DNA of 64,000 nucleotides from Agrococcus pavilionensis RW1 (GTDB lineage Bacteria; Actinomycetota; Actinomycetes; Actinomycetales; Microbacteriaceae): positions 1 through 64,000 of the forward strand of contig NZ_ASHR01000037.1 in assembly GCF_000400485.1 (NCBI RefSeq), in the 5' to 3' direction. The position numbers were made by a program, and so were the translations under genes. The notes beneath the pieces were generated by a model. The model made no database searches and was not told the origin of the DNA. It saw only the letters and a program-made list of their open reading frames with translations. Shown here one piece after another: positions 1 to 64,000 of the stretch. Numbering within the stretch: position 1 is the first letter of the stretch; each line of letters begins with the position of its first letter.

Positions 1-7
1 CCTCGCG

Positions 8-23
8 CTCACTTCTCAGTGAG
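8..23. terminator. small hairpin at window edge
   Basis: CTCACT and AGTGAG pair around a four-base TCTC loop. There is no T-tract. It could end a gene lying left of the window. The ten bases cctcgcgctc occur at 1-10 and again at 27-36, so the edge may be part of a short repeat. Nothing else is supported in 1-60. Confidence 0.25.
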
Positions 24-52
24 GCACCTCGCGCTCCGGCTCGCTCGCTTGC

Positions 53-79
53 TACATTGGTAAGGCTTGCCTCACTTGA
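53..79 (+). promoter_or_regulatory. DtxR/IdeR-type iron box and promoter
   Basis: Bases 61-79 match the 19-base iron-box consensus of DtxR/IdeR regulators (TTAGGTTAGCCTAACCTAA) at 13 positions, including the AGG and GCCT cores. A possible -10 element TACATT lies at 53-58, directly upstream. A regulator bound here would block the promoter under iron-replete conditions. The position, 26 bases before the siderophore-interacting protein start, and the function of that gene support the call. Binding is inferred. Confidence 0.6.
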
Positions 80-104
80 GGCGCCGATACCCAGGAGGCT
101 TCGC

Positions 105-902
105 ATGGCGGGACCCGAGCGCGTCGCCGCGGTCGCACCCAGGTTCATCGAGCTCGAGGTGCTCGACAACCAGCAGGTGTCGCCGCACATCCGTCGCGTG
201 ACCCTCGGCGGCGACGAGGTCTCGGCGATGACGCCGCAGGGCTTCGACCAGTGGTTCCGCTTCTTCATGCGCCGCGAGGGGCAGGAGGCGCTGCGGGTGC
301 CGAAGAGCCCCTCGACGTGGTTCCCGCAGTACCTCGCGATGCGCGAGCAGCACCGCCCCTGGATCCGCAACTACACCGTGCGCGACTTCCGGCTCGACGC
401 CGGCGAGCTCGACATCGACATCGTCTGCCACGAGGACCCGGGCCCGGGCGCGGCGTGGGCGATGGCCGCCGAGCGCGGCGAGCGCGCGGTGCTGCTCGAC
501 GAGGGCCTGCTCTACAACGACGACGGCCTCGAGGGCGAGATCCTCATGGTCGGCGACGAGTCGGTGCTGCCGGCCGTCGCGGGCGTCTGCGGCTCGCTCG
601 AGGACGACGCGCGCGGCACCGTCGTGCTCGAGATCGGCCACCGCGACGACATCCAGGAGTTCCGCCGCCCGGCCGGCGTCGACATCCGCTGGGTCGAGCG
701 CGGGAGCCTCCGCGAGGGCCAGGCCGCGCTCGAGGAGCTGCGCGGCATGCGCATGCCCGAGGAGTTCGGCTACGCCTACGCGGCGGGGGAGCAGCAGCTC
801 GCCACCGGCGCCCGCCGGCACCTGGTGCGCGACCGCGGCATCGACAAGCGCCGCATCACGTTCACCGGCTACTGGAAGCTCGGGAAGGCCTACGTCTCCT
901 GA
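105..902 (+). CDS. siderophore-interacting protein (FAD-dependent ferric-siderophore reductase family)
   Basis: The 265-residue protein belongs to the siderophore-interacting protein (ViuB/YqjH-like) family. These cytoplasmic flavoproteins reduce imported ferric siderophores and release iron. The FAD-binding RNYTVRDF motif is at about 88-95, and the family GDESVLPAV segment, near the nicotinamide site, is at about 150-158. I chose ATG 105 because AGGAGG lies just upstream at 93-98. A longer reading from TTG 57 would run through the iron box. The gene is monocistronic here and followed by a hairpin. The iron box suggests induction during iron starvation. Confidence 0.88.
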   Translation: MAGPERVAAVAPRFIELEVLDNQQVSPHIRRVTLGGDEVSAMTPQGFDQWFRFFMRREGQEALRVPKSPSTWFPQYLAMREQHRPWIRNYTVRDFRLDAGELDIDIVCHEDPGPGAAWAMAAERGERAVLLDEGLLYNDDGLEGEILMVGDESVLPAVAGVCGSLEDDARGTVVLEIGHRDDIQEFRRPAGVDIRWVERGSLREGQAALEELRGMRMPEEFGYAYAAGEQQLATGARRHLVRDRGIDKRRITFTGYWKLGKAYVS

Positions 903-913
903 TCCGAGCGGTG

Positions 914-933
914 GAAAGTTCGCCCGAACTTTC
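914..933 (+). terminator. hairpin after the siderophore-interacting protein gene
   Basis: GAAAGTTCG and CGAACTTTC form a nine-base inverted repeat with two bases between the arms, twelve bases after the stop codon. It lacks a T-tract, so termination is only likely. Confidence 0.45.
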
Positions 934-959
934 GCCATGGTGACGTTGCGGCCATCCTG

Positions 960-1009
960 ACCGTCGGTTCCGACGGTGGTGACGCGTCCGCTTGCCTAAC
1001 GTGTAAGCC
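960..1009 (+). promoter_or_regulatory. palindrome and leaderless promoter of the GAPDH gene
   Basis: An 18-base inverted repeat, ACCGTCGG-TT-CCGACGGT, occupies 960-977. A -10 element TAACGT follows at 997-1002, seven bases before the GTG start, so transcription probably begins at the start codon. The palindrome sits where an activator, or a repressor of the -35 region, would bind. Its regulator is unknown. Confidence 0.5.
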
Positions 1010-2452
1010 GTGGCATCCGCAACCGTTCCCGCCGTCGACAGCGCCCACCAGGCGTGGCTCGACCGCGTCGCTCTCGCCGAGTCCGCCGTCCCCATCATCG
1101 GCCGGCTCTACCGCGAGCGCGACGTCGTCACGCACGTGCACGGCAAGCAGCTCGTGAACCAGTCGCCGATCGAGATCCTGAAGGCGCACAAGTGGGCGCG
1201 CCGCGTGGGCGAGCGGGTGCTGAGCATCGAGGACTCGATGGCCGTGCTGCGCCTCGTCGACGAGCTCGGCATCCGCGGCGTCTCGCTCGACCTGGGCCTG
1301 CTGCTGGGCGACGCGCCCGAGAGCGGCCTCGAGGACTGGGCGCGCGAGCGCGTCGCCGAGCTGCCGTCGTGGGAGCAGGACCAGCCGACCGACGTCGTGC
1401 TCTACGGCTTCGGCCGCATCGGCCGCCTGCTCGCGCGCATCCTCATCGGCCACGCGGGCCGCGGCCTCGGCCTGCGCCTGCGCGCGATCGTCGTGCGCCG
1501 CGGCGGCGAGAACGACCTCGAGAAGCGCGCGAGCCTGCTGCGCCGCGACTCGGTGCACGGCGCCTTCCAGGGCACGATCGAGATCGACCGCGAGGCCAAC
1601 ACGATCCTCGCGAACGGCACGCTCATCCAGGTCATCTACTCCGACGACCCGTCGAGCGTCGACTACACGCAGCACGGCATCGAGCACGCGATCGTGGTCG
1701 ACAACACCGGTAAGTGGCGCGACGAGGCCGGCCTCGCGCAACACCTCGAGTGTCCCGGCGTCGACCGCGTCGTGCTCACCGCGCCGGGCAAGAGCCCGCT
1801 CAAGAACGTCGTCTTCGGCGTCAACCACGAGACCATCGGCGCCGACGACCGCATCGTCACCGCCGCATCCTGCACGACGAACGCCATCACGCCGGTGCTG
1901 AAGGTCATCAACGACGCGTACGGCATCGAGCACGGCCACGTCGAGACGGTGCACTCGTACACGAACGACCAGAACCTCATCGACAACTTCCACAAGGGCG
2001 CCCGCCGCGGCCGCTCGGCGGCGCTCAACATGGTGCTGACCGAGACCGGTGCCGCGAAGGCCGTCTCGAAGGCGCTGCCCGAGCTCGAGGGGAAGCTGAC
2101 CGGCAACGCGATCCGCGTGCCGACGCCCAACGTGTCGATGGCGATCCTCAACCTCTCGCTCGAGCAGGCCGTCGAGCGCGACGCCGTCAATGAGCTCCTG
2201 CGCCGCACCTCGCTCACCGGCGAGCTGCGCGCGCAGATTGACTTCACCGACTCGGCCGAGGTCGTCTCCTCCGACTTCGTCGGCAACAACCGCGCCGGCA
2301 TCGTCGACGGGCTCGCGACCATCGCGAGCGGCAAGCACCTCGTGCTCTACGTCTGGTACGACAACGAGTTCGGCTACTCGTCGCAGGTCATCCGCGTCAT
2401 CGAGCACATGGCCGACCAGATGGCCAAGGCCCGGCAGCTCGCCCCGGCCTGA
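1010..2452 (+). CDS. gap: long-form glyceraldehyde-3-phosphate dehydrogenase
   Basis: The 480-residue protein is the long actinobacterial GAPDH. It has an N-terminal extension of about 130 residues ahead of a standard enzyme. The nucleotide-binding YGFGRIGR segment is at about 131-138, and the catalytic Cys288 lies in the signature ASCTTNAI. Classic GAPDH is about 335 residues. Long forms such as corynebacterial GapB can use NADP and act in gluconeogenesis, so that direction is possible here, but cofactor use cannot be read with certainty. GTG 1010 is chosen because a TANNNT -10 element lies seven bases upstream. A strong hairpin follows the gene. Confidence 0.93.
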   Translation: MASATVPAVDSAHQAWLDRVALAESAVPIIGRLYRERDVVTHVHGKQLVNQSPIEILKAHKWARRVGERVLSIEDSMAVLRLVDELGIRGVSLDLGLLLGDAPESGLEDWARERVAELPSWEQDQPTDVVLYGFGRIGRLLARILIGHAGRGLGLRLRAIVVRRGGENDLEKRASLLRRDSVHGAFQGTIEIDREANTILANGTLIQVIYSDDPSSVDYTQHGIEHAIVVDNTGKWRDEAGLAQHLECPGVDRVVLTAPGKSPLKNVVFGVNHETIGADDRIVTAASCTTNAITPVLKVINDAYGIEHGHVETVHSYTNDQNLIDNFHKGARRGRSAALNMVLTETGAAKAVSKALPELEGKLTGNAIRVPTPNVSMAILNLSLEQAVERDAVNELLRRTSLTGELRAQIDFTDSAEVVSSDFVGNNRAGIVDGLATIASGKHLVLYVWYDNEFGYSSQVIRVIEHMADQMAKARQLAPA

Positions 2453-2458
2453 CACGAC

Positions 2459-2503
2459 TTGCCCCCGTCGGGACTCTCCTGGGTGGAGGCCCGACGGGGG
2501 CAA
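2459..2503 (+). terminator. strong hairpin terminator after gap
   Basis: A perfect 14-base stem pairs 2459-2472 (TTGCCCCCGTCGGG) with 2490-2503, around a 17-base loop. It starts seven bases after the gap stop codon. There is no long T-tract. Confidence 0.7.
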
Positions 2504-2543
2504 ACCCCTCGACGTCCAGCGCGCATCCGATAGCGTCGTCGGC

Positions 2544-3044
2544 ATGCGCGAGGTGACCGAGGAGCAGCTCCGCGCGTGCTTCGTGAACGCGACGCGGCGC
2601 GAGCTCGAGCAGCTGCCCATGCCGGGGCTGCACGAGACCATCTGGGACGAGCGGGAGTACCTCGGCTGGCGCGGCGAGCGCTCGAGCCGGATCGGCTACA
2701 TCGTCCACTGGCGCGGCGACGAGCTCGTCGGCGTCGTCGTGCGCGCGGCGCCCGGCGGCCTGCGCCCCGGCATCGCCGCGATGTGCTCGATGTGCCACTC
2801 GACGCAACCCGCGACGCAGGTGCGGATGTTCAGCGCGCGGCTCGCGAGCCTCGACGGCGACACCGGCAGCTCGATCGGCACGTACCTGTGCGAGGACCTC
2901 GCGTGCTCGCACATCATCCGCAGCGGCCCGCCGCACCTGACGAGCCCCGCGCGCATCGCTGCGCGCGGCGCCGCGCTGCTCGAGCGGCTCGAGCGCTTCA
3001 CCGCCCGCGTCGAGCGCGCGACGCGCGAGGCGCGCGGCGGCTGA
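2544..3044 (+). CDS. FBP-domain (treble-clef zinc finger) protein
   Basis: The 166-residue protein matches the FBP/FusB-like C-terminal treble-clef family. These proteins share the zinc-finger fold of proteins that bind elongation factor G and rescue it from fusidic acid. The four likely zinc ligands are Cys81, Cys84, Cys116 and Cys121. A role on the ribosome or EF-G is family knowledge, and the actual substrate here is not known. The start ATG 2544 is supported by TAGCGT at 2531-2536, seven bases upstream, with no ribosome binding site, so the mRNA is probably leaderless. Confidence 0.8.
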   Translation: MREVTEEQLRACFVNATRRELEQLPMPGLHETIWDEREYLGWRGERSSRIGYIVHWRGDELVGVVVRAAPGGLRPGIAAMCSMCHSTQPATQVRMFSARLASLDGDTGSSIGTYLCEDLACSHIIRSGPPHLTSPARIAARGAALLERLERFTARVERATREARGG

Positions 3045-3072
3045 GCGCCCCGCGGTTCGATAGCGTCGGCGC

Positions 3073-4566
3073 GTGAACGACACGCAGCGCAGCGACGACT
3101 CCAAGCCCGCCCCCGACACCGGCATCACCCAGCTCGACGACGAGCTCATCACCACCCGCCACACCCTCGCGACCGACGAGGGTGAGCTCTCCTACACAGC
3201 GCGATCGGGCCGCGTGGTGCTGTGGCAGGAGAAGACCGAGGACGACGTCTTCCGCGGCCGCCGCGCCCGCGCGCAGGTCGCGATCACGGCGTACACGCTC
3301 GACGGCGCCGACCCGACGCAGCGACCGGTCACCTTCGCGTTCAACGGCGGTCCGGGATCGGCGAGCGTGTGGCTGCACATGGGCGTGCTCGGCCCGCGCC
3401 GCGTCGTGATGGGCGACGCCGGCTCGCTCGCTGCGCCGCCCTACGGCATCGCCGACAACCCCGAGTCGCTCCTGCGCGTCTCGGACCTCGTCTTCATCGA
3501 CCCGGTCTCGACCGGCCGCTCGCGGCCCGCCGAGGGCGAGAAGGCGAAGGACTTCCACGGCTTCACCGCCGACATCGAGTCGGTCGCCGAGATCATCCGC
3601 CAGTGGGTGACGGCCGAGGGGCGCTGGCTGAGCCCGAAGTTCCTCGCGGGGGAGTCGTACGGCACGACGCGCGCCGCGGGCCTCGCGCAGCACCTGCAGG
3701 GCGAGCTGGGCATGTACCTCAACGGGCTGCTGCTCATCTCGAGCGTGCTCGACTTCTCGACCGCCAACTTCGAGCGCGGCGGCGACCGGGCGCACGCGAT
3801 GTACCTGCCCTTCTACGCCGCGACCGCGTGGCAGCACGGGTTCCACGAGGGCCGCTCGCTCGAGGAGGTCGTCGCCGAGGCGCAGGATTACGCCGCGCGC
3901 GACTACCCGTACGTGCTGGGTCGAGGCGCGCGATTGACGGCGGAGGAGCGGGCGGATGCGGTGGCTCGCGTCGCGCGCCTCACCGGCTTGAGCGAGACCT
4001 ACGTCGACCGCGCCGACCTGCGCATCGAGCACTGGCGCTACTTCGGCGAGCTGCTGCGCGACCGCGGGCTCACCGTCGGCCGCCTCGACTCGCGCTTCAC
4101 CGGGCCGGCAGCGAGCGGCATCGCCGAGCACATGGACGCCGACCCGTCGATGGATGCGATCCTTGGGCCGTACGCCGCCGCGTACCAGCACTACCTCCAC
4201 CACGAGCTCGGCGTGCGCGACACCGGACCGTACCACGTGTTCGGCAAGGACGTCATCGAGCACTGGAGCTACAAGGAGTTCGAGAACGCGCCCGTCTACG
4301 TCATCGACCGGCTCTCGCGCGCGATGCGGCAGAACCCGCACCTCGCGGTGCACTTCGCGTACGGCTGGTTCGACGGCGCGACGCCGTTCTCGGCGGCGGA
4401 GGACTCGGTGGCGCACCTGCAGATCCCTGCGGCGCTGCGCGACAACCTCGAGCACCGCTACTACGAGGCCGGCCACATGATGTACGTGCACGAGCCCTCG
4501 CGGCTCGCGCAGGCGGCCGACCTCGCCGACTTCGTGCGCCGCCGCGCCGACCGCTCCGCTTCCTGA
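3073..4566 (+). CDS. S10 family serine carboxypeptidase-like protein
   Basis: The 497-residue protein is an alpha/beta-hydrolase peptidase of family S10. The nucleophile Ser195 is in GESYG, the acid is probably Asp434 in GWFDGATPF, and His468 is in GHMMY. An FNGGPGSAS oxyanion segment is near residue 95. No signal peptide is evident, so it may be cytoplasmic, as many actinobacterial members are. The GTG start follows TAGCGT (3061-3066) by six bases, suggesting leaderless expression. The last eleven bases of the gene lie inside a repeated intergenic element that also supplies the stop codon. Confidence 0.9.
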   Translation: MNDTQRSDDSKPAPDTGITQLDDELITTRHTLATDEGELSYTARSGRVVLWQEKTEDDVFRGRRARAQVAITAYTLDGADPTQRPVTFAFNGGPGSASVWLHMGVLGPRRVVMGDAGSLAAPPYGIADNPESLLRVSDLVFIDPVSTGRSRPAEGEKAKDFHGFTADIESVAEIIRQWVTAEGRWLSPKFLAGESYGTTRAAGLAQHLQGELGMYLNGLLLISSVLDFSTANFERGGDRAHAMYLPFYAATAWQHGFHEGRSLEEVVAEAQDYAARDYPYVLGRGARLTAEERADAVARVARLTGLSETYVDRADLRIEHWRYFGELLRDRGLTVGRLDSRFTGPAASGIAEHMDADPSMDAILGPYAAAYQHYLHHELGVRDTGPYHVFGKDVIEHWSYKEFENAPVYVIDRLSRAMRQNPHLAVHFAYGWFDGATPFSAAEDSVAHLQIPAALRDNLEHRYYEAGHMMYVHEPSRLAQAADLADFVRRRADRSAS

Positions 4567-4641
4567 GCCGCTCTGCGATCGACCCGCTCCCTGAGCCGCT
4601 CCGCGCTGAAGGCGCAGAGCGTGTCGAAGGGGGAAGCGACC
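4556..4641. repeat. duplicated 22-base element covering the end of the S10 gene
   Basis: Bases 4556-4577 and 4584-4605 are 22-base copies with two differences, each centred on cctgagccgctc. The sequence cgcagagc at about 4612-4619 is the reverse complement of part of copy 1, so the block can fold. Elements of the ctgagcc...gtcgaaggg type are common between genes of high-GC actinobacteria. The first copy contains the TGA stop of the peptidase. Confidence 0.5.
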
Positions 4642-4655
4642 CCTCCCGCATGCGG

Positions 4656-4661
4656 TAGTCT
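4656..4661 (+). promoter_or_regulatory. possible -10 element of tRNA-Pro
   Basis: TAGTCT lies 39 bases before the tRNA and fits the TANNNT pattern used elsewhere in the window. No convincing -35 element is visible. Confidence 0.35.
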
Positions 4662-4699
4662 GTCTTGGTTGCCTCCGGGCGACTCGATCGCGAGAGCGA

Positions 4700-4773
<74 letters not shown>

Positions 4774-4777
4774 CAGC

Positions 4778-4811
4778 AAGCCCCGGTGAGCACTGCTCAC
4801 CGGGGCTTCTT
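4778..4811 (+). terminator. terminator of tRNA-Pro
   Basis: A perfect 14-base stem (AAGCCCCGGTGAGC with its complement at 4795-4808) closes on a three-base loop and is followed by ctt. It begins four bases after the tRNA. Confidence 0.85.
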
Positions 4812-4932
4812 CGTCCCGCGAGGCCGGTGGGTCGATGCCGAGCCCGATGCGTTGGTGCGCCCAGCACCAGCCGCAAGCGCCCGCACAGGCGGTTCGCATA
4901 CGCTGTGGTCGTCTCCGACGGAAGGGTCGATC

Positions 4933-5103
4933 GTGCATCCCGCAGCAGAGCACCCGGCGCCGCACCACATCCCCGGCGCTGATGAGCACAGCATCCCCGA
5001 GCTCGAGGCAGATCAAGCCGTCCCTCCGCGCCCCGAGGAGGAGATCGCTGACGTCCTCCGATCGGAACCGGACACGGCGGATCATCGGCCGCAGGACCGC
5101 TGA
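4933..5103 (+). CDS. small acidic proline/histidine-rich hypothetical protein
   Basis: This 56-residue ORF is weakly but coherently supported. A -10-like TACGCT is at 4899-4904, and GGAAGGG at 4920-4926 lies six bases before GTG 4933. The product begins MHPAAEHPAPHHIPGADEHS, is acidic, and has no cysteine, membrane segment or recognisable domain. It ends 23 bases before the next gene on the same strand. I do not recognise it. It may be non-coding; the flanks at 4812-4932 hold nothing else I can support. Confidence 0.35.
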   Translation: MHPAAEHPAPHHIPGADEHSIPELEADQAVPPRPEEEIADVLRSEPDTADHRPQDR

Positions 5104-5126
5104 CCGCAACATCGGGGGAGCGCGCC

Positions 5127-5615
5127 GTGCTCGATCCGCCCGTGTACCGCGCCCCGATGCGCTCGCGGCTGCCCGCCGTCACTGTGGGTGCCGCTGTGGA
5201 GCGGGCGCTCGCCGAGGGCGTCGTCGGCATGGGCGGCGCGCTCGCCCCGAGCCCCCGCACCATCGTCGAGGCGGCGGCGCTCGCGGCCGAGCAGCACGAC
5301 GAGCGGCTCGCCGCCCGCATCGAGCGCTTCGCCGACGCGCCCGACGGCGCGTTCGTCTGGACCCGCGACGACGACGGCCTCTCGTGGCTCGGGCGGCTCG
5401 CGGGGCCGTGGCGCTACGACCCGAGCCCGGATGCGTCGGCGGTCGACCTCGTGCACGTGCGGCCATGCGAGTGGCTCGGCGCGCCGGTCGCCGAAGCCGA
5501 CGTGCCGCCCGCCGTGCGCGCGACCTTCGCCCGCGGCGGCCGCAACTGGCAGCGCACGCACGACGCGGCCGTCTCCTCGCTCTCGGCCGAGGTCTGGGCG
5601 CGCGGCGTAGGGTGA
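5127..5615 (+). CDS. conserved hypothetical protein
   Basis: The 162-residue product is not one I can name. Residues about 60-80 read like a beta-rich small domain (GAFVWTRDDDGLSWLG followed by WRYD). A further WLGAPV segment and a basic FARGGRNWQRTHD stretch lie near the C-terminus. Codon use is typical of the window and there is no signal peptide or membrane segment. It lies between the small ORF and the aldo/keto reductase, all on the same strand, which does not suggest a function. GTG 5127 is the first in-frame start; the ribosome binding site is weak. Confidence 0.6.
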   Translation: MLDPPVYRAPMRSRLPAVTVGAAVERALAEGVVGMGGALAPSPRTIVEAAALAAEQHDERLAARIERFADAPDGAFVWTRDDDGLSWLGRLAGPWRYDPSPDASAVDLVHVRPCEWLGAPVAEADVPPAVRATFARGGRNWQRTHDAAVSSLSAEVWARGVG

Positions 5616-5656
5616 CGCCGACGGGCGCCGTCCGGCCCGCCGAGAGGAGCGCATCC

Positions 5657-6487
5657 GTGATCCCGACCACGACCGCCCACAGCGGGCTGACCCTGCCGGT
5701 GCTCGGCTTCGGCACCTACAAGCTCAAGGGGCGCGCGGGCACCGACGCGATCGGCAGCGCGATCGAGCAGGGCTACACGCTGCTCGACTCCGCCTTCAAC
5801 TACGAGAACGAGGGCTCCGTCGGCGCCGCCGTGCGCGCGTCCGGCCGTCGCGACGAGCTCGTCGTCACGTCGAAGCTCCCCGGCCGCCACCACGACCGCG
5901 ACGCGGCGCGCGTGACGATCGAGGAGAGCGTCGCGCGCACGGGCCTCGAGCGGCTCGACCTCTACCTGATCCACTGGCCGAACCCGGGCCGGGGGAAGTA
6001 CGTGGATGCGTGGGGCGCGCTCATCGAGGCGAAGGAGCGCGGGCTCGTGGGCGCGATCGGCGTGTGCAACTTCCTGCCCGAGCACCTCGAGCGCCTGCGG
6101 GCGGAGACGGGCGTCGTGCCCGAGGTCAACCAGGTCGAGCTCCACCCGTACTTCCCGCAGGAGGAGCAGCTCGCCTACGACCGCGAGCACGGCATCATCA
6201 CGCAGGCGTGGAGCCCCCTCGGGCGCGGCAACGACCTGCTCGAGCGCGGCGAGGTCGTCGAGATCGCCGAGGCGCACGGCGCGACGCCCGCACAGGTGCT
6301 GCTCGCGTGGTCGATCGCCCGCGGCGCCGTGCCGCTGCCGAAGGCGACGTCGCCCGACCGGCAGCGCGAGAACCTCGGCGCGCTCGACGTGGCGCTCGCC
6401 GACGACGAGGTCGCGGCGATCACGGCGCTCGGCCGGCCCGACGGGCGGCTCGGCGATCAGGACCCCGCGCGCTACGAGGAGATGTAG
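5657..6487 (+). CDS. aldo/keto reductase
   Basis: The 276-residue protein is an aldo/keto reductase of the 2,5-diketo-gluconate reductase-like branch, an NADPH-dependent carbonyl reductase with a TIM-barrel fold. Signature pieces are DSAFNYENEGSVG (catalytic Asp and Tyr), SKLPGRHH (catalytic Lys), LYLIHWPNP and GVCNF. The reading frame is open far upstream, but GTG 5657 is chosen because AGGAG at 5645-5649 precedes it and the family N-terminus (LTLPVLGFGTYKL) follows shortly. The natural substrate cannot be told. It lies 89 bases before the peroxide-response operon. Confidence 0.92.
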   Translation: MIPTTTAHSGLTLPVLGFGTYKLKGRAGTDAIGSAIEQGYTLLDSAFNYENEGSVGAAVRASGRRDELVVTSKLPGRHHDRDAARVTIEESVARTGLERLDLYLIHWPNPGRGKYVDAWGALIEAKERGLVGAIGVCNFLPEHLERLRAETGVVPEVNQVELHPYFPQEEQLAYDREHGIITQAWSPLGRGNDLLERGEVVEIAEAHGATPAQVLLAWSIARGAVPLPKATSPDRQRENLGALDVALADDEVAAITALGRPDGRLGDQDPARYEEM

Positions 6488-6537
6488 CGCGCCGTCTCCT
6501 ACGAGTCGGGCCATCGCCACCTGGCAAGGCGCTGAGT

Positions 6538-6555
6538 TCGGTTGTGCACAACCGA
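6538..6555 (+). promoter_or_regulatory. perfect 18-base palindrome, probable OhrR operator
   Basis: TCGGTTGTGCACAACCGA is a perfect palindrome ending 21 bases before the ohrR start codon. OhrR proteins are dimeric MarR-family repressors that bind such dyads and autoregulate. The context is therefore strong, although binding is inferred. It is the only copy I found in the window. Confidence 0.75.
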
Positions 6556-6576
6556 TCCACCTGCGAGGCTCGCAGC

Positions 6577-7053
6577 ATGTCGACCACCGAGCAGAGCACG
6601 CGCGTCACCGAGCGGATGGTGTGCTTCGCGCTCTACTCCGCCGCGCGAGCGACGAGCCAGGCCTACCGAGCGCTGCTCGAGCCGTGGGGTCTGACGTACC
6701 CGCAGTACCTCGTGCTCGTGACGCTCTGGGTCGAAGGACCGCAGAGCGTGCGCGCGCTCGGCGAGCGCATGCAGCTCGACAGCGGCACGCTCTCGCCGCT
6801 GCTCGCGCGCATGGAGACCGCCGGCCTCGTGCGCCGTGAGCGCGGTGGCACGGATGCGCGCGTCGTCACGGTGCACCCCACCGATCGCGCGATCGAGCTG
6901 CGGGACGAGCTCGGCCACGTGCCGCCCGCGATCGCGCGCGGCATGGGCCTCGGCGATGCGGAGGACGCGCAGCGCCTGCTCGCGACGCTCCACGGCGTCG
7001 CGGCATCGATGCACGCGGTCGCCGACGACCCCGCGGCCGCCACCACCGACTGA
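6577..7053 (+). CDS. ohrR: organic hydroperoxide-sensing MarR repressor OhrR
   Basis: The 158-residue protein is a MarR-family winged-helix repressor of the OhrR branch. Cys16 sits in the VCFALY segment, the position of the peroxide-reactive cysteine in OhrR. The family stretches GLTYPQYLVL and LGERMQLDSGTLSPLL follow. Oxidation of this cysteine by organic peroxides is known to release the repressor from DNA. A second conserved cysteine is absent, so it may act by the one-cysteine mechanism seen in Bacillus. ATG 6577 matches the family N-terminus. It is cotranscribed with ohr, 64 bases downstream, and sits behind a perfect palindrome. Confidence 0.93.
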   Translation: MSTTEQSTRVTERMVCFALYSAARATSQAYRALLEPWGLTYPQYLVLVTLWVEGPQSVRALGERMQLDSGTLSPLLARMETAGLVRRERGGTDARVVTVHPTDRAIELRDELGHVPPAIARGMGLGDAEDAQRLLATLHGVAASMHAVADDPAAATTD

Positions 7054-7060
7054 CCGAACC

Positions 7061-7084
7061 TGCGTCGGCCGCCGTGCCGACGCA
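7061..7084 (+). other. hairpin between ohrR and ohr
   Basis: TGCGTCGG and CCGACGCA form an eight-base stem with an eight-base loop in the 64-base gap between ohrR and ohr. It could reduce read-through or stabilise the downstream mRNA. It carries no T-tract. Confidence 0.35.
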
Positions 7085-7117
7085 TCCGACCGACCGAACG
7101 ACGAGGAGAGGACCACC

Positions 7118-7540
7118 ATGGACGTGCTCTACACCGCAGAAGCCCTGTCGACCGGAGGCGGTCGCGACGGCCGCGTCACGACCGCCGACGGGCGGCTCGA
7201 CCTGTCGATGGCCGTGCCGAAGGAGATGGGCGGCTCGGGCGACGGAGCCAACCCCGAGCTGCTCTTCGCCGCCGGCTACGCCGCGTGCTTCCACTCGGCG
7301 CTGCAATCGGTCGCGCGAGCGCGGAAGGCGAAGCTCGAGGGCTCGAGCGTCGGCAGCCGTGTGCAGATCCTGCCCGACGGCTCCGGCGGGTTCCGGCTCG
7401 GCGTGCACCTCGAGGTCGTGCTGCCCGAGGTCGAGCCGCAGCTCGCGCAGGAGCTCGCCGACGCCGCGCACGAGGTGTGCCCCTACTCGAACGCGACGCG
7501 CGGCAACATCGAGGTCACCGTCGCCGTCTCGGACGACTGA
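7118..7540 (+). CDS. ohr: organic hydroperoxide resistance protein Ohr
   Basis: The 140-residue protein is a thiol peroxidase of the Ohr/OsmC family that reduces organic and fatty-acid hydroperoxides. The peroxidatic Cys57 is in YAACFHSAL and the resolving Cys121 in EVCPYSNATRGN, as expected for Ohr rather than OsmC. A strong GAGGAGAGG ribosome binding site precedes ATG 7118. It follows ohrR and is presumably induced by peroxide when OhrR leaves the palindrome upstream. Its reduction in related bacteria depends on lipoylated proteins; none is encoded here. Confidence 0.95.
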   Translation: MDVLYTAEALSTGGGRDGRVTTADGRLDLSMAVPKEMGGSGDGANPELLFAAGYAACFHSALQSVARARKAKLEGSSVGSRVQILPDGSGGFRLGVHLEVVLPEVEPQLAQELADAAHEVCPYSNATRGNIEVTVAVSDD

Positions 7541-7541
7541 C

Positions 7542-7997
7542 GTGCCCGCCGCGAGCACGAGCGAGGCGCCGTCGCGAGTCGGCGCGATCGCGCGCGGGGC
7601 CGTGCGCGTGCTGCTCGGAGCCTCGCTGCTGCTGGCCGGCATCGGCCACCTCAGCTTCGCCCGCGCCGAGTTCCAGGCGCAGGTGCCGCCCTGGCTGCCG
7701 CTCGACGCCGACCTCGTCGTGGTCGCCTCCGGCGTCGTCGAGATCGCGCTCAGCCTCGGGCTGCTGCTCCTGCGCCGCCACCGCGCGCTCGTCGGCCTCG
7801 CCGCCGCCGCGTTCTTCATCGCCGTGTTCCCCGGCAACATCGCGCAGTGGGTCGAGGGGCGGGATGCGTTCGGGCTCGACTCCGACGCCGCTCGCTTCAC
7901 GCGGCTCCTCTTCCAGCCGCTGCTCGTGATCGCCGCGCTGTGGTCGACCGGCGCGTGGCGCGAGCTGCGCCGCTGGTGGCGCGAGCGCCGCTCCTGA
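7542..7997 (+). CDS. DoxX-like integral membrane protein
   Basis: The 151-residue protein has about four hydrophobic segments (near 18-36, 55-75, 80-97 and 122-138) and the FARAEFQAQVPPWLP stretch seen in DoxX/SURF4-like membrane proteins. GTG 7542 begins one base after the ohr stop codon, so it is very probably in the ohrR-ohr operon. DoxX-like proteins often occur with redox or thiol-stress genes, which fits. No enzymatic activity can be assigned. Confidence 0.8.
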   Translation: MPAASTSEAPSRVGAIARGAVRVLLGASLLLAGIGHLSFARAEFQAQVPPWLPLDADLVVVASGVVEIALSLGLLLLRRHRALVGLAAAAFFIAVFPGNIAQWVEGRDAFGLDSDAARFTRLLFQPLLVIAALWSTGAWRELRRWWRERRS

Positions 7998-8053
7998 CCG
8001 CGCGGCCGTGCCGCGCATCCATCACACCGAACCGCCAACCGAAGGGAGCGCAC

Positions 8054-9028
8054 ATGCGCGCCATCGTCCACGACCGATTCGGCGAGCCCGAAGACGTGCT
8101 GCACGTCGAGGAGCGGCCCACGCCCGAGCCCGGCCCCGGCCAGGTGCGCGTGCGCACGACGCTCGCGACCATCCACAACCACGACCTCTGGACCGTGCGC
8201 GGCACCTACGGCTTCACGCCCGAGCTGCCCGCGGGCAGCGGCACCGAGGCCGTCGGCGTCGTCGAGGCGCTCGGCGAGGGCGTCGAGAGCCTCGCGATCG
8301 GCGATCGCGTCGTCGCCGGCGCGTTCGGCGTCTGGGCGGAGTCGTTCGTCGCCGACGCACGCGGCCTCGTGCCGGTGCCGGAGGGCCTGCCCGACAGCGC
8401 GGCCGCACAGCTCGTCGCGATGCCGTTCAGCGCCGTGAGCCTGCTCGAGAGCCTCGACCTCGCCGAGGGCGACGTGCTCGTGCAGAACGCCGCGAACGGC
8501 GCCGTCGGCCGCATGGTCGCCCAGCTCGCGCCCGCCCGCGGCATCCGCGTCGTCGGCCTCGTGCGCCGCCGGGAGGCGGTCGACGAGCTGCGCGAGGCCG
8601 GCATCGAGGGCACCGTCTCGACGTCGGAGGACCATTGGCGCGAGCGCGTCCGGGAGCTCGCGGGCGACGGGCGCATCGTCGCGGGCGTCGACTCGGTCGG
8701 CGGGCCGGCTGCCGGCGACGTGCTCTCGGTGCTCGATGAGGGCGGCACGCTCGTCGTCTTCGGGGCGATGGGCGCGCCGACGCTCGAGCTCTCCTCGGGC
8801 GACCTCATCTTCAAGGGCACGACCGTGCGCGGCTTCTGGGGCAGCACGGTGGGGCGCACCATGGCGCCTGAGACTCGCGAGCGGCTCTTCGCCGAGCTCG
8901 CGGAGCGCATCGGCGAGGGCACGCTCACGCTCCCGGTCTCGAGCACGCATCCCTTCGAGGACGTGCGAGAGGCGGTGCGCGCGAGCCTGACGCCTGGCCG
9001 CGTCGGCAAGGTGCAGCTGCGGCCGTAG
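8054..9028 (+). CDS. zinc-independent quinone reductase / MDR-family NADPH oxidoreductase
   Basis: The 324-residue protein is a medium-chain dehydrogenase/reductase of the quinone oxidoreductase branch. The N-terminal GroES-like domain lacks the zinc-binding cysteine cluster of alcohol dehydrogenases. The nucleotide-binding segment AANGAVGRMVAQLA is near residues 145-160. Such enzymes reduce quinones or enals with NADPH and often accompany oxidative-stress genes. GAAGGGA precedes ATG 8054. It follows the ohr operon by 56 bases and may be cotranscribed. Confidence 0.88.
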   Translation: MRAIVHDRFGEPEDVLHVEERPTPEPGPGQVRVRTTLATIHNHDLWTVRGTYGFTPELPAGSGTEAVGVVEALGEGVESLAIGDRVVAGAFGVWAESFVADARGLVPVPEGLPDSAAAQLVAMPFSAVSLLESLDLAEGDVLVQNAANGAVGRMVAQLAPARGIRVVGLVRRREAVDELREAGIEGTVSTSEDHWRERVRELAGDGRIVAGVDSVGGPAAGDVLSVLDEGGTLVVFGAMGAPTLELSSGDLIFKGTTVRGFWGSTVGRTMAPETRERLFAELAERIGEGTLTLPVSSTHPFEDVREAVRASLTPGRVGKVQLRP

Positions 9029-9090
9029 CCCGGGTCGCGCCCACGAGACGATCAGGCGCTCTGCATAGTGTCGGGGCGGGGAGGAGCACC

Positions 9091-9888
9091 ATGGACGACT
9101 CGACGGGCGACGCTCCGCGCCGCATCCTCATCACGGGCGCGACGGGCGGCATCGGCCTCGTGCTCTCGGAGCGGCTGCAGGGCGACTACGACGTCGTCAT
9201 GCACGGCCGCACGCCGCGGAGCCCGCGGCAGGAGCGCGAGCTCCGCGAAGCGGATCTCACCAACTTCGAGGCGGTGCTCGAGCTCATGGACGGCATCGAC
9301 ACCGTCGTGCACCTCGCGGGCAGCGCGAGCCCGGAGTCGACGTGGGACGACGTGCTGGGCGCCAACATCGTCGGCACCCGCAACGTGCTCGAGGCGGCGG
9401 TCGACGCGGGGGTGCGCCGCGTCGTCTTCGCCTCCTCCAACCACGCGATGGGCATGTACGACCGGCTCGAGCAGTGGCCCGTCTACCCCCACCACCTGCC
9501 GCGGCCCGACTCGCTCTACGGCGTCTCGAAGGCGCTCGGCGAGACGCTCGGCCGCTTCTACTTCGATCAGCACGGGCTCTCGTTCATCGCGCTCCGCATC
9601 GGATGGATGACCGACGACCCTGCGAGCGCCGACCTCGACATCCTCCACGCGATGTGGCTGAGCGAGGACGACGCCGTGCAGGTGTTCCGCTGCGCGATCG
9701 AGGCGCCCGTCGACTTCGGGCCCTACTACGCGATCTCCGACAACCCGAACCGTCGCTGGGACCTCACGAACACCATGCTCGACCTCGGCTACCGGCCGAA
9801 GGACTCGTGGGCGGATGCGGCACCCGGCGGCGAGGACGTCGTGCCCGAGGGTGAGTCGGTGCCCGACTCGTGGCCCGAGGGCTCCTAG
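9091..9888 (+). CDS. extended SDR epimerase/dehydratase, uronate dehydrogenase-like
   Basis: The 265-residue protein is an NAD-dependent extended short-chain dehydrogenase. The Rossmann motif GATGGIG is at 16-22 and the catalytic Tyr143/Lys147 pair is in YGVSK. The ASSNHAMGMY segment and overall length match uronate dehydrogenases, which oxidise hexuronic acids to aldaro-lactones. That substrate is inferred from resemblance only, and other sugar or steroid substrates are possible. GAGGAG lies eight bases before ATG 9091, and a TAGTGT -10 candidate is at 9066-9071. It ends three bases from the converging TetR gene. Confidence 0.85.
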   Translation: MDDSTGDAPRRILITGATGGIGLVLSERLQGDYDVVMHGRTPRSPRQERELREADLTNFEAVLELMDGIDTVVHLAGSASPESTWDDVLGANIVGTRNVLEAAVDAGVRRVVFASSNHAMGMYDRLEQWPVYPHHLPRPDSLYGVSKALGETLGRFYFDQHGLSFIALRIGWMTDDPASADLDILHAMWLSEDDAVQVFRCAIEAPVDFGPYYAISDNPNRRWDLTNTMLDLGYRPKDSWADAAPGGEDVVPEGESVPDSWPEGS

Positions 9889-9891
9889 CGG

Positions 9892-10467
9892 TCAGTCCGC
9901 GGCGTCACCGAGGATCGCGTCGACGAGCCGCGCCGCGTCGTCGGCGTCCGACGAGCTGCGGCTGAGCGCCCGCAGCACGACCGCCCCGATGAGGGCCTCG
10001 GCGAGCTGCTCGGTCGCGACGCCCGGCCGCAGTGCCGTCGTGGAGCCGATCGCCGCGTCGAGGCGACCGGAGATCGAGGCGGAGCCGGTCAGGCTGTCGC
10101 GCAGCCGCGCGCCCACCTCGGGATGCTCCGCGGCGGCGGCGAGGAGCGAGAGCACGAGTCCCGGCTCGGCGTCGATCACCGCGAAGACGGTCGTGAGCCA
10201 CGCCTGCATGTCGGCGCGCACGTCGCCGGTGTCGGGCAGCGCGAGCCGGTCGTCGAACAGCAGCCCCTCGAGCAGGCACTCCGCGACGAGCGCGCCCTTC
10301 GATCGCCACCAGCGATAGATGGTCTGCTTGCCGACGCCCGCGCGCGCCGCGACGCCCTCGATCGTCAGGTGCTCGTAGCCGCGCTCGGCGAAGAGCGCCG
10401 CGGTCGCCTCGAGGATCGCGAGGCGCGCCGCCTCGCTGCGCACGGGACCGGTGCGGGGGAGCGACAT
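9892..10467 (-). CDS. TetR-family transcriptional repressor
   Basis: The 191-residue protein has the TetR N-terminal helix-turn-helix (about 15-60, with VAARAGVGKQTIYRWWRSK as recognition region) and a C-terminal domain similar to TetR_C members of the AcrR type. It is divergent from the MMPL transporter gene and probably represses it and itself. ATG 10467 is taken because GGAGGT lies three bases upstream. An in-frame GTG at 10485 would add six residues. The inducing ligand is unknown. Confidence 0.88.
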   Translation of the reverse strand: MSLPRTGPVRSEAARLAILEATAALFAERGYEHLTIEGVAARAGVGKQTIYRWWRSKGALVAECLLEGLLFDDRLALPDTGDVRADMQAWLTTVFAVIDAEPGLVLSLLAAAAEHPEVGARLRDSLTGSASISGRLDAAIGSTTALRPGVATEQLAEALIGAVVLRALSRSSSDADDAARLVDAILGDAAD

Positions 10468-10507
10468 GGCACCTCCAGGAGCCACAGGAAAGACGAGACG
10501 GTGCGTG

Positions 10508-10517
10508 TTATCTTAGT
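10508..10517. promoter_or_regulatory. overlapping divergent -10 elements of tetR and mmpL
   Basis: ATCTTAGT at 10510-10517 reads as TAAGAT on the minus strand (toward tetR) and as TATCTT at 10509-10514 on the plus strand (toward mmpL). The two promoters therefore share the same few bases in an AT-rich spot of the 110-base gap. One bound repressor could close both. Confidence 0.5.
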
Positions 10518-10577
10518 CCCCGCTTGTCGTCGTCGGGAGCGCTCGGCCTCGGCTCGCGCGCGGATCGGAAGGGCCTC

Positions 10578-13124
10578 ATGGCCGAGCTGCTGCATCGCCT
10601 CGGGACGTTCGCCGCGCGCCGCGCGTGGACCGTCCTCATCGCCTGGATCGTCATCCTCGCCGCCGCGGTCGGCGGCTTCCTCGTCGGCTTCAAGGGCCTC
10701 TCGTCGAGCTTCGACATCCCCGGCACCGCGTCGGGCGAGGTCGTCGCCGAGCTCGAGCGCGAGCTGCCCGACTTCGCGGGCGCGACCGGCACGGTCGTCG
10801 TGCACGCGACCGACGGCGCGATCACCGACGAGCAGCGCGAGCAGCTCGCCGAGCTCATCGAGGGCGCCGAGTCGCTGCCCGACGTCTCGGGCGTCAACGA
10901 CCCCTTCGCGACCGAGGCCGAGCGCGCCGACCAGGCGCAGCAGCTCGAGGACGGCCGCGCGCAGCTCGAGGCGGGGCAGCAGCAGCTCGACGCGGGCCGC
11001 GCGCAGCTCGAGGCGGGTGCCGCGGCGCTCGAGGAGGGACAGGCGCAGCTCGACGCCGCGCGCGCCCAAGCCGAGGCCGCGGGCTTCCCGACCGCCCAGC
11101 TCGACGCCCAGGAGGCGCAGCTCGACGCGCAGCGCACCGTCATCGACGCGCAGCGCGCACAGCTCGACGAGGGGCAGGCCGAGCTCGACGAGCAGCGCAC
11201 CCGGCTCGAGCGCGGTGAGGAGCTCCTCTCGCTCGCCGACGGCATCCGCCTCGTCTCCGAGGACGGCGCGACGGCGCTCGTCACCGTCTCGTATACCGAG
11301 ACCAGGCTCGAGCTGCCGCAGGAGTCGAAGGACGCCACCATGGCGCACTTCTCCTCGCAGCCGATCGACGGGCTCGAGATCTCGTTCTCGACCGATATCG
11401 CGCAAGGCGTGCCCGAGATCCTCGGCATCGGCGAGGCGATCGGCGTGGCGCTCGCGGCGGTCGTGCTCGTCGTCGTGCTCGGCTCGCTGCTCGCCGCCGC
11501 CCTGCCCATCGTCACGGCGCTGCTCGGCGTCGCCATCGGCGCGATGGCCGTGCTGTCGTTCTCGGGCGTCGTGCAGATGGCGTCGGTCACGCCGATCCTC
11601 GGCGTCATGCTCGGCCTCGCGGTCGGCATCGACTACTCGCTCTTCATCGTCTACCGCCACCGCAAGCAGCTGCTGCGCGGCATGGGCGTCGTCGAGTCGA
11701 TCGGGCTCGCGAACGGCACGGCGGGCAACGCGGTCGTCTTCGCGGGCGTCACGGTCATCGTCGCGCTCCTCGCGCTCGGCATCACCGGCATCCCCTTCCT
11801 CGGCCTCATGGGCGTCGCGGGCGCCGTGAGCGTCGCGATCGCCGTGCTCATCGCGATCTCGGCAACGCCGGCCCTGCTGGGCCTCGCGGGCCGGCGCATC
11901 CTCAGCCGGCGCGCGCTCGCGAAGGCCGAGGCGGCGAGCGACGGCGCGGATGCGCTGCGGTCGGTGCGCCCGATGTCGCACGCGCGCGCGGTGCTCAGCG
12001 CCGTGCTCGCCGTCGCGGTGCTCGCGACGATCGCGATCCCCGCGCTCTCGATGCGCCTCGGCCTGCCCGACGGCGCCTCCGAGCCCGCCGACTCGACCGC
12101 CTACCGCGCGTACGCGCTCACCGAGGAGGCGTTCGGCGAGGGTCAGAACGGCCCGCTGCTCGTCACCGCGACGATGCCCGGCGACCTCGACGACGTCGAG
12201 GTCGAGCGGCGGCAGCTCGCGGTCGCGAGCGAGCTCGCGACGAGCGACGACGTCGTCGCAGTCGCGCCGATCGCCGTCTCCGACGACGCCGGTGCGGGGG
12301 CACGGCTCGCGGTCTTCCAGGTCGTGCCCGCGGAGGGCCCCAACAGCGAGTCGACCGAGGCGCTCGTGCGCGAGCTGCGCGCGCGGCCCGCGATCGAGGG
12401 CGACATGGCGCTCGGCGTCGCCGGCCAGGCGGCGAGCAACATCGACATCTCCGAGGGCCTCGCCGACGCGCTCCCGACCTACCTCGCGGTCGTCGTCGGG
12501 CTCTCGTTCCTCATCATGGTGATGGTGTTCCGCTCGCTCCTCGTGCCGCTCATCGCCACCGGCGGATTCGTGCTCTCGCTCTTCGCGACCTTCGGCGCGG
12601 TCACCGCGGTGTTCCAGTGGGGCTGGCTCGGCGGCCTGTTCGGCGTCTCGGAGCCTGGGCCCATCCTCAGCTTCCTGCCCGTCATCCTCACCGGCATCCT
12701 CTTCGGGCTCGCGATGGACTACCAGCTCTTCCTCACGACGGGCATGCGCGAGGCGTACGTGCACGGGGCGGATGCGCGACTCGCGGTCGCGCGCGGGTTC
12801 CGGGCGGGTCGCAGCGTCGTCATCGCCGCGGCGCTCATCATGATCGCCGTCTTCGCGGGCTTCATCGCCTCACACTCGATCATCATCAAGGCGATGGGCT
12901 TCGGACTCGCGCTCGGCGTGCTGCTCGACGCCTTCGTCGTGCGGATGCTGCTCGTGCCCGCGATCATGCACCTCGTGGGCCGCGGCGCGTGGTGGCTGCC
13001 GCGCTGGCTCGACCGCATCATCCCCAACGTCGACGTCGAGGGGGCCTCGCTCGAGCGGCGCCACCCGGCGGCGAGCACCGGCAGCACCGACGCGGTCGCG
13101 GCGGACGCGACGGCGGAGCGCTGA
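10578..13124 (+). CDS. MMPL/RND-family membrane transporter with coiled-coil loop
   Basis: The 848-residue protein is an MMPL-family transporter with the expected 12-segment layout. There is one segment near 17-38, an extracellular domain, five segments at about 290-440, a second loop, and a final block at about 630-810. It probably exports lipids, siderophores or drugs. Residues about 115-215 of the first loop are built of ten-residue steps such as QLEAGQQQLD and AQLDAQ, predicted to be long helices. The start ATG 10578 follows GGAAGGG. Divergent TetR and the shared promoter suggest substrate-induced expression. Confidence 0.88.
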   Translation: MAELLHRLGTFAARRAWTVLIAWIVILAAAVGGFLVGFKGLSSSFDIPGTASGEVVAELERELPDFAGATGTVVVHATDGAITDEQREQLAELIEGAESLPDVSGVNDPFATEAERADQAQQLEDGRAQLEAGQQQLDAGRAQLEAGAAALEEGQAQLDAARAQAEAAGFPTAQLDAQEAQLDAQRTVIDAQRAQLDEGQAELDEQRTRLERGEELLSLADGIRLVSEDGATALVTVSYTETRLELPQESKDATMAHFSSQPIDGLEISFSTDIAQGVPEILGIGEAIGVALAAVVLVVVLGSLLAAALPIVTALLGVAIGAMAVLSFSGVVQMASVTPILGVMLGLAVGIDYSLFIVYRHRKQLLRGMGVVESIGLANGTAGNAVVFAGVTVIVALLALGITGIPFLGLMGVAGAVSVAIAVLIAISATPALLGLAGRRILSRRALAKAEAASDGADALRSVRPMSHARAVLSAVLAVAVLATIAIPALSMRLGLPDGASEPADSTAYRAYALTEEAFGEGQNGPLLVTATMPGDLDDVEVERRQLAVASELATSDDVVAVAPIAVSDDAGAGARLAVFQVVPAEGPNSESTEALVRELRARPAIEGDMALGVAGQAASNIDISEGLADALPTYLAVVVGLSFLIMVMVFRSLLVPLIATGGFVLSLFATFGAVTAVFQWGWLGGLFGVSEPGPILSFLPVILTGILFGLAMDYQLFLTTGMREAYVHGADARLAVARGFRAGRSVVIAAALIMIAVFAGFIASHSIIIKAMGFGLALGVLLDAFVVRMLLVPAIMHLVGRGAWWLPRWLDRIIPNVDVEGASLERRHPAASTGSTDAVAADATAER

Positions 13125-13140
13125 CCCGGCGAGGCGGAGC

Positions 13141-13398
13141 TCAGAGGAACGCGAGCTCCTTGAGCTTCGCCTCGACCTCGTCGTTCGTCGGCTCGACCTG
13201 GTGCGAGCCGTCGGGGAAGACGACGACCGGGATCTGCATGCGGCCCGAGATGCGCTGCGCCTCGCGCGTCGCCGACTCGTCCTCCTCGAGGTCGATGTAG
13301 TCGAACGGGACCTCGAGGCCCTCGAGCTGCTGCTTCGTGCGCCGGCAGTCTCGGCACCAGTCGGCGCCGTAGACCCGGATCGTCGTCGTGTCGGTCAT
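13141..13398 (-). CDS. mycoredoxin / glutaredoxin-like protein
   Basis: The 85-residue thioredoxin-fold protein carries the redox motif CRDC at 15-18 and the cis-proline region QIPVVVF. Actinobacterial mycoredoxins of this size reduce mycothiol mixed disulfides, usually with a CxxC of this kind. ATG 13398 overlaps the stop of the upstream DUF3054 gene by four bases (ATGA), and TACCGT-N6-ATG also offers a leaderless promoter inside that gene. It converges on the mmpL gene, leaving a 16-base gap. Confidence 0.87.
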   Translation of the reverse strand: MTDTTTIRVYGADWCRDCRRTKQQLEGLEVPFDYIDLEEDESATREAQRISGRMQIPVVVFPDGSHQVEPTNDEVEAKLKELAFL

Positions 13399-13829
13399 GA
13401 GCCCACGGTACGCGGGCGGCGCTCGCTTCCGCCACGCACGAGCGTCGCGACGATGCGCCAGCCGACCAGGAGCGCGAGCAGCGCGAGGGTCGCGACGACG
13501 ACGAACGGGAGGGCCGTGCCCTGCCCGCTCACCGTGCGCAGCAGCATCCCGCCGACGACCGTCACGAGCCACACCGGCACGCCGGTGCGGAGCGGCGCGG
13601 CGGGCCGCCGCCACGCCCCCGACGCGAGCCAGCCGACGAGGAGCGCCGCGAGGAAGGGCCACGCCGTCGTCGCGAGCCCGATGCCGCCCTCGCCGAGCAC
13701 GCCGGTGCCGCCGTCGTGGTGGCTCGCGCGGCCGATCGCGGCGAAGGCGACGACGAGCGCGGCGTCGAGCGCGAGCGCGAGGACGGCGGATGCGCGAGGT
13801 CGCGGTGCACGGGCAGGGCGGGAGGGCAT
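13395..13829 (-). CDS. DUF3054 membrane protein
   Basis: The 144-residue protein has four hydrophobic helices (about 15-34, 53-70, 82-98 and 108-127) and the pattern of DUF3054, an actinobacterial membrane family of unknown function. It starts with a basic proline-rich tail. TAGCGT at 13836-13841 lies six bases before ATG 13829, so its transcript is probably leaderless. Its stop codon overlaps the mycoredoxin start, suggesting translational coupling. Confidence 0.8.
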   Translation of the reverse strand: MPSRPARAPRPRASAVLALALDAALVVAFAAIGRASHHDGGTGVLGEGGIGLATTAWPFLAALLVGWLASGAWRRPAAPLRTGVPVWLVTVVGGMLLRTVSGQGTALPFVVVATLALLALLVGWRIVATLVRGGSERRPRTVGS

Positions 13830-13890
13830 CGCTCCACGCTAGCCCGCGGCGCTCCGCATCGCGCCGCGCGGGCTCTGGCATGCTCGCTCC

Positions 13891-15111
13891 ATGGAGCAGA
13901 CCGCCACCACCGCACTCGACGTCGACGCGCTGCGCGCGCGGTTCCCGTCGCTCGCCTCGGGCATCGCCCACTTCGACGGGCCGGGCGGCACGCAGACGCC
14001 CGCCGAGGTCGGCGAGGCGATCGCGCGCAGCCTCACGGGGCCGCTCTCGAACCGCGGCTCGAGCGTCGCGAGCGAGCGGAACGCCGATGCGGCGGTCGCA
14101 GCCTTCCGCGCCGCCTACTCCGACCTGCTCGCTGCCGACCCGCGCGGCATCGTCTACGGGCGGAGCGCGACGCAGCTCACCTACGACTTCTCGCGCACTC
14201 TCGCGAAGCAGTGGTCGGCCGGCGACGAGCTCGTCGTCACGCAGCTCGACCACGACGCGAACGTGCGGCCGTGGCTGCAGATCGCCGAGCGCGTCGGCAT
14301 GGCGGTGCGGTGGCTGCGGCTCGACCCCGCCACGGGGCAGCTGCGGCTCGACGAGCTCGACGAGGTCGTCACCGAGCGCACCCGCCTCGTCGCCGTGACC
14401 GGCGCATCCAACCTCATCGGCTCGAAGCCCGACCTGCCTCGCATCGCGGCCCGCGCGCACGAGGTCGGCGCGCTCGTGCACGTCGACGGCGTGCACCTCG
14501 CCGCGCACGACGCGATCGACGTCGCCGCGCTCGGCGCCGACCTCTTCGTCTGCTCGCCCTACAAGTTCTTCGGCCCGCACTGCGCCGTGCTCGCCGCCTC
14601 GCCGGGGCTGCTCGAGTCGCTGCACCCCGACAAGCTGCTGCCCTCGACGAACGCCGTGCCCGAGCGCTTCGAGCTCGGCACGCTGCCCTACGAGCTCATG
14701 GCGGGCGCGACCGCCGCCGTCGACGTGATCGCCAGCATCGCCGGCCGCGAGGGCGACCGGCGCGAGCGGCTCCTCGCGGCCAACGCGCTCATCGAGCACC
14801 ACGAGCGGCGCCTGCGCGAGCGCATCGAGTCGCACGTGCGGTCGTACGACGGGCGGCTGACACTGCACTCGGTCGCCGAGGACCGCACCTCGACGCTCTT
14901 CGTCACCTTCCGCGACCGCGATCCGTTCGCCGTCGCCCGCGAGCTCGCCGGGCGCGACGTGCTCGCGCCCGCGGGCACCTTCTACGCGCACGAGCCGTTC
15001 CTCGCGCTCGGCACCGGGGTCGCGGCGGGCCTGCGGATGGGGCTCGCGCCCTACAACCACGACGCCGACGTCGACCGGCTGCTCGAGGGGCTCGACGCCG
15101 CGCTCGCGTGA
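13891..15111 (+). CDS. cysteine desulfurase-like aminotransferase class V protein
   Basis: The 406-residue protein is a fold-type I PLP enzyme of the cysteine desulfurase-like group. The PLP lysine is Lys225 in CSPYKFFGPH and the PLP-binding Asp/His are in VHVDGVH. The short active-site cysteine loop of true IscS/SufS enzymes is not visible in the C-terminal half, so sulfur transfer is doubtful. No Fe-S assembly genes are nearby. CATGCT six bases before ATG 13891 resembles the leaderless pattern but lacks the first T. Confidence 0.88.
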   Translation: MEQTATTALDVDALRARFPSLASGIAHFDGPGGTQTPAEVGEAIARSLTGPLSNRGSSVASERNADAAVAAFRAAYSDLLAADPRGIVYGRSATQLTYDFSRTLAKQWSAGDELVVTQLDHDANVRPWLQIAERVGMAVRWLRLDPATGQLRLDELDEVVTERTRLVAVTGASNLIGSKPDLPRIAARAHEVGALVHVDGVHLAAHDAIDVAALGADLFVCSPYKFFGPHCAVLAASPGLLESLHPDKLLPSTNAVPERFELGTLPYELMAGATAAVDVIASIAGREGDRRERLLAANALIEHHERRLRERIESHVRSYDGRLTLHSVAEDRTSTLFVTFRDRDPFAVARELAGRDVLAPAGTFYAHEPFLALGTGVAAGLRMGLAPYNHDADVDRLLEGLDAALA

Positions 15112-15203
15112 CGGGCGGCGGGGGATAGCCCTCTGGCCCTCGCGCCGCGCGCGTGCCTACGCTGAGCGCGGCCCGGATGCGGGCCCGAAGTGAAGGAGCG
15201 CCC

Positions 15204-15689
15204 GTGACCGACACCGCCAGCACCGCGCCCGCGCCCGCGCCGAAGCTGCCGCCGCGCTGGTTCGTGCGCTCCGCGTGGGTCGTGCACCGCGCGCTCTACC
15301 GCGCCACGGGCGGGCGCTTCGGCCTCGCGCGGCCGAGGCCGGGGAGGTTCGGCATGCTGCGCCTGCACACGATCGGCCGCCGCTCGGGCGAGCCCCGCAT
15401 CGCGATCGTCTCCTACTACGAGGAGGGCGACCGGCTCGTGACGATGGCGATGAACGGCTGGGCCGACGCGCACCCGGCCTGGCTCCACAACCTGCGTGCG
15501 CAGCCCGACGCATCCGTCGACCTGCCCGACGGGCTGCGGCTCGTGCGGGCGCGCGAGGCGACCGGCGTCGAGCGCGAGCGGCTGCTCGCGGGCTTCGACG
15601 CCTTCCACGAGGGCCCGGCGATGGCGGAGTACGAGGCGGCGCGCCGGCGCGCGACGCCCGTGATCGTGCTCGAGCCGCGCGACCGCTGA
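15204..15689 (+). CDS. nitroreductase/deazaflavin-dependent oxidoreductase (DUF385)
   Basis: The 161-residue protein belongs to the split beta-barrel DUF385 (Ddn-like) family, whose members use coenzyme F420 or FMN. Family landmarks are LRLHTIGRRSG, VSYYEEGDRLV and the P-W-L-H-N-L segment. Substrates range from quinones to nitroaromatics and cannot be assigned. GTG 15204 follows a strong GAAGGAG. It converges on the sugar dehydrogenase gene, ten bases away. Confidence 0.85.
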   Translation: MTDTASTAPAPAPKLPPRWFVRSAWVVHRALYRATGGRFGLARPRPGRFGMLRLHTIGRRSGEPRIAIVSYYEEGDRLVTMAMNGWADAHPAWLHNLRAQPDASVDLPDGLRLVRAREATGVERERLLAGFDAFHEGPAMAEYEAARRRATPVIVLEPRDR

Positions 15690-15699
15690 CGTCCCGGCG

Positions 15700-16836
15700 C
15701 TAGGGCTCGAAGGCGAGGATGCGGTCGTCGCCCTCCGAGGGCCGGCCGCGGCCGTCGGTGCTGCCGGTGAGCGCCCAGACCGAGCCGTCCGGCGCGGCCG
15801 CGACGTCGCGCAACCGCCCGTGCTCGCCCTGCCAGTGCACGCTCGAGCTCGCGAGGTCGTCGAGCGGCACGCGGCGCAGCGACTGCCCGCGCAGGTTCGC
15901 GATCCAGAGCGCCTCGCCCGCGACGGCGATCCCGCTCGGGCTCGCCTCCGCCGGCGGCCACTGCTGCACGGGGTCGACGAAGCGCCGATCGCCCGCCGCG
16001 CCCTCGACGAGCGGCCAACCGTAGTTCGCTCCCGCCTCGATGACGTTGAGCTCGTCCCACGTGTCCTGGCCGAACTCGGTCGCGAGCAGCGTGCCGTCGT
16101 CGCTCCACGCGAGCCCCTGCGGGTTGCGGTGGCCGAGCGTGTAGACCGGCGAGCCCGGGGTGGGGTTGTCGGCCGGCACCGAGCCGTCGGGCTCGAGCCT
16201 GAGGATCTTCCCCGCGAGGCTCGCGGGATCCTGCGATCGCGCCGGCACGCCCGCGTCGCCCGTCGTGGCGTAGAGCATCCCGTCGGGCCCGAACGCGATG
16301 CGACCGCCGTTGTGGTTGCCGGCCGCGGGGATGCCGGCGAGCAGCTCCTCGGGCTCGCCGAGCGTCCGCTCGCCGGGGGAGCCCTCGAGCGACGCGCGCA
16401 GGATCGCGTTGCCGTCGGCCCTCGTCGCGTACCAGTAGAGGCGCCCGTCGCGCACGGCGATGCCGAGCAGCCCGCCCTCGCCGCGCGGCACGACGCCGTC
16501 GATGGCGGCGACCGCAGCGGTGCCGCCGCCCGGCAGCACCTCGACGACGCGAGCCGTGTCGCGCTCGCTCACGAGCGCGCCGCCACCGGGCAGGAGCGCG
16601 ATGGACCACGGGCTCTCGAGCTCGGTCGCGAGCGTCTCCGGTGACTCGAGCGTGCCGGTGCGCGGGGAGGGCGAGGCGGATGCGTCGGGTGAGCCGGGCG
16701 AGCCGCTCGGGGCCGGGTCGGTGCTCGCGGCGGGCCGCTCAGCGGTCGGCTCCCCGGGCCCGCACGCGGCGAGCGCGAGGACGAGCGCGAGCGCGACGGG
16801 CGGCGCGGCGACACGGCGGCGACGGCGGGGGCTCAT
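15700..16836 (-). CDS. PQQ-type glucose/sorbosone dehydrogenase lipoprotein
   Basis: The 378-residue protein is a secreted six-bladed beta-propeller of the soluble aldose sugar dehydrogenase (GSDH) family. An N-terminal arginine run and hydrophobic stretch end in the lipobox LALAAC, with Cys25 as the likely lipidated residue, then a Ser/Pro-rich linker to about residue 55. Propeller landmarks include PWSIALLPGG, GDAGVPARSQDP and HRNPQGLAW. Family members oxidise sugars with PQQ, but many homologues have lost this. ATG 16836 gives the best signal peptide; an in-frame ATG at 16884 would add 16 residues. Confidence 0.85.
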   Translation of the reverse strand: MSPRRRRRVAAPPVALALVLALAACGPGEPTAERPAASTDPAPSGSPGSPDASASPSPRTGTLESPETLATELESPWSIALLPGGGALVSERDTARVVEVLPGGGTAAVAAIDGVVPRGEGGLLGIAVRDGRLYWYATRADGNAILRASLEGSPGERTLGEPEELLAGIPAAGNHNGGRIAFGPDGMLYATTGDAGVPARSQDPASLAGKILRLEPDGSVPADNPTPGSPVYTLGHRNPQGLAWSDDGTLLATEFGQDTWDELNVIEAGANYGWPLVEGAAGDRRFVDPVQQWPPAEASPSGIAVAGEALWIANLRGQSLRRVPLDDLASSSVHWQGEHGRLRDVAAAPDGSVWALTGSTDGRGRPSEGDDRILAFEP

Positions 16837-16913
16837 GCTGCGGCTCCGGCCATGCTCGCCTCCCTCCCGGGGTGCGCTCAGCATACGCGCGGGCGGGATA
16901 TACGGTGGCGATC

Positions 16914-18899
16914 ATGAGCACGCCTGCGGCAGGCTTCGCGCTCGACGCGAGCGCCGACGTCGATGCGCGGCCGAGGCTGCCGTGGCCCGCGTGGATCGCC
17001 GCCGGGGTGCTCATCTTCCTCGCCGCGGCAGCGGGCGTGCTGTTCGCGCCCGCGGGCACGACGGTCGCCGTCTGGTGGCCGGCGGCCGGGCTCTCGGTCG
17101 CCTTCGCGCTCCTGCAGCCGCCGCGCCGCATCTGGATGGTGCTCGTGCTCGTGCTCGTCGCGACCACGGTGGCGAACCTCGCGGGCGGACGCACGATCCT
17201 GCAGGCGCTCGGCTTCGGGGCGGCCAACGCCGCCGAGGTCGCGGTCGTCGTGGCGCTGCTCGGCTGGGGGCGCGAGCACTTCCAGCTCTCATCGCTGCGC
17301 GCCGGCCTGCGGTTCGCGATCGCCATCAGCGCCGGCTCCCTCGCGGCGGGCCTCATCGCAGCGGTCTCGGTCACCGTGCTCGAGCGGGGCGCCTTCTGGC
17401 CGACGATCGTGCTCGTGGCGGCGTCGCACGCGGCGGCGGTCGCGATGATCGCGCCCTTCGCCGCGCTGCCGCCGCGCGTGCGCGTGCGCGCGAACACCGT
17501 CGAGATGCTCGCGCAGTCGCTCGTGCTCGTGCTCGTGCTCGCGCTCGTCTTCCAGCTCGACTCGAGCCTGCCGCTCTCGTTCGCGCCCTACCCGGTGCTC
17601 GCGTGGGCGGCGTTCCGCTTCCCCATCCGCGTCGTGCTCGTGCAGTCGCTCCTCGCGTCGCTCGCGATGCTCGTGCTCACGCTCGCGGGTCGTGGACCCT
17701 TCGCGTCGGCCGCCCTCGACGTCACCGAGCAGGCGGCGGTGCTCGAGGTCTACCTGCTGACGATCGCGGGCTTCGCGCTCGTCATCTCGGCCGCGCAGTA
17801 CGAGCTGCGCGCCGTCTGGCGCCGGCTCGACGCGTCGGCGCGGCTGCTGACCGGCAGCGTCGTCGAGTCGCGCCTCGGCCTCGTGCTGTGGCGCCCGGGC
17901 CGCGACGCCGCCCGGCTCGTGTGGGCGAACCCCGCGGCGAGGGCCATGCTCGACGCGGAGCTCGACGGCGACGACTGGTCGGGGCCGATCGCCTCGGCGG
18001 CGGCCGCGGCGCTGCGCTCGGGTCGCACGGCGACCGCGACGACCGCCGCCGGGCGCACGCTCACGGTCGAGGCGAACCCGATCCACGGCGGGGACGACCG
18101 CGTCGCGGTGCAGCTGCTCGACGTGACCGAGGTGCTGCGGGCGCGCCAGGTCGAGGTCGAGGCGGCGGTCGAGCGCGAGGCGGCGCGCTCGATCCGCGCG
18201 GAGCTCGAGCGGCAGCGCGACGACTTCCTCGCCACCACGAGCCACGAGCTGCGCACGCCCATCACGAGCGTCGTCGGCTACGCGGAGCTGCTCGCCGAGT
18301 CGAGCGGGCTCGGTGCCTCGGAGCGGAAGTGGGTCAGCGTCATCGAGCGGAACGCCGAGCGGCTCTCCGAGCTCGTCGAGGACCTGCTGACCCTCAGCGG
18401 CGGCGCGACCTCGACGCCGCGACCGAAGGAGCCCGAGCGCATCGACTGCCGAGCGCTGCTCGACGACGCGGCCGCGAGCCTCGCGCCGATCGCGGAGCGC
18501 AAGGCGGTCGAGGTGCTCGTCGACGCCGACGGCAGCGTCGCGCTCGGCTCCCGCAGCGACGCGGGCCGCGCGGTGTCGAATCTGCTGACGAACGCCATCA
18601 AGTTCACGCCCGCGGGCGGCACCGTGCGGCTCGCGGCCGCCCGCGACGGCGACGCGGTGCGCATCCGCGTCGCCGACACGGGGCCCGGCATGAGCGACGA
18701 CGAGCTCGCGCACGCGTTCGACCGGTTCTACCGAGCACCGGGCGCCGTGCGCGACAACGTGCCCGGCACCGGGCTCGGCCTCGCGATCGTCGCCGAGCTC
18801 GCCCGTCGCAACGGCGGCTCGATCGAGCTGCGCCGCGGCGACGAAGGCGGGCTCAGCGCCGAGCTGCGGCTACCGGCCGTGCCGACGCCGAGCGGCTGA
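16914..18899 (+). CDS. MASE1-domain sensor histidine kinase (orphan)
   Basis: The 661-residue protein has an N-terminal MASE1-type membrane sensor of about eight hydrophobic segments (20-300). A PAS-like region (about 320-410) and a short coiled linker follow, then HisKA with phospho-acceptor His444 in TTSHELRTPI, and a HATPase domain with NAIKFTP, DTGPGMS and GTGLGLAI boxes. It is a complete kinase. No response regulator lies nearby, so its partner is elsewhere. TACGGT at 16901-16906 sits seven bases before ATG 16914. The 3' end overlaps the converging transsulfuration gene by 47 bases. Confidence 0.88.
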   Translation: MSTPAAGFALDASADVDARPRLPWPAWIAAGVLIFLAAAAGVLFAPAGTTVAVWWPAAGLSVAFALLQPPRRIWMVLVLVLVATTVANLAGGRTILQALGFGAANAAEVAVVVALLGWGREHFQLSSLRAGLRFAIAISAGSLAAGLIAAVSVTVLERGAFWPTIVLVAASHAAAVAMIAPFAALPPRVRVRANTVEMLAQSLVLVLVLALVFQLDSSLPLSFAPYPVLAWAAFRFPIRVVLVQSLLASLAMLVLTLAGRGPFASAALDVTEQAAVLEVYLLTIAGFALVISAAQYELRAVWRRLDASARLLTGSVVESRLGLVLWRPGRDAARLVWANPAARAMLDAELDGDDWSGPIASAAAAALRSGRTATATTAAGRTLTVEANPIHGGDDRVAVQLLDVTEVLRARQVEVEAAVEREAARSIRAELERQRDDFLATTSHELRTPITSVVGYAELLAESSGLGASERKWVSVIERNAERLSELVEDLLTLSGGATSTPRPKEPERIDCRALLDDAAASLAPIAERKAVEVLVDADGSVALGSRSDAGRAVSNLLTNAIKFTPAGGTVRLAAARDGDAVRIRVADTGPGMSDDELAHAFDRFYRAPGAVRDNVPGTGLGLAIVAELARRNGGSIELRRGDEGGLSAELRLPAVPTPSG

Positions 18900-20073
18900 G
18901 CGCGCGCTCGAGGTCGTCGATGAGGTCGGCCGGGTCCTCGAGCCCGATCGACAGGCGCAGCACCCCGGCGTGCGGCTTCGCCTCCGCGGCGACCGGTCGG
19001 TGCGTGAGCGACGCGGGGTGCTGGATGAGGGAGTCGACGCTGCCGAGCGAGACCGCGTGCGTGAACAGCACGACCGACTCCGCGAGCGCGGCGGCGCGCT
19101 CGGACGAGCCGACGTCGACCGCGATCATCGAGCCCGGCCCCGCCATCTGCCGGCCCGGGCCCACGAGGCCGGCCGGGTCGCATCCGTCGAGCCCCGGGTA
19201 GCGCACCTCGAGCACGCCGTCCATCGCCTCGAGGGCGCGCGCGACGACCTCGGCGCCCGCCTGCTGGGCGCGCACGCGCAGCGGCAGCGTCTGGAGCCCG
19301 CGGTGCATGAGGTACGCGGCGAGCGGATGCGCGAGGGCGCCCGTGATGGCGCGGACGGGCCGGAGGGCCTGGGCCCACTCGGCGTCGCACGCGACGACGC
19401 CCCCGACGACGTCGCCGTGGCCGCCGATGTACTTCGTCGCCGAGTGCAGCGAGAGGGCGGCGCCGTGTGCGAGCGGGCGCTGCAGCACGGGCGTCGCGAA
19501 GGTGTTGTCGACGAGCACGGGCGCGGCGCCCGCGGCGGCGACGAGTGCCGAGAGGTCGACGAGCTCGAGCGTCGGGTTCGCGGGCGTCTCGACGATCACG
19601 AGGCCCGTGTCGGGGCGGCACGCGCGCTCGACGGCCTCGACCGAGTCGACGAAGGTCGTCTCGGTGCCGAGCAGTCCCGTCGCGAGCAGGTGGTCGGTGC
19701 CGCCGTAGAGGGGGCGGAGCGCCACGACGTGGCTGCCGCGCCGCTCGCGCGCGGCCATGAGCACGGCGGTCACCGCCGCCATGCCGGAGGCGAAGGCGAC
19801 GGCGCGCTCGGCGCCCTCGAGCTGCGCGAGCGCCTCCTCGAAGCGAGCGACCGTCGGGTTCCAGAGCCGCTGGTAGACGGCCGAGCCGTCGCCGACGTCG
19901 CCGCCGGTCGCGAGCCGCTCGTAGGCGTCGCCGCCCGTGAGGACGTCGGGGAGCGGGTTGGTCGAGGAGAGGTCGATGGGGATCGCGTGCACGCCGAGCG
20001 ACCGCAGATCGTCGCGGCCGGCATGCACCGCGAGCGAATCGGGTCGGAGGCGAGCGTCATTGCTCGTCGTCAT
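18853..20073 (-). CDS. trans-sulfuration PLP enzyme (cystathionine gamma-synthase/lyase family)
   Basis: The 406-residue protein is a Cys/Met-metabolism PLP enzyme. The cofactor lysine is Lys214 in HSATKYIGGHGD, and the Tyr-rich N-terminal region (VYQRLWNPT) and VDNTFATP segment are present. The family includes cystathionine gamma-synthase, cystathionine gamma-lyase and methionine gamma-lyase, and I cannot separate these by eye. ATG 20073 gives a normal N-terminus; ATG 20085 adds four residues. Its last 47 bases are antisense to the kinase gene, so the two messages overlap tail to tail. Confidence 0.87.
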   Translation of the reverse strand: MTTSNDARLRPDSLAVHAGRDDLRSLGVHAIPIDLSSTNPLPDVLTGGDAYERLATGGDVGDGSAVYQRLWNPTVARFEEALAQLEGAERAVAFASGMAAVTAVLMAARERRGSHVVALRPLYGGTDHLLATGLLGTETTFVDSVEAVERACRPDTGLVIVETPANPTLELVDLSALVAAAGAAPVLVDNTFATPVLQRPLAHGAALSLHSATKYIGGHGDVVGGVVACDAEWAQALRPVRAITGALAHPLAAYLMHRGLQTLPLRVRAQQAGAEVVARALEAMDGVLEVRYPGLDGCDPAGLVGPGRQMAGPGSMIAVDVGSSERAAALAESVVLFTHAVSLGSVDSLIQHPASLTHRPVAAEAKPHAGVLRLSIGLEDPADLIDDLERALSRSASARPVAAARR

Positions 20074-20164
20074 GCATCCGATCATGCCTCAAGTGTCGAG
20101 TGATGGATGCCTCCCGCGCGGCCGGGCGGGCGGCGCGCGCTCGCCGATGGCAGGATCGAGAGCC

Positions 20165-22135
20165 GTGACCCTGCTCGCCCAGCCCCTCCGCATCGGCGCC
20201 TTCGACGCTCCCAACCGCATCATGCAGGCTGCGCACTCGAAGCAGTACTCCGACCGAGTGGAGTCGGATCGCGAGACGGCCTACTTCGTGCGCCGCGCGC
20301 GCGGCGGCTGCGGGCTCTTCGTCGCCGGCAACCACCTCGTGCACCCGAGCGCGTCGACGCGCGGGTTCCAGGACGCCTGGCGGCCGGAGGCGGTCGACGC
20401 GAACCGCCGCATGACCGACGCGATCCACGAGGCGGGCGCTCGCGTGCTCGTGCAGCTCAACCACCACGGCGCGCAGGCCTCGCCCGAGGGGCCGGCGGGG
20501 CCGCGCGCGGTGCTCGCGCCGAGCCGCATCCTCTCGCCCTCGACGGGCGTCGCGACCGCGGCGGCGAGCCGGCGCGACATCGCGGCGCTCGTGGAGGCGT
20601 GGGCCGACTCGGCCGAGCGCGCGCGGCTCGGCGGCTTCGACGGCGTCGAGGTGCACATGGCGCACGGCTACCTCCTGCACCAGTTCCTCACGCCGCTCAC
20701 GAATCGCCGCACCGACGCCTACGGCGGCGACCTCGAGGGCCGCTCGCGCTTCCCGCGCGAGGTGCTGCGCGCCGTGCGGGCGCGCGTCGGCGACGACTTC
20801 ACCGTCGGCATCCGCATCGTGCTCGACGAGCACCACGAGGGCGGGCTCGACGCCGCGGCGATGCGCGAGGTCGTCGCCGCGCTCCGCGCTGAGGCGCGGA
20901 TCGACTTCCTCGACACCGCGGCCGGGAGCTACCACGACGTCCACTGGGTCTTCCCGTCGTCGGCGATGCCCGTCGCGTGGCTCCGCGACGACGTCGCGGC
21001 GCTCAAGGCCGCGAACCCCGACATCCCGGTCTTCGGCGTCGGGGCGGCGCTGCGCGTCGAGGAGGCGGAGGAGGTGCTCGCGAGCGGCATCGCCGACATG
21101 GTCGCGCTCACGCGCGGCCAGCTCGCCGACCCCGATCTCGCCCGGAAGCTCCTGACGGGGGCGACCGAGGGCATCCGGCACTGCATCCGCTTGAACCAGG
21201 GCTGCCTCGGGCGCGGCAGCCAGGGGCTGCCGGTCTCGTGCACGGTCAACCCCGAGGCCGGGCGCGAGCTCGAGCCGGCGCCCGCGGCGGCCGCGACGCC
21301 GAGGCGATGGGCGGTCGTCGGCGGCGGCCCCGCGGGCCTCCGCGCCGCGCTCGACCTCGCCCGGCTCGGGCACGCCGTCACGCTGCTCGAGCGCGAGCAC
21401 GAGCTCGGCGGCCAGCTGCGGCGCGCCGCTCGCGTGCCCGGCCGCTCCTCCGTCGCGCTGCTCGTCGCCGACCTCGAGCGCGACGCGCGCGCGGCGGGCG
21501 TCGAGCTGCGGCTCGGCACGCCGGCCACGGCGGCGGTGCTCCGTGCCCTCGGTGCCGACGCGGTCGTGCTCGCGACCGGCGCGGCGCCGCCCGCGCGCAC
21601 CGCGCTCGCCGTCGAGGAGGGCTTCGAGGGGGAGCGGCCCGCGACGATCGACGCGTGGCGCGCGATGGACGATCCCGCCGCGCTCGGCGAGCGCGTGCTC
21701 GTCGTCGACGACGACGGCACGGCGCGCGCGTCGGGCGTGCTGCTCGCGCTCGCGGCGAGCGGCGCGGCGATCGAGGTCGTGACGCCGTTCGAGCGGCTGC
21801 TGCCGCACGTCGGCACCGGCTACGAGCGGCAGCTCGTGCTGCGCTCGCTCGCCGCCGGCGGCGTCGTGCGGCGCACCGCGGCGCGCGTGCGCCTCGATGG
21901 CGGCCGGGCGTGGGCGGTCGACGTGCTCACGGGCGAGGCGACGCGGCTCGCCGACCCGACGGCGATCGTCGCGCTCACGCCGCCGGAGGCCCTCGGCCTC
22001 GATGGGCACGACGCCGAGGGGCTCGAGGCCGCGCTCGGCGTGCCCGTGCTCGCGATCGGCGACGCGCGGGCACCGCGCGGCATCGACGCCGCGATCGCCG
22101 AGGCCTGGCAGCTCGCGCGCGACGCCGCGGCCTGA
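20165..22135 (+). CDS. Old Yellow Enzyme-FAD oxidoreductase (2,4-dienoyl-CoA reductase type)
   Basis: The 656-residue protein joins an FMN-binding TIM barrel (1-340, with HMAHGYLLHQF and NRRTDAYGG) to a Rossmann FAD/NADH domain (about 380-656, beginning WAVVGGGPAGLRAA). This is the layout of 2,4-dienoyl-CoA reductase and trimethylamine dehydrogenase. The Fe-S motif between the domains reads CIRLNQGC...SC, so one of the four usual cysteines is Leu. GTG 20165 matches the family N-terminus; in-frame ATG 20147 is an alternative. The substrate is unknown. Confidence 0.87.
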   Translation: MTLLAQPLRIGAFDAPNRIMQAAHSKQYSDRVESDRETAYFVRRARGGCGLFVAGNHLVHPSASTRGFQDAWRPEAVDANRRMTDAIHEAGARVLVQLNHHGAQASPEGPAGPRAVLAPSRILSPSTGVATAAASRRDIAALVEAWADSAERARLGGFDGVEVHMAHGYLLHQFLTPLTNRRTDAYGGDLEGRSRFPREVLRAVRARVGDDFTVGIRIVLDEHHEGGLDAAAMREVVAALRAEARIDFLDTAAGSYHDVHWVFPSSAMPVAWLRDDVAALKAANPDIPVFGVGAALRVEEAEEVLASGIADMVALTRGQLADPDLARKLLTGATEGIRHCIRLNQGCLGRGSQGLPVSCTVNPEAGRELEPAPAAAATPRRWAVVGGGPAGLRAALDLARLGHAVTLLEREHELGGQLRRAARVPGRSSVALLVADLERDARAAGVELRLGTPATAAVLRALGADAVVLATGAAPPARTALAVEEGFEGERPATIDAWRAMDDPAALGERVLVVDDDGTARASGVLLALAASGAAIEVVTPFERLLPHVGTGYERQLVLRSLAAGGVVRRTAARVRLDGGRAWAVDVLTGEATRLADPTAIVALTPPEALGLDGHDAEGLEAALGVPVLAIGDARAPRGIDAAIAEAWQLARDAAA

Positions 22136-22209
22136 CGGACCCTGGCGCCCGCCGCCCGCCTGCGGCATGCTGACTCCACGCGGCCGCGCGGCCGCAGTGA
22201 GGAGCCGAG

Positions 22210-22800
22210 ATGGCAACCCTGCTCAACCCCTACCTCGCGTTCGGGCGCGAGGCTCGCGAGGCGATGAACTTCTACCACGGCGTGTTCGGCGGCGACCTCG
22301 TCGTCAGCACGTTCGGCGAGAGCGGCATGGCCGACGACCCGGGCGACGCCGACCTCGTCATGCACGCCCAGCTCACGACCGCCGACGGCCACACGATCAT
22401 GGCGAGCGACACCCCGCGCGGCATGGAGCAGCCGACCGGGCGCCAGCAGGTCTCGCTCTCGGGCGACGACGACGCGACCCTCTCGCGCTACTGGGAGAGC
22501 CTCAGCGACGGCGCCACGGTGCTCGAGCCGCTCGTCGCGGCGCCGTGGGGCGACAGGTTCGGCATGCTCGTCGACCGCTGGGGCGTGCTCTGGATGGTCA
22601 ACATCGCGCCCGGCGCGGGCCGAGGGGCGGATGTGTCGTCGGCGATCGACGACGACGGCGTCGCGACCGCGGGCGGGCACCAGGACACCGCCGAGCAGTG
22701 GCACTCGGAGGGCGCGACGCCCGAGCCGAGCTCCGGGCACGAGAACACCGCCGATCAGTGGCCGGCGGACGAGCAGCGGGATCCCGGCGCGCAGCGCTGA
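22210..22800 (+). CDS. VOC-fold (PhnB-like) protein with repeated C-terminal tail
   Basis: The 196-residue protein has a glyoxalase/VOC domain of the PhnB (3-demethylubiquinone methyltransferase-like) type in residues 1-140, with FGREAREAMNFYHGVFGG, LMVDRWG-like and WMVNIAPG landmarks. This domain usually makes up the whole protein. Here a disordered tail of about 55 residues follows. It contains two copies of a GH-[QE]-[DN]-TA-[ED]-QW motif, at about 156-164 and 178-186. Function is unknown. AGGAG precedes ATG 22210, and a strong hairpin follows the stop. Confidence 0.82.
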   Translation: MATLLNPYLAFGREAREAMNFYHGVFGGDLVVSTFGESGMADDPGDADLVMHAQLTTADGHTIMASDTPRGMEQPTGRQQVSLSGDDDATLSRYWESLSDGATVLEPLVAAPWGDRFGMLVDRWGVLWMVNIAPGAGRGADVSSAIDDDGVATAGGHQDTAEQWHSEGATPEPSSGHENTADQWPADEQRDPGAQR

Positions 22801-22803
22801 ACC

Positions 22804-22841
22804 GCGAGCGCCGGCGCCGGGATCCGGTCGCCGGCGCTCGC
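22804..22841. terminator. bidirectional hairpin terminator
   Basis: A 13-base stem (GCGAGCGCCGGCG at 22804-22816 with 22829-22841) encloses a loop that can itself pair CCGG with CCGG. It lies between two genes that converge and can serve both. Confidence 0.65.
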
Positions 22842-22859
22842 GCTCGCGATGGGCGACCG

Positions 22860-22988
22860 CTAGGCGGGGCCGCCCGAGACGGTGTCCTCCTCCGTCTCCG
22901 GGTTGTGGTGGTCGGGCTCGGGGCGCTCGGCGCCCTCGCGCGGCTCCTCCACCTCGTCGGGCTGCTGGCCATGCTGCTGCTCGGTCAC
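22860..22988 (-). CDS. small acidic hypothetical protein (42 residues)
   Basis: A short ORF reads from GTG 22988 to TAG 22860. AGGAGG at 22993-22998 lies four bases before the start, the best ribosome binding site in this neighbourhood, and a TAGGAC -10 candidate lies further upstream. The product begins MTEQQHGQQPDEVEEP, is rich in Glu, Asp and His, and has the segment PEPDHHNPE and the ending TVSGGPA. No domain, cysteine or membrane helix is present; it looks intrinsically disordered. It is flanked by a bidirectional terminator and by the thiolase promoter. I do not recognise a family. Confidence 0.65.
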   Translation of the reverse strand: MTEQQHGQQPDEVEEPREGAERPEPDHHNPETEEDTVSGGPA

Positions 22989-23098
22989 GATGCCTCCTGT
23001 CGTCGTGTCCCCGTCCTACCGCGCCGACCTGAGAGCCGCGCGCCCGCGCCCGCGCCCGCGTATCCTGGTCGTACCCCGACCTGCGAAGGAGCAGCACC

Positions 23099-24277
23099 AT
23101 GCCCGAGACGATCATCGCCGGATACGCGCGCACGCCGTTCGCCAAGTTCCTCGGCCAGCTCGCCCAGTCGAAGTCGACCGAGCTCGGTGCTCACGCCGCC
23201 CGCCACGCGCTCGAGCGCGCCGGGGTCGCCCCGGGCGAGGTCGACGCGGTCGTCGTGGGCCAGGTGCTGCAGGCGACGGTCGGCCAGAACCCGCCGCGCC
23301 AGACCGCCGTCGCCGCCGGCGTGCCGATGTCGGTGCCCGCGCTCGGCATCAGCGCCGTGTGCCTTTCGGGTGCCGAGGCGATCGTGACGGGCCACCGCAT
23401 GATCCAGCTCGGCGAGGCCGACGTCGTGCTCGCCGTCGGCCAGGAGTCGATGTCGCTCGCGCCCCACGCGGCGCCCATGCGCGCCGGGGCGAAGTTCGGC
23501 GACACGAGCCTCATCGACACGATGCAGTTCGACGGGCTCACGGATGCGTTCGACCGCGTCGCGATGGGAGCGTCGACCGACGAGCACAACGGCCGCTTCG
23601 AGATCACGCGCGAGCAGCAGGACGAGTTCGCGGCGGCTTCGCACGCGCGCCTCGCGCGAGCGCAGGCCGACGGCACGCTCGACGGCGAGATCGTGCCGTT
23701 CGAGGCGAAGGCCGGCCGGAAGACCGTCACGGTCTCGGCCGACGACGGCCTGCGCGCCGACACGACGGTCGAGTCGCTCGCGTCGCTCCGCCCCGCCTTC
23801 ACGCCCGACGGCACGGTCACCGCCGGCAACGCATCCCAGATCACCGACGGCGCGGCCGCGGTCGTGCTCGTCTCGGACGCGTACGCGAAGCAGCAGGGCC
23901 TCACGGGCCTCGCGCGCATCGTCTCGACCGGCTTCGTCGCCGGCCCCGACGTCTCGCTGCACTCGCAGCCCGCCGACGCGATCGAGCAGGCGCTCGAGCG
24001 CGCGGGCCGCGCGACGACCGACCTGCAGGCGGTCGAGATCAACGAGGCGTTCGCCGCGGTCGGCGTCGCCTCGACGCGCCAGCTCGGCGTCGACCCGGAG
24101 ATCGTGAACGCGAACGGCGGCGCGATCGCGCTCGGGCACCCGATCGGCGCGTCGGGCGCGCGCATCGTCGGCCACCTCGCGCGCCGGCTGCAGCAGCTCG
24201 GCACCGGCTCGCTCGGCGCGGCCGGCATCTGCGGCGGCGGCGGCCAGGGCACGGGCCTCGTGCTCGAGGCGATCTAG
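23099..24277 (+). CDS. acetyl-CoA acetyltransferase (thiolase)
   Basis: The 392-residue protein is a thiolase of the biosynthetic acetoacetyl-CoA type. It condenses two acetyl-CoA or cleaves acetoacetyl-CoA. Catalytic residues are all visible: Cys88 in AVCLSG, His347 in GHPIGASG and Cys378 in CGGGGQG. Length is typical. GAAGGAG lies before ATG 23099 and TATCCT at about 23060 is a -10 candidate. No other beta-oxidation or polyhydroxyalkanoate gene adjoins, so the pathway is not fixed by context. Confidence 0.94.
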   Translation: MPETIIAGYARTPFAKFLGQLAQSKSTELGAHAARHALERAGVAPGEVDAVVVGQVLQATVGQNPPRQTAVAAGVPMSVPALGISAVCLSGAEAIVTGHRMIQLGEADVVLAVGQESMSLAPHAAPMRAGAKFGDTSLIDTMQFDGLTDAFDRVAMGASTDEHNGRFEITREQQDEFAAASHARLARAQADGTLDGEIVPFEAKAGRKTVTVSADDGLRADTTVESLASLRPAFTPDGTVTAGNASQITDGAAAVVLVSDAYAKQQGLTGLARIVSTGFVAGPDVSLHSQPADAIEQALERAGRATTDLQAVEINEAFAAVGVASTRQLGVDPEIVNANGGAIALGHPIGASGARIVGHLARRLQQLGTGSLGAAGICGGGGQGTGLVLEAI

Positions 24278-24328
24278 CGGCACCCGCCGGAAGGGCGCGG
24301 CCGAGGACGCAGCGCGTAGGCTGGATCG

Positions 24329-25336
24329 ATGCGCCTCTCCGTGCTCGACCTCGCCCCGATCAACCCCGGAGAGACGGCGGGCGAGAGCCTGCAGGGCTCC
24401 GTGCTGCTCGCCCAGGCGGCCGAGCGCCTCGGCTTCGCGCGCGTCTGGTACGCCGAGCACCACAACATGGCGACGATCGCGTCGAGCGCGACGAGCGTGC
24501 TCATCGCCCATGTCGCCGCGCACACGTCGACGATCCGGCTCGGCGCGGGCGGCGTCATGCTGCCCAACCACTCGCCGCTCGTGATCGCCGAGCAGTTCGG
24601 CACGCTCGCCGAGCTGCACCCCGGCCGCATCGACCTCGGCCTCGGCCGCGCGCCGGGCACCGATCAGCGCACGTGGACGGCGCTGCGCCGCGACATCCGC
24701 GCGTCCGACCGCTTCCCCGAGGACGTCGTCGAGCTGCAGGGCTACCTGCGCGGCGAGCCGACCGTGCCGGGCATCAAGGCGGTGCCGGGCCACGGCACCG
24801 ACGTGCCGCTCACGATCCTCGGCTCGTCGCTCTTCGGCGCGCAGCTCGCGGCCGCGCTCGGCCTGCCCTACGCGTTCGCGTCGCACTTCGCGCCGGATGC
24901 GCTGCACCAGGCCGTCGCCGTCTACCGCGAGCGGTTCCAGCCCTCCGCGCAGCTCGCGGAGCCCTTCGTCATCGCGGGCATCAACGCGGTCGTCGCGCCC
25001 TCGCGCGCCGAGGCGCTCGAGATGCAGCGCGAGGTCGCCCGGGCTCGCGTGCGCGGCCTGCTGCTGCGCGACAGCCCGATCGCGCAGCAGGTCGGCGACG
25101 ACGAGCTCGACGCGCTCGCCGCGAGCCCGCAGGCCGCGCCGGTGCAGAAGATGCTGCAGCACACCGCGCTCGGCACGGGCGAGGAGGCGGTGACGACCCT
25201 GCGCCGGTTCCTCGTCGAGGCCGACGCCGACGAGCTCATCATGGCGGTGCACGGCACGACCGCGGAGCGCGTGCGCGCGCTCGAGCTCATCGAGGGCGCG
25301 GGCGGCCTCGCCGACGCCGCTCCGCCCACAGCGTGA
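24329..25336 (+). CDS. LLM-class (luciferase-like) flavin oxidoreductase
   Basis: The 335-residue protein belongs to the bacterial-luciferase-like monooxygenase superfamily (MsnO8-type). Landmarks are [24 protein letters not shown] and [13 protein letters not shown], which form the flavin-binding barrel. Members use FMN or F420, and the substrate is unknown. TAGGCT at 24317-24322, six bases before ATG 24329, with no ribosome binding site, indicates a leaderless message. It ends 45 bases from the converging glycerate kinase gene. Confidence 0.88.
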
Positions 25337-25381
25337 GCCCCGCGTAGGCGGCTCCCGCGGGCGCGAGCACTCGGAGCGATC

Positions 25382-26509
25382 TCAGCGCGAGCGGAGGGCG
25401 AGGCGCGCGACGGTCGCGGCGGCCGCCTCGACGAGGCTCGCGGCGTCGCGCTGCAGCTCGTCGAGGGTCGCGGGGCCCGGCGCGATCGAGAGCGCCGGCA
25501 CGCCCATCGCCGCGGCCGCCTCGGCGTCGACCGAGCCGGCGATCACGGCGAGCGGCGCGCCCGCGCGAGCGGCGGCAGCGTGCACGACCGAGACGACCTT
25601 GCCGAGCGCCGACTGGCCGTCGAAGCGGCCCTCGCCCGTGAGCACGAGGTCGGCGCCCGCGACCGCGGCATCGAGGCCCGCGAGCTCGGCGAACCACGCG
25701 CCGCCCGCGACGATCTCGCCGCCCGTGAGCGCGCGCAGCACGCTCGCGACGCCGCCCGCCGCACCGGCGCCCGGCACGTCGGCGATCGCGGCGGCCTCCA
25801 CGCCGAGCGCAGCCGCCGCGACCCGGGCGAAGTGCTCGAGCGCGGCGTCGAGCACCGCGACGTCGTCGGGGCTCGCGCCCTTCTGCGGCCCGAAGACGGA
25901 GGCCGCGCCCGCGGGGCCCGCGAGCGGCGCGTCGACGTCGGTGACGAAGCGCCAGCGCGCCGCGCGGGCCCGGGCGTCGAGGCCCGTCGCGTCGAGGTGC
26001 TCGAGCGAGCCGAGCCCGCCGCCGCCCGAGCGCACCGGCCGGCCCGACGCATCCAGCAGCTGCACCCCGAGCGCCGTGAGGAGCCCCGCGCCGCCGTCGG
26101 TCGTCGCCGAGCCGCCGAGCAGGAGCGTGAGCTCGTCGGCGCCGCGGTCGAGCGCGTCGAGCACGACCGCGCCGAGCCCGGCGGTCGAGGCGGCGAGCGG
26201 CTCGAGCGGCACGTCCTCGACCTGCGGCAGCCCCGCGGCCTGCGCGAGCTCGATGACCGCGTGCGAGCCCTCGAGCGCCCAGCGCGCGAGCGCCGGCCGG
26301 CCGAGCGCGTCGACCGTGGGCGTGGCGCGCTCCTCCCCGCCGCGCGCGAGCACGGCGTCGAGGCTGCCCTCGCCGCCGTCGGCCATCGGCAGGAGCGCGA
26401 CGTCGGTGCCCGGCGCCGCGGCGCGGATGCCGCGCGCCGCCGCCTCGCACGCCTCGAGCGCCGTGAGGCTGCCCTTGAAGGCGTCGAACGCGACGACGAC
26501 GCGGGTCAT
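25382..26509 (-). CDS. glycerate kinase (GckA/GarK family, type I)
   Basis: The 375-residue protein matches the GlxK/GarK glycerate kinase family, which phosphorylates D-glycerate with ATP. Signature stretches are VVVAFDAFKGSLTA at the N-terminus, LLPMADGGEGS, LLGGSATTDGGAG and GEGRFDGQSALGK. Its start overlaps the stop of the amidotransferase gene by four bases, making it the last gene of a three-gene operon. No glyoxylate or glucarate genes are adjacent. Confidence 0.92.
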   Translation of the reverse strand: MTRVVVAFDAFKGSLTALEACEAAARGIRAAAPGTDVALLPMADGGEGSLDAVLARGGEERATPTVDALGRPALARWALEGSHAVIELAQAAGLPQVEDVPLEPLAASTAGLGAVVLDALDRGADELTLLLGGSATTDGGAGLLTALGVQLLDASGRPVRSGGGGLGSLEHLDATGLDARARAARWRFVTDVDAPLAGPAGAASVFGPQKGASPDDVAVLDAALEHFARVAAAALGVEAAAIADVPGAGAAGGVASVLRALTGGEIVAGGAWFAELAGLDAAVAGADLVLTGEGRFDGQSALGKVVSVVHAAAARAGAPLAVIAGSVDAEAAAAMGVPALSIAPGPATLDELQRDAASLVEAAAATVARLALRSR

Positions 26510-27225
26510 CGGGTGAGCCCGTAGCGCTCGGCGAAGCGACGGAGGATCGACTGCGGGTGCGAGACGCTCGCGGCGCGGCCCGCGGCGACGAGGTCCTCGA
26601 CCTCGTCGGGGGAGAAGTAGCCGTGGTCGCGGTAGACGCGGATGCGCTGCTCGAGCCCGTCGGCGTCGAGCTCCGGGTGGAACTGCGTGCCGACGACGTG
26701 CTGCCCGACGCGCACCATGTGCACGCACGCGGCCGAGACGGCGAGCGTCGTCGCGCCCTCGGGCGCCTCGGCGATGCCCTCCTTGTGGCCGCCGAACGCC
26801 GTGAAGGCTCGCGGCAGCCCCTCCGTGAGCCAGTCGTCGCCGATGAGGCTCAGCTCGACCGGCGCGACCGACTCGGCGATGCCGCGCACCATGCGGCCGC
26901 CGAGCGCGTGCACGAGCGCGCCGAGCCCGAGGCACGCGCCGAGGTAGGGGATGTCGTCGCGGATGACGCGCTCGCCGAGGTGCGTGAGCCACGCGATCGT
27001 CTCGGCGTGGCCGGGCGGCCGGCGGTGCTCGTCGCTGAAGTTCGCGGGGCCGCCGCCGACGAGCACGGCGTCGACGTCGCGGAGCTCGAGCGCCGGGATC
27101 TCGCGGTCGAGCCGCACGCGCTGGATGCGCGCCTCGTCGAGCGCGCCGAAGCGCACCATCGCCTCGAGCTCGGCGTCGGCGACCTCGTCCTCGGGCCGCG
27201 ACTGCACGACCATGATCCGGCGCAT
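26506..27225 (-). CDS. class I glutamine amidotransferase-like protein
   Basis: The 239-residue protein has the GATase1 triad: Cys98 in YLGACLG, His183 and Glu185 in GTQFHPE. It is of the GMP-synthase-like stand-alone type with no synthetase domain, so it may hydrolyse glutamine for an unknown partner or cleave gamma-glutamyl amides. ATG 27225 overlaps the tag stop by one base (TGATG), with GGAGG upstream. It is the middle gene of the operon. Confidence 0.86.
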   Translation of the reverse strand: MRRIMVVQSRPEDEVADAELEAMVRFGALDEARIQRVRLDREIPALELRDVDAVLVGGGPANFSDEHRRPPGHAETIAWLTHLGERVIRDDIPYLGACLGLGALVHALGGRMVRGIAESVAPVELSLIGDDWLTEGLPRAFTAFGGHKEGIAEAPEGATTLAVSAACVHMVRVGQHVVGTQFHPELDADGLEQRIRVYRDHGYFSPDEVEDLVAAGRAASVSHPQSILRRFAERYGLTR

Positions 27226-27839
27226 CACGCCGCCTCCGCCCTCGAGCCGTCCGCCGCCCACACGCCGCTCGAGCCGCGACGGTGCGAGCCGATGAGGTGC
27301 GTGTCGACGATGCCGACCGCCTCCATGAGCGCGAACATCGTCGTCGGTCCGACGTGCGCGAAGCCGCGCCGCTTGAGCTCCTTCGAGAGCGCGACCGACT
27401 CCGGGCTCGACGTCGGCACGTCGGCGAACGAGCGCGGCATCGGCGTCGACGCCGGCTGGAACGACCAGATGAGGGCCGCGAGCCCGCCGTCGTCCCGCAG
27501 CCGCACGGTCGCGCGCGCGTTCCCGATCGTGGCGTCGATCTTGCGCCGGTTGCGCACGATGCCCGCGTCACCCATGAGCCGGGCGACGTCGTCGTCGCCG
27601 AAGCGCGCCACCGCATCCGGATCGAAGCCAGCGAACGCCGCGCGGAACGCCGGCCGCTTGCGCAGGATCGTCGCCCACGACAGGCCCGACTGGAAGGCCT
27701 CGAGCGAGAGCCGCTCGAACAGGCCGCGCTCGTCGCGCACCGGCATGCCCCACTCGGTGTCGTAGTAGTCGCGCAGCAGCGGATCCGTCGCCGCCCACAC
27801 GGGGCGGGCGAGGCCGTCGTCGCCCACGGTCAGGTGCAT
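27225..27839 (-). CDS. tag: DNA-3-methyladenine glycosylase I
   Basis: The 204-residue protein is a Tag-family helix-hairpin-helix base-excision enzyme that removes 3-methyladenine. Family landmarks are YYDTEWGMPV, LFERLSLEAFQSGLSW and FVHVGPTT-like FAHVGPTTMFALMEA. The two cysteines that help bind zinc in E. coli Tag (near the N-terminus and in the C-terminal segment) are absent here: the N-terminus reads PVWAATDP and the C-terminus THLIGSH. TAGCCT lies seven bases before ATG 27839, so it is probably leaderless. It heads the operon. Confidence 0.9.
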   Translation of the reverse strand: MHLTVGDDGLARPVWAATDPLLRDYYDTEWGMPVRDERGLFERLSLEAFQSGLSWATILRKRPAFRAAFAGFDPDAVARFGDDDVARLMGDAGIVRNRRKIDATIGNARATVRLRDDGGLAALIWSFQPASTPMPRSFADVPTSSPESVALSKELKRRGFAHVGPTTMFALMEAVGIVDTHLIGSHRRGSSGVWAADGSRAEAA

Positions 27840-27874
27840 GCAGGCAAGGCTAGCCGCGCGCCTAGGCTGGATCG
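27840..27874. promoter_or_regulatory. compact divergent promoter of tag and azlC
   Basis: Within 35 bases lie TAGCCT on the minus strand (27852-27847), seven bases before the tag start, and TAGGCT on the plus strand (27863-27868), six bases before the azlC start. Each gene's -35 region must overlap the other promoter. Both messages would begin at the start codon. Confidence 0.65.
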
Positions 27875-28603
27875 GTGCAGACGGATGCGGTGCGACGCGC
27901 CTGGCGCGAGGGAGTGAGCGTCGTCGTGGCCACGAGCGCCTACGGGCTCTCGTTCGGCGCGCTCTCGATCGCCTCGGGCCTCGACCTCTGGCAGACGATG
28001 GTGCTGAGCCTCGTGATGTTCTCGGGCGGCTCGCAGTTCGCGTTCATCGGGGTCGTCGCCGCGGGCGGCGGCATCGCCGGCGTCGCGAGCGCGGCGATGC
28101 TCGGGCTGCGCAACGCCCTCTACGGCATGAGCATGCGGCGCGTCGTGCAGCCGCGCGGGGCGCTGCTGCCGGTCGCGGCGCACGTCACGATCGACGAGTC
28201 GACCGCCGTCGCGCTCGCGCAGGACGAACCTCGCGCGCAGCGCACGGGGTTCTGGGTGACGGGCGTCGGCATCTGGATCGGCTGGAACCTCGCGACCCTC
28301 GCGGGAGCGCTGCTCGGCGACCTGCTGGGCGACCCGCGGCAGTGGGGGCTCGACGCGGCGGCCGCCGCCGCGTTCGTCGGGCTGCTCTGGCCGCGGCTCA
28401 AGGCGCGGCAGGCGGTCGCGGTCGCGGCGGTGAGCGCGGTGCTCGCCGCGGCGCTGCTGCCGGTGCTGCCGGCCGGCATGCCCGTCATCGTCGCCGCGGT
28501 CGTCGGCGTCGTCGTCGGCGTGACGAACTGGCTCGGGCCGCGGCACGAGTCGACGCTGCCCGGCCCGGGTCCGCGGGGGAGCGGGAAGGGGCAGCACTCG
28601 TGA
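27875..28603 (+). CDS. azlC: branched-chain amino acid exporter large subunit AzlC
   Basis: The 242-residue membrane protein is an AzlC-family permease with about six helices. Landmarks are SYGLSFGALS-like AYGLSFGALSIASGL, MFSGGSQFAF and LRNALYGMS. With AzlD it exports branched-chain amino acids or analogues. GTG 27875 fits the leaderless promoter. Its stop overlaps the azlD start by four bases (GTGA). The C-terminal tail is short and basic. Confidence 0.9.
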   Translation: MQTDAVRRAWREGVSVVVATSAYGLSFGALSIASGLDLWQTMVLSLVMFSGGSQFAFIGVVAAGGGIAGVASAAMLGLRNALYGMSMRRVVQPRGALLPVAAHVTIDESTAVALAQDEPRAQRTGFWVTGVGIWIGWNLATLAGALLGDLLGDPRQWGLDAAAAAAFVGLLWPRLKARQAVAVAAVSAVLAAALLPVLPAGMPVIVAAVVGVVVGVTNWLGPRHESTLPGPGPRGSGKGQHS

Positions 28604-28914
28604 CGCTCTGGCACCTGCTGCTGCTCGCGAGCATCGCGGTGCTCGCGATCAAGCTGCTCGGCTACGCGGTGCCGCCGGCCGTCTTCGACAGCCCGCGGCC
28701 CCGGCGCACGCTCGAGCTGCTCACCGTCTCGCTGCTCGCGGGCCTCGTCGCGGTGCAGGCGCTCGGCGGCGACGGGGGCGTCGTGCTCGACGCGCGGATC
28801 CCCGCGGTGCTCGTCGCAGCGGGACTGTTCGCGGTGCGCGCGCCCTTCATCGTCGCGGTCGCCGCCGCGGCCGTCACGGCGGCGCTGCTGCGGGCGTTCG
28901 CGGGCTTCCCCTGA
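28600..28914 (+). CDS. azlD: branched-chain amino acid exporter small subunit AzlD
   Basis: The 104-residue protein is an AzlD-family subunit with three or four hydrophobic helices and the typical LLGYAVPP and RIPAVLVAAGLFA segments. It begins inside the last codons of azlC, so the two are translationally coupled and make the two-component exporter. Confidence 0.88.
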   Translation: MTLWHLLLLASIAVLAIKLLGYAVPPAVFDSPRPRRTLELLTVSLLAGLVAVQALGGDGGVVLDARIPAVLVAAGLFAVRAPFIVAVAAAAVTAALLRAFAGFP

Positions 28915-28964
28915 CCGGCGCGCCGCGTCGGCGGCATTCGCTAGGGTGGCCTGTCGAGGCTCAG

Positions 28965-29015
28965 ACGTTCAAGGTCTGGTTCAGCCTCCGGATCGCTATG
29001 CTGAACGGCACTTGA
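28965..29015 (+). promoter_or_regulatory. garA-ftsR promoter with FtsR-like dyad
   Basis: On the minus strand 28984-28965 reads CTGAACCAGACCTTGAACGT, containing TGAA-N7-TTGA. It matches the motif upstream of the second merR gene at 16 of 20 bases. A strong -10 element TATGCT lies at 28997-29002. A weaker plus-strand copy, TGAA-N6-TTGA at 29002-29015, follows it. This arrangement suggests autoregulation by FtsR or its paralogue. Confidence 0.6.
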
Positions 29016-29055
29016 GACCCTGGCCAGCGATGGCCCATCCGCGTGGAGGAAGCGC

Positions 29056-29511
29056 ATGACCGAGCACGACGGCCGCCAGCCCGGCCGCGACGGAGAGAGC
29101 ACCCAGTCGTGGGGTGACGACTACCGCGCGCAGCTCGCGTCGATGCTGTCCGGCACCACGCCCGAGGACCGCGAGGCGGTCGCCTCGCTGCCGTCGGGGT
29201 CGGCCATCCTCGTCGTCCGCCGCGGGCCCAACGTCGGCGCCCGCTTCCTGCTCGACCAGGACTCGACGATCGCGGGCCGGCACCCCGACGCCGACATCTT
29301 CCTCGACGACGTCACCGTCTCGCGCCGGCACGCGGAGTTCGCCCGCTCCGGCACGACGTTCGAGCTGCGCGACCTCGGCTCGCTCAACGGCACGTACCAC
29401 AACGGCGAGCGCGTCGAGCAGGCGGTGCTGCACGACGGCGCGGAGGTGCAGGTCGGCAAGTTCCGCCTCACCTTCTACCGCTCCCGCCTCGACCTCGAAC
29501 CGCGGCAGTGA
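29056..29511 (+). CDS. garA: FHA-domain protein, GarA/OdhI-like
   Basis: The 151-residue protein has a single C-terminal FHA domain (about 50-140) with the phosphothreonine-binding GRHP, SRRHAEF and NGTYHNG motifs. In mycobacteria and corynebacteria the orthologue (GarA/OdhI) inhibits 2-oxoglutarate dehydrogenase and is switched by PknB/PknG phosphorylation of an N-terminal ETTSVF motif. That motif is missing here, where the N-terminus reads GESTQSWGDDY. The call rests on the FHA domain and on ftsR following directly. GGAGGAAG precedes ATG 29056. Confidence 0.82.
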   Translation: MTEHDGRQPGRDGESTQSWGDDYRAQLASMLSGTTPEDREAVASLPSGSAILVVRRGPNVGARFLLDQDSTIAGRHPDADIFLDDVTVSRRHAEFARSGTTFELRDLGSLNGTYHNGERVEQAVLHDGAEVQVGKFRLTFYRSRLDLEPRQ

Positions 29512-30191
29512 GCGCGCAGGCGGCGAGGAAGGCTGCCGCCCTCCTCTCGATCGGCCAGGTGCTCGCGAAGCTCGGTCCCGAGTTCCCCGACCTGTCGCCG
29601 TCGAAGCTGCGCTTCCTCGAGGACCAGGGACTCATCTCGCCGCAGCGCACGCCCTCGGGCTACCGCAAGTTCGACGCGGCCGACGTCGAGCGGCTCCGCT
29701 ACATCCTCACGCTGCAGCGCGACCACTACCTGCCGCTCAAGGTCATCCTCAGCCACCTCGACGACATCGACGCGGGCCGATCGCCCCAGATCCCGGGCGC
29801 GAACGTGCGCCTCGAGGCGCCGTCGATCCTCGGCAGCGAGCGCCGGCTCTCGCGCAGCGAGCTGCAGGCGGAGGCGGGCGCCTCGAAGCAGCTGCTCGCC
29901 GACGCGATCTCGGCGCAGCTGCTGCCGGGCGCCGAGCCGTTCGGCGAGGCGGCGGTGCAAGCGCTCCGCTCGCTCGTCGAGCTGCAGCGCTTCGGCATCG
30001 AGCCGCGCCACCTGCGCGGCATGCGGCAGTCGGCGCAGCGCGAGGCCGCGCTCATCGAGTCGGCGCTCAAGCCGATGCGCGGCCGCCGCGAGACCGGCAG
30101 CCAGGCGAAGGCGGCCGAGACCGCGCGCGACCTCGCCGGGCAGATCCAGGCCGTGCGCGACCTGCTCACGCGCGACGCGCTCGGCGAGTGA
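29508..30191 (+). CDS. ftsR: MerR-family regulator FtsR
   Basis: The 227-residue protein has an N-terminal MerR winged helix (about 12-80, with SPSKLRFLEDQGLISP and PSGYRKF) and a long helical C-terminal half. Position after garA identifies it as the FtsR orthologue (Rv1828 in mycobacteria). Corynebacterial FtsR binds the ftsZ promoter and activates it. GTG 29508 overlaps the garA stop by four bases. The same window contains ftsZ with a candidate operator. Confidence 0.88.
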   Translation: MSAQAARKAAALLSIGQVLAKLGPEFPDLSPSKLRFLEDQGLISPQRTPSGYRKFDAADVERLRYILTLQRDHYLPLKVILSHLDDIDAGRSPQIPGANVRLEAPSILGSERRLSRSELQAEAGASKQLLADAISAQLLPGAEPFGEAAVQALRSLVELQRFGIEPRHLRGMRQSAQREAALIESALKPMRGRRETGSQAKAAETARDLAGQIQAVRDLLTRDALGE

Positions 30192-30290
30192 GCGCCCGCG
30201 CGTCCCGGCCGCGCGTCGGCGGCAGGGCGTAGACTCGACCCGACACGCCGCGCCGGTCGCAGGTTCCGCCGGGTCGGGGCGGCGGGTCGA

Positions 30291-30330
30291 TACGGTGGGC
30301 GACAACACTCAACCTCACCTTGAAGGTTGG
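30291..30330 (+). promoter_or_regulatory. promoter and operator of the second merR gene
   Basis: TACGGT at 30291-30296 is the -10 candidate. Just downstream, 30308-30327 reads CTCAACCTCACCTTGAAGGT, with TCAA-N7-TTGA and a nested ACCTTgAAGGT palindrome (30317-30327). The site would lie at the transcription start, which suits a repressor. It matches the ftsZ upstream motif at 16 of 20 bases. Confidence 0.6.
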
Positions 30331-30357
30331 GGCTCAGCTCTTCGGAAGGGAACGGCG

Positions 30358-30927
30358 ATGCGCGACGGCACCCGGGATGCAGACCAGGGCGGCACCACCC
30401 GCATCGACGCGGGCCTGCTCTTCACCGACGGGCTGCCGCAGGAGCACGACGCGGTCGGCTACAAGGGCTCGATCGCGGCCGACGCCGCCGGCATCACCTA
30501 CCGCCAGCTCGACTACTGGGCGCGCACCGGGCTCGTCGAGCCGTCGATCCGGCCCGCGCACGGCTCGGGCAGCCAGCGCCTCTACTCGTTCCGCGACATC
30601 CTCGTGCTCAAGCTCGTGAAGCGCCTGCTCGACACCGGCATCTCGCTGCAGCAGATCCGCGTCGCGATGCAGCAGCTCCACGACGCGGGCGTGCGCGATC
30701 TCACGCAGACGACGCTCATCTCCGACGGTGCGAGCGTCTACCTCTGCACCTCGCACGACGAGGTCATCGACCTCCTGAGCAACGGCCAGGGCGTGTTCGG
30801 CATCGCCGTCGGCCGCGTGCTGCGCGAGGTCGAGTCGCAGCTCATCGAGCTCGAGGGCACGCCCGTCGACGAGCGCCCCGTCGACGAGCTCGCCGCGCGC
30901 CGCGCGCGCCGCAGCCGCACCGCCTGA
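30358..30927 (+). CDS. MerR-family regulator (Rv1830-like)
   Basis: The 189-residue protein carries a MerR DNA-binding domain at about 36-105 (AADAAGITYRQLDYWARTGLVEP, SGSQRLYSF) and a short helical C-terminal part. It is the paralogue that in mycobacteria lies two genes after FtsR (Rv1830). Here it follows FtsR directly. ATG 30358 is preceded by GGAAGGGA. The dyad in its leader suggests it regulates itself or is regulated by FtsR. Confidence 0.86.
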   Translation: MRDGTRDADQGGTTRIDAGLLFTDGLPQEHDAVGYKGSIAADAAGITYRQLDYWARTGLVEPSIRPAHGSGSQRLYSFRDILVLKLVKRLLDTGISLQQIRVAMQQLHDAGVRDLTQTTLISDGASVYLCTSHDEVIDLLSNGQGVFGIAVGRVLREVESQLIELEGTPVDERPVDELAARRARRSRTA

Positions 30928-30959
30928 CCCGCCCCGCGCATCCGCCCACTCCCGCGCTC

Positions 30960-31156
30960 GAGTGGCGCCTCCCGCACGTGAGTGGCGCCTCCCGCACGTG
31001 AGTGGCGCCTCCCGCACGTGAGTGGCGCCTCCCGCAGGTGAGTGGCGCCTCCCGCCCCCGAGTGGCGCCTCCCGCCCCCGAGTGGCGCCTCCCGCAGGTG
31101 AGTGGCGCCTCCCGCGGGTGAGTGGCGCCTCCCGCGGGTGAGTGGCGCTTCGCCCC
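30960..31156. repeat. 20-base tandem repeat array between convergent genes
   Basis: Nine exact copies and one degraded copy of the 16-base unit GAGTGGCGCCTCCCGC occur at a strict 20-base spacing. The four bases between copies vary: ACGT three times, AGGT, CCCC twice, AGGT, then GGGT twice. The unit centre is the palindrome GGCGCC; ACGT linkers create CACGTG between units. The array fills most of the 326-base gap (30928-31253) between merR and parA, which holds no gene I can support. Confidence 0.92.
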
Positions 31157-31212
31157 TCGAGCGGTCAGCCCCGCGAGTGCGGACGCGACCACGCAGCGAA
31201 GGGGGAACGCGA

Positions 31213-31244
31213 GAGCGCCCGCACCGAAGGAGGTGCGGGCGCTC
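31213..31244. terminator. terminator of parA
   Basis: A 13-base stem (GAGCGCCCGCACC with its complement at 31232-31244) with a six-base loop lies nine bases after the parA stop codon. It is symmetrical enough to act in both directions. Confidence 0.65.
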
Positions 31245-31253
31245 GCAGCGGGA

Positions 31254-32177
31254 CTACTGCTGCTTGTCGGCGGCGGGGGAGGAGTCGGCGTCCGCCTCGG
31301 CAGCCGCCGCCTCCTCGAGCTGCGCGGCGGCCGTCGCGTCGACGGCTGCCGTCGGCGCGGGCACCTTGCGGCCCGAGGCCGCCTCGTCGCCAGCTCGGCC
31401 CGAAGCCGTCAGCACGAGCTGCAGCAGCTCGTCGAACTGCAGCGCCATCTCCTGCGCGCCCTCGCCGGGCCACACGTGCAGCGGCCGGGCCGCGCCCTGG
31501 GCCTGCTGCATCGAGGTGCGCTCGGGCAGCACCGTGTCGAGCACGAGCGGGCCGAACATGTCCTTGAGCTCCTGGATGCGGTACTGGTGCTCGAGGGACT
31601 GCGGGCGCGCGCGGTTCACGACGATGCCGAGCGGCTGGAGGCGCGGGCTGAGGCCGCGGCGGATCTCCTCGATCGCGCGCAGCGCGCGGTCGGCGGCAGC
31701 GACCGAGAACAGGCCGGGCTCGGTCACGACGAGCACGCGGTCGGACGCCGCCCACGCGGTGCGCGTGAGGGCGTTGAGCGACGGCGCGCAGTCGACGAGC
31801 ACGAGGTCGTAGTCGTTCTCGACCGTCGTGAGCGCCGTCTCGAGCTTCCAGATGTCCTTGATCGTCGGGTGCGGCCCGTCGAAGTTGATCGCCGAGGGCG
31901 AGCCGATCAGCACGTCGATCGTGCCGCCGTGGCCCTGCGTCCAGCCCGAGGGCGAGATGGCCTGCTGGACGACCTTGTCCTTCGGGTTCGCGAGCACGTC
32001 GGCGACGTTGAGCCGGCCCTCGATCTCGATGTCCATGCCCGTCGAGGCGTCGGACTGGGGGTCGAGGTCGACCACGAGCGTGCGGAGGCCCTTGGCGAAG
32101 GCGGCGGAGGCGAGGCCGAGCGTCACCGTGGTCTTGCCGACACCGCCTTTGAGCGAGCTGATCGAGAGTACGTGCAC
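31254..32177 (-). CDS. orphan ParA/MinD-family ATPase
   Basis: The 307-residue protein has the deviant Walker A motif KGGVGKTT at 10-17, the LVVDLDPQSDAS segment and DYDLVLVDCAP, all typical of ParA/Soj. The last 50 residues are an acidic Ala/Glu-rich tail, unusual for chromosomal ParA. No parB gene or parS site is near, so it may position another cargo, as McdA or MipZ-like proteins do. TAGGCT eight bases before GTG 32177 indicates leaderless transcription. It is divergent from pyruvate carboxylase. Confidence 0.85.
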   Translation of the reverse strand: MHVLSISSLKGGVGKTTVTLGLASAAFAKGLRTLVVDLDPQSDASTGMDIEIEGRLNVADVLANPKDKVVQQAISPSGWTQGHGGTIDVLIGSPSAINFDGPHPTIKDIWKLETALTTVENDYDLVLVDCAPSLNALTRTAWAASDRVLVVTEPGLFSVAAADRALRAIEEIRRGLSPRLQPLGIVVNRARPQSLEHQYRIQELKDMFGPLVLDTVLPERTSMQQAQGAARPLHVWPGEGAQEMALQFDELLQLVLTASGRAGDEAASGRKVPAPTAAVDATAAAQLEEAAAAEADADSSPAADKQQ

Positions 32178-32241
32178 GGCGCCCAAGCCTAGCCCCACTA
32201 CATTGAGAAGCCCGCGCCGCCGCACCCTGGAGGGTTCCTCT
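32178..32241. promoter_or_regulatory. divergent promoter of parA and pyc
   Basis: TAGGCT on the minus strand (32191-32186) serves parA, and TACATT on the plus strand (32199-32204) is the -10 candidate for pyc. GGAGGG at 32229-32234 is the pyc ribosome binding site. Confidence 0.5.
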
Positions 32242-35200
32242 ATGTTCTCGAAGCTCCTCGTCGCCAATCGTGGCGAGATCGCCATCCGGGCGTTCCGCGC
32301 GGCCAACGAGCTCGGCATCCGCACCGTCGCCGTCTACGCGCACGAGGACCGCAACTCCCTCCACTGCCAGAAGGCCGACGAGGCCTACCAGATCGGCGAG
32401 CCGGGCCGCCCGGTGCGCGCCTACCTCACGGTGAGCGAGATCATCCGCGTCGCGAAGGACGCCGGCGCCGACGCCATCTACCCCGGCTACGGCTTCCTGA
32501 GCGAGAACCCCGAGCTCGCGACCGCCGCCGCCGAGGCCGGCATCACCTTCGTCGGCCCCGGCCCCTCGGTGCTCGCGATGGCCGGCAACAAGGTCACGGC
32601 CAAGGAGCACGCGATCGCGGCCGGCGTGCCCGTGCTGCGCTCGACGCCCGCGACGACCGACATCGAGGCGCTCATCGCGGGCGCCGACGAGATCGGCTTC
32701 CCCGTCTTCGCGAAGGCGGTCGCGGGCGGCGGCGGTCGGGGGATGCGGCTGGTCAAGCGCCGCGAGGACCTCCGGGAGGCGCTCGAGGGCGCGATGCGCG
32801 AGGCCGACAGCGCGTTCGGCGACCCGACGATGTTCATCGAGCAGGCGGTCGTGCGCCCCCGCCACATCGAGGTGCAGATCCTCGCCGACGCGGCAGGCGA
32901 GACCGTGCACCTGTTCGAGCGCGACTGCTCGGTGCAGCGCCGCCACCAGAAGGTCGTCGAGCTCGCCCCGGCGCCGAACCTCTCGCAGGAGCAGCGCGAT
33001 GCGCTCTACCGCGACGCGGTCGCGTTCGCCCGCTCGATCGGCTACGTCAACGCCGGCACCGTCGAGTTCCTGCTCGACACCGCGGGGGAGCGCGCGGGCC
33101 AGCACGTCTTCATCGAGATGAACCCGCGCATCCAGGTCGAGCACACCGTGACGGAGGAGATCACCGACGTCGACCTCGTCGCGAGCCAGATCCGCATCGC
33201 GGCCGGCGAGACGCTCGAGCAGCTCGGCCTCACGCAGGACCGCATCGAGATGCACGGCGCCGCGCTGCAGTGCCGCGTCACGACCGAGAACCCCGCCGAC
33301 GGCTTCCGCCCCGACACGGGCCGCATCACCGCCTACCGCTCGCCGGGCGGCGCGGGCGTGCGCCTCGACGGCGGCACCATCAACCCCGGCACCGAGGTGA
33401 GCCCGCACTTCGACTCGATGCTCGCGAAGGTCACGTGCCGCGGCCGCGATCTCGACACCGCGATCCGCCGCGCCCACCGCGCGGTGAGCGAGTTCCGCAT
33501 CCGCGGCGTCGCCTCGAACATCCCGTTCCTGCTCAACCTGCTCGACGACGAGGAGTTCCGCGCCGGCGACGTCTCGACGAGCTTCATCGACGAGCACCCC
33601 GAGCTCACGCGCATCAACCCCCCGAAGGACCGCGCCTCGAAGGTGCTCGCGTGGCTCGCCGACGTCACCGTCAACCAGCCCAACGGCGCCGCCGACGGCG
33701 TCATCAACCCCGCGATCAAGCTGCCGGACTGCGACCTCGAGACCGAGGCGCCCGCGGGCGAGCGGCAGCGGCTGCAGGAGCTCGGCCCCGAGGGCTGGGC
33801 GCAGGCGCTCCGCGACCGCACGTCGCTCGCCGTCACCGAGACGACCTTCCGCGACGCGCACCAGTCGCTGCTCGCGACGCGCGTGCGCACCGCCGACCTC
33901 GTCGCGATCGCGCCGCACGTCGCGCGCATGACGCCGCAGCTGCTCTCGATGGAGGCGTGGGGCGGGGCGACCTACGACGTCGCGCTGCGCTTCCTCGGCG
34001 AGGACCCGTGGGAGCGGCTCGCGCGGCTGCGCGAGGCGATGCCCAACATCCCGCTGCAGATGCTGCTGCGCGGCCGCAACACCGTCGGCTACACGCCCTA
34101 CCCGACCGAGGTGACGAGCGCGTTCGTCGAGGAGGCGGCCGCCACGGGCATCGACGTCTTCCGCATCTTCGACGCCCTCAACGACGTCGACCAGATGCGC
34201 CCCGCGATCGACGCGGTGCGGGAGACCGGCACCGCGGTCGCCGAGGTCGCGCTGTGCTACTCGGGCGACCTGCTGAACCCCGACGAGGACCTCTACACGC
34301 TCGACTACTACCTGCGGCTCGCCGAGCGCATCGTCGACGCGGGTGCGCACGTGCTCGCGATCAAGGACATGGCGGGGCTGCTGCGCGCCGGCGCAGCGTC
34401 GAAGCTCGTCGCGGCGCTGCGCGAGCGCTTCGCGCTGCCGGTGCACCTGCACACGCACGACACCGCGGGCGGCCAGCTCGCGACGCTGCTCGCCGCCTCG
34501 GCGGTCGGCGTCGACGCCGTCGACGTCGCGAGCGCGCCGATGGCCGGCACGACGAGCCAGCCCTCGCTCTCGGCGCTCGTCGCCGCCATCGCGCACACCG
34601 AGCGCGACACGGGTCTCTCGCTCCAGGCCGTGAGCGACCTCGAGCCCTACTGGGAGGCCGTGCGCCGCCTCTACAAGCCGTTCGAGTCGGGGCTGCCCGG
34701 CCCCACCGGCCGCGTCTACCACCACGAGATCCCCGGCGGGCAGCTCTCCAACCTCCGCCAGCAGGCGATCGCCCTCGGCCTCGCCGACGACTTCGAGCGC
34801 ATCGAGGACTGGTACGCCGAAGCGAGCCGCATCCTCGGCCGCCCGACGAAGGTCACGCCCTCGTCGAAGGTCGTCGGCGACCTCGCGCTCCAGCTCGTCG
34901 CGCAGGGCGTCGACCCCGAGGAGTTCGAGCGCGACCCGCGCCGGTTCGACATCCCCGACTCCGTCATCGGCTTCATGGCCGGCGAGCTCGGCGACCTGCC
35001 GGGCGGCTGGCCCGAGCCCTTCCGCTCGAAGGTGCTCGAGGGCCGCGACGTCGACATCTCGGTGAAGCCGCTCGCGCCCGAGCAGGCCGCGCGCCTCGCC
35101 GAGCCGGGTGCCGATCGCCGAGATGCGCTCAACGAGCTGCTCTTCGCCGGCCCGACGAAGGCCTTCAAGGAGACGCGCGAGCAGTACGGCGACCTCTCGG

Positions 35201-35646
35201 TCGTCGACACGATCGACTTCCTCTACGGCATGCAGCACGGCGAGGAGCACCACGTCGGCATCGGCCGCGGCGTCACGCTCAACGTCTCGCTCGAGGCGGT
35301 CGGCGAGGCCGACGACGACGGCATCGTCACCGTCATGACGGTGCTCAACGGCCAGCTGCGCCCCGTCTACGTGCGCGACCGCTCGGTCAAGGTCGACAAG
35401 GCGAAGGCGGAGAAGGCGGATGCGTCCGTGCCGGGCCAGGTCGCGGCTCCCTTCGCGGGGGCGGTCACCGTCAAGGTCGCCGCGGGCGATCAGCTCGCGG
35501 CCGGCGACCCCGTCGCGACGATCGAGGCGATGAAGATGGAGGCGGCGATCACGACCCCGGTCGCCGGCACCGTCGAGCGGCTCGCGCTCTCCGGCACGAC
35601 GCCCGTCGAGGCGGGCGACCTCATCGCGGTGGTGCGGCCGGCGTGA
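32242..35646 (+). CDS. pyc: pyruvate carboxylase
   Basis: The 1134-residue enzyme carboxylates pyruvate to oxaloacetate in the cytoplasm, replenishing the TCA cycle and feeding gluconeogenesis. Domain order is biotin carboxylase (1-450, with the GGGGRGMR ATP loop near 160 and IEMNPRIQVEHTVTE), carboxyltransferase (from RDAHQSLLATR near 535), and a C-terminal biotinyl domain with Lys1098 in EAMKMEA. Length and motifs are complete. ATG 32242 follows GGAGGG by seven bases. Its stop overlaps the deformylase start. Confidence 0.97.
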   Translation: MFSKLLVANRGEIAIRAFRAANELGIRTVAVYAHEDRNSLHCQKADEAYQIGEPGRPVRAYLTVSEIIRVAKDAGADAIYPGYGFLSENPELATAAAEAGITFVGPGPSVLAMAGNKVTAKEHAIAAGVPVLRSTPATTDIEALIAGADEIGFPVFAKAVAGGGGRGMRLVKRREDLREALEGAMREADSAFGDPTMFIEQAVVRPRHIEVQILADAAGETVHLFERDCSVQRRHQKVVELAPAPNLSQEQRDALYRDAVAFARSIGYVNAGTVEFLLDTAGERAGQHVFIEMNPRIQVEHTVTEEITDVDLVASQIRIAAGETLEQLGLTQDRIEMHGAALQCRVTTENPADGFRPDTGRITAYRSPGGAGVRLDGGTINPGTEVSPHFDSMLAKVTCRGRDLDTAIRRAHRAVSEFRIRGVASNIPFLLNLLDDEEFRAGDVSTSFIDEHPELTRINPPKDRASKVLAWLADVTVNQPNGAADGVINPAIKLPDCDLETEAPAGERQRLQELGPEGWAQALRDRTSLAVTETTFRDAHQSLLATRVRTADLVAIAPHVARMTPQLLSMEAWGGATYDVALRFLGEDPWERLARLREAMPNIPLQMLLRGRNTVGYTPYPTEVTSAFVEEAAATGIDVFRIFDALNDVDQMRPAIDAVRETGTAVAEVALCYSGDLLNPDEDLYTLDYYLRLAERIVDAGAHVLAIKDMAGLLRAGAASKLVAALRERFALPVHLHTHDTAGGQLATLLAASAVGVDAVDVASAPMAGTTSQPSLSALVAAIAHTERDTGLSLQAVSDLEPYWEAVRRLYKPFESGLPGPTGRVYHHEIPGGQLSNLRQQAIALGLADDFERIEDWYAEASRILGRPTKVTPSSKVVGDLALQLVAQGVDPEEFERDPRRFDIPDSVIGFMAGELGDLPGGWPEPFRSKVLEGRDVDISVKPLAPEQAARLAEPGADRRDALNELLFAGPTKAFKETREQYGDLSVVDTIDFLYGMQHGEEHHVGIGRGVTLNVSLEAVGEADDDGIVTVMTVLNGQLRPVYVRDRSVKVDKAKAEKADASVPGQVAAPFAGAVTVKVAAGDQLAAGDPVATIEAMKMEAAITTPVAGTVERLALSGTTPVEAGDLIAVVRPA

Positions 35647-36134
35647 GCGTCCGAGAGATCCGAGTCTTCGGCGACCCGGTGCTGCGCGAGCGCGCCGAGC
35701 CCGTCGACCCCGCCGACCCCGCGACGGCCGCGCTCGTGCAGGACCTGCTCGACACCGTGCGGCTGCCGGGTCGCGCCGGGGTCGCCGCCAACCAGATCGG
35801 CGTCGCGAAGGCGGCGTTCGCCTACCTCGTCGACGACGAGCTCGGCTACGTGCTCAACCCGCGCATCGACGAGGTGCGCGGCGAGCCGCAGCTCGTCGAC
35901 GAGGGATGCCTCTCGGTGCCCGACCTCGGCTTCCCGACCCCGCGGCACCCGTTCTGCCGCGTGATCGGCGTCGACCTCGACGGGCGCGACGTCGTGCTCG
36001 AGGGGGAGGGCCTCATGGCGCAGATGCTGCAGCACGAGATGGGGCACCTCGACGGGCGGCTCTACCTCCAGTCGCTCGAGAAGGAGACGCGCGCGGTCGC
36101 GATGCACGCGGTGCGCCAGGCCGACTGGTTCTGA
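35643..36134 (+). CDS. def: peptide deformylase
   Basis: The 163-residue metalloenzyme removes the formyl group from nascent proteins. All three motifs are visible: GVAANQIG (motif 1), EGCLS with metal ligand Cys89, and HEMGH with His131, Glu132 and His135. GTG 35643 overlaps the pyc stop by four bases. A strong bidirectional terminator follows. Coupling of def to pyc rather than to fmt is unusual and suggests a secondary deformylase copy. Confidence 0.93.
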   Translation: MSVREIRVFGDPVLRERAEPVDPADPATAALVQDLLDTVRLPGRAGVAANQIGVAKAAFAYLVDDELGYVLNPRIDEVRGEPQLVDEGCLSVPDLGFPTPRHPFCRVIGVDLDGRDVVLEGEGLMAQMLQHEMGHLDGRLYLQSLEKETRAVAMHAVRQADWF

Positions 36135-36139
36135 CACGA

Positions 36140-36167
36140 CGAAGGGGGCCCCGCGGGGCCCCCTTCG
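36140..36167. terminator. bidirectional terminator between def and the acyl-CoA synthetase
   Basis: A nearly perfect GC-rich inverted repeat (CGAAGGGGGCCCC with its complement) lies in the 42-base gap between two converging genes and can terminate both. Confidence 0.75.
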
Positions 36168-36176
36168 CGCTGCGGC

Positions 36177-38012
36177 TCACTCGCCGACGTCGTGCGCCTT
36201 CGAGTCGGCGGCGTAGATGTCGTCGATCTCTGCCTGGAAGTCCTTCAGGATGTTGTGGCGCTTGATCGACATCTTGGGCGTCAGGTGACCGTTCGCCTCG
36301 ATGAACTCCACGGGGACGATCGCGAACTTGCGCACCGACTCGGCGCGCGAGACGAGCCGGTTGGCGCGCTGGATCGCGGAGCGCACCTCCTCGATGACCG
36401 CGGGGTGCTGCGCCGCCTGCTCGAGCGAGAGCGACTTGTCGTGCCCGTTGTTCTCGAGCCACGTGGGCAGCATCTCGCCGTCGAGCGTGATGAGGGCGGC
36501 GATGAAGGGCCGTTGGTCACCGACGACGACCGGCTGGCCGATGATCGTGTTCGAGCGGATGGGGTCCTCGAGCATGTTGGGCGCGACGTTCTTGCCCGCA
36601 GCCGTGACGAGGATCTCCTTCTTGCGACCCGTGATCGTCAGGTAGCCCTCGCTGTCGAGCGACCCGATGTCGCCCGTGTGGAACCAGCCGTCCTCGGTGA
36701 ACGCATCCTTCGTGGCCTGCTCGTTCTTCCAGTAGCCCGCGAACACGGCGACGCCCTTGCCGAGCACCTCGCCGTCCTCGGCGATGCGCACGCCGTTGCC
36801 GGGCAGCGCCGGACCGACGGTGCCGATCTTGAAGCGGTCGGGCACGTTGACCGTGAGCGGCGCGGTCGTCTCGGTCAGGCCGTAGCCCTCGAGGATGCGG
36901 ATGCCGAGCGAGCGGTAGAAGTGCGCGAGGAAGGTCGACAGCGGCGCCGAGCCGGACACGGCGTACTTCACCTGCCCGCCCATCGCGACCTTGAGCTTGT
37001 TGAGCACGAGGCGCTCGAGCACCTTGAAGCGCAGCTTGAGGCCGAGCGGCACGTGCCCCTCGTCGAGCGCCTTCGAGTGCGCGACGGCGGCGTGCGCCGC
37101 GGCGCGGAAGATCTTGCCCTTGCCGCCCGCCTCGGCCTTCTGCTCGCTCGCGTTGTAGACCTTCTCGAACACGCGCGGCACGGCGAGGAAGAAGGTCGGC
37201 TTGAAGCTGCCGAGCGACGCGAGCAGCTTCTTCGTGTCGGCCTGGTGGCCGACGCGGACGCCCGCCGAGATCGCGAGCACCGAGATGAAGCGGGCGAAGA
37301 CGTGCGCCTGCGTGACGAACAGCAGGGTCGACGAGCCCGGCCCGACGACGTCGGCCATCACGGCGGCGGCGTTGCGGCACAGCTCGACGAAGTTCGAGTG
37401 CGTGAGCATCGTGCCCTTGGGGCGACCGGTCGAGCCCGAGGTGTAGATGAGGGTCGCGAGGTCGCTGCCGACCGCGAGCGAGCGACGGCGCTCGATCTCG
37501 CCGTCGGCGACGTCCTTGCCCTGCTCGACGAGCCGGTCGAGGTCGCCGCGGTCGATGCGCCAGACGTCGGCGACGGCGGGGAGGTCGCCGTGCGCCTCGT
37601 CGAAGCGCGAGACGAGGTCGGCATCCTCGAGGATGACGCGCGTCGCGCCGCTGTCGGAGAGGATCCACTGGATCTGCGAGGGCGCCGAGGTCTCGTAGAC
37701 CGGCACCATGCGCGCACCGGCGTACCAGAGCGCGAAGTCGACGAGCGAGAACTCGTAGCGCACCCTGCACATGAAGCCGACGAAGTCGCCCGGCTGCACG
37801 CCGGCGGCGACGAAGCCCTTCGCGAGCGCGATGACCTGGCGGTGGAACTCCCGCGTCGTCACCTCGCGCCAGCCCTCGCCCTCGGGGATCGCGAAGAGAG
37901 AGCTGTCGGGAGTGCGGCGGAGGGTCTCCTCGAGGAGGTCGGTGACGTTGGCGTCGGGGTCGGCTGGGACGACCGGGGGCATGACGCCGTCAGGGACGGT
38001 GATCTGGGGCAC
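36177..38012 (-). CDS. long-chain acyl-CoA synthetase (FadD15-like)
   Basis: The 611-residue protein is an adenylate-forming enzyme that activates fatty acids with ATP and CoA. Motifs are YTSGSTGRPKG (P-loop), GYGLTETTA and the GDIGSLDSEGYLTITGRKK hinge region. In mycobacteria FadD15 lies in the same neighbourhood as aroG, pknL and an acyltransferase, as here. GTG 38012 follows GAAGGAG. A good -10 element TATGAT is at 38050-38045 on the minus strand. Confidence 0.92.
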   Translation of the reverse strand: MPQITVPDGVMPPVVPADPDANVTDLLEETLRRTPDSSLFAIPEGEGWREVTTREFHRQVIALAKGFVAAGVQPGDFVGFMCRVRYEFSLVDFALWYAGARMVPVYETSAPSQIQWILSDSGATRVILEDADLVSRFDEAHGDLPAVADVWRIDRGDLDRLVEQGKDVADGEIERRRSLAVGSDLATLIYTSGSTGRPKGTMLTHSNFVELCRNAAAVMADVVGPGSSTLLFVTQAHVFARFISVLAISAGVRVGHQADTKKLLASLGSFKPTFFLAVPRVFEKVYNASEQKAEAGGKGKIFRAAAHAAVAHSKALDEGHVPLGLKLRFKVLERLVLNKLKVAMGGQVKYAVSGSAPLSTFLAHFYRSLGIRILEGYGLTETTAPLTVNVPDRFKIGTVGPALPGNGVRIAEDGEVLGKGVAVFAGYWKNEQATKDAFTEDGWFHTGDIGSLDSEGYLTITGRKKEILVTAAGKNVAPNMLEDPIRSNTIIGQPVVVGDQRPFIAALITLDGEMLPTWLENNGHDKSLSLEQAAQHPAVIEEVRSAIQRANRLVSRAESVRKFAIVPVEFIEANGHLTPKMSIKRHNILKDFQAEIDDIYAADSKAHDVGE

Positions 38013-38132
38013 TGGGACTCCTTCGGCTCTCGTGCGTTCTCCTCATCATATTGCGGCGGTCTCGCGCCGGCCCGCGGCGCGCATGTCCCTGCGGCCCGGC
38101 AGCCTGCCCTAGGCTCGCGTCCTGGAGGTGCG

Positions 38133-38861
38133 ATGTTCTACTGGCTGCTGCGGCACTGGGTCGTCGGCCCGTTCATGACGCGGGTGTTCCGCCCCTGGGT
38201 CTCCGGGCTCGAGAACATCCCCGCCTCGGGCGGCGCCATCATCGCGGGCAACCACCTCTCGGTCATCGACTCGTTCCTCATGCCGCTCGTGCTCGACCGG
38301 CGCGTCTACTTCCTCGCGAAGTCGGACTACTTCAACGGCAAGGGACTCAAGGGCCGGCTCGTCCGCTGGTTCTTCCTCGGCGTGGGGCAGCTGCCGATGG
38401 ATCGCTCTGGCGGCGAGAAGAGCTCGCAGAGCCTCGGCGCCGCGCTCGAGAAGCTGCAGGACGGGCAGCTCGTCGGCATCTACCCCGAGGGCACGCGCAG
38501 TCCCGACGGCAAGCTCTATCGCGGCCGCACGGGCGTCGCGCGCATGGTGCTCGATGCGCGGGTGCCGGTCATCCCGTGCGTCATGGTCGACACCGAGAAG
38601 ATCATGCCGATCGGCAAGCGGCTGCCGCGCGTGGGCCGCATCGGCATCGTCTTCGGCGAGCCGCTCGACTTCTCGCGCTACTACAACCTCGAGGGCGACC
38701 GCTTCGTGCTGCGGTCGATCACCGACGAGATCATGGTGACCCTCAACCGCATCTCCGACCAGGAGTACGTCGACATGTACGCCTCGAGCGTCAAGTCGCG
38801 CATCGACGCGGAGCGGCGCGCACCCGCCGCCGCGCCCATCGCGGACCCCGCGGCTCGGTAG
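38133..38861 (+). CDS. PlsC-type 1-acyl-glycerol-3-phosphate acyltransferase
   Basis: The 242-residue protein is a lysophospholipid acyltransferase acting at the membrane. The catalytic NHLSVID motif is at 40-46 (His41, Asp46) and the substrate-binding YPEGTRS at about 118-123. It resembles mycobacterial Rv2182c, which has the same neighbours. GGAGG precedes ATG 38133, and TAGGCT at 38110-38115 is the -10 candidate. Its stop codon TAG doubles as the start of the next promoter's -10 box. Confidence 0.9.
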   Translation: MFYWLLRHWVVGPFMTRVFRPWVSGLENIPASGGAIIAGNHLSVIDSFLMPLVLDRRVYFLAKSDYFNGKGLKGRLVRWFFLGVGQLPMDRSGGEKSSQSLGAALEKLQDGQLVGIYPEGTRSPDGKLYRGRTGVARMVLDARVPVIPCVMVDTEKIMPIGKRLPRVGRIGIVFGEPLDFSRYYNLEGDRFVLRSITDEIMVTLNRISDQEYVDMYASSVKSRIDAERRAPAAAPIADPAAR

Positions 38862-38912
38862 ACTCGAGCGGTGGCGCACTCGGCGCCGCGTGAGGCAGAG
38901 GCACATGACTGA
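38859..38912 (+). promoter_or_regulatory. aroF promoter with leaderless 13-codon short ORF
   Basis: TAGACT at 38859-38864 is followed six bases later by GTG 38871, the exact leaderless pattern of the window. This GTG opens a 13-codon frame (MAHSAPREAEAHD) ending with TGA at 38910-38912, inside the second and third codons of the DAHP synthase gene. Ribosomes ending there could reinitiate at ATG 38905. There are no Trp, Phe or Tyr codons, so classic attenuation is unlikely. Confidence 0.45.
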
Positions 38913-40305
38913 CACGATCGCGATCCCGCATTCCGACGAGCGCCGCTCCATCGAGCAGGGCCTCGACGCGTATCGGGCCCTGCCGATCAAGCAGCAGCCG
39001 CACTGGCCCGACGAGGCCGAGCTCGAGCGCGTCCGCCGCGAGCTGCGCGCCGCGCCGCCGCTCGTGTTCGCGGGCGAGGTCGACATGCTGCGCGATCGCC
39101 TCGCGGCCGCGGCCGAGGGCCGCGCGTTCCTCTTGCAGGGCGGCGACTGCGCCGAGACCTTCGCGGGCGCGACGGCCGACAACATCCGCAACCGCGTCAA
39201 GACGATCCTGCAGATGGCGGTCGTGCTCACGTACGGCGCCGCGATGCCGGTCGTGAAGATGGGCCGCATGGCGGGGCAGTTCGCCAAGCCGCGCTCGAAC
39301 GACCACGAGACGCGCGGCGACGAGACGCTGCCGGCGTACCGCGGCGACATCGTCAACGGCTACGACTTCACGCTCGACTCCCGCACGGCCGACCCGGAGC
39401 GCATCCTGCGCGGGTACCACATGGCCGCGTCGACCCTCAACCTCGTGCGCGCCTTCACGCAGGGCGGCTTCGCCGACCTGCGGCAGGTGCACTCGTGGAA
39501 CAAGGGCTTCGCCGAGAACCCGCTCTTCGCGCGCTACGAGGCGCTCGCCGCCGAGATCGACCGCGCGGTGCGCTTCATGGAGGCCGCGGGCGCGAACTTC
39601 GACGAGCTCAAGGGGGTCGAGTTCTTCACCGGCCACGAGGGCCTGCTCATGGACTACGAGCGGCCGCTCACGCGCATCGACTCGCGCACGGGCCTCGCCT
39701 ACAACACCTCGAGCCACTTCCAGTGGATCGGGGAGCGCACGCGCGAGATCGACGGCGCGCACGTCGACTTCTTCTCCCGCGTCCGCAACCCCATCGGCGT
39801 GAAGCTCGGGCCGACCACGACGCCCGCCGACATGGAGGCGCTCGTCGACAAGCTCGACCCGCACCGCGAGCCCGGCCGCTTGACGTTCATCACCCGCATG
39901 GGCGCCCGTCGCATCCGCGACGCGCTCCCGCCGCTGCTCGAGGCCTCGAAGTCGCTCGAGTCGACGCCGCTGTGGGTCACCGACCCCATGCACGGCAACG
40001 GCATCACGACGCAGAACGGCTACAAGTCGCGGCGCTTCGACGACGTCGTCGACGAGGTGCGGGGCTTCTTCGCCGCGCACCGCGCGGTCGGCACGTTCCC
40101 GGGCGGCATCCACGTCGAGCTCACGGGCGACGACGTCACCGAGTGCCTCGGCGGCTCGGAGGACATCGACGAGCTCGGCCTCGAGTCGCGCTACGAGTCG
40201 CTGTGCGACCCGCGCCTCAACCACATGCAGTCGCTCGAGCTCGCCTTCCTCGTCGCCGAGGAGCTGCGCGACGCGGGCCGCGTCCGGGAGCGCGCGGCGG
40301 GCTGA
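38905..40305 (+). CDS. aroG: class II 3-deoxy-7-phosphoheptulonate (DAHP) synthase
   Basis: The 466-residue enzyme joins erythrose-4-phosphate and phosphoenolpyruvate in the first step of aromatic amino acid synthesis. It is the plant/mycobacterial class II type. Landmarks are metal-ligand Cys82 in LLQGGDCAETF, KMGRMAGQFAKPRS, WVTDPMHGNG and GGIHVELTG. Rv2178c (aroG) has the same gene neighbours. ATG 38905 gives a normal N-terminus. It converges on the kinase gene, 34 bases away. Confidence 0.95.
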   Translation: MTDTIAIPHSDERRSIEQGLDAYRALPIKQQPHWPDEAELERVRRELRAAPPLVFAGEVDMLRDRLAAAAEGRAFLLQGGDCAETFAGATADNIRNRVKTILQMAVVLTYGAAMPVVKMGRMAGQFAKPRSNDHETRGDETLPAYRGDIVNGYDFTLDSRTADPERILRGYHMAASTLNLVRAFTQGGFADLRQVHSWNKGFAENPLFARYEALAAEIDRAVRFMEAAGANFDELKGVEFFTGHEGLLMDYERPLTRIDSRTGLAYNTSSHFQWIGERTREIDGAHVDFFSRVRNPIGVKLGPTTTPADMEALVDKLDPHREPGRLTFITRMGARRIRDALPPLLEASKSLESTPLWVTDPMHGNGITTQNGYKSRRFDDVVDEVRGFFAAHRAVGTFPGGIHVELTGDDVTECLGGSEDIDELGLESRYESLCDPRLNHMQSLELAFLVAEELRDAGRVRERAAG

Positions 40306-40339
40306 GCCCGCGGGTGCTCGGCGGCGCGGTCGACGAGGC

Positions 40340-42256
<1,917 letters not shown>

Positions 42257-42331
42257 GAAGCGAGGATAGGCGGCGGCGGGGCGTCCGCCCCGCACCCACG
42301 CTGGCGGAGCCGAGAATGCCAAGATGGACGC
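42257..42331. promoter_or_regulatory. divergent promoter of pknL and the Rv2175c-like gene
   Basis: TATCCT on the minus strand (42268-42263) precedes GTG 42256 by six bases. On the plus strand CAAGAT at 42320-42325 precedes GTG 42332 by six bases. Both fit the leaderless spacing, the second with a weaker hexamer. Confidence 0.5.
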
Positions 42332-42664
42332 GTGACGCAAGACACCGCATGGCTCTCCGTGCCCGACCTCGTGACACTGCTCGGCCAGCCCGTGGGGCGC
42401 ATCCATCGCCTGATCGAGGAGCATCGCCTGCCCGCCACGCGGCGCAACGGCCCCCTCCAGGTGCCGGCGCTGTGCGTGAAGGACGGCGAGCCGCTGCCCG
42501 AGCTGCGCGGCACGCTGCTCGTGCTGCTCGACCAGGGCTTCACCGAGGACGAGGCGATCGACTGGCTGCTCGCGGAGGACGACTCGCTCGGCGTGCCGCC
42601 GGTCGAGGCGATGCGCGGCGGCGCGAAGGCCGCCGTGCGCCGCGCGGCGCAGCTGCTCGGCTGA
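42332..42664 (+). CDS. Rv2175c-like DNA-binding protein
   Basis: The 110-residue protein has an N-terminal winged helix (about 8-60, with WLSVPDLVTLLGQPVGRIHRL) and a C-terminal helical region. It matches mycobacterial Rv2175c, a DNA-binding protein whose N-terminal threonine is phosphorylated by PknL. Here Thr2 and Thr5 are candidate sites. It is divergent from the kinase gene. Its genomic targets are unknown. Confidence 0.87.
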   Translation: MTQDTAWLSVPDLVTLLGQPVGRIHRLIEEHRLPATRRNGPLQVPALCVKDGEPLPELRGTLLVLLDQGFTEDEAIDWLLAEDDSLGVPPVEAMRGGAKAAVRRAAQLLG

Positions 42665-42667
42665 GCG

Positions 42668-43780
42668 CTAGCGGTCGCGCTTCGCGACCGTGTCGGCGAG
42701 CCGCTCGAGCTCGAGCATCGCCGCGCGCGAGAGCTCGCCCTCGTGGAGCGACTCGAGCGCCTCGCCGACCGCCCGGTCGATGAGCGCCTCGAGCCGCGCG
42801 GGCGCCTCCGAGCCGGCGATCGCGTCCTGCAGCACCGCGACCTGCCGCTCGTCGAGCTCGCGGTCGCCGAGCAGCTCGTCGAGCATCGTGCGGACGCCGG
42901 GCGCGAGCCGCTGCCGCGCGATCTCGATGAGCACCGTGCGCTTGCCCTCGCGCAGGTCGTCGCCCGAGGGCTTCCCCGTGACCGCCGGGTCGCCGAAGAC
43001 GCCGAGCAGGTCGTCGCGCATCTGGAACGCGACGCCGAGCGGCAGGCCGTAGCCCGCGAGCGCGTCGAGCTGCGCGTCGTCGCCGCCCGCGAGGAGCGCG
43101 CCGAGCGCGAGCGGCGCCTCGACGGAGTACTTCGCCGACTTGAAGACCGCGACGGTGTGCGCCCGGTCGAGCAGGGCATCCGGGTCCTGCCGGATCCACG
43201 CGGCCTCCTCGAGCACGTCGAGGTACTGGCCGAACGTGACCTCCTCGCGCATGCGCCGGTAGGCGTCGTGCACGCGCTCGCCGTGCGCGGCGCCGCGGCA
43301 CGCCTCGACCATGCGGTCGTCGGCCCAGTTGAGCAGCAGGTCGCCGACGAGGATCGCGGCGCTCGTGCCCCACGACTCCGGCTCGCCCACCCACTCGCCC
43401 TCGCGGTGCATCGCCTCGAGCGCGCGGTGCATCGCGGGCCGCCCGCGGCGGGTGTCGGATGCGTCGATGATGTCGTCGTGCACGAGCGCGGCGGCGTGGA
43501 AGAGCTCCATCGCGGTCGCGACGCCGACGACGTCGCCCCACTCCGGGTCGCGCTCCGTGCCGGCCTCGTGCGTCGCGTCGGGCCGCGCGGCGGCGACCGC
43601 GTGCCAGCCCCACAGCACGAAGGCGCTGCGCACGCGCTTGCCGCCCGAGACCATCGCGCGCACGTGCCGCACGAGCGGCTCGGCATCGGGGGAGATGCGG
43701 GCGAGGGCGCGCTCGCGCGCGTCGAGATACTGGTCGATCGAGCCCTCGACTGCTCGGGCGAAGCGCTGCTGTGCGGACAC
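42668..43780 (-). CDS. idsA: polyprenyl (geranylgeranyl-type) diphosphate synthase
   Basis: The 370-residue protein is a trans-prenyltransferase that extends allylic diphosphates with isopentenyl diphosphate. The first aspartate-rich motif DDIID is at 102-106 and the second, QMRDDLLGVFGD, near 260. The residues before the first motif suggest a C20 or longer product, but chain length cannot be fixed. GTG 43780 is preferred because TAGCAT lies seven bases upstream; ATG 43789 is an alternative. Neighbours match mycobacterial idsA2. Its stop lies three bases from the converging Rv2175c-like gene. Confidence 0.91.
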   Translation of the reverse strand: MSAQQRFARAVEGSIDQYLDARERALARISPDAEPLVRHVRAMVSGGKRVRSAFVLWGWHAVAAARPDATHEAGTERDPEWGDVVGVATAMELFHAAALVHDDIIDASDTRRGRPAMHRALEAMHREGEWVGEPESWGTSAAILVGDLLLNWADDRMVEACRGAAHGERVHDAYRRMREEVTFGQYLDVLEEAAWIRQDPDALLDRAHTVAVFKSAKYSVEAPLALGALLAGGDDAQLDALAGYGLPLGVAFQMRDDLLGVFGDPAVTGKPSGDDLREGKRTVLIEIARQRLAPGVRTMLDELLGDRELDERQVAVLQDAIAGSEAPARLEALIDRAVGEALESLHEGELSRAAMLELERLADTVAKRDR

Positions 43781-43852
43781 AACCCACATGCTATTGACAG
43801 GAGTGATGCGTAGACTGGCGCTCCGCACCGGTCGGACGAAGGGGGGTGCGAG

Positions 43853-44230
43853 ATGGGCCTCTCCGAGCACGAGCAGCGACTGCTCGACGAGATGGAGCGC
43901 AATCTCTACAAGCACGAGGCGGACATCGTCGCGACGACGAGCGGGCCTCGCACGGTCGACTACACGAAGGTGGCCGTCGGCGTCCTCGGCGTCGTCGCCG
44001 GCCTCGTCCTCATCGTCGTGGGCGTGCTCATGAAGCTCGCCATCATCGGCGTCGCCGGCTTCGGCGTCGCGGTGCTCGGCGCGCTGTGGGCGCTCTCCGC
44101 CTCGCGACCCGCGTCGGGCGACGACGTGCCGCGAACCGGCGCGATGGGCGAGGGCCCCGCCGCGACGAAGCAGTCGACGAGCCTCATGGACCGCCTCGCC
44201 GAGGAGTGGGACGACCGCAACCAGCGCTGA
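43853..44230 (+). CDS. DUF3040 membrane protein
   Basis: The 125-residue protein opens with LSEHEQRLLDEMERNLYKHE, the signature of DUF3040, followed by two membrane helices (about 42-62 and 65-84) and a polar tail. The family (Rv2169c in mycobacteria) is restricted to actinobacteria and lies near the dcw cluster; its function is unknown. TAGACT at 43811-43816 is the -10 candidate and GAAGGGGGG the ribosome binding site. Confidence 0.85.
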   Translation: MGLSEHEQRLLDEMERNLYKHEADIVATTSGPRTVDYTKVAVGVLGVVAGLVLIVVGVLMKLAIIGVAGFGVAVLGALWALSASRPASGDDVPRTGAMGEGPAATKQSTSLMDRLAEEWDDRNQR

Positions 44231-44237
44231 GCCCGCA

Positions 44238-44260
44238 GCGCTCACCTTCACGGTGAGCGC
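44238..44260 (+). terminator. hairpin after the DUF3040 gene
   Basis: GCGCTCACC and GGTGAGCGC form a nine-base stem with a five-base loop eight bases after the stop codon. No T-tract follows. Confidence 0.5.
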
Positions 44261-44270
44261 GCAGGGCTCA

Positions 44271-44313
44271 GGGTCGAGTAGCGCGCGGCGCAGCCGCGCG
44301 CGCATCGAGACCC
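44271..44313. repeat. palindromic intergenic element
   Basis: A nine-base stem GCGCGCGGC/GCCGCGCGC with a GCA loop is flanked by GGGTCGAGTA and ATCGAGACCC, which partly pair. Elements bounded by tctcgat and actcgac are frequent between genes in high-GC actinobacteria. It lies in the 390-base gap 44231-44620, which has no gene I can support. Confidence 0.5.
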
Positions 44314-44375
44314 ACTGCTGACCCGAGCGACACCGGATCCAGCTCCAGTCCCCACCCCCTCCACCTTCCTCCCCC

Positions 44376-44407
44376 AGGGACCGACTCACCCGAGTCGGTC
44401 CCTTTTT
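44376..44407 (+). terminator. Rho-independent terminator upstream of mraZ
   Basis: A perfect 12-base stem (AGGGACCGACTC with its complement) with loop ACCC is followed by five T bases. It is the most canonical terminator in the window and insulates the dcw cluster from upstream transcription. Confidence 0.92.
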
Positions 44408-44529
44408 CGCGCCCTCGTGCGCTCCTGCGCCCCACCGTGCGGCCGATCCAGCGCGAATCTCGGCCGAATCCCTCCACCGCGATCCTCCGCAGAATCCTGC
44501 GCAACACGCGGGTGAATGCAGAGGATTCC

Positions 44530-44576
44530 TAGGCTGATGTGGCGGTCAGTGGAGTAGAGTGGAGGAAGTCGGGGTG
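44530..44576 (+). promoter_or_regulatory. mraZ promoter with 10-base-spaced MraZ-like boxes
   Basis: GTGGAG occurs at 44549 and 44559, and TCGGGG at 44569, a strict 10-base period. MraZ is known to bind tandem G-rich boxes with this spacing in front of its own gene. TAGGCT at 44530-44535 and TAGAGT at 44555-44560 are -10 candidates. The boxes overlap the second. Confidence 0.55.
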
Positions 44577-44620
44577 ACCCGGCGCAGCATCTGCTCGCAG
44601 GCCGGACGAGAGGGGGCACC

Positions 44621-45052
44621 GTGTTCCTCGGCACGCACACGCCCAAGCTCGACGACAAGGGCCGCGTGATCCTCCCCGCCCGGTTCCGCCAGGAGCTCGA
44701 GGGCGGGCTCGTGCTCACGCGCGGCCAGGAGCGGTGCATCTACGTCTTCTCGATGCGCGAGTTCGAGCGCGTCCACGAGCAGATCCGGCAGGCGCCGCTC
44801 ACCTCGGCCGGTGCGCGCGACTTCCTGCGGCTCTTCCTCTCGGGCGCCTCGAGCGAGCAGCCCGACAGCCAGCACCGCGTCACGATCCCCTCGAACCTCC
44901 GCGAGTACGCCGGCCTCGGCCGCGAGCTCACCGTGATCGGCGCGGGCTCCCGCGCCGAGATCTGGGACACCGAGGCGTGGAACGCCTACTACGCGGCCAA
45001 GGAGGCCGACTTCGCTGCGACGACGGAGGAGGTGATCCCCGGCATCTTCTGA
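44621..45052 (+). CDS. mraZ: transcriptional regulator MraZ
   Basis: The 143-residue protein has two SpoVT/AbrB-like swapped-hairpin domains. The first is [22 protein letters not shown] and the second contains [17 protein letters not shown]. MraZ binds DNA as a ring-shaped oligomer and represses the dcw operon it heads. GTG 44621 is preceded by GAGAGGGGG. Length is typical. Confidence 0.95.
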
Positions 45053-45150
45053 CCCGACCCGTGACCCTCAGCCGGTCGCCGCGCCGCACCTTCCCCGGTG
45101 GCGCGTCGCACGGATGGGGATCAGGGGCCGGGTCGGACCGCCCGAAGCCC

Positions 45151-46158
45151 ATGGACGCATCCGACCTCCACATCCCCGTCATGCTCGAGCGCACGCTCGA
45201 GCTGCTCGCGCCCGCGGTCGCGCGCGCCGAGGCCGCGGGCCGCGCGCCGCTCGTCATCGACGGCACGCTCGGCATGGGCGGCCACACCGAGGCGATGCTC
45301 GCGGCGCACCCGTCACTCCGCGTCGCCGGCATCGACCGCGACCCCGACGCCATCCGGCTCGCGGGGGAGCGGCTCGCGCGCTTCGGCGACCGCTTCGTGC
45401 CCGTGCAGACCACGTACGACCGCATCGACCTCGCGCTCGAGGCCGCCGGCGCCGCGCGCGCCGACGGCATCCTGCTCGACCTCGGCGTCTCGAGCCTGCA
45501 GCTCGACGACGCCGAGCGGGGCTTCGCCTACGCGAAGGACGCGCCGCTCGACATGCGCATGGGCCAGTCGGGCGACGTGACGGCCGCGACGATCCTCGCC
45601 GAGCGCAGCGACCGCGAGCTCGCGCGGCTCTTCCGCGTCTACGGCGACGAGAAGCTCGCCGACCGCTACGCGCGGGCGATCGTCGCCGCGCGCGCCGAGG
45701 CGCCGATCGAGACCTCCGCGCGGCTCGTCGACATCCTGCAGGCGGCGACGCCGCGCGCGCTCGCGAACCAGGGCCACCCCGGGAAGCGCGTCTTCCAGGC
45801 GCTGCGCATCGAGGTCAACCAGGAGCTCGCGATCCTCGAGCGCACGATGCCCGCCGCGATCGACGCGCTCGGCGTCGGCGGCAGGCTCGTCGTGCTCGCC
45901 TACCAGTCGCTCGAGGACCGCGTCGTCAAGCGCACCCTGCAGGCGGCGTCGAGCTCGACCGCGCCGCGCGACCTGCCCGTCGAGCTGCCCGAGCACGCGC
46001 CCCACCTGCGGCTGCTCGTGCGCGGCGCCGAGCTCGCCGACGAGGCCGAGCGCGCCCGCAACCCCCGATCCGCACCCGTCCGCCTGCGCGCGGCCGAGCG
46101 CATCCGACCCGCATCGAACGACTCGACCACCGCCCCGACCCCCAGGGAGCAGCCATGA
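45151..46158 (+). CDS. rsmH: 16S rRNA (cytosine-1402-N4)-methyltransferase
   Basis: The 335-residue SAM-dependent enzyme methylates C1402 of 16S rRNA. The SAM-binding GTLGMGGHTEAML, LDLGVSSLQLDD, AKDAPLDMRM and NQGHPGKRVFQALRIEVN blocks are present. ATG 45151 places the family start HIPVMLERTLELL at residue 7; GTG 45061 in frame would add 30 residues and is possible. Its stop overlaps the next gene by four bases. Confidence 0.93.
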   Translation: MDASDLHIPVMLERTLELLAPAVARAEAAGRAPLVIDGTLGMGGHTEAMLAAHPSLRVAGIDRDPDAIRLAGERLARFGDRFVPVQTTYDRIDLALEAAGAARADGILLDLGVSSLQLDDAERGFAYAKDAPLDMRMGQSGDVTAATILAERSDRELARLFRVYGDEKLADRYARAIVAARAEAPIETSARLVDILQAATPRALANQGHPGKRVFQALRIEVNQELAILERTMPAAIDALGVGGRLVVLAYQSLEDRVVKRTLQAASSSTAPRDLPVELPEHAPHLRLLVRGAELADEAERARNPRSAPVRLRAAERIRPASNDSTTAPTPREQP

Positions 46159-46835
46159 CCAGCCTGAGCGTCCTCGACCTGCACGCACAGCCGCTGCCCG
46201 CGCCCGAGGCGCCCGCCGAGCGGCACCTCAAGGCGCTGCCGTCGCCGCGCGTCGCGCCCCGGCGCGCGCCGCGCCTCGTGCACGGCGTCATCGCCCTCGC
46301 GGGCCTCGCCGGCATCGTGTGCGCGCAGCTCGGCCTCTCGGTCGTCATCAGCGAGGGCGCCTACCGCATGAGCGCGCTGCAGGCCGAGTCGACGAGCCTC
46401 GCGCGCGCCGAGCAGAGCGTCGCCGAGGAGCTCGCGGTGCTGAGCTCGCCGCAGCACGTCGCGGTCGCGGGTGCCGAGCTCGGCATGCTCGCCGGCCAGC
46501 CCTCGCAGTTCCTCACGCTCGCGACGACCTCGACCGCGGGCGGCCCCGACGCGCTCCACATGCAGGTGCCCGCCGTCGACGGCTTCGGCATGTACGTGCC
46601 CAACTCGCTCCTGACCGCGCAGCCGCAGGTCGCCGCATCCGTCGCCCAGGTGCAGGCCGCCACGATCGAGCCCTACCCGGGCATGCTGCTGCCCGCGGGC
46701 GAGAGCGCCGCGGCGATCGCCGCGGCCGCGCCCGCCGCCGCGCAGGACGTCGAGCCGACGGCGGTCGCGCCGACCACCGTCGCGCCGACGACGATCGCGC
46801 CGGGTACGCTGCTGCCGGCTCCCGGGCAGGAGTGA
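46155..46835 (+). CDS. ftsL: FtsL-like septum protein with long Pro/Ala tail
   Basis: The 226-residue protein occupies the ftsL position between rsmH and ftsI. It has a short basic cytoplasmic part, one membrane helix (about 40-62) and a predicted coiled segment (YRMSALQAESTSLARAEQSV), the FtsL layout. An extracellular tail of about 90 residues rich in Ala, Pro, Val and Thr, with APTTVAPTTIAP, is additional; classical FtsL is about 120 residues. Sequence identity to FtsL is weak, so the call rests on position and topology. ATG 46155 overlaps the rsmH stop. Confidence 0.75.
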   Translation: MTSLSVLDLHAQPLPAPEAPAERHLKALPSPRVAPRRAPRLVHGVIALAGLAGIVCAQLGLSVVISEGAYRMSALQAESTSLARAEQSVAEELAVLSSPQHVAVAGAELGMLAGQPSQFLTLATTSTAGGPDALHMQVPAVDGFGMYVPNSLLTAQPQVAASVAQVQAATIEPYPGMLLPAGESAAAIAAAAPAAAQDVEPTAVAPTTVAPTTIAPGTLLPAPGQE

Positions 46836-46926
46836 GCCGGCGAGGGCGTGGCGGCTCGGCCGCGCGCCCCGACGCCGATACCGTGCACGTCGACATGGAT
46901 GCTCGGCCGCCGAGCAGGAAGCGCAG

Positions 46927-48720
46927 GTGAGCGTGGCCGCGAGGGCGAAGCGCAGCAGCGAGCGGTGGCGGACCGTCCTGGTCGCCATCCTGACGTTCGC
47001 CCTGCTCGCCGTCTTCGTCGTGCGGCTCGCCGACATCCAGCTCGTGCGCGCCGAGGCGCTCAACGCCGAGGCGGATGGGCGGCGCGGGGTGACGCAGACG
47101 ATCTTCGGCACGCGCGGGCCCATCGTCGACGCGAACGGCACGGTGCTCGCCGAGAGCGTCGACCGCTGGGACCTCACGATCTCGCCGCGCTACACGCGCG
47201 ACCTGCAGCCCGGCATCGACCGCGTCGACGAGACGCTCACGGTCGGCGACGCGCTCGTCCAGATCGGCGCCATCACCGGGCAGGACCCCGTCGACCTGCA
47301 GGCGAAGATCCTCGCCGAGCTCGAGCGCAATCCCGACTCCGACTACCTGCTGCTCGTCGACGGACTCGACGTCTCGCAGTTCGAGGCGGTGCGCGACCTC
47401 GGCCTGCCCTACGTCTACCTGCGGCTCAACCCGCAGCGCGTCTATCCCGCGGGCTCGGTCGCGGGCAACCTCGTCGGCTTCATGGGCGCCGACGAGCCGC
47501 TCGCGGGCATCGAGCGCTCGGAGGACGAGTGCCTCTCGGCCGAGGACGGCGCGCGGGTCTTCGACCGCGGCGCCGACGGCACGCCCATCCCGGGCTCGAT
47601 GACGACGCGGCCCGCGATCGACGGCGGCTCGGTGCAGCTCACGATCGACGCCGACGTGCAGTTCCAGATGCAGCAGCTCACGCAGCAGTACACGTCCCAG
47701 CTGCGCGCCCGCAGCGGCACGAGCATCGTCATGCGCGCCGACGGCACGATCGTCGCGGTCGCCGAGTCGTCGACCGTCGACCCCAACGACCCCACGGCAT
47801 CCGATTCCCGCGACCGCGGCTCGCGCGCGTTCACCGCGGCGTACGAGCCGGGATCGATCTTCAAGGCGTTCTCGTTCGCCGCCATGCTCGACCTCGGCAT
47901 CATCACGCCGCGCGACGAGCTGAGCGTGCCGTGGACGTACACGGCGCCCGGCGTGCGCGTGCGCGACGCCCTCTCGCACGAGGTCAAGCAGTGGACGGCC
48001 GCCGGCATCCTCGTCAACTCGTCGAACTCCGGCATGGTGCGCCTCGCCGAGCCGATGTCGACCGCCGACTACTACGACTACCTCGACCGCTTCGGCTTCG
48101 GCGAGCGGAGCGCGGTCGACTTCGCCGGCGAGCAGTCGGTGGCGCTGCGGAACCCCGCGAACCTCGACGCGCAGACGCAGCTCAACGTGCTCTTCGGCCA
48201 GGGCATCGCCGCAACCCCCATCCAGCTCGCGTCGGCCTACCAGGCGCTCGCGAACGGCGGCGTGCACCTGCCCGCGCGGCTCATCGCCGGCTGCACCGAC
48301 GCCGAGGGCGAGGTCACCGCGCCCGAGGTCGGCGAGGGCGAGAGGGTCGTGAGCGACACGACCGCGCGCCAGACGCTCGAGGTGCTCGAGAACGTCGTGA
48401 CCGACTACGGCTACGACACCTTCCCGATCGAGGGCTACCGCATCGCCGCGAAGACCGGCACGGCGCAGATGGCGTACGAGGACGGATCGGGCTACGACCC
48501 GAACCGGATGATGATCTCGGTCGCGGGCGTGTTCCCCGTCGACGACCCGCAGTTCGTCGTGCTGACGATGTACGACAGCCCCCAGACGATCCGCACGAGC
48601 GGCGGGGCCATCCCGGCCTTCCACGATATGGTGAACCTCTTGATCCGCCACTTCGACATCCCGCCCAGCACGACCCAGCAGCCGGAGATCCCGCTCGAGT
48701 GGACCGCCGATCAGCCATGA
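46927..48720 (+). CDS. ftsI: division-specific penicillin-binding protein FtsI (PBP3)
   Basis: The 597-residue class B penicillin-binding protein cross-links septal peptidoglycan. It has one membrane helix (about 17-36), a dimerisation domain, and a transpeptidase domain with Ser310-Ile-Phe-Lys313, Ser365-Ser-Asn367 and Lys509-Thr-Gly. All catalytic motifs are intact. GTG 46927 has a weak AGG upstream. A 91-base gap separates it from ftsL, with a GATACCGT promoter-like stretch inside. The stop overlaps murE by four bases. Confidence 0.95.
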   Translation: MSVAARAKRSSERWRTVLVAILTFALLAVFVVRLADIQLVRAEALNAEADGRRGVTQTIFGTRGPIVDANGTVLAESVDRWDLTISPRYTRDLQPGIDRVDETLTVGDALVQIGAITGQDPVDLQAKILAELERNPDSDYLLLVDGLDVSQFEAVRDLGLPYVYLRLNPQRVYPAGSVAGNLVGFMGADEPLAGIERSEDECLSAEDGARVFDRGADGTPIPGSMTTRPAIDGGSVQLTIDADVQFQMQQLTQQYTSQLRARSGTSIVMRADGTIVAVAESSTVDPNDPTASDSRDRGSRAFTAAYEPGSIFKAFSFAAMLDLGIITPRDELSVPWTYTAPGVRVRDALSHEVKQWTAAGILVNSSNSGMVRLAEPMSTADYYDYLDRFGFGERSAVDFAGEQSVALRNPANLDAQTQLNVLFGQGIAATPIQLASAYQALANGGVHLPARLIAGCTDAEGEVTAPEVGEGERVVSDTTARQTLEVLENVVTDYGYDTFPIEGYRIAAKTGTAQMAYEDGSGYDPNRMMISVAGVFPVDDPQFVVLTMYDSPQTIRTSGGAIPAFHDMVNLLIRHFDIPPSTTQQPEIPLEWTADQP

Positions 48721-50324
48721 GAGCAGCGTTGGATGAGGAGAGGATGTCCGTGGGACCCGTCGCACCGAGGATCCTGCGGCCCGAGCACCCCACCCCCAGG
48801 CCGCTCACCGGTCTCGTCGAGGCGTTCGAGCTGACGGTCGAAGCCGATCTCGACGGGATCGAGGTCACGGGCGTCACGCTCGACTCGAGCGACGTCGAGC
48901 CCGGCGACCTGTTCGCGGCGCTGCCCGGCGCCCGGCGTCACGGCGCCGAGTTCGCCGCCGCGGCCCTCGAGCAGGGCGCGGTCGCGGTCGTCACCGACCC
49001 GGCCGGTGCCGCGATGCTCGAGACCGGCGCACCCGTCATCGTGCTCGACGACCCCCGCGCCGCGCTCGGCGAGATCTCCGCCTGGGTGTACCGCACGGGC
49101 GAGGACCGCCCGCGGCTCTTCGGCGTCACCGGCACGAACGGCAAGACCTCGACCTCCTTCATGCTCGAGGGCCTGCTCGCCGACCTCGGCTTCGTCACGG
49201 GCCTGTCGACGACCGCCGAGCGGCACGTCGGCGACCTCGTCGTGACGTCGAAGCTCACGACCCCGGAGGCGAGCGAGCTGCACGCCCTGCTCGCCCGCAT
49301 GCGCGAGGCCGGCGTGCGCGCCGCCGTGCTCGAGGTGAGCGCGCAGGCGATCGAGCGGCACCGCATCGACGGCGTCGTCTTCGACGTCGTCGCGTTCACG
49401 AACCTCAGCCACGACCACCTCGACGACTACGGCTCGATGGACGCGTACTTCGACGTGAAGGCCGAGCTCTTCACGCCCGATCGCGCCGAGCGCGGGGTCG
49501 TGTGCGTCGACACCGAGTGGGGCCGCCGCATCGCCGAGCGCAGCCGCATCCCCGTCACGACCGTCACGAGCGAGCCGGGCGTCGACGCCGACTGGCACGT
49601 CGACATCTGGGAGGAGACCCCCTCCTCCACCTCGTTCACGCTCACGGGCATCGACGGCGGCGCCGTCGAGGTGCAGATCCCCTTCATCGGCCGCCACATG
49701 GCGATCGACGCGGCGATCGCGATCCTCATGCTCGTCGAGGACGGCTTCGAGATGGACGCGATCGCCGAGGTCATCGACCGTGGCATGCGCCCGACGCTCC
49801 CCGGCCGCATCGAGCGCGTCTCGGGCGAGGAGGGCCCCGCGGTCTTCCTCGACTACGGCCACAGCCCCGACGCCTTCGTGCAGACCCTCGAGGCGCTCCG
49901 GCGCGTCACCGAGGGGCGCCTCGTCATGCTGTTCGGCGCCGACGGCGACCGCGACGCGACGAAGCGCGCCGACATGGGACGCATCGCCGCCGAGCTCGCC
50001 GACGCCGTCGTCGTCACCGACTTCAACCCGCGCACCGAGGACGCCGCGAGCATCCGCGCCCAGGTGCTGGGCGGCGCTCGCGCCGCCGCGGGCGGCAAGC
50101 CCGTCATCGAGTCGTCGCCCGAGGAGGCGGCGATCCGCGAGGCGCTGCGCCTCGCCGGCCCCGGCGACACCGTGCTGTGGGCCGGGCCCGGCGACGCCGA
50201 CTACCGCGACGTCGCGGGGGTGCGCGAGCCGTTCGACGCGCGCGCCGAGGCGCGCCGCGCGCTCGAGGAGGCCGGCTGGCCCACCGAGGAGCGCGGCGAG
50301 CGCCCGGCGCGGGACGTGCGCTGA
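48717..50324 (+). CDS. murE: UDP-MurNAc-tripeptide ligase MurE
   Basis: The 535-residue ATP-dependent ligase adds the diamino acid at position 3 of the stem peptide. The ATP loop GTNGKT is at 139-144, with the SHDHLDDYGSMDAYFD and LDYGHSPDAF blocks. The position-3 specificity motif, DNPR for meso-diaminopimelate enzymes, reads here as Phe436-Asn-Pro-Arg439. This fits Microbacteriaceae, which use diaminobutyrate, ornithine or lysine rather than diaminopimelate. ATG 48717 overlaps ftsI; ATG 48744 behind GAGGAG is an alternative. Confidence 0.94.
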   Translation: MRAALDEERMSVGPVAPRILRPEHPTPRPLTGLVEAFELTVEADLDGIEVTGVTLDSSDVEPGDLFAALPGARRHGAEFAAAALEQGAVAVVTDPAGAAMLETGAPVIVLDDPRAALGEISAWVYRTGEDRPRLFGVTGTNGKTSTSFMLEGLLADLGFVTGLSTTAERHVGDLVVTSKLTTPEASELHALLARMREAGVRAAVLEVSAQAIERHRIDGVVFDVVAFTNLSHDHLDDYGSMDAYFDVKAELFTPDRAERGVVCVDTEWGRRIAERSRIPVTTVTSEPGVDADWHVDIWEETPSSTSFTLTGIDGGAVEVQIPFIGRHMAIDAAIAILMLVEDGFEMDAIAEVIDRGMRPTLPGRIERVSGEEGPAVFLDYGHSPDAFVQTLEALRRVTEGRLVMLFGADGDRDATKRADMGRIAAELADAVVVTDFNPRTEDAASIRAQVLGGARAAAGGKPVIESSPEEAAIREALRLAGPGDTVLWAGPGDADYRDVAGVREPFDARAEARRALEEAGWPTEERGERPARDVR

Positions 50325-51727
50325 TGCTCCGGATGCGCGCCCGCGAGATCTCGGCGGCCGTCGGGGGAGCGCTCCACGGCGACGACGTGCTCGTGACGGG
50401 CTCGGTCGAGACCGACTCGCGCCTCGTCGCGGCCGGCGGCGTCTTCGTCGCGATGCCGGGCGAGTCGACCGACGGCCACCGCTTCGTCGACGCGGCCGTC
50501 GCCGCGGGCGCCGCGCTCGTCATCGCCGAGCGCCCGCTCGAGCAGGCCGTGCCGCACATCGTGGTCGACTCCGGCGTCGTCGCGCTCGGCGCGCTCGCCG
50601 CCGACGTCATCCGGCGCGTGCGCGAGGCGGGCGCGCTCACCGTCATCGGCGTCACCGGCTCGAACGGCAAGACGACGACGAAGAACATGCTGCAGGCGAT
50701 CCTCGAGCAGCACGGGCCCACCGTGAGCCCGATCAAGTCGTTCAACAACGAGGTCGGCGCCCCGATGACGATGCTGCGCATCGACGAGTCGACGCGGTAC
50801 CTCGTGCTCGAGATGGGTGCGAGCTACGAGGGCGACATCGCCCGCCTGACGGCCATGTCGCATCCGGACGTCGGGGTCGTGCTCAAGGTCGGGCTCGCCC
50901 ACGCGGGCGAGTTCGGCGGCGTCGAGGCGACGACGCGCGCGAAGACCGAGATGGTGCAGGACCTCGGCTCCCACCACGTCGCCGTGCTCAACCGCGACGA
51001 CGAGCGCGTCGCGGGGATGGCCCGGTCGACGCGCGCGCGCATCGCGTGGTTCGGCACCTCGCCCGGCCCCGCCGACGAGCCGACGACCCTGTGGGCGGGC
51101 GACGTCGACTCGACGCTCGAGGGCACGATCGCGACCGTCCACCGCGGCGACGAGTCGTGGCCGCTGCGCCTGCGCATCCTCGGCGAGCACCACGTCATGA
51201 ACGCGCTCGCCGCGCTCACCGTCGCCGACGCGCTCGGCCTCGACCTCGAGCGCGCCGTCGGGGCGCTCGGGAGCCTCGAGCGCGCGGAGCGCTGGCGCAT
51301 GGAGCTGCTCGAGCCCGGTGGCGGCATCACGGTCATCAACGACGCCTACAACGCGAGCCCCGACTCGATGGCCGCCGCGATCCGCTCGCTCGCGCACATG
51401 ACGCGCGGGGCGCAGCGCCGCTCGATCGCCGTGCTCGGCGAGATGGGCGAGCTCGGCGCGCTCTCGACCGAGGAGCACGACCGCATCGGCCGGCTCGCGG
51501 TGCGCGTGCGCATCGACCGGCTCGTCGTCGTCGGGAGCGCGGCGAAGGCGATCCACGACGCGGCCGAGCTCGAGTCATCGTTCGGCCAGGACACGGCGTG
51601 GGTCGAGACGGCAGAGGAGGCCGAGGCGCTGCTGCGATCGAGCCTCGAGCCCGGCGACGTCGTGCTCGTGAAGTCGTCGCTCTCCGCGGGCCTCAAGGAC
51701 CTCGGCGACCGGATCGGGGGCCGCTAG
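50324..51727 (+). CDS. murF: UDP-MurNAc-tripeptide D-alanyl-D-alanine ligase MurF
   Basis: The 467-residue ligase completes the UDP-MurNAc pentapeptide by adding D-Ala-D-Ala. The ATP loop GVTGSNGKTTTKN is near 108-120, followed by FNNEVGAPMT, LEMGASYEGDI and INDAYNASPDSM. Its ATG shares one base with the murE stop (TGATG). Confidence 0.96.
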   Translation: MLRMRAREISAAVGGALHGDDVLVTGSVETDSRLVAAGGVFVAMPGESTDGHRFVDAAVAAGAALVIAERPLEQAVPHIVVDSGVVALGALAADVIRRVREAGALTVIGVTGSNGKTTTKNMLQAILEQHGPTVSPIKSFNNEVGAPMTMLRIDESTRYLVLEMGASYEGDIARLTAMSHPDVGVVLKVGLAHAGEFGGVEATTRAKTEMVQDLGSHHVAVLNRDDERVAGMARSTRARIAWFGTSPGPADEPTTLWAGDVDSTLEGTIATVHRGDESWPLRLRILGEHHVMNALAALTVADALGLDLERAVGALGSLERAERWRMELLEPGGGITVINDAYNASPDSMAAAIRSLAHMTRGAQRRSIAVLGEMGELGALSTEEHDRIGRLAVRVRIDRLVVVGSAAKAIHDAAELESSFGQDTAWVETAEEAEALLRSSLEPGDVVLVKSSLSAGLKDLGDRIGGR

Positions 51728-52831
51728 ATGCTCGTGCTCATCGCCTCCGCCGGCATCGCCCTGCTCGTCTCGCTGCTCGCGACGCCGCTGTTCATCCGCG
51801 GCTTCGCGCGGATCGGCTGGGGCCAGTTCATCCGCGACGACGGCCCGCAGTCGCACCACACGAAGCGCGGCACGCCCACCATGGGCGGCCTCATCTTCAT
51901 CGTCGCGATCCTCGCGGGCTACTTCGGCGGGAAGCTCGTCGGGCAGGACCCGCCGACCGTGCCCGTGCTGCTCGTGCTGCTGCTCATCGTCGGGATGGGC
52001 GTCGTCGGCTTCGTCGACGACTTCCTGAAGATCTCGAACCAGCGCTCGCTCGGCCTCGGCGGCTGGGCGAAGGTGCTCGGCCAGCTCGTCGTCTCGGTCG
52101 CGTTCGGGGTGCTCGCCGTCACCGTGCCGGTCGGCCCGAGCGGCCGGCCCGTCGTCGATCCGGTCATCTCGGGCGTCCGCGACATCCCGTGGCTCGACCT
52201 CGCGCCGTGGGGCGCGCTCGGCGTCATCGTCTTCGTGCTGTGGATCACGCTCATCAACGTCTCGGCGGCGAACGCGGTCAACGTCACCGACGGGCTCGAC
52301 GGCCTCGCGACCGGCTCGATGATCATCTCGATGATCGGCTACGCCTTCATCGCCTTCTGGCAGTTCAACCAGTCGTGCTTCACGCCCGGCGCGGCGGAGG
52401 AGGATCTCTTCCGCTGCTACGACGTGGCGCAGCCGCTCGACGTCGCGACGCTCGCGGCCACGATCGCCGCCGCGCTCATCGGCTTCCTGTGGTGGAACAC
52501 GAGCCCCGCGCAGGTGTTCATGGGCGACGTCGGCTCCCTCGCGCTGGGCGGCGCGCTCGCGGGCCTCGCGGTCATGACCGACACCCACCTGCTGCTGCTG
52601 CTCATCGCGGGCCTGCCGATCATCACGACCGGCTCCGTCATCGTGCAGCGCGCCTACTTCAAGATCACGGGCGGCAAGCGCATCTTCCTCATGAGCCCGC
52701 TGCACCACCACTTCGAGCTCAAGGGCTGGGCCGAGATCACGGTCGTCGTGCGCTTCTGGATCATCGCGGGGCTCTGCGTCGCGGCGGGCGTCGGCCTGTT
52801 CTACTTCCAGTGGCAGGTGGCGACGCCGTGA
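51728..52831 (+). CDS. mraY: phospho-MurNAc-pentapeptide transferase MraY
   Basis: The 367-residue membrane enzyme transfers phospho-MurNAc-pentapeptide to undecaprenyl phosphate, making lipid I. About ten membrane helices are visible. Family motifs are GTPTMGGLIF, FVDDFLK (catalytic aspartates), NAVNVTDGLDGLA and FMGDVGSLALGG, with PLHHHFELKGW at the C-terminus. It starts immediately after the murF stop. Confidence 0.96.
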   Translation: MLVLIASAGIALLVSLLATPLFIRGFARIGWGQFIRDDGPQSHHTKRGTPTMGGLIFIVAILAGYFGGKLVGQDPPTVPVLLVLLLIVGMGVVGFVDDFLKISNQRSLGLGGWAKVLGQLVVSVAFGVLAVTVPVGPSGRPVVDPVISGVRDIPWLDLAPWGALGVIVFVLWITLINVSAANAVNVTDGLDGLATGSMIISMIGYAFIAFWQFNQSCFTPGAAEEDLFRCYDVAQPLDVATLAATIAAALIGFLWWNTSPAQVFMGDVGSLALGGALAGLAVMTDTHLLLLLIAGLPIITTGSVIVQRAYFKITGGKRIFLMSPLHHHFELKGWAEITVVVRFWIIAGLCVAAGVGLFYFQWQVATP

Positions 52832-54324
52832 GCCGGCTCGACGACCTCACCTCGTGGCACGCCGATTGGAAGGGCCTCCGCGTCGCGGTGCTCGGCCTCG
52901 GCGTGACGGGCTTCGCGGCGGTCGACACGCTCGTCGAGCTCGGCGCCGACGTCACCGCGATCGCCGAGCGCGTCGACGACGAGCGACGGACGATCCTCGG
53001 CGTGCTCGGCGTGCCGATCGTCGAGGCCGGCCGCGACGAGTCGCCGGCGGCGCTGTCGGAGGCGGAGCTCGTGATCGCCTCGCCAGGGCTGCGCCCCGAC
53101 CACCCGTGGCTGACCGCGGCCGCCGAGCGGGGCATCCCGATGTGGGGCGACATCGAGCTCGCGTGGCGCGTGCGCGACAGGGTGCGCGCCGCGGAGTGGA
53201 TCCTCGTCACCGGCACGAACGGCAAGACCACGACGACCCAGCTCACCGCGCACATGCTGCGCGAGGCGGGCAGGCGCGTCGCGCCGGTCGGCAACATCGG
53301 CACGCCCGTGCTCGACGCCGTGCGCGACCCCGAGGGCTTCGACGCGCTCGTCGTCGAGCTCTCGAGCTTCCAGCTCCACAGCCTCCCCGTCGACGGCCCC
53401 GGCGCGCTCTGGCCGCACTCGGCCGCGTGCCTCAACATCGACGATGACCACCTCGACTGGCACGGGTCGGCGGATGCGTACCGCGCCGCCAAGGGGAAGG
53501 TGTACGGCAACGCTCGCGTCGCGGCGGTCTACAACGTGGAGGACGACGCGACCATGCGGCTCGTCGAGGACGCCGACGTCGTCGAGGGCTGCCGCGCGAT
53601 CGGCTTCTCGCTCGGCGTGCCGGGCCCGAGCGACCTCGGCATCGTCGATGGCGTGCTCGTCGATCGCGCCTTCCTCGACGAGCGCCGCTCGAGCGCGCTC
53701 GAGCTCGCGCACCTCGACGACCTCGAGCCCGCGGGGCTCCGCTCGCCCCACATGGCGCGCAACGTGCTCGCGGCCGCCGCGCTCGCCCGCGCGGTCGGCG
53801 CCGATCCTGCCCACGTGCGCGAGGCCATCCGCTCGTTCCGGCTCGACCGCCACCGCACCGAGCTCGTCGCGATCGTCGACGGCGTGCGCTTCGTCGACGA
53901 CTCGAAGGCGACGAACCCGCACGCGGCCGAGGGCTCGCTCAGCGCCTTCGACCCCGTCGTGTGGATCGTCGGCGGGCTCTTCAAGGGCGCCGACGTCGCC
54001 CCGCTCGTCGCGAAGCACGCGCCGCGCGTCGCCGCCGCGGTCGTGATCGGCGTCGACCGCGCGCCCGTCGTGGAGGCGTTCGCACGACACGCGCCCGGCA
54101 TCCCGGTCGTCGAGGTCGACACGCCCGACACTGGATCGGTGATGCGGATCGCCGTCGAGGCGGCCGCATCGCACGCCGAGCCAGGCGCGACGGTCCTGCT
54201 GGCCCCGGCGGCGGCATCCATGGACCAGTTCGTTGACTACGCGGAGCGCGGCGACCGGTTCGCCGACGCGGTGCGGGAGAGGGGGGCTCGTGGCGACCAC
54301 GACGGCTCCCGCCCCGGCGGCTGA
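52828..54324 (+). CDS. murD: UDP-MurNAc-L-alanine D-glutamate ligase MurD
   Basis: The 498-residue ligase adds D-glutamate to UDP-MurNAc-L-Ala. The N-terminal Rossmann domain begins VAVLGLGVTGFAAVD, the ATP loop is LVTGTNGKTTTTQ, and VELSSFQLH, DDHLDWHGS and DDSKATNPHAA follow. GTG 52828 overlaps mraY by four bases. Its 3' end overlaps the ftsW start by 35 bases. Confidence 0.95.
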   Translation: MSRLDDLTSWHADWKGLRVAVLGLGVTGFAAVDTLVELGADVTAIAERVDDERRTILGVLGVPIVEAGRDESPAALSEAELVIASPGLRPDHPWLTAAAERGIPMWGDIELAWRVRDRVRAAEWILVTGTNGKTTTTQLTAHMLREAGRRVAPVGNIGTPVLDAVRDPEGFDALVVELSSFQLHSLPVDGPGALWPHSAACLNIDDDHLDWHGSADAYRAAKGKVYGNARVAAVYNVEDDATMRLVEDADVVEGCRAIGFSLGVPGPSDLGIVDGVLVDRAFLDERRSSALELAHLDDLEPAGLRSPHMARNVLAAAALARAVGADPAHVREAIRSFRLDRHRTELVAIVDGVRFVDDSKATNPHAAEGSLSAFDPVVWIVGGLFKGADVAPLVAKHAPRVAAAVVIGVDRAPVVEAFARHAPGIPVVEVDTPDTGSVMRIAVEAAASHAEPGATVLLAPAAASMDQFVDYAERGDRFADAVRERGARGDHDGSRPGG

Positions 54325-55510
54325 GGCCCGACCGGCCGGCATGGGCCGACGCGCGCTCGTGCGCGTGCGCGCGGTCTTCGGCGCGCCGACCCTCAACGCG
54401 GCCCTGCTCTCGGGCACGACGCTCTTCCTCGTCGCGTTCGGCCTCATCATGGTGCTCTCGTCGTCGTCGGTCGAGTCCTACGTCGCGGGCGGCTCCTTCT
54501 TCACCGACTTCGCGAAGCAAGCGGCGTTCGCGGCCGTGGGCGTCGTGCTCATGCTGCTCGCGGCCCGCATGCCCGCCACGACGTGGCAGCGCCTCGCGTG
54601 GCTCGGCATCATGCTCGGCATCGCGCTGCAGGTGCTCGTCTTCACGCCCCTCGGCTTCGGCGCGAACGGCAACCGCAACTGGATCGGCATCGGCGGCTTC
54701 TCGCTCCAGCCGTCCGAGTTCGTGAAGGTCGCGCTGTGCGTGTGGCTCGCGATGATCATGACGCGCAAGCAGTCGCGCATCCACGGCTTCTGGCAGGCGT
54801 GGATCCCGGCGGGCCCCGTCGCGGGCCTCTCGATCGGCCTCGTCCTCCTCGGCAGCGACCTGGGCACCGTCGTCATCATGGCGCTGCTGTCGTTCGGCGC
54901 GCTGTGGTTCGCGGGCGTCAAGTGGTGGCACCTCGTGCTGCCCGCCGTCGGGCTCGGCCTGCTCGCCGTCCCGGTCGTGCTCTCGAGCCCGTCGCGCGTG
55001 CGCCGCGTGACCGCCTTCATCCAGGGCTGCACCGACGCCGACTACTACTCCGGCTGCTGGCAGCAGCTGCACGGCACGTGGGCGCTCTCCGCGGGCGGCC
55101 TCTTCGGCGTCGGGCTCGGCAACTCGAGCGCGAAGTGGTCGTGGCTGCCAGAGGCCGACAACGACTACATCTTCGCGATCATCGGCGAGGAGCTCGGGCT
55201 GCTCGGCGCCGCCGTCGTGCTCGCGCTGTTCGCGCTCCTCGCGTGGACGATGCTGCGCATCGTGCGCCACGCGTCGTTGCAGATGACGCGCGTCGTCACG
55301 GGCGCCGCGATGGTGTGGCTCGTCGGCCAGGCGATCGTCAACATCGGCGTCGTGCTCGGCCTGCTGCCCGTGCTCGGCGTGCCGCTGCCGTTCATCTCCT
55401 CCGGCGGCTCTCAGCTCATCGCGGCGCTGCTCATCGTCGGCATCGTGCTCTCGCTCGAGCGGGTCGACAACCCGACCGTGCGCGGCGCGCTCCTCGAGGC
55501 GCGGGACTGA
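54290..55510 (+). CDS. ftsW: septal peptidoglycan polymerase FtsW
   Basis: The 406-residue SEDS-family glycosyltransferase polymerises lipid II with FtsI. About ten membrane helices are seen. Landmarks are [22 protein letters not shown] split across two segments, GSDLGT, and [17 protein letters not shown] with [12 protein letters not shown]. The large external loop carries two cysteines (GC...GCW). GTG 54290 follows GAGAGGGGGG and lies inside the end of murD. Confidence 0.95.
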
Positions 55511-55512
55511 CG

Positions 55513-56595
55513 ATGCGCGTCCTGCTCGCCGGCGGCGGCACCGCCGGCCACGTGAACCCCCTGCTCGCGACCGCGCAACGGCTCCGCGAGCGGCACCCGG
55601 GCGCCGAGCTCGTCGTGCTCGGCACGCGCGAGGGGCTCGAGCGCGAGCTCGTGCCGCGCGCGGGCCTCGAGCTCGCCACGATCGAGAAGCTGCCCTTCCC
55701 GCGCCGCCCCGACCTCGCCGCGCTGCGGTTCCCGGGCCGCTGGCGACGCGCGGTCGCCGAGGTGCGCGCGCTCATCCGCGAGCGGCGCATCGAGGTCGTC
55801 GTCGGCTTCGGCGGCTACGCGTCGGCCCCCGCCTACCGCGCCGCGCGGCTCGAGCGCGTGCCGATCGTCATCCACGAGGCCAACGCGAAGCCCGGCATGG
55901 CCAACCTGCTCGGCGCTCGCTGGACCGAGTTCGTCGGCATCTCCTACCGCTCGACGAGGCTGCCGGGCGAGCTCGTCGGCATGCCGCTGCGCCCCGAGAT
56001 CACCGCCCTCGACCGGGCTGGCCTCCGCGCCGAGGCGCTCGCCGAGCTCGGCCTCGACGCCGAACGGCCGACGCTGCTCGTCACGGGCGGCTCGCAGGGC
56101 GCCCGCTCGATCAACCGCGCGATCGTCGCCGCCGCGGCCGACATCGTCGACGCCGGGTGGCAGATCCTGCACCTCTCGGGGGGACGCCAGACCGACTTCG
56201 AGCCCGCGACCGTGCCGCACTACGTCGCGATCGAGTACCTCGACCGCATGCACCTCGCGCTCGCCGCCGCCGATCTCGTCGTGTGCCGCGCCGGGAGCCT
56301 CACGGTCTCCGAGCTCATGGCCGTCGGGCTGCCGGCGATCTACGTGCCGCTGCCCTACGGCAACGGCGAGCAGGGCCTCAACGCGGCCGACCAGGTGGCG
56401 GCCGGGGGAGCCGAGCTCGTCGCCGACGCCGACTTCACGGCAGAATGGGTGCGCGCGCGGCTCGTGCCGCTGCTGCGGGACGCCGATCGCCTCGCGGCGA
56501 TGGCCTCCGCCTCCGCGGGAGCCGGCGCGAGCGACGGCAGCGACCGGATGTGCGATCTCATCGAGCGGGCCGCCGCCACGAGGAGGCAGCCGTGA
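55513..56595 (+). CDS. murG: UDP-GlcNAc:lipid I transferase MurG
   Basis: The 360-residue membrane-associated glycosyltransferase converts lipid I to lipid II. Motifs are [48 protein letters not shown] and the donor-binding [24 protein letters not shown] block in shorter pieces. It starts two bases after the ftsW stop, and its own stop overlaps murC. Confidence 0.96.
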
Positions 56596-58007
56596 TCGAA
56601 CCAGACCTGACCCAGCCGATCCCCGAGTCGATCGAGCGCGTGCACTTCATCGGCATCGGCGGCTCGGGCATGTCGGGCATCGCGCACATGATGCTCGACG
56701 CCGGCATCGCCGTCTCGGGCTCCGACCGCTCCGGCTCGGCGACCGTCGACCGGCTGCGTGAGCGCGGCGCGAGCGTCGCGATCGGCCACGCCGCCGCGAA
56801 CCTCGCCGGCGAGGGCGAGCACCGGGCGGATGCGGTGGTCGTCACGAGCGCGCTGTGGCCCGACAACCCCGAGCTGCTCGCGGCGCGCGAGGCCGGCATC
56901 CCCGTGCTGCACCGCTCGCAGGCCCTCCACGTGCTCGCGCGCGGCAAGCGCGTCGTCGCCGTCGCCGGCGCGCACGGCAAGACGACCACGACCGGCATGC
57001 TCGTCGTCGGGCTGCACGGCCTCGGGATCGAGGCGGGATTCGTCAACGGCGGCATCATCGCCGGGCTCGGCGTCTCGAGCGGCCACGGCGACTCCGACGT
57101 GTTCGTGATCGAGGCCGACGAGTCCGACGGCTCGTTCCTGCTCTACGACGTCGCCGTCGCGCTCATCACGAACGTCGACACCGACCACCTCGATCACTAC
57201 GGCACGCCCGAGGCGTTCGACGCCGCGTTCGCGGCGTTCGCGAACCGGGCGAGCGAGGCCGTCGTCATCTCGATGGACGACCCGGGCGCGCGCCGCGTGC
57301 GAGAGTCGATCACGCACGAGCGGGTCGTGACGTTCGGCGAGGCCGAAGGCGCCGACGTGCGCATCGTCGACGTCCGCCTCGGCGAGAGCGCCGAGTGCAC
57401 CGTCGAGGTCGCCGGCACCCGCTTCGAGCTCTCCGCCGGCGTGCCCGGCAGGCACAACGCCGTGAACGCGGCGGGCGCCCTCGCGACCCTCGTCGCGCTC
57501 GGCATCGCCCCCGCCGACGCGGCTCGGGCGCTCGCCGCCTTCCGCGGCACCGGCCGCCGCTTCGAGCTCCACGGCGAGCGGCGCGGCGTGCGGGTCTTCG
57601 ACGACTACGCGCACCACCCCGCCGAGGTCGACGCGGCGCTCACGGCCGCCCGCAGCGTCATCGGCGACGGCCGGATCATCGCGATCCACCAGCCGCACCT
57701 CTACACCCGCACGCGCGACATGGCCGCCGACTTCGCGGCCGTGTACGAGCGCGTCGCCGACCACACCGTCGTGCTCGACGTCTACGGCGCGCGCGAGGAC
57801 CCGATCCCCGGCGTCACCGGCGCGCTCGTCGCCGAGCGCTTCGCCGACCCCGCCGACGTCGACTACCTGCCCGACTGGCAGCGCGCGGCCGAGCGCGCGG
57901 CTGCGCTCGCGCGCGAGGGAGACATCATCGTGACGCTCTCGTGCGGCGACGTGTACCGCATCATCCCGCAGGTGCTCTCGGCGCTCGAGGAGGGCGGCGA
58001 GGCGTGA
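56592..58007 (+). CDS. murC: UDP-MurNAc-L-alanine ligase MurC
   Basis: The 471-residue ligase adds L-alanine to UDP-MurNAc. It has the N-terminal [17 protein letters not shown] segment, the ATP loop [32 protein letters not shown] and [14 protein letters not shown] 56592 overlaps the murG stop by four bases and has AGGAGG upstream. Confidence 0.96.
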
Positions 58008-59116
58008 GGCGACCCGACGGCTTCGAGCCGGTCGAGCCCGAGCCCCGCGCGACCGAGGCCGAGGAGGCGGGGGAGCGGCCCGTCGACCTCGCCGAGCTCG
58101 TGCGCGCGCGCCGCGAGGCGCTCCGGCGGGAGGCGCTCGAGCGCGAGGCCGCCGAGGCCGTGCCGCAGCGGCGCTGGGCGCTGAGCGCCTACGGCGACCT
58201 CGACGAGGGCGAGGCGGCGGATGCCGACGGCGCCGACGCGGGGACGGCGCCGGTCGGGCCGCTCGTCGAGGGCGGCTCGCACGCCCAGCGCGTCGACCGG
58301 GCATGGCGCGAGGCGGAGCGCGAGCAGCGGCGCGCCGAGCGCGCCGAGGCACGGGAGGCGGCGCGCGCCGCGCGGGTCGCGAAGCGCGCGCGCGTGCGCC
58401 GCGAGCGCGCGGAGGTGCGACGCTTCACGGCCGCGCGCCGCAGGCAGCTGCGCACCGCGCTGCTGGCCGTGGGCGGTCTCGCGGTCGCGCTCGCCGTGCT
58501 CGTCGGGCTCGTCTGGTCGCCGCTCATGTCGGTGCGCGAGGTGCGCGTCGAGGGCACCGAGCGCCTCGGCGCCGCCGCCGTGCAGCAAGCGCTCGCCGAC
58601 TCGATGGGCCAGCCCATCGCGACGGTCACCGAGGAGGGCGTCGCCGAGCGCCTCCGGTCCATCCCGCAGATCGAGTCCTTCCGGGTCGACATCGTGCCGC
58701 CGTCGACCGTGATCGTGCGGATCGTCGAGCGCGAGCCCGCGGCCATCGTGCCGGGGGATGCTGGCGAGGTCGTGATCGACGCGGCTGGCGTCGTGCTCGG
58801 CGGGGTCGACGAGTCGACCGCCGCGCTCCCGCGGCTCGACGGCGTCGAGGTCGGCACCGAGGAGTTCGAGGCGGCCGCGACCGTGCTCGTGTCGGTGCCG
58901 AGGAGCGTGCTCGAGGCGACCGCGACGATCGCGGCGCCGACCCCGTCCGACATCCAGCTCTCCCTGCACAGCGGGCAGACGGTGCTGTGGGGCGGCGCCG
59001 ACGAGAGCCAGCTCAAGGCCGACGTGCTCGCCGCGCTGCTCGAGACGCAGGACCCGGCGCTCGCGGTCATCCTCGACGTGAGCGCCCCCGAGACGCCCGT
59101 CGTCCGCGGCTCCTGA
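58004..59116 (+). CDS. ftsQ: cell division protein FtsQ
   Basis: The 370-residue bitopic protein has a cytoplasmic part of about 150 residues dominated by Arg, Glu and Ala, one membrane helix (151-171), a POTRA domain (about 175-245, with [13 protein letters not shown]) and a beta domain. FtsQ links the divisome to the septal synthase. The cytoplasmic part is longer and more charged than usual. GTG 58004 overlaps the murC stop by four bases. Confidence 0.92.
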
Positions 59117-59155
59117 CGCCCGTCGGCGGCGTCCCGAGCGCCCCCTGGCGCCTCG

Positions 59156-59176
59156 AAGAATCTGACGATTCTTTTT
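59156..59176 (+). terminator. AT-rich terminator between ftsQ and ftsZ
   Basis: AAGAATC and GATTCTT pair around a TGAC loop, followed by three further T bases. It is strikingly AT-rich for this genome. It separates the mur/fts genes from ftsZ, so ftsZ must be transcribed from its own promoter. Confidence 0.75.
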
Positions 59177-59270
59177 CTTGTCCCGACCTGCGCCGACACA
59201 CCGAGTCGCTCCCGGCCGAGCGCCTCCGCCGCCCGTACCGTCGGAGCCGTCAGCATGAAGTGAGGAATTC

Positions 59271-59317
59271 TCTAAACTTCAACTAGAGGTTGAGAGTTCG
59301 ATCGAGGGGCCGGGACC
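59271..59317 (+). promoter_or_regulatory. ftsZ promoter with FtsR-like operator
   Basis: The minus strand from 59294 to 59275 reads CTCAACCTCTAGTTGAAGTT, containing TCAA-N7-TTGA. It matches the site before the second merR gene at 16 of 20 bases. TAAACT at 59273-59278 is the -10 candidate and overlaps it. GAGGGG lies before the GTG start. FtsR binding to the ftsZ promoter is established in corynebacteria; here it is inferred. Confidence 0.62.
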
Positions 59318-60484
59318 GTGACTTCCAACAACAACTACCTCGCCGTCATCAAGGTGGTCGGTGTGGGCGGCGGCGGCGTGAACGCCGTGAACCGCATGAT
59401 CGACCTCGGCCTGCGCGGCGTCGAGTTCATCGCCATCAACACCGACGCGCAGGCGCTGCTGCTCAGCGACGCCGACGTCAAGCTCGACGTCGGCCGCGAG
59501 CTCACCAAGGGCCTCGGCGCGGGCGCCGACCCCGAGGTCGGCCGTCGCGCTGCCGAGGACCACGCGGAGGAGATCGAGGAGGCGCTCGCCGGCGCCGACA
59601 TGGTCTTCGTCACCGCTGGCGAGGGCGGCGGCACGGGCACGGGCGGCGCGCCCGTCGTCGCTCGCATCGCCAAGAGCCTCGGCGCGCTCACCGTCGGCGT
59701 CGTGACGAAGCCGTTCTCGTTCGAGGGCCGCCGCCGCCAGGCGCAGGCCGAGGCCGGCGTCGAGGCGCTCAAGAACGAGGTCGACACGCTCATCGTCGTG
59801 CCGAACGACCGCCTGCTCGAGATCAGCGACATGGGCATCTCGATGGTCGAGGCCTTCGAGACCGCCGACCAGGTGCTGCTCGCGGGCGTGCAGGGCATCA
59901 CCGACCTCATCACGACGCCGGGCCTCATCAACGTCGACTTCGCCGACGTGAAGTCGGTCATGCAGGGCGCGGGCTCCGCGCTCATGGGCATCGGCTCCTC
60001 GCGGGGCGCCGACCGGGCGATCAAGGCGGCGGAGCTCGCCGTCGCGAGCCCGCTGCTCGAGGCCAAGATCGACGGCGCCCACGGCGTGCTGCTCTCGATC
60101 CAGGCGGGCAGCAACCTCGGCATCCACGAGACCTACGACGCGGCGAAGCTCGTGCAGGAGGCCGTGCACCCCGAGGCGAACATCATCTTCGGCACCGTCA
60201 TCGACGACACGCTCGGCGACGAGGTGCGCGTGACGGTCATCGCCGCGGGCTTCGACGGCGCCGGCCCGATCGCGAAGGACGACGACTCGGTCATCCGCAC
60301 CGCGGCGCGCACCGAGATGGGCCTGCGCGAGTCGTCGCACAGCGCCCCGAGCGCGCAGGAGGCGCCCGCCGAGCGACGGCCGATCCCGGCCCCGCCCGTC
60401 GCCGACCACCTCACCGGTCCCGTGCAGCCGCTCACCCAGGTGGACGAGGAGGAGGACGAGTTCCTCCCCGACTTCCTCCGCTGA
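59318..60484 (+). CDS. ftsZ: cell division protein FtsZ
   Basis: The 388-residue tubulin-like GTPase forms the division ring. The GTP-binding [12 protein letters not shown] signature is near 104-115, with [17 protein letters not shown] and T7-loop residues present. A variable linker of about 60 residues ends in the conserved tail DEFLPDFLR that binds SepF and other partners. GTG 59318 is behind a GA-rich ribosome binding site. Confidence 0.98.
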
Positions 60485-60485
60485 C

Positions 60486-61160
60486 GTGACCGACACCCCC
60501 GCCGCGCGCCTGGCCGCGTTCCTCGACGAGCTCGAGGGCGCGCGCCGGGGGCGCGAGGTGACGCTCGTCGTCGTGACGAAGCTCCACCCGGCCTCGCTCG
60601 TGCGCGAGCTCGCCGAGGCGGGGCACCGGCACTTCGGCGAGAGCCGGCACCCGGAGTCGCGCGACAAGGCGGCCGAGCTCGAGGACCTCGGGCTCACGTG
60701 GCACTTCGTCGGCCAGCTGCAGCGCAAGAAGGCGCGGCAGGTCGCCCGCTACGCCGACGTGCTGCACTCCATCGACTCCGTCGACCTCGTCGAGGCGCTC
60801 GAGGGCGGCGAGCCGGGCGACGAGCGCCCGGTGCGCGACGCGCTCGTGCAGATCAACCTGACCGACGACCCCGGCCGCGGCGGCGTCGCGCCCGCGGGGC
60901 TCGACGCGCTCGCCGAGCGCGTCGCCGCATCGCCCGCGCTCCGGCTCCGGGGCGTCATGGCGGTCGCGCCGCTCGGCGAGGAGCCGGCGCGCGCCTTCGA
61001 GCGGCTCGCCTCGCTCGCCGAGCGCGTGCGATCGATCGACCCCGACGCCGACTGGATCTCCGCCGGCATGAGCGGCGACTGGCGCGAGGCGCTCGACCAC
61101 GGCGCGACACACCTGCGCATCGGCACGGCAATCACGGGAAACCGTGCGACCGGCTTATAG
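60486..61160 (+). CDS. yggS: YggS-type pyridoxal phosphate homeostasis protein
   Basis: The 224-residue protein is a single-domain alanine-racemase-like barrel that binds PLP at Lys32 (VTKLHP) and regulates PLP availability. HFGESRHPESRDK, WHFVGQLQRKKA and the SAGMSGDW segment match the family. GTG 60486 follows the ftsZ stop by one base. The pgeF/ylmD gene that often sits between ftsZ and this gene is absent. Confidence 0.92.
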   Translation: MTDTPAARLAAFLDELEGARRGREVTLVVVTKLHPASLVRELAEAGHRHFGESRHPESRDKAAELEDLGLTWHFVGQLQRKKARQVARYADVLHSIDSVDLVEALEGGEPGDERPVRDALVQINLTDDPGRGGVAPAGLDALAERVAASPALRLRGVMAVAPLGEEPARAFERLASLAERVRSIDPDADWISAGMSGDWREALDHGATHLRIGTAITGNRATGL

Positions 61161-61187
61161 CGTGAACCCAGCCACGAGGAGGATCCC

Positions 61188-61658
61188 ATGAGCAACGCAC
61201 TCAAGAAGGCTGCGATCTACTTCGGCTTCGCCGAGGAGGACGAGCTGACCCAGGAGGTCCGTCCTGTCGAGCGGGCCGAGAGCGAGGAGCGCGCGCCCCA
61301 GCCCGTGCGCGAGCGCGCGGCGGAGGAGCCGCGCCGCGCACCCGTCACGAAGCTCCGCGCGAGCCAGAAGGTGAACGACATGAGCGAGATCCTCACGGTG
61401 CACCCGCGCCAGTACAAGGACGCGAAGGCGATCGCCGAGGCGTTCCGCGCCGGCACGCCGGTGATCATCAACCTGTCGCAGATGACCGACGGCGACGCGC
61501 GTCGACTGATCGACTTCTCCGCCGGGCTCACGCAGGGCCTCGAGGGCCGCATCGAGCGCGTGACGACGAAGGTCTACCTCCTCACCCCCGAGCACATCGC
61601 CGTCTCCGGCACGCGCTCGATCGACGAGGACGCCGACTCGGCCGTCTTCTCGCACTGA
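61188..61658 (+). CDS. sepF: FtsZ membrane anchor SepF
   Basis: The 156-residue protein has an N-terminal amphipathic membrane-binding helix (SNALKKAAIYFGF), a charged linker and the C-terminal SepF domain (about 62-145, with PVIINLSQMTDGDARRLIDF). SepF tethers FtsZ to the membrane in actinobacteria, which lack FtsA. AGGAGG precedes ATG 61188. Confidence 0.95.
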   Translation: MSNALKKAAIYFGFAEEDELTQEVRPVERAESEERAPQPVRERAAEEPRRAPVTKLRASQKVNDMSEILTVHPRQYKDAKAIAEAFRAGTPVIINLSQMTDGDARRLIDFSAGLTQGLEGRIERVTTKVYLLTPEHIAVSGTRSIDEDADSAVFSH

Positions 61659-61668
61659 CGCGCGCCCA

Positions 61669-61977
61669 GTGCTGCTCGTCTCGATCCTCGCCTGGGTCGT
61701 CCACACCGCCGCGCTGCTCGCGTTCTACCTCCTCTTCGCGCGCATCGTCGTCGACCTCGTGCGACAGGTGCGGCGCGACTGGCGGCCGACGGGCTTCTGG
61801 CTCGTCGTGTCGGTGTGGATCCTGCGGCTGACCGACCCGCCGCTGCGGTTCGTGCGCCGGTTCGTGAAGCCCGTGCGCGTGGGCGGCGCGATGCTCGACC
61901 TCGCGATGGTCGTGCTCATGCTCGCGCTGCTGCTCGTCATGACCATCGTCGGTCCCTTCCGGCTCCTGCCCGCCTGA
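61669..61977 (+). CDS. YggT-family membrane protein
   Basis: The 102-residue protein has two hydrophobic segments (about 3-22 and 75-95) and the LTDPPLRFVRRFV segment of the YggT/YlmG family, linked to osmotic tolerance and division. GTG 61669 follows sepF by ten bases, in the same operon. Confidence 0.87.
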   Translation: MLLVSILAWVVHTAALLAFYLLFARIVVDLVRQVRRDWRPTGFWLVVSVWILRLTDPPLRFVRRFVKPVRVGGAMLDLAMVVLMLALLLVMTIVGPFRLLPA

Positions 61978-62001
61978 GCGCTCGCTCGGTCGGCGCTTGG
62001 C

Positions 62002-62038
62002 TAGGATCGACAGAACGCCGTCCGCGGGCGGGTACAGT
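62002..62038 (+). promoter_or_regulatory. divIVA promoter candidates
   Basis: TAGGAT at 62002-62007 and TACAGT at 62033-62038 lie in the 115-base gap before divIVA. GAAAGG before ATG 62093 is the ribosome binding site. A separate divIVA promoter is usual in actinobacteria. Confidence 0.4.
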
Positions 62039-62092
62039 GAATCTGCGCTGCAGGCCCGCTCGGGCCGGGCAGCCGACGAAGAAAGGCAAGCC

Positions 62093-62887
62093 ATGGCACT
62101 GACTCCTGACGACGTCGTCCACAAGCGCTTCGAGACGACGCGCTTCCGCGACGGCTACGACCAGGACGAGGTCGACGACTTCCTCGACGAGGTCGTCACC
62201 GAGCTGCGTCGCCTCATCGAGGAGAACGACGGGCTCCGGGCCGAGAACGAGCAGCTCCGCCAGGGCATCGCCCCCGCCGAGCCCGCGCCGGCCGCCGAGG
62301 TCGACACCGCCGAGCTCGACGCCCTGCGGGCCGAGAACGAGCAGCTCAAGCAGCAGCTCGCCGAGCGCGACGCCGCGCCGGTCGAGCAGGCCGAGCCCGT
62401 CGCAGCCGCCGAGCCCGAGAGCGCTCAGGTCGACACCGCCGAGCTCGACGCCCTCCGCGCCGAGAACGAGCAGCTCAAGCAGCAGCTCGCCGAGCAGCAG
62501 GAGAGCGCCGCGCAGGCCGCGCCGGCCGCCGAGGCGGCGAACCCCGTGCAGACCGAGGCCAACAGCCTCATCGTGCTCGCGCAGCGCCTGCACGACGAGC
62601 ACGTCGCCGAGGGCGAGCGCAAGCGCGACGAGCTCGTCGCCGCCGCTGAGCTGACCGCCCAGCAGATCGAGGAGGCCGCCGAGGAGCGCAAGTCGCTGCT
62701 CGAGCAGGAGTTCGACCAGACCAAGGCCCGCCTCGACGAGCAGAAGGGCCTGCTCGAGCAGAAGATCGACGAGCTCAAGAGCTTCGAGCGCGACTACCGA
62801 CTCAAGCTGCGCGGCTACATCGAGAGCCAGCTGCGCGACCTCGACCGGTCGTCGTCGCTCGCCTTCGGCGGCCAGGGCGGCAGCTGA
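62093..62887 (+). CDS. divIVA: polar growth protein DivIVA/Wag31
   Basis: The 264-residue protein starts with the DivIVA lipid-binding domain (LTPDDVVHKRFETTRFRDGY, DQDEVDDFLDEV). A coiled region follows, then Ala/Pro/Glu linkers and a long C-terminal coiled coil (about 165-250). It marks poles and directs cell-wall growth in actinobacteria. The middle contains two near-identical 22-codon blocks (64 of 66 bases) 43 codons apart. An upstream LRAENEQLRQG is a third, partial copy. Confidence 0.95.
   Translation: MALTPDDVVHKRFETTRFRDGYDQDEVDDFLDEVVTELRRLIEENDGLRAENEQLRQGIAPAEPAPAAEVDTAELDALRAENEQLKQQLAERDAAPVEQAEPVAAAEPESAQVDTAELDALRAENEQLKQQLAEQQESAAQAAPAAEAANPVQTEANSLIVLAQRLHDEHVAEGERKRDELVAAAELTAQQIEEAAEERKSLLEQEFDQTKARLDEQKGLLEQKIDELKSFERDYRLKLRGYIESQLRDLDRSSSLAFGGQGGS
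62300..62494 (+). repeat. internal 66-base duplication in divIVA
   Basis: Bases 62300-62365 and 62429-62494 differ at two synonymous positions. Each encodes VDTAELDALRAENEQLKQQL plus Ala-Glu. The period is 129 bases, including a less conserved Ala/Pro/Glu linker. Confidence 0.9.
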
Positions 62888-62895
62888 GCCGCTCG

Positions 62896-63495
62896 GTGAC
62901 GCTCGACGCTGCACCCGAGACCCCGGGCGCGGCCCCGGCGGCGCGCTCCTGGCGCACGCTGGGGCTCGTGCTCGGGGTCGCGGCGCTCGTCTGGCTCGGT
63001 GACTTCCTCGCGAAGGAGTGGGTCATCGCCGAGATGGGCGAGGGGGAGCGCCGGCAGGTGCTCGGCGAGGTGCTCCAGTGGCACTTCGTGCGGAACCCCG
63101 GCGCGGCGTTCTCGCTCGCGGCCGGCTCGACCTGGATCTTCACGATCCTCGCCGCCGCGGTCGTCGTGGTGATCATCACGCAGCTGCGACGCATCCGCTC
63201 CATCTGGTGGGCGGCCGCGTTCGGCGGCCTCCTCGGCGGCACGCTCGGCAACCTCACCGACCGCCTCACGCGCGAGCCGGGCTTCTTCGTCGGCCACGTC
63301 GTGGACTTCATCCAGGTGTGGGGATTCCCGGCGATCTTCAACGTCGCCGACATCTTCATCGTCTCGTCGATGATCGGCATCGTGCTGCTCGTGCTGCTGA
63401 ACATCGGCCTCGACGGGCAGCGGCACACCGACGAGCCGAAGGCGGCGGATGCGTCCGGCGAACCGGGTGCTGACGCAGAGGGCGCGCGCGACTGA
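62896..63495 (+). CDS. lspA: signal peptidase II (lipoprotein signal peptidase)
   Basis: The 199-residue membrane aspartyl protease removes signal peptides from prolipoproteins. The catalytic aspartates are Asp122 in GNLTDRL and Asp152 in FNVADIF, with Asp36 and the FVRNPGAAFS motif also present. Four membrane helices are visible, and the acidic C-terminal tail is extended. GTG 62896 lies eight bases after divIVA; its stop shares one base with rluD. The lipoprotein at 15.7 kb is a likely client. Confidence 0.93.
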   Translation: MTLDAAPETPGAAPAARSWRTLGLVLGVAALVWLGDFLAKEWVIAEMGEGERRQVLGEVLQWHFVRNPGAAFSLAAGSTWIFTILAAAVVVVIITQLRRIRSIWWAAAFGGLLGGTLGNLTDRLTREPGFFVGHVVDFIQVWGFPAIFNVADIFIVSSMIGIVLLVLLNIGLDGQRHTDEPKAADASGEPGADAEGARD

Positions 63496-64000
63496 TGGAG
63501 TCCCGCTTCCTGCAGGTGCCGCCCGGGCTCGACGGCTCGCGCGCCGACGCCGGCATCGCGCGGCTGCTCGGCCTCTCGCGCACCGCGGTCGTCGCGATGC
63601 TCGAGAGCGGCGGCGCCGTGCAGGACGGCGCCGTGCTCGGCAAGTCCGATCGGCTGCGCGGCGACGCGTGGCTCGACCTCTCGTGGCAGCCGCGCGAGGA
63701 GCCCACGATCGTCGCGACGCCCGTGCCCGACCTCGGCATCGTGCACGACGACGACGACATCGTCGTGGTCGACAAGCCCGCGGGCGTCGCGGCGCACCCG
63801 AGCATGGGCTGGCAGGGGCCGACGGTCGTCGGGGCGCTCGCCGCCGCCGGCTTCCGCATCGCGACCTCCGGCGCGGCCGAGCGCCAGGGCGTCGTGCACC
63901 GGCTCGACGCCGGCACGAGCGGCCTCATGGTGGTCGCGAAGAGCGAGCGCGCCTACTCGCGGCTCAAGGCCGCCTTCCACGACCGCGAGGTCGAGAAGAC
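63495..64000 (+). CDS. rluD: RluD-type 23S rRNA pseudouridine synthase (partial, runs off the end)
   Basis: The first 168 residues are present. An S4-like RNA-binding domain occupies about 15-75, and the catalytic segment HRLDAGTSGLMVVAKS, with its active aspartate, lies near 136. IVVVDKPAGVAAHPS is the conserved strand before it. It begins one base inside the lspA stop (TGATG). The linkage lspA-rluD is standard in many bacteria. The reading frame is still open at the last base. Confidence 0.93.
   Translation, partial: MESRFLQVPPGLDGSRADAGIARLLGLSRTAVVAMLESGGAVQDGAVLGKSDRLRGDAWLDLSWQPREEPTIVATPVPDLGIVHDDDDIVVVDKPAGVAAHPSMGWQGPTVVGALAAAGFRIATSGAAERQGVVHRLDAGTSGLMVVAKSERAYSRLKAAFHDREVEK

Follow-up and report, generated by a model that had tools for sequence, protein, structure and literature searches.

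Introduction

Within the 64-kb stretch of Agrococcus pavilionensis RW1 DNA analysed here (the window), ftsZ and a second MerR-type regulator gene (merR2), from which ftsZ lies about 28 kb further along, are preceded by similar short palindromic elements. This raises the question of which protein reads the two elements, and whether it is FtsR, whose gene is situated next to merR2.

Kraxner et al. (2019; PMC6683498) used ChAP-seq and gel shifts to show that Corynebacterium glutamicum FtsR recognises a 25-bp inverted repeat upstream of ftsZ, a gene that it activates (PMC6683498). Similar FtsR boxes were proposed in the ftsZ promoters of several Actinobacteria (PMC6683498, Fig. 6 legend). An FtsR operator at ftsZ is thus already known, such boxes in Actinobacterial ftsZ promoters having been published in 2019. 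The deletion phenotype in C. glutamicum goes beyond what ftsZ alone explains (PMC6683498, section 14), and further targets of FtsR are therefore wanted.

According to our analysis, it is highly probable that FtsR would read the ftsZ operator and activate this gene, and would also read the boxes before merR2 and before a MinD-like/ParA gene outside the window; these two boxes are apparently new. In the literature searched, with most subscription journals outside it, no link between FtsR and a ResR/McdR-type regulator was found, and the available text of PMC6683498 names cg1633 as a neighbour only. As candidate targets of FtsR, merR2, itself a conserved regulator gene, and the MinD-like/ParA gene are concrete enough to be examined in harmless species.

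Gene context of the regulators

The order garA-ftsR-merR is found both in the window (Table 1) and in named relatives. The ftsR product also gives a match to 5ydc, the structure solved for the C-terminal part of Rv1828. From the gene order, compared with that described in PMC6683498, merR2 is assigned by synteny to the ResR/McdR type; its product shares 99% identity with the Agrococcus lahaulensis counterpart. The core letters of the operator at ftsZ and the position of an FtsR-type gene beside garA/odhI are shared with the C. glutamicum system (PMC6683498). In C. glutamicum, however, ftsR and the second merR gene are separated by a nuclease gene (PMC6683498), whereas here the 166-bp gap leaves no room for one; outside the family, many named relatives have their matches to ftsR and merR2 about 700–1000 bp apart. 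Just past merR2, at 30970-31150, an array of ~20-base repeats (gagtggcgcctcccgc...) was seen by eye.

Table 1. Genes and predicted regulatory elements discussed in the text, with window coordinates
Feature	Position	Strand	Description
Weak FtsR-like site, garA leader	28964..28988	+	Score 11.7 vs 30.0 (ftsZ) and 23.8 (merR2); z 5.0; not counted as an operator
garA/odhI-type FHA gene	29056..29511	+	Directly before ftsR; FHA Pfam domain; NCBIfam OdhI 169 bits, below the cut-off of 200
ftsR	29508..30191	+	MerR-family regulator (Cg1631/Rv1828 type); NCBIfam equivalog NF050798, 247 bits, cut-off 150
GACAC element	30241..30248	+	CGACACGC; same letters as the WhiB2 box reported for the mcdR promoter of mycobacteria (PMC9040748)
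Predicted FtsR-type operator before merR2	30304..30328	+	AACACTCAACCTCACCTTGAAGGTT; 0 mismatches to AACNNTCAAN7TTGANNGTT
merR2	30358..30927	+	ResR/McdR (Rv1830/Cg1633) type by synteny (garA-ftsR-merR); MerR_1 Pfam domain
Predicted FtsR-type operator at ftsZ	59268..59298	.	31-bp imperfect palindrome, best core 59270-59296
ftsZ	59318..60484	+	NCBIfam TIGR00065, 407 bits, cut-off 295

The palindromic element before ftsZ

The first-pass annotation had singled out a 20-mer at 59275-59294, which reads CTCAACCTCTAGTTGAAGTT on the minus strand, as a candidate FtsR operator resembling a site before merR2 (30308-30327). The claimed identity of 16/20 bases is confirmed. When the window was simulated 30 times with a first-order Markov model, no 20-mer reached this value, the best match being 15. 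The dyad TCAA-N7-TTGA, reported for both sites, indeed occurs twice in the window, at these two sites, vs 0.02 occurrences expected.

The 20-mer lies inside the larger ftsZ element, in which symmetry was found in 20 of 27 columns at 59270-59296, in 20 of 31 at 59268-59298 and in 14 of 25 at 59274-59298. Since the best axis in the Agrococcus genome (59283) is situated 3 bp upstream of the dyad originally noticed, the element exceeds the 20 bases first given. The consensus of the family ftsZ leaders (AACTTTAAACCTCAAGTAGAGGTTGAAAGTT) is a 31-bp palindrome with 26/31 symmetric columns. Unlike the 25-bp repeat of C. glutamicum (PMC6683498), the element here is best described as a palindrome of 27–31 bp, and 19 bp lie between its end and the GTG codon with which ftsZ begins. 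The merR2 and ftsZ boxes are unlike each other in their central bases and also in their symmetry register, the former having 25–31 bp about one axis and the latter 27–31 bp about a shifted axis. A scan for consensus sigma-70 promoters at the two boxes revealed no promoter at either site, a result that speaks against the explanation proposed here.

Specificity of the motif

At the genome scale, the bare dyad TCAA-N7-TTGA is unspecific, with 5 places vs 6 for a reversed control; two of the five, at C4:34803 and C25:53416, fall within reading frames (by eye, an OppA-like and an rnpA-like one) and were taken as chance. With the longer 25-bp pattern AACNNTCAAN7TTGANNGTT, only the merR2 box (no mismatch) and the ftsZ box (one mismatch) were recovered from 2.88 Mb at up to one mismatch. 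One further place had two mismatches, and at up to three mismatches there were 7 places vs 2 for the reversed control, with three-mismatch places in C10, at C28:99546, in C32 and in C49. In the window, this last threshold gave 2 matches vs 0.09 expected. The genome-wide check that had been suggested gave an unspecific result for the bare dyad and a specific one for the 25-bp form. As had been anticipated, the motif can be read from the Agrococcus genome. An exact search of the family for ANNNTCAAN7TTGANNNT proved too blunt (64 places in 29/40 genomes vs 22 for the reversed control), at least 13 of the 64 places preceding ftsZ or the second merR gene by coordinates.

A matrix derived from three FtsR sites printed in PMC6683498 gave its highest score in the window at ftsZ (59274; 30.0) and its second highest at merR2 (30304; 23.8), the next locus scoring 12.6. 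This supports the earlier reading of the ftsZ site as an FtsR-type box and of merR2 as bearing a box of the same kind.

Conservation at ftsZ and co-occurrence with FtsR

Thirty loci per family gene were considered, namely those returned for 40 genomes, with weaker or missing matches outside the counts. Each leader was scored against its own mononucleotide shuffles (z). With the first matrix, 30/30 family ftsZ leaders carry the box, a score that is in-sample because the matrix was trained on these leaders. The sets were rescored with the published sites only: the box was then found in 29/29 scorable ftsZ leaders (one of the 30, shorter than 150 bp, was dropped) and in 0/29 control windows shifted 600 bp upstream, and the expected conservation in the ftsZ leaders of relatives is borne out.

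The box had also been placed at the ftsR promoter, which our results do not support: none of the 30 family leaders has it in the 300 bp before ftsR with either matrix. Before garA, a box at z > 2.5 was found in 2 of up to 30 family leaders, one of them the weak site of the window (28964-28988), the palindrome of which is largely kept in three Agrococcus genomes and lacks conservation in the family.

In the phylum sample (n = 197), FtsR was detected in 183 genomes (E <= 1e-15), a ResR/McdR-type protein in 99 (E <= 1e-25) and FtsZ in 195. The ftsZ leaders of 70 genomes were compared: 20 with FtsR and a ResR-type protein and 36 with FtsR only, these 56 being hand-picked so as to represent a range of families, plus every genome in which FtsR was missing at E <= 1e-15 (n = 14). 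At z > 3, the box was observed in 19/20, 26/36 and 1/14 of these leaders, respectively; at z > 4, in 17/20, 20/36 and 0/14; and with the published-sites matrix, in 18/20, 27/36 and 2/14. The difference between all FtsR-bearing and FtsR-less leaders (45/56 vs 1/14) has a Fisher p of 6e-7, and that between FtsR-only and FtsR-less leaders a Fisher p of 3.4e-5. The sole FtsR-less leader scoring at z > 3 comes from an assembly that is 90% complete (G096), and its genus-mate G073 has FtsR. Since the box is found in FtsR-only leaders and in nearly none of the FtsR-less ones, the ftsZ box follows FtsR across the phylum, without need for the second MerR protein. The lack of a recognisable box in 10 of the 36 FtsR-only leaders (z > 3) counts against our explanation.

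The box before the second merR gene

The merR2 box ends 29 bp before the ATG codon. It was found in 15/30 family leaders (shifted control, 0/30) and, in a set of 80 named loci (the top matches among at least 571 relatives), in 49/80 (shifted control, 0/80), a count that shifts between 49 and 50 for the same loci with leader length and shuffles. With the published-sites matrix, the respective values were 12/30 (control, 0/30) and, for the same 80 top matches, 45/80 (control, 0/79). The named loci are not independent, because 15 Arthrobacter and 9 Nocardioides are among them; counted by genus, the box is present in 19 of the 34 named genera represented in this set of top matches, including Arthrobacter, Nocardioides, Cellulomonas, Georgenia, Knoellia and Jiangella. 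It was found in 0/5 Microbacterium and 0/2 Nonomuraea loci of the same best 80 of at least 571, and in 4/20 leaders of the phylum sample (order, 3/4; f6, 1/4; f5, 0/4; f7, 0/1; f11, 0/7). The link to merR2 is thus patchy, the box being missing in 15/30 family leaders, in 31/80 named ones (best 80 of at least 571) and in 16/20 of the phylum sample, which speaks against our explanation. In three Agrococcus genomes, the arms of the box are kept and the changes inside it are confined to the centre.

It is unlikely that, with FtsR acting at ftsZ, the look-alike before merR2 is read by the second MerR protein, by both regulators or by another factor in this lineage; this reading overlaps with ours as far as the ftsZ site is concerned. 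The differences between the two boxes in centre and symmetry register speak for it, as does the fact that co-occurrence does not separate the two regulators at merR2. An attempt to tell them apart through FtsR-less genomes failed: the three such genomes with the gene have no box, and neither do four FtsR-bearing members of their own family (2 of the 7 leaders being short). Against this reading, 16 of 20 bases are common to both boxes, and the published FtsR sites find both.

Less probable still is control of both boxes by the second MerR protein, which would then autoregulate its own gene and also control ftsZ. It is a MerR-family protein whose gene carries the box, and autoregulation is common among MerR regulators, which counts in its favour. 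However, the ftsZ box is present in 26/36 FtsR-bearing genomes without a ResR-type gene (at E <= 1e-25, with weaker homologues possible), and published FtsR-type sites alone recover both ftsZ and merR2. Furthermore, nowhere in the window is the McdR motif AATnACAnnnnTGTnATT (PMC9040748) matched at up to three mismatches. A merely coincidental palindrome before merR2 is very improbable, for while the bare dyad is no more frequent genome-wide than its reversed control (5 vs 6) and the box is absent from half of the family, the 25-bp pattern exceeds expectation in the window (2 vs 0.09 at up to three mismatches), the box is present in 49/80 named leaders (best 80 of at least 571; 19/34 genera) vs 0/80 controls, and Agrococcus genomes keep its arms and vary its centre.

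An element with GACAC letters accompanies many of the merR2 boxes. In the window, it is situated 55 bp upstream of the FtsR-type box; the letters CGACACGC alone are not above chance in this GC-rich stretch (9 found vs 16.6 expected). GACACRC occurs somewhere in 30/30 family merR2 leaders, box or no box. At -5 to +20 of the box end, it was found in 33/50 boxed vs 3/30 boxless named loci (best 80 of at least 571), and in only 2/15 boxed family leaders; by genus, GACAC stands beside the merR2 box in 12 of the 19 box-bearing named genera. GACAC is also the motif of WhiA. In mycobacteria, cGACACGc represents the WhiB2 box of the mcdR promoter (PMC9040748). The locus resembles the mycobacterial McdR-WhiB2 loop (PMC9040748) in its gene type, by synteny, and may resemble it in the cGACACGc letters of its leader; it differs in that the McdR motif mismatches the boxes here; FtsR/Rv1828 is unnamed in the available text of that paper. 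If read by FtsR, the candidate merR2 box would connect FtsR with this loop.

Further candidate sites in the genome

A third FtsR-type box (C46:39303-39317, TCAACCAGAGGTTGA) lies outside the window, 58 bp before a ParA/MinD-like gene that is followed by scpA; a xerD-like gene ends ~0.6 kb upstream. In the family, the box was found in 10/30 leaders of the MinD-like/ParA gene (control, 0/30), or in 9/30 with the published-sites matrix (control, 0/30). At the order level, it was found in 3/29 leaders, two of them strong, or in 1/29 with the published sites only; this link is likewise patchy. The gene product resembles Rv1708, the helix IDLSAAEIQLVN of which (PMC10482377) reads IDLSAAEVHLVN in P0004. 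For Rv1708, a function as MinD and binding to ScpA have been reported (PMC10482377). The ParA/MinD-like character of the gene behind the third box and its position beside scpA are shared with the MinD homologue Rv1708/MSMEG_3743, whereas the available text of PMC10482377 mentions no FtsR control. A difference from C. glutamicum, which speaks against our explanation, is also apparent: cg1633 and parA/scpA genes are missing from the nine strongest FtsR peaks listed in Table 1 of PMC6683498, whereas here the second merR gene and the MinD-like/ParA gene carry a box.

An FtsR-like site with two mismatches (C28:216396-216420) is situated at the upstream end of an M23 peptidase gene. On this strand, a TAGGGT hexamer comes after it.

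Promoter hexamer and proposed mechanism

In the genomes with both FtsR and a ResR-type protein, a TTGACA/TTTACA hexamer precedes the ftsZ box by 1 bp in 11 of 18 scored leaders. TTGACAT was seen directly before the box in many leaders of this group (e.g., L207, L211 and L212). Since the hexamer stands 1 bp before the box outside the family, FtsR most likely adjoins the -35 hexamer. In M. tuberculosis, the Rv1828 site at ftsZ lies between -35 and -10 of promoter P1 (PMC6683498), which the 11/18 leaders with a hexamer directly before the box resemble. The Microbacteriaceae differ from it: TTGACA/TTTACA is nearly absent from their 30 ftsZ leaders, a CTGAG-type hexamer is found in 14/30, and the hexamer before the box in the Agrococcus window is GTGAGG. 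The presence of a TTGACA-type hexamer in only 1/36 FtsR-only ftsZ leaders and its near absence from the 30 family leaders count against our explanation.

We infer binding by FtsR, the direction of control at the new sites and the mechanism from these observations. An FtsR dimer would bind the palindrome at 59268-59298 and activate ftsZ, being placed in the promoter beside the -35 hexamer and probably distorting the DNA in the manner of MerR-type regulators. The degenerate hexamer of the Microbacteriaceae may render ftsZ more dependent on FtsR. Through the box at 30304-30328, the second MerR protein (ResR/McdR type) would be placed under FtsR, and through that at C46:39303 so would the MinD-like/ParA gene next to scpA. 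Most likely, as far as can be judged from sequence, FtsR activates ftsZ in the MerR style and sets the level of the second regulator. The supply of Z rings, the second regulator and chromosome segregation may in this way be tied together by FtsR, so that a single regulator would join several steps of cell division.

The distance from the merR2 box to the extrapolated start is 27–153 bp in Microbacteriaceae and about 160–280 bp in Arthrobacter and Nocardioides, and this difference between lineages indicates that the sign of control may differ. In C. glutamicum, repression of cop1 by FtsR was suggested, and the site there overlaps the promoter (PMC6683498).

A broader proposal is possible, if somewhat short of probable: in Micrococcales-type and some other Actinobacteria, FtsR would govern a small division regulon comprising ftsZ, the ResR/McdR-type gene through a composite of FtsR box and GACAC element (WhiB2/WhiA type), in part of the family the MinD-like/ParA-scpA operon, and here possibly the M23 peptidase gene. 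If this is true, FtsR, ResR/McdR and WhiB, which are known separately, would be joined in one circuit.

In ~30 phylum-sample genomes outside this class, two ResR-like MerR genes were seen (e.g., G087 C5, G139 C85 and G198 C4); in several of these, ftsZ and the weaker gene share a contig and are no more than about 25 kb apart.
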